Positions 1 to 23,716 of a DNA stretch of 23,716 nt are shown here, in pieces; position 1 is the first letter of the stretch; each line of letters starts with the position of its first letter. This DNA is from a virus. Location of the stretch: IMG/VR virus record IMGVR_UViG_3300044510_000015, positions 1 through 23,716 of that record. One strand, written 5' to 3'. A program made the position numbers and the translations under genes. Below the pieces are notes generated by a model that was given only the letters and a program-made list of their open reading frames with translations, was not told the origin of the DNA and searched no databases.

Positions 1-1
1 A

Positions 2-205
2 TGGGACGAGAGTGAGCGAGAAGCAGTGGCCCAAGGCAGGGCCAACGCAGCCACAGAGTTTCGTGCCCTACAGATGCAGGCCAAAGCCCGATATCCCGGT
101 GCTACGGCCGAAGAGATTGCGACGAACCTCGGTATCACCGTCGAGGGTCTTCGTGATCCAGAGGTTCTGAAGGCCGCTTTGGCGGCCTATAGCAGAGGGG
201 CTTGA
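2..205 (+). CDS. Hypothetical protein, 5' end outside the window
   Basis: The reading frame is open from base 2 to the TGA at 203-205, giving the last 67 residues of a protein that begins outside the window. The visible part is polar and helical. A segment around PGATAEEIATNLGITVEGL could be a helix-turn-helix, but it is too short for a firm call. I do not recognise the family. The stop overlaps the TTG start of the next gene by four bases (TTGA), so it is the upstream member of the same + strand operon. The frame choice rests on continuity and on this junction. Confidence 0.6.
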   Translation, partial: WDESEREAVAQGRANAATEFRALQMQAKARYPGATAEEIATNLGITVEGLRDPEVLKAALAAYSRGA

Positions 206-414
206 CGCCAATCAAGGCGTGCCTCTACTGCGAAACAGAACTAGTTCCATCTAGCACGTGGAAACATTGGGCCTTTTGTCCCAAGTGTAATCCAGATTGG
301 ATAGCAGCAGAGACTCCGCCTGACCCAGGAGCGATCATCAGGGCGCGTATCGGTGGCCTTATGGAAGATAAGGGCGTGTCCTATAGAGATGGGAAGCCGT
401 ATGATCGCCGTTGA
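202..414 (+). CDS. Small zinc-ribbon protein
   Basis: This 70-residue protein has two CxxC knuckles near the N-terminus, CLYC (residues 7-10) and CPKC (26-29), the typical pattern of a zinc ribbon. Such folds bind nucleic acid or protein partners, and the partner here is unknown. I chose the TTG start at 202 because it keeps both knuckles, overlaps the previous stop as TTGA and follows an AGAGGGG purine run, although the spacing is short. The next in-frame ATG at 361 would remove the zinc site. The gene ends inside the polymerase gene that follows. A replication accessory role is possible from position only. Confidence 0.65.
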   Translation: MTPIKACLYCETELVPSSTWKHWAFCPKCNPDWIAAETPPDPGAIIRARIGGLMEDKGVSYRDGKPYDRR

Positions 415-1315
415 TACAGAGACCACGGGCTTAGGGTACTACGACGAGGCCTTTGGTGTCTCCATCGGAGACGTAGATGGTGGGGAGTGGTACGAGGTGC
501 CGGAGCACAGCGCGGATGTGCAGAGGGAGCTAGCCGCGCAGGATACTTGGGTGTTCCACAACGCCAAGTTCGATCTGCACAAGCTGCTCAATGCCGAGCT
601 CATCACGAGAGAGCAGATTAGCCGCACCACGATCCACGACACGGAGTGCCTGGCCCACCTACTCGATTCGTCGTCACGTAAGGCCCTCAAGCATCTTGCT
701 AGGGAGATCCTGGGCAAAGAGACGGACGAGGAAGAGCAGGTGAAAGCCGCCAAGAAGAAGCACAATCTGAAGAAGGCCGACGGGTACCACCTCCTACCGC
801 GCGAGGTCGTGGTCCCCTACGCCATCAAGGACGTCGAGTACACCATGGAGTTGTTCCATGTCCTGTACCCGCTGGTGATGCAGGCCGGGCTCCTGGACGT
901 GTACGCGAAGGAGCAGCGATTGCAGTTGGTCCTGCTTGACATGGAGCGGCAGGGCATGGCGGTGGACACACCGTACCTGGAGCAGGCCACGGCCACATTC
1001 GCCTCCGACATGTTCACGGAGGAAATGGACATCCGAGACCTGACCAACGAGGACTTCAACCCCAACAGCCCGAAGCAAATCCTCGAGGTTCTAAACGACC
1101 GAGGGAATAAGGTGAACGGAACAAGCGTTGAAGTACTTAGGGGGGTAAATGATCCGCTGGCAGCGCACGTCCTGGAGTACCGGCGCATAAAGAAGATCCA
1201 CGGGACGTACCTGAAGCCCATGCTGCACGAGCAGCGAGACGGGCTTATGCACCCGTGGTTCCGACAGCATGGTACCCGGACAGGGCGCATGGCTAGCGGA
1301 GGTGCGGAGGCCTAA
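401..1315 (+). CDS. Family A DNA polymerase, N-terminal part (3'-5' exonuclease and thumb)
   Basis: This encodes the proofreading exonuclease and the start of the polymerase domain of a Pol I-type enzyme (304 residues). Exo I is DTETTG (Asp5, Glu7), Exo II is HNAKFD (residues 53-58), and Exo III has Tyr140 and Asp144 in YAIKDVEYT. The chain runs through the thumb to the GTRTGRMAS motif, then stops after GGAEA. In intact family A enzymes this motif is followed at once by a QNIP motif and the palm, which here lie 300 bases downstream in another frame. ATG 401 is preferred: it puts the exonuclease strand at the N-terminus and has GGGAAG four bases upstream. The GTG at 353 is the alternative. The TAA overlaps the next ATG (TAATG). 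Confidence 0.9.
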   Translation: MIAVDTETTGLGYYDEAFGVSIGDVDGGEWYEVPEHSADVQRELAAQDTWVFHNAKFDLHKLLNAELITREQISRTTIHDTECLAHLLDSSSRKALKHLAREILGKETDEEEQVKAAKKKHNLKKADGYHLLPREVVVPYAIKDVEYTMELFHVLYPLVMQAGLLDVYAKEQRLQLVLLDMERQGMAVDTPYLEQATATFASDMFTEEMDIRDLTNEDFNPNSPKQILEVLNDRGNKVNGTSVEVLRGVNDPLAAHVLEYRRIKKIHGTYLKPMLHEQRDGLMHPWFRQHGTRTGRMASGGAEA

Positions 1316-1608
1316 TGCCTGTGTGTTGGAAGTGCAAGAAGATGGACAGTTCTGCGGAGATGCGCCGCACCGTAAAAGGCCACCTCTGCAGAAACAAACT
1401 CGAATGCAGAAGGAGAATACAAGATGCCAAGAGCAAAGGCTAAGGAACCCTACGAGTACAAGTTCTCATCCAACAGGGACCACGAGGTTACGGTGACTGG
1501 AACCGTCACGGTTACCGGGGACCCCGCATACCTCGACGAGGTGATGAACACAATCCGGTATACCCTAGAGGACTACAGCTTCGATATCGAGATGGACCTC
1601 AAGGAGGT
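1298..1608 (+). repeat. In-phase GGAGGT direct repeats bounding the polymerase interruption
   Basis: GGAGGT occurs at 1298-1303 and at 1603-1608. In both copies it is read as GGA GGT (Gly-Gly) in the polymerase phase. Removing one copy plus the sequence between them (305 bases) joins TGRMASGG to QGINFQNIPR and restores a continuous polymerase of about 549 residues. The 305-base length is not a multiple of three, so the insert shifts frame. The pair could be a target-site duplication or a recombination micro-homology. Both copies also resemble ribosome binding sites, so chance is possible. Confidence 0.6.
1315..1443 (+). CDS. Very small zinc-ribbon protein inside the polymerase interruption
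   Basis: This 42-residue basic protein starts MPVCWKCKK and has a CxxC (Cys4, Cys7) and a CxxxxxC (Cys25, Cys31), a plausible single zinc site. Its ATG overlaps the stop of the polymerase N-terminal gene as TAATG. GGAGG lies four bases upstream, so translation is probably coupled. It lies wholly within the 305-base segment that splits the polymerase. The end overlaps the next small gene by 20 bases. No function can be assigned. It shows no endonuclease or recombinase motif, so it is not an obvious homing protein. Confidence 0.55.
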   Translation: MPVCWKCKKMDSSAEMRRTVKGHLCRNKLECRRRIQDAKSKG

Positions 1609-1618
1609 CAAGGCATAA
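1424..1618 (+). CDS. Small hypothetical protein between the polymerase halves
   Basis: This 64-residue protein starts MPRAKAKEPYEYKF, continues with a Val/Thr-rich beta-like stretch and ends in an acidic helix. I do not recognise it. AGGAGA lies eight bases upstream of the ATG, which supports translation. Its last codons run past the second GGAGGT copy, so its C-terminus overlaps sequence that also encodes the polymerase. The TAA at 1616-1618 overlaps the first codon of the polymerase C-terminal frame (ATAA). The AAGGAGGT within its last codons could load ribosomes for that gene. Confidence 0.6.
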   Translation: MPRAKAKEPYEYKFSSNRDHEVTVTGTVTVTGDPAYLDEVMNTIRYTLEDYSFDIEMDLKEVKA

Positions 1619-2355
1619 ACTTCCAGAATATCCCGAGGACGCAGAAGGATGTGAAGCAGGCGTTCGTTCCGAAGTTGGATGCGTTCTGCTTCTTCGATTA
1701 CAAGCAGATTGAGCCCCGGCTACTGGCGTACTACATGCATGTCACCGGGGACTCGCTGCTCAGGGACCGCCTGATCGAAGGGGCAGACACATATACGGCC
1801 ATCGTTGAACACTACTACGGCCGTACCAACATCACGGAGGAAGAGCGACAGATCGGGAAGCGGTTGTTCCTGAGCCTGATGTACGGCGGGGGCCTGCCGA
1901 CCCTACTCGTACAGTTCCCGGACATGCCGGAAGGATGGCACAGGGATACGCTCGGCAAGTTTCACGCAGCGTGGCCGGGTATCAGGAGGCTACAGCGTAT
2001 GCTGGATGGCCGCACCGAGGCGCGGGGGTACATCACCTCGCTCTGGGGGCGACAGCTGCGCATACCTGATGCACACAAGCGCCTCAACGCCCTCATTCAG
2101 GGCGGGGCGGCGGACATCATCAAGGAGGCCATGCTCTCAGTGTCCTCAGGACTCGCAGAGGCAGGCGTTCGCAGCCACATCGTGAACGTGGTACACGACG
2201 AGATCATCATTGACGCAGCTAGGGACGAGGTTCCCTTCGTCATGGAGAACGTACCGGCATGGATGGACTACCCTAAAGTGTCGGAGCATGTGCCGATCCT
2301 GGTGGATCGGGAAATCAGCTGGACTACATGGGCCAACAAGGAGGAATATGTTTGA
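1615..2355 (+). CDS. Family A DNA polymerase, C-terminal part (fingers and palm)
   Basis: This holds the catalytic core. The QNIP motif is at residues 4-7, motif A is DYKQIEPR (catalytic Asp28), the O-helix carries Lys82, Leu86 and Tyr90 followed by Gly, and motif C is VHDE (residues 193-196). The frame is open from 1444, but it has no ATG, GTG or TTG before GTG 1651, which would cut away QNIP. A perfect AAGGAGGT at 1601-1608 sits six bases before ATA 1615, which overlaps the previous stop as ATAA. I therefore place the start, with doubt, at a non-canonical ATA. The residue matching E. coli Phe762 is Leu86. The two halves presumably associate into one enzyme. Confidence 0.82.
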   Translation: MNFQNIPRTQKDVKQAFVPKLDAFCFFDYKQIEPRLLAYYMHVTGDSLLRDRLIEGADTYTAIVEHYYGRTNITEEERQIGKRLFLSLMYGGGLPTLLVQFPDMPEGWHRDTLGKFHAAWPGIRRLQRMLDGRTEARGYITSLWGRQLRIPDAHKRLNALIQGGAADIIKEAMLSVSSGLAEAGVRSHIVNVVHDEIIIDAARDEVPFVMENVPAWMDYPKVSEHVPILVDREISWTTWANKEEYV

Positions 2356-2773
2356 TTTTATGCCCGACTGGGAAGATAAGGATGAGCAGGACGAGGAAGC
2401 AGAGGGCACGGAGGATCAGTTTGAGCCTGACCCGGCTACCGTGGCTTTCCTGGATCAGCAGAGTGCAGCATTCCAGGAGAATCAGGACGAATTCGAGGCA
2501 ACCTACGGATTCAAGCACGAATGTGTCTGCGCGGCGGACTACGCTGAGGGCAACATGGAAACTGTCACCAAGTGTTATCTCAAGTTGTCTGAAGATGCGC
2601 TGGACACTTGTGCAAGACTGAACTTCGAGTCCATTTTCCTTCAGGGAATGCTCGAAGAGACCCTTCGCATCAACAAGCTCCTTCAGGATGAGGTCGGTGA
2701 GGAACGGGTCATGGATATCCTTACCGAAGAGTTCGAGGGGCTGGAGGATGACGAAGATGGCGATGAGGGATAG
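2348..2773 (+). CDS. Acidic hypothetical protein
   Basis: This 141-residue protein is very rich in Asp and Glu at both ends, with a mostly helical middle that contains a Cys-x-Cys. The ATG has a perfect AAGGAGG four bases upstream and overlaps the end of the polymerase gene by eight bases. I recognise no family. Strongly acidic small proteins beside replication genes are often DNA mimics or partners of DNA-binding enzymes, but nothing here shows that directly. Confidence 0.75.
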   Translation: MFDFMPDWEDKDEQDEEAEGTEDQFEPDPATVAFLDQQSAAFQENQDEFEATYGFKHECVCAADYAEGNMETVTKCYLKLSEDALDTCARLNFESIFLQGMLEETLRINKLLQDEVGEERVMDILTEEFEGLEDDEDGDEG

Positions 2774-3092
2774 CGGCGAGAGGCAGATGTTCGACAGCGG
2801 AATGGTACGGGACGTTTCCGACGGGAAGGTTGACTACCTTTTGCTTCGGGACGGGCCCATGCTAGAACGCTGGGCCGTGCACATGACCCTCGGCTCCTAC
2901 AAGTATACAAAACGAAACTGGATGCTGGCTTCCGGAGACGCTGAGTACGAGCGCTTTCGTGAGTCGGCGGCCCGCCATTTCGAGCAGTGGCTTAGGGGAG
3001 ATACCGACGAGGATCATGGGGCGGCTGTGTTCTTCAACATCAACGGGGCCGAGTACGTCAAGTCCCTAGGAGCGTCGTGCGAATCGCCATAG
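2763..3092 (+). CDS. DUF5664 / MazZ-like dATP/dGTP diphosphohydrolase
   Basis: This 109-residue all-helical protein resembles the DUF5664 family (dATP/dGTP diphosphohydrolase N-terminal domain, MazG-like superfamily). The order of motifs is typical: SGMVRDVSDGKVDY near the start, KYTKRNW in the middle, then RHFEQWLRGDTDEDHGAA with the acidic metal-binding cluster, and FNINGAEYV. The family hydrolyses purine deoxynucleoside triphosphates to monophosphates, and one member (MazZ) feeds 2-aminoadenine synthesis in cyanophage S-2L. No PurZ is visible here, so pool clean-up is equally likely. ATG 2763 overlaps the previous gene by 11 bases; ATG 2787, after GAGAGG, is an alternative start. Assignment is from motif recognition only. 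Confidence 0.75.
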   Translation: MRDSGERQMFDSGMVRDVSDGKVDYLLLRDGPMLERWAVHMTLGSYKYTKRNWMLASGDAEYERFRESAARHFEQWLRGDTDEDHGAAVFFNINGAEYVKSLGASCESP

Positions 3093-3448
3093 ACTGGGAC
3101 GGCACCCTCGTCGAGAACGTATGGCCTGCCATGGGAGACTGGCTGCCCGGAGCCGTAGCGGCCCTGCATCAGCTGGTCAACGATGGGCACAAGATCAAAA
3201 TCCACACTTGTCGGATCGGACCTTTCGACGTGGACGAGATCACGCTTCTGCCCAAACCCCGGCAGCAAAAAGAGATCAACGACATCAAGGCCATGCTCCG
3301 CAAAGAGGGGCTGCACCACAAGGTCAAGGTGTGGGTGAAGCGTGGAAAGCCCGGCGCTGACGTGTACATTGATGACCGGGGCCTGCGCTTTGAGGGTAAT
3401 TGGACAACAACACTAGCCCAGGTGAATAACATTCAACGAAAGTCATAG
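3077..3448 (+). CDS. HAD-superfamily phosphatase
   Basis: This 123-residue protein opens with IAIDWDGTLVE, the HAD motif I (nucleophile Asp6, general acid Asp8). HTCR fits motif II, and YIDDRG near the C-terminus is the acidic motif IV. There is almost no cap domain, as in small phage HAD proteins acting on nucleotides, nucleic-acid ends or sugars. The GTG start has AGGAG four bases upstream and overlaps the dNTP diphosphohydrolase gene by 16 bases. That neighbour makes a nucleotide substrate plausible but unproven. Confidence 0.8.
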   Translation: MRIAIDWDGTLVENVWPAMGDWLPGAVAALHQLVNDGHKIKIHTCRIGPFDVDEITLLPKPRQQKEINDIKAMLRKEGLHHKVKVWVKRGKPGADVYIDDRGLRFEGNWTTTLAQVNNIQRKS

Positions 3449-3456
3449 GGAGGGCT

Positions 3457-4779
3457 GTGCCTCAAACAATCTACGACTGGTTCGCTAAACGGGGCATTCG
3501 CCAGGAAACGGTCAACGCCTTCTCGATCTATCAGGATGCGGAGGGGGCGGTGGTGTTCCCATACTACGGGCCCGATGGCGGCCTGCTCGGGGAGAAGCGC
3601 CGCTTTGGTATCCCAGAGGGGGAGCGATCGTTTCGGTGGTCCAAGGGCATCGACCCCCAACTGTATAATCTCAACACGCTGCGCGGGCAGAAGAAGATCA
3701 TCCTCTGCGAGGGTGAAACCGATACGCTCCGATTGCAGCAGGAAGTAGGACGCAGTGACAGTGTGGCTGTACTTGGACTGCCAGGGATCGAGACTTGGCG
3801 GCCTGACATGGCAGAGTGGTTCGCTGAAGCCGACGCCGTTTACGTTATTCTCGACAACGACCTGGACTACAAGGTCGCCGGACGGGTGGATACGGCGTAT
3901 CGGGCCATTCGGGCGGATATCGGCAAGACTGCGAAAAGGGTCAAGCTCCCAAAGGGCATCAACGATGTCTGTGAGTTCTTCGAGGACTACGATATCAATG
4001 CGCTTAAGACCCTCATTGAACGGCAACCGAAGGCAGGAGAGAGTCGGTTCAAGACCCTAGACCTGACCACGGAGCCGCCTCCTGTGCGGTGGTTGGTTCC
4101 AGGCATGTTTTGTAAGGGCGACTGTCACCTGCTCATCGGTGAGCCGGGGCTGGGAAAGTCTTGGTTAACGATGGGGCTGGCCCTGGCGGTGGCCGGTGTG
4201 TCCGACAACTTCCTCGGGCACAGCGTAGTAGAACACGGCAGGGTGCTGTACTTCGACGAAGAGAACCCTCCGGACCTGGTGTACTCCAGGTTTCGGAAGC
4301 TCGGACTAAAGATCGCAGACGGTCAACGGATTCGGTACATCAACAACGCTAATGCGCGACTTGACCGTAGCCCGGACCTGTTTCTCGAAGAGGCCATGGA
4401 CTTTGAGCCATCGCTCATCGTACTGGACAGTCTCACTCGGTTCCACGGCGGTGATGAGAACAATAGCGGAGAGATGGCCCGACTGTTCAGCGATGGCATC
4501 AAGCCCCTCGCTCGAGAGACGGACGCCGCTGTGGTTCTCATCCATCATGCGAACAAGACGGACAGCAGCAGCGGGTACAAGAGGGCCCGTGGCTCCGGCG
4601 ATATTACGGCCAGCGTTGACGCTGCCTTCGATGTCCGTCAGGTGGATCTCAATCTACTAGAGATTCACAACTTCAAGTCACGACGGCAGGCCCAAGGCGA
4701 GGTGGTGTACTACTCCATTGTCGATACGGAAGGCGGCCGCGTAGAGCTGAAGAATGTGAGCGCACCTGATGTATTCTGA
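3457..4779 (+). CDS. TOPRIM primase-RepA-type helicase fusion
   Basis: This 440-residue protein joins a TOPRIM domain to a RecA-fold ATPase. TOPRIM shows Glu85 in ILCEGETD and Asp133/Asp135 in ILDNDLD. The ATPase has Walker A GEPGLGKS (228-235), FDEEN (266-270), Walker B LIVLD (320-324) and LIHHANK (361-367), the pattern of RepA/AAA_25 helicases. It probably unwinds the fork and may prime it. The zinc-binding domain usual at the front of DnaG/T7 gp4-type primases is absent: the protein begins with a short helical segment before TOPRIM. The GTG at 3457 has GGGAGG just upstream, and the gene is separated from the HAD gene by eight bases. Confidence 0.87.
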   Translation: MPQTIYDWFAKRGIRQETVNAFSIYQDAEGAVVFPYYGPDGGLLGEKRRFGIPEGERSFRWSKGIDPQLYNLNTLRGQKKIILCEGETDTLRLQQEVGRSDSVAVLGLPGIETWRPDMAEWFAEADAVYVILDNDLDYKVAGRVDTAYRAIRADIGKTAKRVKLPKGINDVCEFFEDYDINALKTLIERQPKAGESRFKTLDLTTEPPPVRWLVPGMFCKGDCHLLIGEPGLGKSWLTMGLALAVAGVSDNFLGHSVVEHGRVLYFDEENPPDLVYSRFRKLGLKIADGQRIRYINNANARLDRSPDLFLEEAMDFEPSLIVLDSLTRFHGGDENNSGEMARLFSDGIKPLARETDAAVVLIHHANKTDSSSGYKRARGSGDITASVDAAFDVRQVDLNLLEIHNFKSRRQAQGEVVYYSIVDTEGGRVELKNVSAPDVF

Positions 4780-5041
4780 CATTCATAGCGAAGACAACTC
4801 AGCCCGGATCTACGAAGACACGAGAGGGCACCTGTGGGTGACCAACGAAGAGCTGCTCTCGTGCGGATATACCAACCCGAAGCACTTCGATGTGGTCTTT
4901 CTGAACGGGAAATTCTACGAACTGTACCACCTGATGCGGGAGCCGATGGGTTGGTGGATTGGAGAGGTAGGTGGCACGACGACGGAGGCGTCCAGCGAAG
5001 AAACACACAGCCCTGCTGAGGGAGGCTCGGCCTCATTATGA
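4769..5041 (+). CDS. Hypothetical protein
   Basis: This 90-residue protein has a mixed alpha/beta N-terminal part (residues 1-68, with several aromatics and a GWW motif) and a low-complexity Thr/Ser/Glu tail. No family is recognised. The ATG overlaps the end of the helicase gene by 11 bases and lacks a clear ribosome binding site, so translation is probably coupled. Its disordered tail is encoded where the next gene begins in another frame. Confidence 0.6.
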   Translation: MYSDIHSEDNSARIYEDTRGHLWVTNEELLSCGYTNPKHFDVVFLNGKFYELYHLMREPMGWWIGEVGGTTTEASSEETHSPAEGGSASL

Positions 5042-5258
5042 GGCGATGCTGGAATCGCAAGGGGGAGGTTGTGCGATATGCGGGAGGCCCCCTTCGGAGC
5101 GTCGCCGACTAGACATGGACCACGACCACAAAGCCATGATCATCCGAGGCCTGCTGTGTGCTCGGTGTAACCGGGCTATACCCGCCTGGATGGATGCTGA
5201 CTGGCTGCGCAAGGCGGCTGTCTACCTTGACGGCCCATATCCGAATCTCAATCTGTAG
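4971..5258 (+). CDS. Endonuclease VII-type HNH nuclease
   Basis: This 95-residue protein matches the recombination endonuclease VII family. Residues about 21-33 lead into CAICG, then LDMDHDH holds the catalytic His-metal motif, and RGLLCARCNRAI gives the second CxxC and the Asn of the HNH. Endonuclease VII resolves branched DNA during phage packaging and recombination. The protein has the nuclease core but little of the C-terminal domain of the T4 enzyme. GTG 4971 has GGAGAGG three bases upstream. It keeps the Arg-rich N-terminus usual for the family, at the cost of a 71-base overlap with the preceding gene. Confidence 0.8.
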   Translation: MARRRRRPAKKHTALLREARPHYEAMLESQGGGCAICGRPPSERRRLDMDHDHKAMIIRGLLCARCNRAIPAWMDADWLRKAAVYLDGPYPNLNL

Positions 5259-5283
5259 ACTAGTTAGGAGAGTGTAAAGCAAT

Positions 5284-5622
5284 ATGAGTGAGAACACCTA
5301 CGTTGTTGCAATCGGTGTTGTTCAGTTTGACCCGAACACTCGGGAGGTCAACAATCAGACGGTCACAGACCTGACGATCAAGACCCCCGGCTCGGATGGG
5401 AAGCTGATCCGTGTCACGATCTGGCCAGAGTTCCAGCTTCCTACTACCCCGAAAAAGGGTGACGTACTGGTGGTGGATGGAAAGTTCTCCGTCAACACCT
5501 ATGAAGGCAAGGATGGTAGGAGGTCACAGGCACAGATTAGCCCGACTTCTGTGACCCTGATCCCGTCTGTGGTTCGCGCAGACCGGGAGGTTGTGAACTC
5601 CGCAGACGACTCCATCTTCTAA
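5284..5622 (+). CDS. ssb: Single-stranded DNA-binding protein
   Basis: This 112-residue protein has the beta-rich pattern of an OB fold (residues about 5-98) and ends in an acidic tail with DDSIF, matching the C-terminal peptide by which SSB proteins bind partners. It would coat single strands at the fork beside the polymerase and the primase-helicase in this operon. AGGAG lies about 13 bases before the ATG, rather far. The stop overlaps the next ATG as TAATG. Confidence 0.78.
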   Translation: MSENTYVVAIGVVQFDPNTREVNNQTVTDLTIKTPGSDGKLIRVTIWPEFQLPTTPKKGDVLVVDGKFSVNTYEGKDGRRSQAQISPTSVTLIPSVVRADREVVNSADDSIF

Positions 5623-5906
5623 TGGATACGTCCGCCGACAATTGGGTCCGCCAATGGTGGCCTCTCGTAGAAGCGCGTGCCCGCAGGTTTGCGGGAGTCG
5701 GCGGGGTGGAGTATGACGATCTAGTCCAGGAGGGCGCTATCTGTGTGTGGAAACTCAGAGAGGGCGGACACATCCCAACCTCAACCCACATCGACCGTGC
5801 CCTTCTGGACTACATCAGGGCGTGGACACATAGGGGCCAGGTACACGAAGGGAGAAGTGCAGGCACTTCTGACGGACTACGAGACACTGCGGGACAAGTG
5901 CGATAA
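5622..5906 (+). CDS. Sigma-factor-like protein, region 2 part
   Basis: The 94-residue product has a sigma-70 region 2-like segment: WPLVEARARRFAGVGGVEYD followed by DLVQEGAICVWKLRE. Region 2 contacts core RNA polymerase and the -10 element. After DYIRAWTHR (about 5832) the frame encodes an unlikely tail, while the +1 frame continues with a coherent helical sequence and an HTH up to 6111. Dropping one G from GGGG at 5833-5836, or a +1 ribosomal shift there, gives a normal protein of about 162 residues. It may direct host RNA polymerase to phage promoters. It starts in a TAATG overlap with ssb. Confidence 0.65.
   Translation: MDTSADNWVRQWWPLVEARARRFAGVGGVEYDDLVQEGAICVWKLREGGHIPTSTHIDRALLDYIRAWTHRGQVHEGRSAGTSDGLRDTAGQVR
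5832..5836 (+). other. Apparent +1 frame change point in the sigma-like gene
   Basis: In the region 2 frame the codons are CAT AGG GGC; the region 4 frame reads GGG GCC AGG. AGG is often a slow arginine codon, and its tRNA could re-pair on GGG after a one-base forward slip. That makes a programmed +1 shift conceivable. A one-base insertion in the G run, real or a sequence error, explains it equally well. No downstream stop codon or strong upstream purine element of the prfB type is next to the site. Confidence 0.4.
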
Positions 5907-6111
5907 CAAAATCGTACATGTTCGGCTGATTGATCTTAGTAGGGCGCTAAACCACTTGGTGGCACGTAAGCGTCTCTATGCGCTGTCCATCGGACGACTC
6001 ACCCAGACCCGGCTAGCGTCGGCTGTGGGGGTGAGTCAGCCCGCCGTCAGCAAAGGGCTGTCAGCAACGCTAGACGACATCGTAAACTACCTGAACGGAG
6101 AACATGAGTAA
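5857..6111 (+). CDS. Sigma-factor-like protein, region 4 (HTH) part
   Basis: This frame encodes helices and then RLTQTRLASAVGVSQPAVSK, a clear helix-turn-helix of the sigma region 4 or phage repressor type. The coherent sequence begins near 5835, so I think it is the second half of the sigma-like protein at 5622. GTG 5857 is given as the left limit because AAGGGAG lies two bases upstream and could allow separate translation. The stop overlaps the metallophosphoesterase gene by eight bases. If made alone, it would be an 84-residue DNA-binding protein. Confidence 0.6.
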   Translation: MQALLTDYETLRDKCDNKIVHVRLIDLSRALNHLVARKRLYALSIGRLTQTRLASAVGVSQPAVSKGLSATLDDIVNYLNGEHE

Positions 6112-7000
6112 CGTCGATTGGGAACTCGCAATGAAGAGGGCAGCTGAGGGGTGGTCGAACTACCGCATCAGCGACCTCTTCGGTGTACACGAGAGTACCA
6201 TCCGGCGCGGGCTTAGGGACCGTGGCTACCAGCGACACCTGATTCCGACCGACCACACATTTGTTGATCGGTTTCGGTTGGAGCTGGATCAGCCCCTATA
6301 CGTTACTGGTGATATTGCCATCACCGCCGACTGGCACGTGCCGTTGTACGACCCCGAGTATGTCAACAAGTTCATCCTCTCAGCACGGGAGCGTGGACAC
6401 AACCGACTGATTCTCGCGGGAGACTTCTTCAACTTCGACGCACTCAGCGCCTACGAGCCGAAGCAGAGTGAGGCAGGGCTGGCGTACGAGTTGAAGGAGG
6501 CCGAGGCTGTAATGCGGGTGCTGCTGGAGACCTTCGATGAGATTTACTACATCTGGGGAAACCACGACGCCCGACTTCACCGAGCGCTGGGATTCACTAT
6601 CCAGTTCTCGGAGGCCATGCGCCTGGTTCTAGGGGAACTTGGCCACGAGCTACTGAACAGGATCACGTTCACCAATCTGGACCACATCTGGGTTGAGGGG
6701 CGTGACGGAGTGGACTGGTACGTTTGTCACCCGGCAAACTACAGCCGCATCCCACTGTCCAACTCTCAGAAGCTCTCCGCTAAGTACAACGCCAACGTCA
6801 TCACCGCCCACTCGCACCACTGTGCCGTCGGGTATGCGGTTGATGGGAAGAAGGTGGTCGCTGAGATCGGGGGTCTGTTTGACAAGGACAGCACCGCCTA
6901 CTTGCAGCGCAGCACTACATTCCCGACGTGGCAGCAGGGCTTCGCGTTCCTCGAGGGCGGGAAGCTAATAGTCGATAGCCCAGGATGGGAGCTTGCCTAA
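6104..7000 (+). CDS. Metallophosphoesterase with N-terminal helix-turn-helix
   Basis: This 298-residue protein has a resolvase-like HTH at residues 8-42 (AEGWSNYRISDLFGVHESTI). A calcineurin-type phosphoesterase domain follows: ADWH (Asp76, His78), LAGDFFN (104-110), WGNHDAR (151-157), CHP (208-210) and TAHSHH (234-239). All five metal-binding motifs are present, so it should be an active dinuclear-metal hydrolase of nucleotides, nucleic-acid ends or phosphoproteins. The HTH suggests that it acts on DNA. ATG 6104 has GGAGA upstream and overlaps the previous stop. The end overlaps the next gene as TAATG. Confidence 0.85.
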   Translation: MSNVDWELAMKRAAEGWSNYRISDLFGVHESTIRRGLRDRGYQRHLIPTDHTFVDRFRLELDQPLYVTGDIAITADWHVPLYDPEYVNKFILSARERGHNRLILAGDFFNFDALSAYEPKQSEAGLAYELKEAEAVMRVLLETFDEIYYIWGNHDARLHRALGFTIQFSEAMRLVLGELGHELLNRITFTNLDHIWVEGRDGVDWYVCHPANYSRIPLSNSQKLSAKYNANVITAHSHHCAVGYAVDGKKVVAEIGGLFDKDSTAYLQRSTTFPTWQQGFAFLEGGKLIVDSPGWELA

Positions 7001-7188
7001 TGGGTAGTGTTGTAATCACGATCACGGACGTGGATGACGGCATCGACGTCCAGATGGGATTCGATCCGCCTATCGCGGACACGAATCAGATCGAGAGCCT
7101 GGCTCATGCTGTGGCTATCAACTTCGTAGAGTTTGCTGCTACGCAGTACGAAGACGATGTTGAGGCCGACGCAGAGGGAGAGGTCTAA
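7000..7188 (+). CDS. Small acidic hypothetical protein, last gene of the + strand operon
   Basis: This 62-residue protein, beginning MGSVVITITDVDDGIDVQMG, has beta-like N-terminal residues and an acidic C-terminus. I do not recognise it. ATG 7000 forms TAATG with the preceding stop and has GGGAG eight bases upstream, so I prefer it to ATG 6985. The bidirectional terminator begins four bases after the stop codon. Confidence 0.7.
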   Translation: MGSVVITITDVDDGIDVQMGFDPPIADTNQIESLAHAVAINFVEFAATQYEDDVEADAEGEV

Positions 7189-7191
7189 CGC

Positions 7192-7248
7192 AAAAAGGGC
7201 CCCTGGTCGCTCCGTAATTGGAACGGCCAGGGGCCATTTTTATTTCTT
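7192..7248. terminator. Bidirectional intrinsic terminator between convergent operons
   Basis: The stem is GGCCCCTGGTCG (7198-7209) paired with CGGCCAGGGGCC (7224-7235), 12 pairs with one G-T. It is followed on the + strand by TTTTTATTTC. On the - strand the same stem is followed by TTTTT, the complement of 7192-7196. It lies between the last + strand stop (7188) and the last - strand stop (7256), so it can end transcription from both sides. Confidence 0.92.
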
Positions 7249-7255
7249 TGAAAGT

Positions 7256-7837
7256 TTAGTTTCTGCCGGGGTATAGTGCAGCCGGGTTTCGTTTGCGATA
7301 GTTTCGTACTGCTCTGTCGTACTCTTTGATTCCGAGCCCACCAAAATTCTTTGGTGCACGGTACCCAGGGAACTGGTTTTCAATCTTGTTAGCAAGCAGT
7401 CCTTTGCGTTCTCCCATTGCCCGAAGCACCAGCCCGATTAGGGCCTGTTCTCGTGCGGAAGCCTGTAACTCCTCCTCAGCACCGTAGTGCTTTGGAAACC
7501 CATACGACCATTCCTTATAGGGCATGGATGCCGTGTGCGCCAACTCATGAATGGTAGTTTGAATAGCGTCCTGCCTAAGTCCTTTACTTCGACGCTTGCC
7601 TCCGTTGATTAGGTTCGAGGCAGTATACTGATCCATCGTAATATTCTTAGGGGTATACCAACTGACGTACGCAGCGGCTCCTGCCGGATCTCGAATTCCT
7701 CCACGAGTATTTGAGACGGCGACATTTTTTGGAACAGGAATCCCATATGACCGCATGATAGCTGCGATGGTGTCCAACTTACCTTGCAGGAGACGGTCTC
7801 GGGGGTTGTCCCGGTTAAGCCTACCGTCTCGGGCCAT
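7256..7837 (-). CDS. HExxH metallopeptidase-like protein
   Basis: This 193-residue protein has HELAH at residues 97-101, the zincin metal site. EEELQASARE at 121-130 offers a possible third ligand. It has no evident signal peptide or membrane segment. As the last gene of the structural and lysis operon it may be a protease or a cell-wall peptidase; the motif alone does not fix the substrate. ATG 7837 has AGGAG nine bases upstream and overlaps the previous gene by 17 bases. The coding sequence is somewhat A+T-richer than its neighbours. Confidence 0.72.
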   Translation of the reverse strand: MARDGRLNRDNPRDRLLQGKLDTIAAIMRSYGIPVPKNVAVSNTRGGIRDPAGAAAYVSWYTPKNITMDQYTASNLINGGKRRSKGLRQDAIQTTIHELAHTASMPYKEWSYGFPKHYGAEEELQASAREQALIGLVLRAMGERKGLLANKIENQFPGYRAPKNFGGLGIKEYDRAVRNYRKRNPAALYPGRN

Positions 7838-8252
7838 GGGAATGAACTCCTGATACGTGGATGTGGAAGTCGTGCGACTTGTCTTTGGGGTAGTTCTTGA
7901 ACGAGTGCCAGTATGGGTACTCTCGGGACCAGATACGATTACCAAGAATCACGTAGTTGATGTTCAGTTCCCGGTAGTTTTTTACAAGCAGCTGGGCAAA
8001 CTTCCTGGCAATGAGGTAGTTCCACCCGAGGAACCTGAACCGATCCCGCCGCCCGAGATCAAACGCATGTGCCGGATAGTATCCGTGATCCCCTGGCTTG
8101 TTGGCGTAGGTGCCCAGGTCCGTGAACCCGCGTTTGCGGCCCATCGAGTAGGCCAGCCACAGTGTAGGATCGAGGGAACCCCAGCCCTGAGCGGGCTGTA
8201 CCAGTGCCCCGTGCTTGTCGAGGTACCGCTTCTTAAGCTGTGCGTAGGTCAC
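7821..8252 (-). CDS. M15-like peptidoglycan peptidase (putative endolysin)
   Basis: This 143-residue protein has HAFD (His62, Asp65) and, near the C-terminus, HDFHIHV (His128, His130, His132 region). That arrangement resembles M15/VanY-like zinc peptidases, which cut the peptide bridges of peptidoglycan. The first His-Asp spacing is shorter than the classical HxxxxxxD, so the subfamily is uncertain. GTG 8252 is chosen because AGGAGG lies five bases upstream; GTG 8258 would sit inside that site. It lies after holin-like and TIM-barrel genes, which suits a lysis role. Confidence 0.65.
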   Translation of the reverse strand: MTYAQLKKRYLDKHGALVQPAQGWGSLDPTLWLAYSMGRKRGFTDLGTYANKPGDHGYYPAHAFDLGRRDRFRFLGWNYLIARKFAQLLVKNYRELNINYVILGNRIWSREYPYWHSFKNYPKDKSHDFHIHVSGVHSHGPRR

Positions 8253-8254
8253 TG

Positions 8255-8938
8255 TCACCTCCTATTGAACTCAGACAGGGCATCCCAGTCTTCAGGTCTC
8301 ATGGTCTCCGCCAACCACACCCAGTAGCCGGGGTAGTCAGCGAGTTTATACTTGTCGATATATTCCTTAGCTGGGAAGTCCCAATAGACGCCAATGACCG
8401 GCTGTGTATTGGGCCATCCAAGGAACCGGGCCGTTGCGTCCAGTCTCTCTGGACTAACGCTCGGGCTGCTCTGGTTCACATAGGCCTCGGTAAGGCAGTG
8501 GAACCCCGCCTCGATTACGGGACGACACATCTCTTTGTCATAGCCCGACGGGCCTGCGCCGAGTCCCCAGAACGTGGTGACAACGGCAGCGGACATGTCC
8601 GGGTACCATTGGCGGAACGATGTTACAATGCCTTCCCAGTCTTCATATTGCTCAGCCTGGGCGATATAGTGTTCGCCGTTAGCCTCTGATAGAGCCTTCT
8701 CGGGGGAGCCTACATAGGGATCGGATTCCCACACACCAAACGTTAGACCGCGAGCTTTGCACTCCGCGCGCAGAGCCGCTGCCAAGGGTCTGTTCTTCGG
8801 ATCATCCCACTGTAGGGAGATGTGGCCGAAGCCTGCCTCCTGTGCCTTTCTCGCAATGGTGGCAGGCTCCGAGCCAGGGAAATCCTTCCCTCCATTGTAC
8901 AGACCCCAGGCCAGGAACAGCCCCGGCCTTACGGGAAT
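8255..8938 (-). CDS. TIM-barrel enzyme, probably made as a -1 frameshift extension of the preceding gene
   Basis: The frame is open from just after a TGA at 8957-8959 down to 8255. The coding-like part begins with RPGLFLAWGLYNGG and has repeated beta-strand/acidic endings (HISLQWDD, FGVWESDP, CLTEAY, VIGVYWD), typical of a TIM barrel such as a glycoside hydrolase. It has no ATG, GTG or TTG before TTG 8785, which would delete the first strands. A -1 slip at CCCTTTA in the upstream gene (8929-9117) would enter at ATT 8938 and give a 287-residue fusion. GTA 8932 (overlapping the stop as GTAA) and CTG 8920 are alternative starts. The exact enzyme class is not recognised. Confidence 0.72.
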   Translation of the reverse strand: MPVRPGLFLAWGLYNGGKDFPGSEPATIARKAQEAGFGHISLQWDDPKNRPLAAALRAECKARGLTFGVWESDPYVGSPEKALSEANGEHYIAQAEQYEDWEGIVTSFRQWYPDMSAAVVTTFWGLGAGPSGYDKEMCRPVIEAGFHCLTEAYVNQSSPSVSPERLDATARFLGWPNTQPVIGVYWDFPAKEYIDKYKLADYPGYWVWLAETMRPEDWDALSEFNRR

Positions 8939-8944
8939 AAAGGG
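8908..8944 (-). promoter_or_regulatory. Programmed -1 ribosomal frameshift signal
   Basis: On the - strand, the zero-frame codons GCC CCT TTA contain the heptamer C CCT TTA (8944-8938), which fits X XXY YYZ. Eight bases follow (8937-8930), then an 8-bp hairpin: AGGCCGGG (8929-8922), a six-base loop, and CCTGGCCT (8915-8908), with one G-T pair. Spacing and stem fit known -1 signals. The zero frame stops at 8929, only seven bases after the slip site, and the -1 frame is the TIM-barrel frame. Confidence 0.75.
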
Positions 8945-9117
8945 GCGACCGCCGCCTCAAGCTTGCTAAGGCGGTCCTGGGTCTCGTTGTGCCCCTCGAT
9001 CAACGTCCCCAACGTACGGGCGCGCTTGTCCCACGCTGCCGTGTACTGGGGATGCAGTTCTTTCTCGCGCAGTGCTGCCGTCAGAACCCCGTTCTGAAAG
9101 CCAATCTTCTCGGCCAT
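8929..9117 (-). CDS. Small coiled-coil protein, zero-frame product
   Basis: This 62-residue soluble protein begins MAEKIGFQNGVLTAALREKE and ends with a short heptad-like helix before APLFP. No family is recognised. The ATG overlaps the holin-like gene stop as TAATG and has no own ribosome binding site, so translation is coupled. Its last codons carry the -1 frameshift signal. Ribosomes would thus make this short form and a minority long form bearing the TIM barrel. The helix could let short and long forms assemble together. Confidence 0.72.
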   Translation of the reverse strand: MAEKIGFQNGVLTAALREKELHPQYTAAWDKRARTLGTLIEGHNETQDRLSKLEAAVAPLFP

Positions 9118-9290
9118 TACTGGACGGGCTCGTTCTTGGCGTAGAACACGCCGACGGCGGCGACCAGTGCAGCTAGGACCGAAACGGTCTCAGCCTGGTC
9201 CACTGACCCGTCAGCGAGAACGGTGCCGAGGACCGCAAAGACGCCAGAAACGGCGACAAGAGCCTTCTTATATGCCTTAAGCTTGCTCAC
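9117..9290 (-). CDS. Holin-like small membrane protein
   Basis: This 57-residue protein begins MSKLKAYKKALVAVSG. It has a basic N-terminus, two hydrophobic segments (about 10-26 and 36-51) joined by an acidic turn (DGSVDQAET), and a charged C-terminus. This resembles the small two-helix holin-like proteins found beside lysins in Gram-positive phages. Such proteins permeabilise the membrane to release lysins. GTG 9290 has TAGGAGA about five bases upstream. It lies between another membrane protein and the enzyme genes of the lysis cluster. Confidence 0.7.
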   Translation of the reverse strand: MSKLKAYKKALVAVSGVFAVLGTVLADGSVDQAETVSVLAALVAAVGVFYAKNEPVQ

Positions 9291-9297
9291 AGTTCTC

Positions 9298-9498
9298 CTA
9301 TCTAACTAGCGGGATGGCTAGCCCCAACATTCCTACGGTCAATGCGAGGACCGCGATACTGGGGAAGCCATGTCGAAAACGCTCAAGTACCCGTAGCCTT
9401 TCCTCGTGATCACCAACGATCTCGATCTTGGCTTTGATGTACGAGACGTCACTTACAAGTTGATCTACCTTCTCGTGGAGTCCGTTATTTTCGGCCAT
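9298..9498 (-). CDS. XhlA-like coiled-coil membrane protein
   Basis: This 66-residue protein starts MAENNGLHEKVDQLVSDVSY. It has an amphipathic heptad helix (about 5-40) and one C-terminal membrane segment (about 46-65). Its length and layout match haemolysin XhlA-type proteins, which accompany holins in phage lysis cassettes. ATG 9498 overlaps the upstream gene by 14 bases, and starting there removes an unrelated out-of-context extension. A function in lysis is inferred from layout and position. Confidence 0.68.
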   Translation of the reverse strand: MAENNGLHEKVDQLVSDVSYIKAKIEIVGDHEERLRVLERFRHGFPSIAVLALTVGMLGLAIPLVR

Positions 9499-10024
9499 TT
9501 CTGAACACCCTGCGTCTCGCAATACTGCGGTTGTAGTTAGCGGCCGAGTCCCTATCGAACCTTGGCACTTGTGTTGGAGCACTGTATCTGCGGGCATTGA
9601 GCAAGCTGTCGTTCATGGTACGCGCTGCCGACAACATAGAAGCAAGACGCTCCCCCACAGATCCGGTTTGGGTAACAGGACGAGCAACACCTTGAAAGTT
9701 TGGACCCACCAGAGACCGCACAAGGTGTTTCTTTAGAATATCCGGACGCGACAAAATCGGCGGGACGGGCAACCGCGCCGGTGTCGGTGCATACGGATCC
9801 AAGTCGGTTCCTCCACGAAACCTAGGTCCGTCCCAAGGCCCGTATACTGGACTATCTGTACTCGGGGCATATGGGTCCAAATCGGTGCCGCCACGAAAAT
9901 TTGGTCCGGCCCAGGACCCATCATCGCGGCCCTCCGTTCTAGGTAGCGGGTAGACCTCAGGACCCAAGAAAGTGGGCGGCATAGGACGCCTAGGCGGGTA
10001 GAATAGATCGTGCTGGTTAAACAT
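9485..10024 (-). CDS. Proline-rich repeat protein
   Basis: This 179-residue protein is rich in Pro, Gly and Arg. It carries two near-identical units of the form GPxFRGGTDLDPYAP, with a third degenerate unit (GPNFQG) further on and a basic C-terminus. It is probably extended and disordered. The ATG has AGGAGG four bases upstream. It follows the transglycosylase-NlpC/P60 lysin gene and may be a virion or lysis accessory; nothing identifies its role. Confidence 0.65.
   Translation of the reverse strand: MFNQHDLFYPPRRPMPPTFLGPEVYPLPRTEGRDDGSWAGPNFRGGTDLDPYAPSTDSPVYGPWDGPRFRGGTDLDPYAPTPARLPVPPILSRPDILKKHLVRSLVGPNFQGVARPVTQTGSVGERLASMLSAARTMNDSLLNARRYSAPTQVPRFDRDSAANYNRSIARRRVFRNGRK
9789..9912 (-). 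repeat. Two imperfect 46-bp direct repeats in the proline-rich gene
   Basis: Copies at 9789-9834 and 9867-9912 are 78 bases apart (26 codons). They encode nearly the same peptide, but differ at many third codon positions. The protein unit is therefore conserved while the DNA has drifted, so this is an old duplication under selection rather than a recent one. Confidence 0.75.
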
Positions 10025-10032
10025 TCAGCCTC

Positions 10033-11031
10033 CTATAGAACACGCCGTGCGGTCACGAACGAGTTCTTAAACCGAGACACCGGCTGGTATTGAACCACAG
10101 TTCCTGTGCGGGGGGCCGCGATTACTTTACCGTTGCCGACGTACATCACCACGTGTCCGCCTTTGTTAGAGAAAATCAAATCGCCAGGCTGGAACTGTCC
10201 CCACTGTACCGGCTTCCCGATCTTGATCTGGTCGAAGGTAGTTCGGGGGATGTCCACGCCGATCTGCTTATACGCATACTGCACCAGATCGGAGCAGTCG
10301 AACGAGTCTGTGCTAGGTCCTGATCCGAACACATAAGGTTTGCCCACCTGCTGATGCGCAGCGGCAAGAGCCTTGTTAATCCGAGGGTCCTTAGACTCCG
10401 GAATGCGCTTATCAGCGCCACGCCCCACGGTCGGGGGTTCCACCGTACCCTTGGGGGACACAGCCCCTGTGGCTCGAGCCGCCAGATTGAGGTTCACTTC
10501 CCCGTCCGTCGAGTACCGAATGACCTGGTTGATCAGGTCGTAGGCCCTCTGGCGCTTCTGGTCTTGGGGGGTGAACACTGGTTGCGCCTGCGGTAGAGGC
10601 GACGCTTTCTGCTTGGGACCTACCGGCTTTGGAGCAGGCTTCGGGCCCCCTCCAACTCCTCCTGGCCAGCCGTCGAACTTCAGGGTGTTGTAGCCAGCGC
10701 CGCTACGGTAGGCATTGGGACCTACGCCCCATGCTCCGAAGTCGGTGCCGCCCTTCGACATCTGGTAGGCAACCCTGGCGTTGGTAGCCGGGTCCAGAAG
10801 CGCCTCGTTGTTGGCGAGTCCGTATTGCTTGAGTCGGGCGGGTCCGAGGTTCCCCAGCATGTTGATCTGGAACAGACCGTAGCTACGGTCCCCGGTACCT
10901 ACGTTTCCGTTAAAGGCATCAGGGCGTCCGCCCGACTCACGCATCGCAATCCCGTAGGCCGTCCTCAGACTAGGCCCACGAAATCCAGCGGTGTACAGGA
11001 GGTCCCTAAGTTGGTTCGGGTTGAGCGACAC
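10033..11031 (-). CDS. Lytic transglycosylase-NlpC/P60 two-domain lysin
   Basis: In this 332-residue protein the N-terminal lysozyme-like domain has the catalytic Glu32 in MRESGG and the YGLFQIN motif (51-57). A Pro-rich linker spans about 125-155. The C-terminal NlpC/P60 domain has FDCSDLV (Cys246) and GGHVVMYVG (His293). The first domain cleaves glycan strands and the second the stem peptide. GTG 11031 directly follows the stop of the 1293-residue virion protein, with GGAGG seven bases upstream. That position suggests either a virion-associated enzyme used at entry or the endolysin. Confidence 0.88.
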   Translation of the reverse strand: MSLNPNQLRDLLYTAGFRGPSLRTAYGIAMRESGGRPDAFNGNVGTGDRSYGLFQINMLGNLGPARLKQYGLANNEALLDPATNARVAYQMSKGGTDFGAWGVGPNAYRSGAGYNTLKFDGWPGGVGGGPKPAPKPVGPKQKASPLPQAQPVFTPQDQKRQRAYDLINQVIRYSTDGEVNLNLAARATGAVSPKGTVEPPTVGRGADKRIPESKDPRINKALAAAHQQVGKPYVFGSGPSTDSFDCSDLVQYAYKQIGVDIPRTTFDQIKIGKPVQWGQFQPGDLIFSNKGGHVVMYVGNGKVIAAPRTGTVVQYQPVSRFKNSFVTARRVL

Positions 11032-14000
11032 TTAGCCTCCTGATATTCGCCGACGTAGTAGCTTATCGAACTCTGACAACTCTTGCTCTTCCCTGGGGAC
11101 CATCTGTGCGTCCCTGAGTCCAGCGATCCATTTCTGATACTTTCGTTCCAGGTCACGGGCCGTATACTCTGCCTGCTTGTCCTCGTCTATGTCGCTCACA
11201 GCGATACCAGCGAGCCAGGAGAACTTACCCAGCGGGTTCTGTTGCCCCTTGATGCCGCCGGAGGACAGGAAGGCCTGTCGGCCAGCGGGGACCAGCCCAA
11301 GCAGGTGTGCGAAGTAGGGGTTAGCCCCTGGTCCGACCACACCTTGACGCTCGGTGGTGCCCACATTAGAGCCTGGGATCAGGCTCAGAAGGGCTGCACC
11401 CAACGGGGTGACAGGTGCTCGTGTGTGATACGGGGTGTCGATCTCGGCCCCGGTCAGGGCGTTTCGGTTCAGCGCTAGCTCGGCCGGAACCTTGGCGACG
11501 GGTGTCACCATGCCGGTAACCCGATCCACGAACTCGCCCGGTGACTGCAGCATAGCCAAGTCGGCCATGCCCAGCTGCGGGGTGTAGTACGTGTTCTTGC
11601 CGAACGGGACCCGGAACGCGAACGTATCCGAGAGGTAGCCCGGAATCTCTCCACCACCGCCGGAGGCCTCTTCGGACTCCATGGCGAGCTTGGGGAAGGC
11701 GGAATACCGCCCCGGTTCGGCTGCGAGCTGTCGGAGCTGGTACGGCAGGTTCTTGCGGGTCCACGTGTAGAACGGGAAGATGCGCTTCATCCACTTCTGC
11801 TCAACCGAGGTTAGATCCTCGTAGTCGAAGTGGGCGATCTTCACCTTCATGGATGCCTCGCCGATGCCCTCACCGAGGACCCGACGCCGGTACATGAAGT
11901 GGGTGAGACGCCCCCAGTTTTCTGCAGAGCGGTTGACGTCCTGAGCGACCTTGATGAACAGCCGCACCGGGCGCTTCTTGAGGGATCTCTTGCTGCCTTC
12001 ATACCGGATGGCCTGGGCCACGCTCTGAATGTCCCCGGCGTACAGGCCGGAGAGAACTCCGTGCTGAGCAGCGTCGAACACTTCATCCCAAGCTTTCATG
12101 ACCTGTGGGTCTGTGATGTCTGTGCTCTTGATCAGCTTCATGACCTTAGCGGCCTGCGCCCCTGCTCGAGGAATCTCGTGGAGAGGTACACCCATAAGAT
12201 ACATGTTCCAGAAGTCGGTCATCGTATTTCTCACACGATAACCGGGGTTCACCGAGGTGACCAGCAGCTTCCATAGCGATAGGTACTTGGAGTATGCTCT
12301 GCCCAGGGCGGACAGGGTTCGATCGTCGTTGACCAGTACCTTCTCAAGACGCATCAGTACATCTGCTGCGTCCTTGCTGAGGGCCATCTTGTTGCCGTAC
12401 TCGTCAAGCACATTAGGAAGTTCCCGCATGGAGGTTGTATCATAAGCCGGATTTTTCTTGCCCGCCTTTATGACGTTTCCTTCTTTTGTGATGCGCCTAA
12501 TGTCCCGCTTAGCTTCACGCTCGATTTGCCTGGCAGCGATCAGGGCTGCCTTTTCCTCTTTAACACGGAGCTTGGGGTGCTTACCGGAGGTGACAAGAGT
12601 TAGCTCTTCGTCGCGCCGCTTCTCCATGTTCTCGATGCTTTTCTGCAGGCGGGCAATGGTAGCCTTCTTAGACCTTCCGACATCAACGGTCTTCGAGTGT
12701 GTGATCTTCAGCTGAAGCTGCTCACGTTCGACGTTGGTCGAGAGTTGGTCGAAGAGTTCCTTTCGGTAGACCTCGTTGTCTACGGCCGAACCGAAGGACT
12801 TAGCAGCAGCCAGGCTCCGGTGGACTCCGCCCTTGAGCAACTTTCCCTTAGCATCCCGCACATGGTACACAGCCTTGCCGTCCTTGTGGACGCCTTTGAC
12901 GATCTGGTACCGGCCATCAGGGCTGAGGTACCTGCCGCCCTTTGCTCGACGCCAGGTGTATTCAGGCTTAGAGAGCTTAGAGATCGCCCGAGCCTTGTCC
13001 TTGGTACGCCGAGTCAGCTTCTTGAGAGCGTCATCAAACGCTTTCTCGTCAAAGACCTCTTTCTTATTTCTGGCGGCACGGGTACGGCGAATGTTGGCGT
13101 GGGCCTTCGCAATGCGAGCGTTGTAGCCCCTCTCGATGTTGTCATAGAGCAACTCAAACTTACCTTGGTAGGCTTCCTCCGCGTGGGCCGCCTGTCGAAC
13201 CGCAGCCTCGTAGCGGGTGGCAGCCTCTTCGGCCTCCTTGGCCTTCTCCGTGAGCTTGGCGAGGTTCACCTTGCGGGTGCTGACCCCGAAGCTATCAACG
13301 AGAGAGTTGACAACGGCCTGGTCTGCGTACTTCTCCGCTCGAGCCCTGGAGGTTTGCACCACCAGGTTCAGCGGTTTGGTCTCAATCTTCAGGCCCTCCT
13401 CAGCGAAATTCCCAGCCTTGAGCATCTCATCAATCTCGAGAACCGAGAAGTCTCCCTTACGCTTCTTTGTGAAGCCAGCCTCTGACAGAATGTTCCACTG
13501 TGACTGGGAGAAGTATTCGTCATCTCCACGGGTGAACATATGAGGCACGTAGAGCTTTCCCTTCTCCCCAACATGCTTGTAGTCCAACCCGATGGCCGTG
13601 TCCTGCCGGTTGAAAGTCTCCATCAGGTCGTGCCAGTTACGAACGAACTGCTCTCCCTCATCGCTCAGTTGCCCCGACTCCTTAAGGACCTTGATGTAGT
13701 CCTCATTCAGGAGATAGTCGTAGCCGTCGTTGATAACCGCAGCCACGTCCTCCGGGGGTTTCTCGAACAGGTGGAGGATGCGCATCTGCTCGTCGTCGCT
13801 CAGGTTCTTGGCAGCGTCCCCGATCTTCTTGGTGGCCAACTCCTTGTTCCACAGGTGCATCTGCTCGGCAAGGTGCGTCCGGCTGATCTCCATGGCGTGA
13901 AGCTCTTCACGACGGAAGCCAGGGACGAAGGCCTTGCCGGTGGCATCAGCCAGCCGAGAGACCACGGGGATGTTGCGGCCCACCGTGTTGGCGAGCTTGG

Positions 14001-14913
14001 GGAGCAGGGGGGCTACACGCTGGCCCCTGATCGAGACCGGCGTGATCGCCGTCCGGTGCCGGGGGAGGCCGAACTTGAACTGCAGGGCCTTGGGGGTGAC
14101 CCGAGACTCTTCAGCGAAGGCGGCTGCCACCAGCATGTTCTTCGTTGCTTGGGTTGCGGCGTTAACCTCACCCGACCCGTTGATGGCCAGGGCGGCACGC
14201 TGCTCTTCGACGTCGTTGACCAGCTTGGACAGGGCGTGGCGGTACTTGAAGTCCGGTCCCGCCAGAGCGAGGACCTCTTCCGCCTCTCGGCTAGCGACCC
14301 CCTTGAGGGCGTGCCGACCGGCATCATACGCCGCCTCCTGTACAACCTTCTTGGACACGGCCTTGCCTGTCTGCAATGCAGCGGCCTTGGCTGCGGAGTA
14401 CGCAGCAACCGAGCCCCCGAACGTGACGGGAGCGGCCACGGCGGAAAGCGCCATGAGCGGGTCGGTGGTCATGTCCAGCCCGAAGCCCGCCAGCCCACGA
14501 AGGCGACGATGGCCCTTTAGTACGCCGTGTTCCTTGAGGACCTCTCCGAAGCCCTTCTTCTCCTTGCCGGTGAATCCCCGATACGCCCCGCGAAGCGCAG
14601 CAGTAACAGAGTCAATGCCGACACCATCGTCAAATGAATCCCAGACCGCATCAGTGGCGTTAGCGATGGCGTAGTTCGGACGAAGAAGCTTGTCAAAGGT
14701 CCAGAGAACCGGGTTAAGCGCGTGCCCACCGGCACTCTTGAGGAATGACCCAAGCGAAAAGTCCTTCTTCCTGTTCTTCTCCATCATCAGGATCGCCATT
14801 TGGCGGGCGGTAAGCTCCGCCTTGCGGGCTTGGATGTCGCCGAAATCGAAGGTGAGGGTAGACTTCTGACCGCTCTTCTTCGGGAAACTGAATCCGGAAT
14901 CCAAACTAGACAT
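11032..14913 (-). CDS. Large internal virion protein (ejection protein)
   Basis: This 1293-residue protein is mostly helical and Ala/Lys-rich, with a long charged coiled coil around residues 560-830. In the C-terminal third, a conserved-looking part (LLVTSVNPGYRVRNTMTD, later RIFPFYTWTRKNLPYQLRQL) resembles large internal virion proteins of podoviruses (LPD38-type). Such proteins sit in the capsid and are ejected to make a channel through the envelope. I see no transglycosylase motif in it; the enzyme is the separate lysin just downstream. ATG 14913 has GGAGG five bases upstream. Confidence 0.75.
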   Translation of the reverse strand: MSSLDSGFSFPKKSGQKSTLTFDFGDIQARKAELTARQMAILMMEKNRKKDFSLGSFLKSAGGHALNPVLWTFDKLLRPNYAIANATDAVWDSFDDGVGIDSVTAALRGAYRGFTGKEKKGFGEVLKEHGVLKGHRRLRGLAGFGLDMTTDPLMALSAVAAPVTFGGSVAAYSAAKAAALQTGKAVSKKVVQEAAYDAGRHALKGVASREAEEVLALAGPDFKYRHALSKLVNDVEEQRAALAINGSGEVNAATQATKNMLVAAAFAEESRVTPKALQFKFGLPRHRTAITPVSIRGQRVAPLLPKLANTVGRNIPVVSRLADATGKAFVPGFRREELHAMEISRTHLAEQMHLWNKELATKKIGDAAKNLSDDEQMRILHLFEKPPEDVAAVINDGYDYLLNEDYIKVLKESGQLSDEGEQFVRNWHDLMETFNRQDTAIGLDYKHVGEKGKLYVPHMFTRGDDEYFSQSQWNILSEAGFTKKRKGDFSVLEIDEMLKAGNFAEEGLKIETKPLNLVVQTSRARAEKYADQAVVNSLVDSFGVSTRKVNLAKLTEKAKEAEEAATRYEAAVRQAAHAEEAYQGKFELLYDNIERGYNARIAKAHANIRRTRAARNKKEVFDEKAFDDALKKLTRRTKDKARAISKLSKPEYTWRRAKGGRYLSPDGRYQIVKGVHKDGKAVYHVRDAKGKLLKGGVHRSLAAAKSFGSAVDNEVYRKELFDQLSTNVEREQLQLKITHSKTVDVGRSKKATIARLQKSIENMEKRRDEELTLVTSGKHPKLRVKEEKAALIAARQIEREAKRDIRRITKEGNVIKAGKKNPAYDTTSMRELPNVLDEYGNKMALSKDAADVLMRLEKVLVNDDRTLSALGRAYSKYLSLWKLLVTSVNPGYRVRNTMTDFWNMYLMGVPLHEIPRAGAQAAKVMKLIKSTDITDPQVMKAWDEVFDAAQHGVLSGLYAGDIQSVAQAIRYEGSKRSLKKRPVRLFIKVAQDVNRSAENWGRLTHFMYRRRVLGEGIGEASMKVKIAHFDYEDLTSVEQKWMKRIFPFYTWTRKNLPYQLRQLAAEPGRYSAFPKLAMESEEASGGGGEIPGYLSDTFAFRVPFGKNTYYTPQLGMADLAMLQSPGEFVDRVTGMVTPVAKVPAELALNRNALTGAEIDTPYHTRAPVTPLGAALLSLIPGSNVGTTERQGVVGPGANPYFAHLLGLVPAGRQAFLSSGGIKGQQNPLGKFSWLAGIAVSDIDEDKQAEYTARDLERKYQKWIAGLRDAQMVPREEQELSEFDKLLRRRISGG

Positions 14914-14927
14914 CTACCCTCCTTCGA

Positions 14928-16427
14928 TTACTTGTTCTGTCGGGCCTCGGCCAGAGCCGCTGCCTTGGCTTTGTTCAGCACCGGCCGCCCGTTCTTCCAA
15001 GTCCAGGCCAGCCAGTTGTTCACGCTGTGGCTGATGTTCAGTGCCTTCTGCACCTCGATGGCAGCCAGCCTCCGGGCGATGTTCATGTCGATTCCGGGGA
15101 CCGTAGCCAAGGAGGCCAGCGCATTCTCGTACGCAATGTCCGGGCGGAGAACCAACCCACCACGGGCACCGGCAAACGACTTGCGGATGCCTGTCTTGAG
15201 AGCCTCAACCGTCGCTGCGTCGTTCATGTTGACCCTGGTAGAGCCGTTAGCCAATTCCTGCAGCTTGATCTGCCCTTCAAGAACTGTGTTCTGAAGATCC
15301 GCCTGAGCCTGACGAAGCCTTGCAGCTGCCACGGCCGGGGCGTTCTTGGCCTCGACACGGGCGGCATTGGCGTTCGCAAGCGCGGACTGCGCATTGGCAT
15401 AGGCCGTACTCTGCTCGAACGGCATCATCTGCTCGGCCTGCCAGAGGGCACGCTGGCCAGCAAGGGCCTTGTCACGTGCCTCGTATGCGTCGAGAAGTCC
15501 GCCGGACTGCTGTGAACGCATCTGGGCCATGCTGCTCTGCCGCTGGGCCATGGCCTCTGCCATCTTGGTCAGGATGTCTGACCGGGCCCGTCGAGCGTAA
15601 TCTTGCTGCTGCGCGTTGAACACACCCTGCATATTGGACGCGAACGAGGCATCAGACGCCTGCTGGGCTGCGAGAAGGTCCTTGCCCGGTTGCCCGTAAA
15701 CTGCAACGTCCGGTGCTTGGGCTTCCCCAAATAGCCCGGCAATGCCGTCTTGGGTCTGAGCCATATTCTGCGCAGCGGCTGCGTAGGCCGCATTGACATC
15801 TTGCGTCCCCCTGTTGAAGGTATCCTGGATCTGTCCCGCCCAGTCTTGGCTGTTCTGCTCTGCCCACTTCAACTGATCGTTGTACTGCTTGATCTGTTCA
15901 TCGTACAGCGAGTTGGACGCTTCGTACTGGTTGCTGACCTGGCTGTTCACGAACTTCTGAAGCTGCTGGTCCGACATGGCCGCAAGCCCTGAGGGAACGA
16001 ACCCAGCGGGACGGGCCGAGGTCCCAGCCTTGCCAGGCTTCGTAGTCTTCCCTGGCTTGGTGGTCTTTCCGGGTTTACCTCCGGCATTGGGACGGGACCC
16101 TACAGGCTTTCCGCCCTTGCCGGGCTGTGGCGGAGACCCTTTGGACGGGTACGTCACAGGCAGCTGCTTCCACTGCTTGTTCCACACAGCAGAGGGAACG
16201 TCGTTGAGGAAGGCCTTTCGGGCTGCTCGTGTCTGGGGCCCTTCGATACCGTCCACCGTGACCTTGTAGCCCCGATCAGCAAGGTACCTCTGCTGACCCC
16301 GGATCTTCATATCATTGATCCGCTTCGGCGGCGTGCGCGGTGCGGGACGTGTAGGGGTAGGTGGTGTAGTTGGCCTGCTCCTACCGGACCGATTCGGTCT
16401 GGCCGGTGGGCTGGGTCCTGATGGCAT
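14928..16427 (-). CDS. Internal virion-like protein with N-terminal peptidoglycan-binding domain
   Basis: In this 499-residue protein, residues 1-35 are Pro/Arg-rich. Residues about 43-76 resemble PG_binding_1 (QQRYLADRGYKVTVDGIEGP, then TRAARKAF). A Lys/Pro/Gly linker with repeated KPGKTT follows (about 105-140), then an Ala/Gln-rich coiled-coil region from 150 to the end. The position just before the large ejection protein, and the composition, fit a podoviral internal virion protein. ATG 16427 has GGAGG about nine bases upstream. The binding domain would act outside the host cell wall, at entry. Confidence 0.65.
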   Translation of the reverse strand: MPSGPSPPARPNRSGRSRPTTPPTPTRPAPRTPPKRINDMKIRGQQRYLADRGYKVTVDGIEGPQTRAARKAFLNDVPSAVWNKQWKQLPVTYPSKGSPPQPGKGGKPVGSRPNAGGKPGKTTKPGKTTKPGKAGTSARPAGFVPSGLAAMSDQQLQKFVNSQVSNQYEASNSLYDEQIKQYNDQLKWAEQNSQDWAGQIQDTFNRGTQDVNAAYAAAAQNMAQTQDGIAGLFGEAQAPDVAVYGQPGKDLLAAQQASDASFASNMQGVFNAQQQDYARRARSDILTKMAEAMAQRQSSMAQMRSQQSGGLLDAYEARDKALAGQRALWQAEQMMPFEQSTAYANAQSALANANAARVEAKNAPAVAAARLRQAQADLQNTVLEGQIKLQELANGSTRVNMNDAATVEALKTGIRKSFAGARGGLVLRPDIAYENALASLATVPGIDMNIARRLAAIEVQKALNISHSVNNWLAWTWKNGRPVLNKAKAAALAEARQNK

Positions 16428-16429
16428 AT

Positions 16430-17362
16430 CTAATACCTCCCTCCCCTTTGTCTAGGAGGTGAACTGGGTTTTGGTTTGGGCTTAGGCTGGGACTTGGCCC
16501 ACGTTGCTGCTGCCCCCCATCCATACTTAGATAGTTCAGCCTTGGAGGGCGTGGAACGCGGTCGTGTACGTAGTGAATTGCGTCTCCGCACTGTCGAAGC
16601 CAGATTACTGGTCCAATCAGTTGTGGAAGGACCCCTGTTGGATTCTGGACCGTAGTTCCCAGATGGACCCCAGTCACCGTAGGCGTTGTCGCGTGCGGCC
16701 TGAAGAGCAGCAACCATGCGATCCCGTCTCTCAAGCTCTGCCTGTGTAATCGAGTTGGCGTAGTCCTGGTTCCAGCTACTCACTTCTCTCTGGAAGCCGA
16801 GGTTTTGTAGGGCCTGTTGATAGCGGGCAAGACGCTCACCCTGGTTTCCTAGGCCGCGACCGCCGATACCTCTTTGGTAACTGGATTCCAAAAGCTGATC
16901 CAAGTCAGCCCCTTGGCCCTGAAGCATACTCTGATAGGTTCCGTACCTAGACAAAGGATCAACAGTTCCGTTTTCCAACAGCCCGCCCATGCGGAACTGC
17001 TGGGTCTTCCTGGCCTTGGCCTGTGCGATAGCGTTGTCGTACGCCTTCTGGGCGATGGCCATCTGCTCGCCATAGGTTCCAGCGCCGGGGATTGGGGAGC
17101 CTCCGAATCCAGCTGCGCCGGGAGCACCTCCAAGAGTGCGTTCAGCGCCTCCTTCGTAGTATTGGCCCCAAATACGACCCTTTGAATCAAACTTCTCCCC
17201 ATTCGGGCCAATATACCCGTCCCAATTGGTGCTACGCTGTAGACCAGCCATATCGTACATGTAGGGACGATATCCACCATCCGAACCACGGTACTGTTGT
17301 TCTTTGACTCTAAGTCCGGAAATAGGGGCCTGTCCCCACCAGCCCGGAGGTGCATTAACCAT
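16430..17362 (-). CDS. Gly/Gln-rich virion-associated protein
   Basis: This 310-residue protein has many Gly, Tyr and Arg residues at the N-terminus, a helical Ala/Gln section (about 100-220, including AIAQKAYDNAIAQAKARK) and a Pro/Lys-rich basic tail. It resembles the smaller internal proteins of podoviruses in composition and position only; no domain is recognised. ATG 17362 has GGAGG about seven bases upstream. Two bases separate its stop from the next start. Confidence 0.6.
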   Translation of the reverse strand: MVNAPPGWWGQAPISGLRVKEQQYRGSDGGYRPYMYDMAGLQRSTNWDGYIGPNGEKFDSKGRIWGQYYEGGAERTLGGAPGAAGFGGSPIPGAGTYGEQMAIAQKAYDNAIAQAKARKTQQFRMGGLLENGTVDPLSRYGTYQSMLQGQGADLDQLLESSYQRGIGGRGLGNQGERLARYQQALQNLGFQREVSSWNQDYANSITQAELERRDRMVAALQAARDNAYGDWGPSGNYGPESNRGPSTTDWTSNLASTVRRRNSLRTRPRSTPSKAELSKYGWGAAATWAKSQPKPKPKPSSPPRQRGGRY

Positions 17363-17375
17363 AATTCGCCTCCGT

Positions 17376-18221
17376 TTAGCCGACGCGGATGGGTGTCATG
17401 GTGAGGTGTCGATATCTCCAGGTACACCCAAGAGTAGACGCTGATGTTCGGTATTTCACCGTAATAGTCTCTGCGACAAATGTCCGTTTCATAGTACGAT
17501 AGGCATTGGCCTCGTAGTTATCTGTGGCCGTCGATCCGCCCCCGTCAGGCGACCAATGCAGCCCATCTCCATCTATTCCAGATCCATAGGTGGTTCCAGT
17601 TATGGACATGTAAGCATGTCGCCCTCCTCCCCCCGACGCGGTGATATATCCGAGAGAGCCGATTCCCACCGTGTACTCCCCCGCCACAGGCACGGTAATC
17701 TGTGGTCCCGTGGTAGTGAGGTTTTGAAACGCGCCCGAAGTAGTCACACCCTCTGCTGCGAGCACCTCATTCAGAAGTGTGGTGCCGCCGACGAACTCCC
17801 ACTTATAGGAAGAGCCACTACCGGCGTTGTATCGGAAGCGCCATTGATAGGTAGGCGCTGTGGTCGAATCGACCAGGGTATATTCCTGACCATCCGTCGG
17901 CGAACCGGGTAGGGATGTACCATATCCGGAACCAACAATCTGCCAAGAGCCGTCTCCCCGCAAGAACTTTGTAGAATCTGGCGTGCCAGAGCCCAGACTG
18001 CTCGTACCAATGCGAGTAACGCTAGACCGGACCCACGTTGTACCGTTCCAAACCGGAACCTCTGCGTTTACGATGCCCGAGGGCTTAGGCACGTAGCTGT
18101 CAAGCAACAGGTCGATGGAGTCCATGGCAGCGTTGAAGCCGCGCCCGGAGGGCGGGTCAACGGCTAGGTTATATTTGGGAATGCCCTTGGCTGTGGGTGT
18201 CCCTGTAGCATCGGTAGCCAT
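17376..18221 (-). CDS. Tail fibre / receptor-binding protein
   Basis: This 281-residue protein has a short N-terminal attachment part and then SGTPDSTKFLRGDGSW, the linker repeat seen in many phage tail fibres. A beta-rich middle follows (TDGQEYTLVDST, with YQWRFRYN). A jelly-roll-like C-terminal domain has a T-G-P-Q-I-T-V-P-V-A-G-E-Y pattern typical of trimeric receptor-binding heads. It probably binds the host surface. ATG 18221 has GGAGG five bases upstream. The stop overlaps the ribosome binding site of the next gene. Confidence 0.78.
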   Translation of the reverse strand: MATDATGTPTAKGIPKYNLAVDPPSGRGFNAAMDSIDLLLDSYVPKPSGIVNAEVPVWNGTTWVRSSVTRIGTSSLGSGTPDSTKFLRGDGSWQIVGSGYGTSLPGSPTDGQEYTLVDSTTAPTYQWRFRYNAGSGSSYKWEFVGGTTLLNEVLAAEGVTTSGAFQNLTTTGPQITVPVAGEYTVGIGSLGYITASGGGGRHAYMSITGTTYGSGIDGDGLHWSPDGGGSTATDNYEANAYRTMKRTFVAETITVKYRTSASTLGCTWRYRHLTMTPIRVG

Positions 18222-18229
18222 CTACCCTC

Positions 18230-18511
18230 CTAAGCGTTGTAGTAGGGCACCAGTCTGAGGGTGCCGGTGAAGTCAAGAATGCGGTAGTACCCCGTGGGGG
18301 TGGCAGGCAGCGCCGAAGCGCCACCAGCCGTGCCCACTGTGGTCTGCTGCTGTGTCAGCTGAATCTGGTCCGTACACACGAGTTTCTCGGTGTTCGTCAG
18401 CTCTTCGGTAGTCAGTGTCGGAATACGGGTAGGAGGGCTTTCACGGAGCGTCTGCTCGAGGAACCGCACCAGTTGTCCCACTGTCCAATCACCAATCTTT
18501 TCCTCAGCCAT
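18230..18511 (-). CDS. Small tail-associated hypothetical protein
   Basis: This 93-residue protein has a helical N-terminal half (GQLVRFLEQTLRE) and a C-terminal half ending TGYYRILDFTGTLRLVPYYNA minus its last residues. That ending resembles small proteins coded next to tail fibres in other phages. Its ATG overlaps the nozzle stop as TAATG, so the two are translationally coupled. A role in tail tip structure or fibre attachment is inferred from position. Confidence 0.62.
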   Translation of the reverse strand: MAEEKIGDWTVGQLVRFLEQTLRESPPTRIPTLTTEELTNTEKLVCTDQIQLTQQQTTVGTAGGASALPATPTGYYRILDFTGTLRLVPYYNA

Positions 18512-21399
18512 TAGATCCTTCCTGCACGCTGCAACTTGTAACCGATCTGGAAGGGCCCGAGCTGGGCCGCTGTAACCGACGGGCTGTTAGCCCAGATCCG
18601 GAAGCTGAGCATCTGGGTCCTCTTCAGGAACTTGATGCGCTTCGGACGGTACACAGAGTTGATCAACTGCTCCCAGTTGGAGTATAGTGCTGATAGAGCG
18701 GCCCACGTAGCCACGCTGGATGTCAGCGAGGTCCACGTAAAGACGCTAGTTGGGAACGTAGACGAACTAGTCCGCCCCAGGTCGTTGAGCCCCGGAACCG
18801 TGTCGAGCCTCAGGGAGTCTCCCTGGACGAGGTAGTTGATAGCAAGCTGCTTGAACAGCTTCTTTCGCATAGCGTCGTCCTGAGTATACTTCTTGGACTC
18901 GATGTAGAAGTCCGGACCTGCGGTCTTCACCCTGGCGAAGATCACAAGGGGGCCCGTATCATTGCTGGCCGCACCGAATGGGTTGGCGGCACCGCCGACA
19001 TACGTATCCGAATTGTACTTGGTCAGGTTGGCCGTGGAGAACTTATAGGCCATGGCTCGCCCGCTGGTCTCAACGTGGATGCCGATCCAGTAGGTGCCTG
19101 CAGCAACCGCCGGGAGGCTCGAGAACGAGAAGTTTACGAACTGATCCTGGTCGGCCTGGGTGACCACTGCGACTGAGCTCTCCTGAAGGAGGGCATCAGG
19201 GCTTCCTGAGGAATCCGTATATAGCACCGCCTTCACGTTGGTGGTCGCAGAGCCTCCGCCCTGTCCCTTCATGTACGCTCGGATGGACTCGAGATTACAG
19301 TCTGCCGTGATCGTGATCTGGCTCACGTACTTCTTGTCCCCGGTGACGTTGAATGCTGTGGCCGTCCCGTAGACTGTAGAGACCGTAGAGGTCTGACCGT
19401 AGTCGTAGATAGTGGCTGAGGTACCGCTGTCCCCGACGAGGGTGTCCTTACCGATCTCGTCGAACAGGGCGTCACCCGAGCAGATGTTCCCGCCTGCCTC
19501 ATCGTTGATGATGTAGAGGACGTTCTTGCCTGTGTCCGAGGGGGTTTCGGTGGCCCCTCTGAGCGGCAGGTTCGTGAACATACTAAACGCCTGAGTCGCC
19601 ATGTTGATGACAACAGTGAGGGCAGAAGGAGTCACAACAGTTGTGCCCTTGATCACCTGCGCGTTGGGTTCCAGGTTCTCAATGAACAGGATGTAATGCT
19701 CCCGGATCACCGTAGCCCACATGCGATACTGGGACGGAACGAAGTTGGTCAGGGCGTTCTTGTAGTATTCCCCCAGCTTGCCAGAAGACAAGTTGTTGAC
19801 CGTGATCCCGTCGTAGAAGTGGATTCCTTCGCGTCCGGCCCAGACAGCCCCTCCACCGTAACCCATGGCGGACATGCCGCACAGGGCCCCGTCATCCTCG
19901 ATCTTCTTGACCGAGAACGTCGTAGGCGTGGTCCCGTAGATAGCGAACGTCTCGTTCTCCTTGATCACAACCAGGGAGTTGTACGCCGGGATGATCGCCT
20001 TGATAGGCGTGTCGGTCCCGATGGACGAGGCAATATCAATGAAGTCTCCGTCATACGCCGCCAGGTCCAGACCCTCCGGATCTGCCGGATCACTGAACCA
20101 CACACGAGACATGGTGGAGGCGTCCGTCCCGTTATTGGCGTACCATTGGCGCTGCGCGTACGTGGCATTCAGGAACCCCACCCCGCCGGTCTTCAGCGTA
20201 TTGACAGCCCAGTCGCCGGTCATGTTGAACGCGATGAAGCGCTCGTTGTTCATGGCGACGGCTGCGTTAGCGGCCAGGGTAATGCTGATGTCGTTGTTCA
20301 CGACACTCAGGCGTCCGATCCACTGCAGGTCCGAGGCGCGGTAGAAGTTCCAGCCGTGCTTGATCGTGAGTGTAGTCGCACCTGTAGCGGACGAGTTGGC
20401 CGACACCGTGATTTGTGTGCTACTATCAATAGAGATAATATAAGCTGCTGTGCCTACATTAGTACCCTGCACCCGCATCCCCACTTTCAGTGAGGTTGTG
20501 GATGACAGTCCTGTGATAATGGCACTGGCGTTTGTAGTGCTGGCGCTTGTGGTCAGAACGATGTTCTCGATCTGGCCCGACTGGAACTTGGTGTTAGCCC
20601 CAGTGAGGGTAGCGCTCGATGTGGCTGCGGTTACGCGACCTTTAACCTCTCTTGCCACGAGCCCACGAACCGAAGTTAGGGTGTACGACAGCGTACCGAG
20701 GGAGGCGTTGTTCCTGGGATACAGCGCAACGGCACCGAGAGTGAGCTGGGTGTTGCTGTCCACCGACTTGACCACCCCGATGTATGTCATGGTGGCCTTA
20801 CCGACCCCGGCCGTGCCGTCATCGAACGTTGCAAACAGGAACATGCCCGGAGATGCATTAGCGGTCCAAGACGTTCCCGAGCCCGTAACGGTGGCAGACT
20901 GGCGGGTCAGGGTAATGGTTCCGGTGGTGTAGTCTGCGCTGTTACCGCCCCTCCACAGGCCGAGGTTTTGCACCACACCTGTATTGTACTGGGAGGACGT
21001 CCCGATGAACACCCCGCCCGTGAGAGCGGGTTTGGAGTCCACGATACGGTACGGGTCGGCGGTCGGGGCGGTCGGCATCGCGCCTGACCAGTTGAAAGTC
21101 ACATAACTGCTGAAGGTGTTGTTAAGTAGCCGTATGTAGCTGTTGGTGGTGTTGCCGTCAATAGCCGCCAGCCGATAGTTACCGGCCGGGTTCAGGGTAC
21201 CGAAGATTCCCGAGGCCTTGTTCGGCAGGGTAGGGAACCCCGCCGCAGGTGTCACGGGACCGCGCATTCGCACCAGGCCAGGCTGGTCCAGGAGAACGTC
21301 CTGGAGGTACCGGGCCTCGTTGTCCCCCAGCTCGAAAGCTGGCTTAGCGAGATTCATGCCTGCCGGGATGCCGTTAAACGTCTCGGTCAGAATAGCCAT
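18511..21399 (-). CDS. Tail nozzle protein (gp12 / tail tubular protein B-like)
   Basis: This 962-residue beta-rich protein has an N-terminal part (GIPAGMNLAKPAF, RYLQDVLLDQPGLVRMRG) typical of podoviral nozzle proteins. A propeller-like core includes VWFSDPADPEGLD and FAIYGTTP. Residues about 160-230 and 253-380 are related beta modules, the second interrupted by a further module at about 278-348. A carbohydrate-binding-like sandwich lies near 690-830. It would form the lower tail tube below the adaptor. ATG 21399 has GGGGTGA just upstream. It is longer than T7 gp12 because of the inserted modules. Confidence 0.8.
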   Translation of the reverse strand: MAILTETFNGIPAGMNLAKPAFELGDNEARYLQDVLLDQPGLVRMRGPVTPAAGFPTLPNKASGIFGTLNPAGNYRLAAIDGNTTNSYIRLLNNTFSSYVTFNWSGAMPTAPTADPYRIVDSKPALTGGVFIGTSSQYNTGVVQNLGLWRGGNSADYTTGTITLTRQSATVTGSGTSWTANASPGMFLFATFDDGTAGVGKATMTYIGVVKSVDSNTQLTLGAVALYPRNNASLGTLSYTLTSVRGLVAREVKGRVTAATSSATLTGANTKFQSGQIENIVLTTSASTTNASAIITGLSSTTSLKVGMRVQGTNVGTAAYIISIDSSTQITVSANSSATGATTLTIKHGWNFYRASDLQWIGRLSVVNNDISITLAANAAVAMNNERFIAFNMTGDWAVNTLKTGGVGFLNATYAQRQWYANNGTDASTMSRVWFSDPADPEGLDLAAYDGDFIDIASSIGTDTPIKAIIPAYNSLVVIKENETFAIYGTTPTTFSVKKIEDDGALCGMSAMGYGGGAVWAGREGIHFYDGITVNNLSSGKLGEYYKNALTNFVPSQYRMWATVIREHYILFIENLEPNAQVIKGTTVVTPSALTVVINMATQAFSMFTNLPLRGATETPSDTGKNVLYIINDEAGGNICSGDALFDEIGKDTLVGDSGTSATIYDYGQTSTVSTVYGTATAFNVTGDKKYVSQITITADCNLESIRAYMKGQGGGSATTNVKAVLYTDSSGSPDALLQESSVAVVTQADQDQFVNFSFSSLPAVAAGTYWIGIHVETSGRAMAYKFSTANLTKYNSDTYVGGAANPFGAASNDTGPLVIFARVKTAGPDFYIESKKYTQDDAMRKKLFKQLAINYLVQGDSLRLDTVPGLNDLGRTSSSTFPTSVFTWTSLTSSVATWAALSALYSNWEQLINSVYRPKRIKFLKRTQMLSFRIWANSPSVTAAQLGPFQIGYKLQRAGRI
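20356..20568 (-). other. Nested beta-module insertion within the nozzle gene
   Basis: This codes for about residues 278-348: Ser/Thr-rich strands, then LKVGMRVQGTNVGTAAYIIS and IDSSTQITVSANSSATG. The pattern is common in phage tail proteins as an exchangeable beta domain. It lies between two parts (about 253-277 and 349-380) that together match the neighbouring module at 160-230. The DNA has stretches such as 20420-20455 that look A+T-richer than the rest of the gene. Confidence 0.55.
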
Positions 21400-21409
21400 G
21401 AATCACCCC

Positions 21410-22060
21410 TTAGACGTGAAATGGATAGTGCCACTCGTCATCCTCGTCGATGACAAAGATTCGGTCGGGCGTAGTGAACTGGGTCTTTTGCAGGTCGTGG
21501 TTCATCGTGGCCAGCCGCTGCTCGTAGTCCTGCTTGAACACGGCCGCCAGCTCCGGGTCGTCCTCCAGTTGGTACAACTTGGAGACCGCTCCCAACACGA
21601 CCGTCCTGTGGTGGCGCGGAGGTAGGTAGATCGCCGCTTCCCCAGAGAGGGCCGTCACTTCCGGCTGGAAGGCGTAGTAGTCCATCGTGTAGCGCGTGGT
21701 GGACGCTGCCGGGACCGGGAAGAACTTCAGGGTATTGCCAACGAAGTAGAAGATGGTGGCGTCCCCTGATGTTGATGCATCACTCTGGTGCTTGTCACGG
21801 AATTCTTCGAGTCGCACGTGACGCAGCGACACCCGGTTGGTTGTGTCGTACACCCACTTCACCGACTTGAAGTTGGCGGGCATACTAGGCGTAGGCGAGG
21901 AACCATCGAACGTAAGATTGGTATTGAAGATGAGCCAGTTCCAGTCCTGGCGGGACTCGATGTCCCAGAGGGTGTCGTTGATGACCGCCAGTTTCCGGTC
22001 CTCTACCGTGTCCTCGAAGCCGTGGTCGTCCAACTCTGCGATGAGTTCCTCAACGGTCAT
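21410..22060 (-). CDS. Head-tail adaptor (gp11 / tail tubular protein A-like)
   Basis: This 216-residue protein begins TVEELIAELDDHGFED and continues with VINDTLWDIESRQDWNW, a helical pattern typical of podoviral adaptors that sit between portal and nozzle. A beta-rich middle (LKFFPVPAASTTRYTMDYYA) and C-terminal helices (HHRTVVLGAVSKLYQLEDD) complete the family layout and the usual length of about 200 residues. ATG 22060 overlaps the previous stop as TAATG. Next comes the nozzle gene, as expected for a podovirus. Confidence 0.82.
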   Translation of the reverse strand: MTVEELIAELDDHGFEDTVEDRKLAVINDTLWDIESRQDWNWLIFNTNLTFDGSSPTPSMPANFKSVKWVYDTTNRVSLRHVRLEEFRDKHQSDASTSGDATIFYFVGNTLKFFPVPAASTTRYTMDYYAFQPEVTALSGEAAIYLPPRHHRTVVLGAVSKLYQLEDDPELAAVFKQDYEQRLATMNHDLQKTQFTTPDRIFVIDEDDEWHYPFHV

Positions 22061-22557
22061 TACTCACCACCAAATCCGGGGTTGTTATACAGCCAGTTCT
22101 GTAGGGCAGAGTTGTAGATGTCCAGGTCTGCGCCTTGCCGAAGCCATCCGGGCAGGGTGCCGGGCGGTGGTGGTTGAATCAAGTTGTTGTTATACCGTCC
22201 AAGGAGCCATTGAGTTCCCGGTCCAGACCCACTCTGTGGAGACCCGAGGGACCCTGGATTAGGGGCAGCAGGGCCGATGCCCGCTAGAGGCTGGATGTTA
22301 TTTCCGGAAGGAGCGAGGTTAGACTGGACTTGTCGAGCCGCACCCAGGTTGGGAAAACCAGGCGCGTCAGAAAAAGCCACATACGGGGCTAGCGCTGCGG
22401 CCTGAGGAAGTCCAACAATCCCCTTTCGGGGCGTACTCTGAAACAGGTATGGATTGGCGACACGCGCTGCGCCTCCACCAGGTCGATTTGAAGTGAGCCT
22501 CTTGATCAAGCTCTGCTTTCGGTCTTCCACCCCCGAACCGAACATAGACTGGTACAT
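22060..22557 (-). CDS. Pro/Gly-rich hypothetical structural-region protein
   Basis: This 165-residue protein is rich in Pro, Gly, Asn and Gln, without clear helices except at the ends. It is probably disordered. No family is recognised. Its ATG overlaps the previous stop as TAATG, with GGAGG about eight bases before it, and its own stop overlaps the adaptor start the same way. Its place between capsid and adaptor genes suggests a virion or assembly role. Confidence 0.62.
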   Translation of the reverse strand: MYQSMFGSGVEDRKQSLIKRLTSNRPGGGAARVANPYLFQSTPRKGIVGLPQAAALAPYVAFSDAPGFPNLGAARQVQSNLAPSGNNIQPLAGIGPAAPNPGSLGSPQSGSGPGTQWLLGRYNNNLIQPPPPGTLPGWLRQGADLDIYNSALQNWLYNNPGFGGE

Positions 22558-22976
22558 TAGTTGCCTCCTAGAAAGACTCTCTTATGCTCGGTTTTGCCAA
22601 GCTTGCGGAAACCCCACTCAAAGGCCTCTGCGGTTTCACGCGCGGCCTCGTTTGTTGCTTCGTCAAAATTCTCCTGGATCTGGTCGTTGTGGCGCTGAAT
22701 CTCGTCCACAATCTCCAGTCCACGGCGTCGGGCATCTGTTAGATACAGCTTGCGCTTGATCTCGTCCGGTGTGGGAACGTGGTCGAACCCAAGAACCGGG
22801 AGATTCCTGCCAGCAGTGAGCTGCGTAGTACCCTGCCTGAGAAACACGCACCACTGTCCGGTCGCTTCGTTACGACCAAAATCCAGATCCTCGTCGTACT
22901 CTTTGGCTGCCGCTCGGGCCTGCGCCTCCGCCCTGTAGCCAGCAGTGGGAGGAACCCAGATGTTAAACTGGTTCAT
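22557..22976 (-). CDS. Hypothetical protein after the capsid gene
   Basis: This 139-residue protein starts MNQFNIWVPPTAGYRAEAQ. It has a small alpha/beta front part (with a GQWCVFLRQG strand) and a long acidic helix (VDEIQRHNDQIQENFDEATN) before a basic C-terminus. ATG 22976 has AGGAGA about three bases upstream and is chosen over longer forms, which would run through the hairpins at 22994-23049. No family is recognised; capsid decoration or assembly is a guess from position. Confidence 0.65.
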   Translation of the reverse strand: MNQFNIWVPPTAGYRAEAQARAAAKEYDEDLDFGRNEATGQWCVFLRQGTTQLTAGRNLPVLGFDHVPTPDEIKRKLYLTDARRRGLEIVDEIQRHNDQIQENFDEATNEAARETAEAFEWGFRKLGKTEHKRVFLGGN

Positions 22977-22993
22977 GCTTCTCCTTGTGTAGC

Positions 22994-23028
22994 GTGCAGG
23001 GGGCCCCCGAAGGAGCCCCCCGCAGCAC
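22994..23028 (-). terminator. Stem-loop with C(UUCG)G tetraloop downstream of the capsid gene
   Basis: On the - strand, an outer stem GTGC/GCAC, an internal loop, then a G-run paired to a C-run and CTCC paired to GGGG with one bulged G close on a UUCG loop with a C-G closing pair. It ends about 17 bases before the next start codon. No T-run follows, so it may partly terminate transcription, or protect or process the capsid mRNA. Confidence 0.65.
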
Positions 23029-23049
23029 CATACCGGCGAACCGATATGG
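23028..23049 (-). terminator. Second stem-loop with UUCG loop just after the capsid stop
   Basis: On the - strand, CCATATCGG pairs with CCGGTATGG (nine pairs, one G-T) around a UUCG loop. It begins five bases after the capsid TAA and abuts the second hairpin. Without a T-run it is not a classical intrinsic terminator. Tandem hairpins of this kind commonly stabilise the 3' end of a highly expressed transcript or reduce read-through. Confidence 0.65.
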
Positions 23050-23053
23050 GGGA

Positions 23054-23716
23054 TTAGATGCCGTTCGGATCGTTCGTCAGACCGTACACGACAAGCTGCG
23101 TGTTCCGGCGCTGAGCCGCGAGGTTGAGGTACCGCCCGAGGACGGCCTCCCATGCGTCGTATCCGACGACCCACTTGAGGACGTTGCCATCCTCATCGAG
23201 CCAGTCCCAATCCCCAGCGTCGATGACGTTCAGGAACTTCTCGTCAAGGAAGTGAATCTTCCCGAACGGAGCCTGGCGGTCAGCGATGAACGGCTGCCCC
23301 ATGTAGTCGAGTGCCTTGAAGCCACCCTTCAGGTTCACAGGATCGGTGTACCGAACCTGCGACTGGAGGAGGTTGAAGAGCGCCCGCTGCATACCGGGCG
23401 AGGCGATCATGGCCGAGACGTTCCCGCCCGCGACATCAACCGTGTTAAATGCCTGGGTCAGGAGGTCCAGCGACAGAGCGCCAGCCGCATTGATGCGGAG
23501 ATTGTCCCACCAGCTGTTGCCCGCTGACGAGGCGTCAATGCCGCCGAACGTGTTGGCGGCAGTTGCGACGAGCTGCTGCAGACCGGACGTCTCGTACGTC
23601 ACGGACGATGCAGCGTTGTTCCCCTGGCGGAACAGGAAGTGGGTACCAGCGGTGAGCGAAACAGCGGCACCAGAGATGACAATGGTACCTGCCGAGACGT
23701 TCACGTCGGTGATCTC
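23054..23716 (-). CDS. Major capsid protein, C-terminal part (5' end outside the window)
   Basis: About 220 residues are visible, open to the window edge. TFGGIDASSAGNSWWDN, AMIASPGMQRALFNLLQSQ, YMGQPFIADRQAP and the ending LGRYLNLAAQRRNTQLVVYG match the C-terminal half of HK97-fold capsid proteins, with the A-domain strands at the end. It forms the icosahedral shell. The frame continues past the GTG codon at 23702-23704, so that codon is not the start. Two hairpins directly follow its stop, consistent with high expression. Confidence 0.82.
   Translation of the reverse strand, partial: EITDVNVSAGTIVISGAAVSLTAGTHFLFRQGNNAASSVTYETSGLQQLVATAANTFGGIDASSAGNSWWDNLRINAAGALSLDLLTQAFNTVDVAGGNVSAMIASPGMQRALFNLLQSQVRYTDPVNLKGGFKALDYMGQPFIADRQAPFGKIHFLDEKFLNVIDAGDWDWLDEDGNVLKWVVGYDAWEAVLGRYLNLAAQRRNTQLVVYGLTNDPNGI

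Follow-up and report, generated by a model that had tools for sequence, protein, structure and literature searches.

In the window, the whole stretch of 23,716 nucleotides of phage DNA analysed here (IMG/VR record IMGVR_UViG_3300044510_000015), a -1 ribosomal frameshift very probably fuses a TIM-barrel domain to the C-terminus of a small coiled-coil-like protein, judging from the sequence and its relatives. One mRNA would give rise to two proteins: most ribosomes would finish the 62-aa protein (ending VAPLFP), while a minority would slip back by one base, tRNA-Pro and tRNA-Leu moving from CCU UUA to CCC UUU. The slip would be aided by the rare UUA codon, by a GAGG 10 nt upstream and perhaps by a hairpin. 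Slipped ribosomes would then read into the barrel frame, yielding a fusion of about 290 residues with the coiled coil first and the barrel second.

Putative slip site, reading frames and possible stimulators

The small gene, whose ATG overlaps the stop codon of the upstream gene, ends with GTC GCC CCT TTA TTC CCG TAA (Table 1). The sequence thus bears out the initial annotation, which placed CCCTTTA in the zero frame with the stop seven bases on. The same annotation identified the -1 frame with that of the barrel, without a usual start codon before TTG 8785, and this is also confirmed: on the minus strand, the -1 frame stays uninterrupted from 8956 until its stop at 8255, and TTG 8785 is its first ATG, GTG, or TTG. 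Only ATT and CTG codons are found near the N-terminus of the domain, and another plausible start for the barrel is absent in this phage. One claim had to be corrected, namely that the barrel frame looks coding from about 8932: it starts at the slip, as the homology to the barrel relatives begins at the 'PF' of CCC TTT, i.e., at the slip itself.

Table 1. Features around the putative slip site in the window.
Feature	Positions	Strand	Remarks
Slippery heptamer C_CCT_TTA (-1)	8938..8944	-	X XXY YYZ in zero-frame phase
Zero-frame stop TAA	8929..8931	-	6 nt past the heptamer; stop from the 7th base on
-1 frame, predicted TIM-barrel domain	8255..8944	-	229 residues from the slip; stop 8255-8257
Small coiled-coil-like protein, 62 aa, MAEKIGFQ...VAPLFP*	8929..9117	-	Zero frame; homologues in five further lineages
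GAGG, Shine-Dalgarno-like	8955..8958	-	10 nt upstream of the heptamer
Candidate stimulatory hairpin	8908..8929	-	8 bp, one G-U, 6-nt loop, 8-nt spacer
Holin-like protein, 57 aa	9117..9290	-	Directly upstream; 51% identical homologue upstream of the cassette in L025
Next gene, 145 aa, DHGYYPAHAFD...HIHVSG	7821..8258	-	Resembles the M15/LAS peptidoglycan peptidase metal-site pattern (H..D..H.H)

In the C-terminal half of the small protein, a hydrophobic 3-4 spacing (L36, L39, H43, T46, L50, L53, and V57 in the window) suggests a short coiled coil that would end just before the slip.

On CCCTTTA, re-pairing on UUU would leave a UUA-reading tRNA with a wobble mismatch of the kind accepted at HIV-type sites; on CCCTTTC, the heptamer found in related phages, both tRNAs re-pair well. 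When all 64 heptamers were tested in E. coli, C_CC.U_UU.A,.G, and.U belonged to the set exceeding 0.10% frameshifting without stimulators, and C_CC.U_UU.C was singled out for high-level frameshifting, H_HH.U_UU.Y being among the most efficient classes (PMC4066793). The A-site codon TTA is the rarest leucine codon in the window's long ORFs, with four occurrences in 6,097 codons.

In all six phage lineages found to carry this arrangement, a GAGG precedes the slip by 4-17 nt (in L034 as read from its sequence). It falls within 24 nt upstream in each of the five lineages with an in-phase heptamer, against a background of 8-13% per 24-nt segment of coding positions; part of this conservation may reflect a conserved Leu-Glu. 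The 8-nt spacer (8937-8930) and the 8-bp hairpin (8929-8922 with 8915-8908) are present as initially described. Compared with shuffled sequences, the hairpin reaches z values of -1.32 and -0.67, and 20% of the coding segments of the same genome fold as stably. Across the lineages, the post-slip structures rank among the stable 2-32% of background segments and are only mildly stable, a weak tendency. As background sequence folds nearly as well, the hairpin was dropped as a main argument. Of the signal whose conservation was to be checked, the heptamer is conserved in phase in five divergent lineages; the hairpin differs in sequence between them and shows no more than a mild gain in stability.

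Relatives with the same arrangement and the predicted barrel

Searches of IMG/VR, in which distant relatives of the phage were found with tail, adaptor, and capsid proteins, yielded five further phage lineages (13 contigs) in which a member of the small-protein family is followed by a downstream domain in a different frame. All the sequences are metagenomic contigs, and the lineages are few. Four of the five carry CCCTTTC in phase just before the stop codon, with an open -1 frame, so that an in-phase heptamer (CCCTTTA or CCCTTTC) directly precedes the stop in the window, L008, L022/L023, L033, and L035-L043. The downstream domain is homologous to that of the window in five of the six lineages, and in none of the six are the two parts encoded as one continuous protein.

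Between its portal gene and its capsid region, L008 encodes a protein homologous to the 62-aa one (44% identical in the alignment). The gene ends with CGC CCT TTC TAA, i.e., with CCCTTTC in phase and an immediate stop, and the -1 frame continues for 211 codons without a stop. In a scan for such endings on open frames, covering the loci gathered by that stage, the window and L008 were the sole pair of conserved genes; the remaining matches, judged by eye, were apparent spurious frames overlapping other genes. L022 and L023, separate contigs of one lineage found by scanning with the small-protein alignment, share the ending GCC CCT TTC CCG TTC CGG GGG TAG, and their -1 frame encodes a domain homologous to the window barrel, with which that of L023 shares 31% identity over 225 columns (E = 3e-20) from 'PF' onwards. 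Scanning with the barrel then gave L033, in which a tandem CCCTTTCCCTTTC ends a 70-aa gene, as well as L034 and the nine contigs L035-L043. In these nine, a 115-aa gene ends with GCC CCT TTC CCC ACG CAA TGA, and the barrel is in the -1 frame.

L034 departs from this scheme. At L034:4706-5609 (+), the small gene ends with CGC CCC TTT CCG TAA: CCCTTTC is one base out of phase, and the barrel is in the +1 frame relative to the small gene. Three explanations may apply: ribosomes truly shift +1 on CCC-U, they re-initiate at ATG 5025, or the sequence is wrong by one base. With the heptamer out of phase, the +1 relation, and the ATG, the route to the barrel may therefore differ there.

The small-protein profile finds all six lineages (E = 7e-19 or better), and the barrel profile finds five, L008 being the exception. 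As these profiles were built from the same sequences that they match (save for L008, which lies outside the barrel profile), they show consistency rather than independent discovery. At L008:4652-5508 (+), the same small protein and slip site precede a -1 domain for which neither the profile nor related comparisons detected homology to the other barrels, suggesting a swappable downstream domain. No relevant match was returned, at the thresholds used, by tblastn searches of 50,697 phage records with the barrels of the window, L023, L033, and L038, the L008 fusion, or the L025 small gene and holin-like gene, nor any match by two scans of genome contigs with the small-protein alignments.

The label 'TIM barrel', given by the initial annotation, is supported by structure prediction. 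The AlphaFold2 model, computed with seven sequences, has eight strands that alternate with helices and close into an eight-fold barrel (mean pLDDT 75.5, pTM 0.78). Foldseek matches it with a probability of 1.00 to many TIM barrels, at TM values of about 0.5-0.6. These include sugar epimerases, O-GlcNAcase, PslG, IGPS, and PdxJ and, among viral models, several GH5-like proteins. Sequence searches of Pfam, PHROGs, NCBIfam, and the PDB gave nothing convincing for either the barrel or the small protein. Membership of a known glycoside hydrolase or lysozyme family (GH25, GH5, or others) was considered and rejected: the fold class alone agrees, with no sequence match to a family model or a solved member. 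The model supports a TIM barrel that belongs to no known family. Such an uncharacterized family would be missed or truncated by gene finders, which would take the internal TTG as the start and lose the first strands.

Numbering the barrel from the 'PF' of the slip, which forms the first two alignment columns and is invariant in 7/7 rows, the invariant acids are D47 and D48 (after strand 2), E98 (after strand 4), E153 (strand 6), and E213 (after strand 8). In the model, these residues would line the mouth of the barrel, and such conserved acidic residues make a glycosidase or another enzyme plausible.

Other routes to the barrel

The start codons available near the slip bear on whether a frameshift is needed. 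No usual start is found near the N-terminus of the domain in the window, L023, L033, or L008. L023 has no ATG, GTG, TTG, CTG, or ATH until codon 21; L033 has none of these within 26 codons of the slip and no ATG, GTG, or TTG until codon 60; the L008 domain has no usual start before codon 20. In L034, ATG 5025 is found at codon 6, seven nt past the stop, and in L038 an ATG at codon 5 overlaps the stop (caATGAcc in L035-L043), without an SD-like sequence. A frameshift is therefore the natural reading in at least three lineages, is possible in L035-L043, and is of the +1 kind or absent in L034. The initial annotation had named an ATG or GTG in place of the heptamer as evidence that would speak against its interpretation; none is seen among the lineages, L035-L043 carrying both heptamer and ATG. 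The frameshift that it proposed is supported by two features of programmed -1 sites: a X_XXY_YYZ heptamer phased to the zero frame within the overlap, found in the window and four other lineages, and a downstream frame conserved as protein and startless in the window, L023, and L033.

The main rival, unlikely overall, is termination at TAA 8931-8929 followed by re-initiation in the barrel frame, at a non-canonical codon (ATT 8938 or CTG 8920/8914), which would produce two separate proteins. An AAGG located 6 nt before CTG 8920 would suit it, yet a start at this codon would cut off part of the first strand. The ATG near the stop of the small gene in L034 and L035-L043 means that two separate proteins may arise in those lineages, whereas L023 and L033 lack near starts at the domain N-terminus, and the in-phase heptamer of five lineages is left unexplained. 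Re-initiation is thus a possible route for L034 and L035-L043 and a poor one for the window.

The heptamer recurs beyond chance, as judged by keeping each protein and resampling synonymous codons at the usage of its genome, an in-phase heptamer being sought in the last 25 codons. It arises at a frequency of 0.66% (0.007) for the window and of 0.17, 0.075, 0.27, and 0.089 for the other four in-phase lineages. The product over the five is 2e-6, an approximate figure and no strict probability, since the lineages share ancestry. The small proteins are 13-58% identical to that of the window, so silent retention of the heptamer by descent is unlikely. Retention of the zero-frame C-terminal 'PF(P)' could have protein-level reasons, which counts against the frameshift.

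Both frames are under purifying selection in L035-L043, with dN/dS values of 0.07-0.21 for the small gene and 0.01-0.05 for the barrel, the wrong-frame control being reversed. Across the slip, none of 16 third positions varies in these contigs (64 of 20,000 permutations); this suppression of synonymous variation is weak support, because the same alignment holds another, equally long invariant run (of 19). A sequencing or assembly error, or a decayed gene, would turn the two frames into one broken gene. It fits the metagenomic origin of the contigs and the +1 relation of L034, which would vanish with one C fewer, but is highly improbable given the same arrangement in 14 contigs of six lineages and the selection on both frames where measurable. 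Equally improbable is transcriptional slippage on the CCC/TTT runs, which would result in the same fusion, but for which runs of three or four bases are too short (the A or T runs known to cause it are far longer) and which would not require the heptamer to keep its register with the codons, as it does.

Known systems and genome setting

Most known cases of frameshifting in phages concern tail chaperones or extensions that add a domain to a capsid or tail protein. To these, ribosomal frameshifting at the slip site would add a conserved, mobile module, present in several unrelated, uncultured phages, in which a coiled coil gains an enzyme-like barrel and one stretch of mRNA gives a short form and a rarer long form. 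It would also be a predicted means of setting enzyme stoichiometry.

The nearest parallel in logic is the group of Ig-like and carbohydrate-binding extensions (SPP1 and 936-phage tail proteins/TpeX, A2 head protein, T3/T7 gene 10, Listeria PSA), which likewise combine a short product with a minority frameshifted form bearing a C-terminal domain (PMC5009743, PMC6669499). Different phages use -1 or +1 shifts for this, and the extensions are, according to a review, apparently indifferent to -1, +1, or no frameshift (PMC5009743, PMC6669499). In those systems, a major capsid or tail subunit is extended by an Ig-like, CBM, or other domain, whereas the cassette described here, found at varied genome places, has a coiled-coil-like base of 62-115 aa and a TIM barrel. 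The tail assembly chaperones G/GT likewise involve a -1 slip, close to where a small gene ends, into a downstream frame that overlaps it; unlike that assembly chaperone pair, the cassette is not beside a tape measure gene, and its downstream product is a TIM barrel. An identity with G/GT was rejected, as PHROGs, Pfam, and NCBIfam gave no convincing match and the window neighbours are holin-like and peptidase-like. In stoichiometry, a parallel may be drawn with two-polypeptide endolysins (LysP7951 with its 1:5 complex, CTP1L, LysIME-EF1), in which a single locus yields unequal numbers of a short subunit and of an enzyme-bearing form (PMC9430671). These rely on same-frame internal starts that keep the C-terminal part, whereas a frameshift here would keep the N-terminal part.

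The initial annotation knew of no programmed -1 shift for a lysis-region enzyme, which is too strong, because a prediction paper counts lysins among the genes known to contain frameshifts, the underlying cases being untraced (PMC10885494). No case combining phage frameshifting with a glycoside hydrolase or TIM barrel was found in the literature. Frameshift extension of phage proteins is known; as far as found, a TIM barrel thus appended to a coiled coil is new.

The window record also encodes a SU10-type capsid protein, a family A polymerase, and an NlpC/P60-type virion protein. Size and hydrophobicity suggest that the 57-aa protein upstream of the cassette is a holin, and the product of the 145-aa gene downstream may be an M15/LAS-like enzyme, given its metal-site pattern. 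In L034, the cassette is followed by a 42% identical homologue of the latter, which gives a sub-threshold match to PG_binding_1. Elsewhere, the cassette is followed by an NlpC-like gene in L041 (by eye, the Pfam match being absent), a terminase in L025, and a Dam-like gene in L033 (by eye), and it follows the portal gene in L008. With such differing neighbours, the cassette therefore occurs in varied genome contexts, favouring lysis or structural neighbours; the 'lysis-region' placement of the initial annotation holds for the window, L034, and L035-L043, and not for all the other lineages.

The coiled coil may form an oligomer bearing few barrel domains, and the target of the barrel may be a glycan, with the barrel either part of a lysis complex or decorating the virion. 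A broader reading, put forward tentatively, is that of a mobile phage cassette in which the balance between plain and barrel-bearing subunits is set by programmed frameshifting, mostly -1 but +1 in one lineage or more, the barrel being a glycan-active member of a new family and the mixed oligomer serving lysis or the virion.

Two polymerase genes were observed alongside. In the window, the family A DNA polymerase is split (353-2355, +): the N part, 353-1315, ends with TRTGRMASGGAEA* and the C part resumes with INFQNIPRTQKDVKQAF in a different frame. About 290 nt separate the conserved polymerase motifs TRTGRMASGGAEA and INFQNIPRTQKDVKQAF, with a 64-aa ORF inside (1424-1618). Rfam and tRNA scans of the window, including this region, were empty. 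AAGGAGG lies 7 nt before an ATA that is a possible start of the C part. At L041:1837-4170 (+), in the L035-L043 lineage, the DNA polymerase carries a fused uracil-DNA glycosylase domain at its N-terminus (Pfam UDG, E = 5e-16), and its gene directly precedes the cassette.
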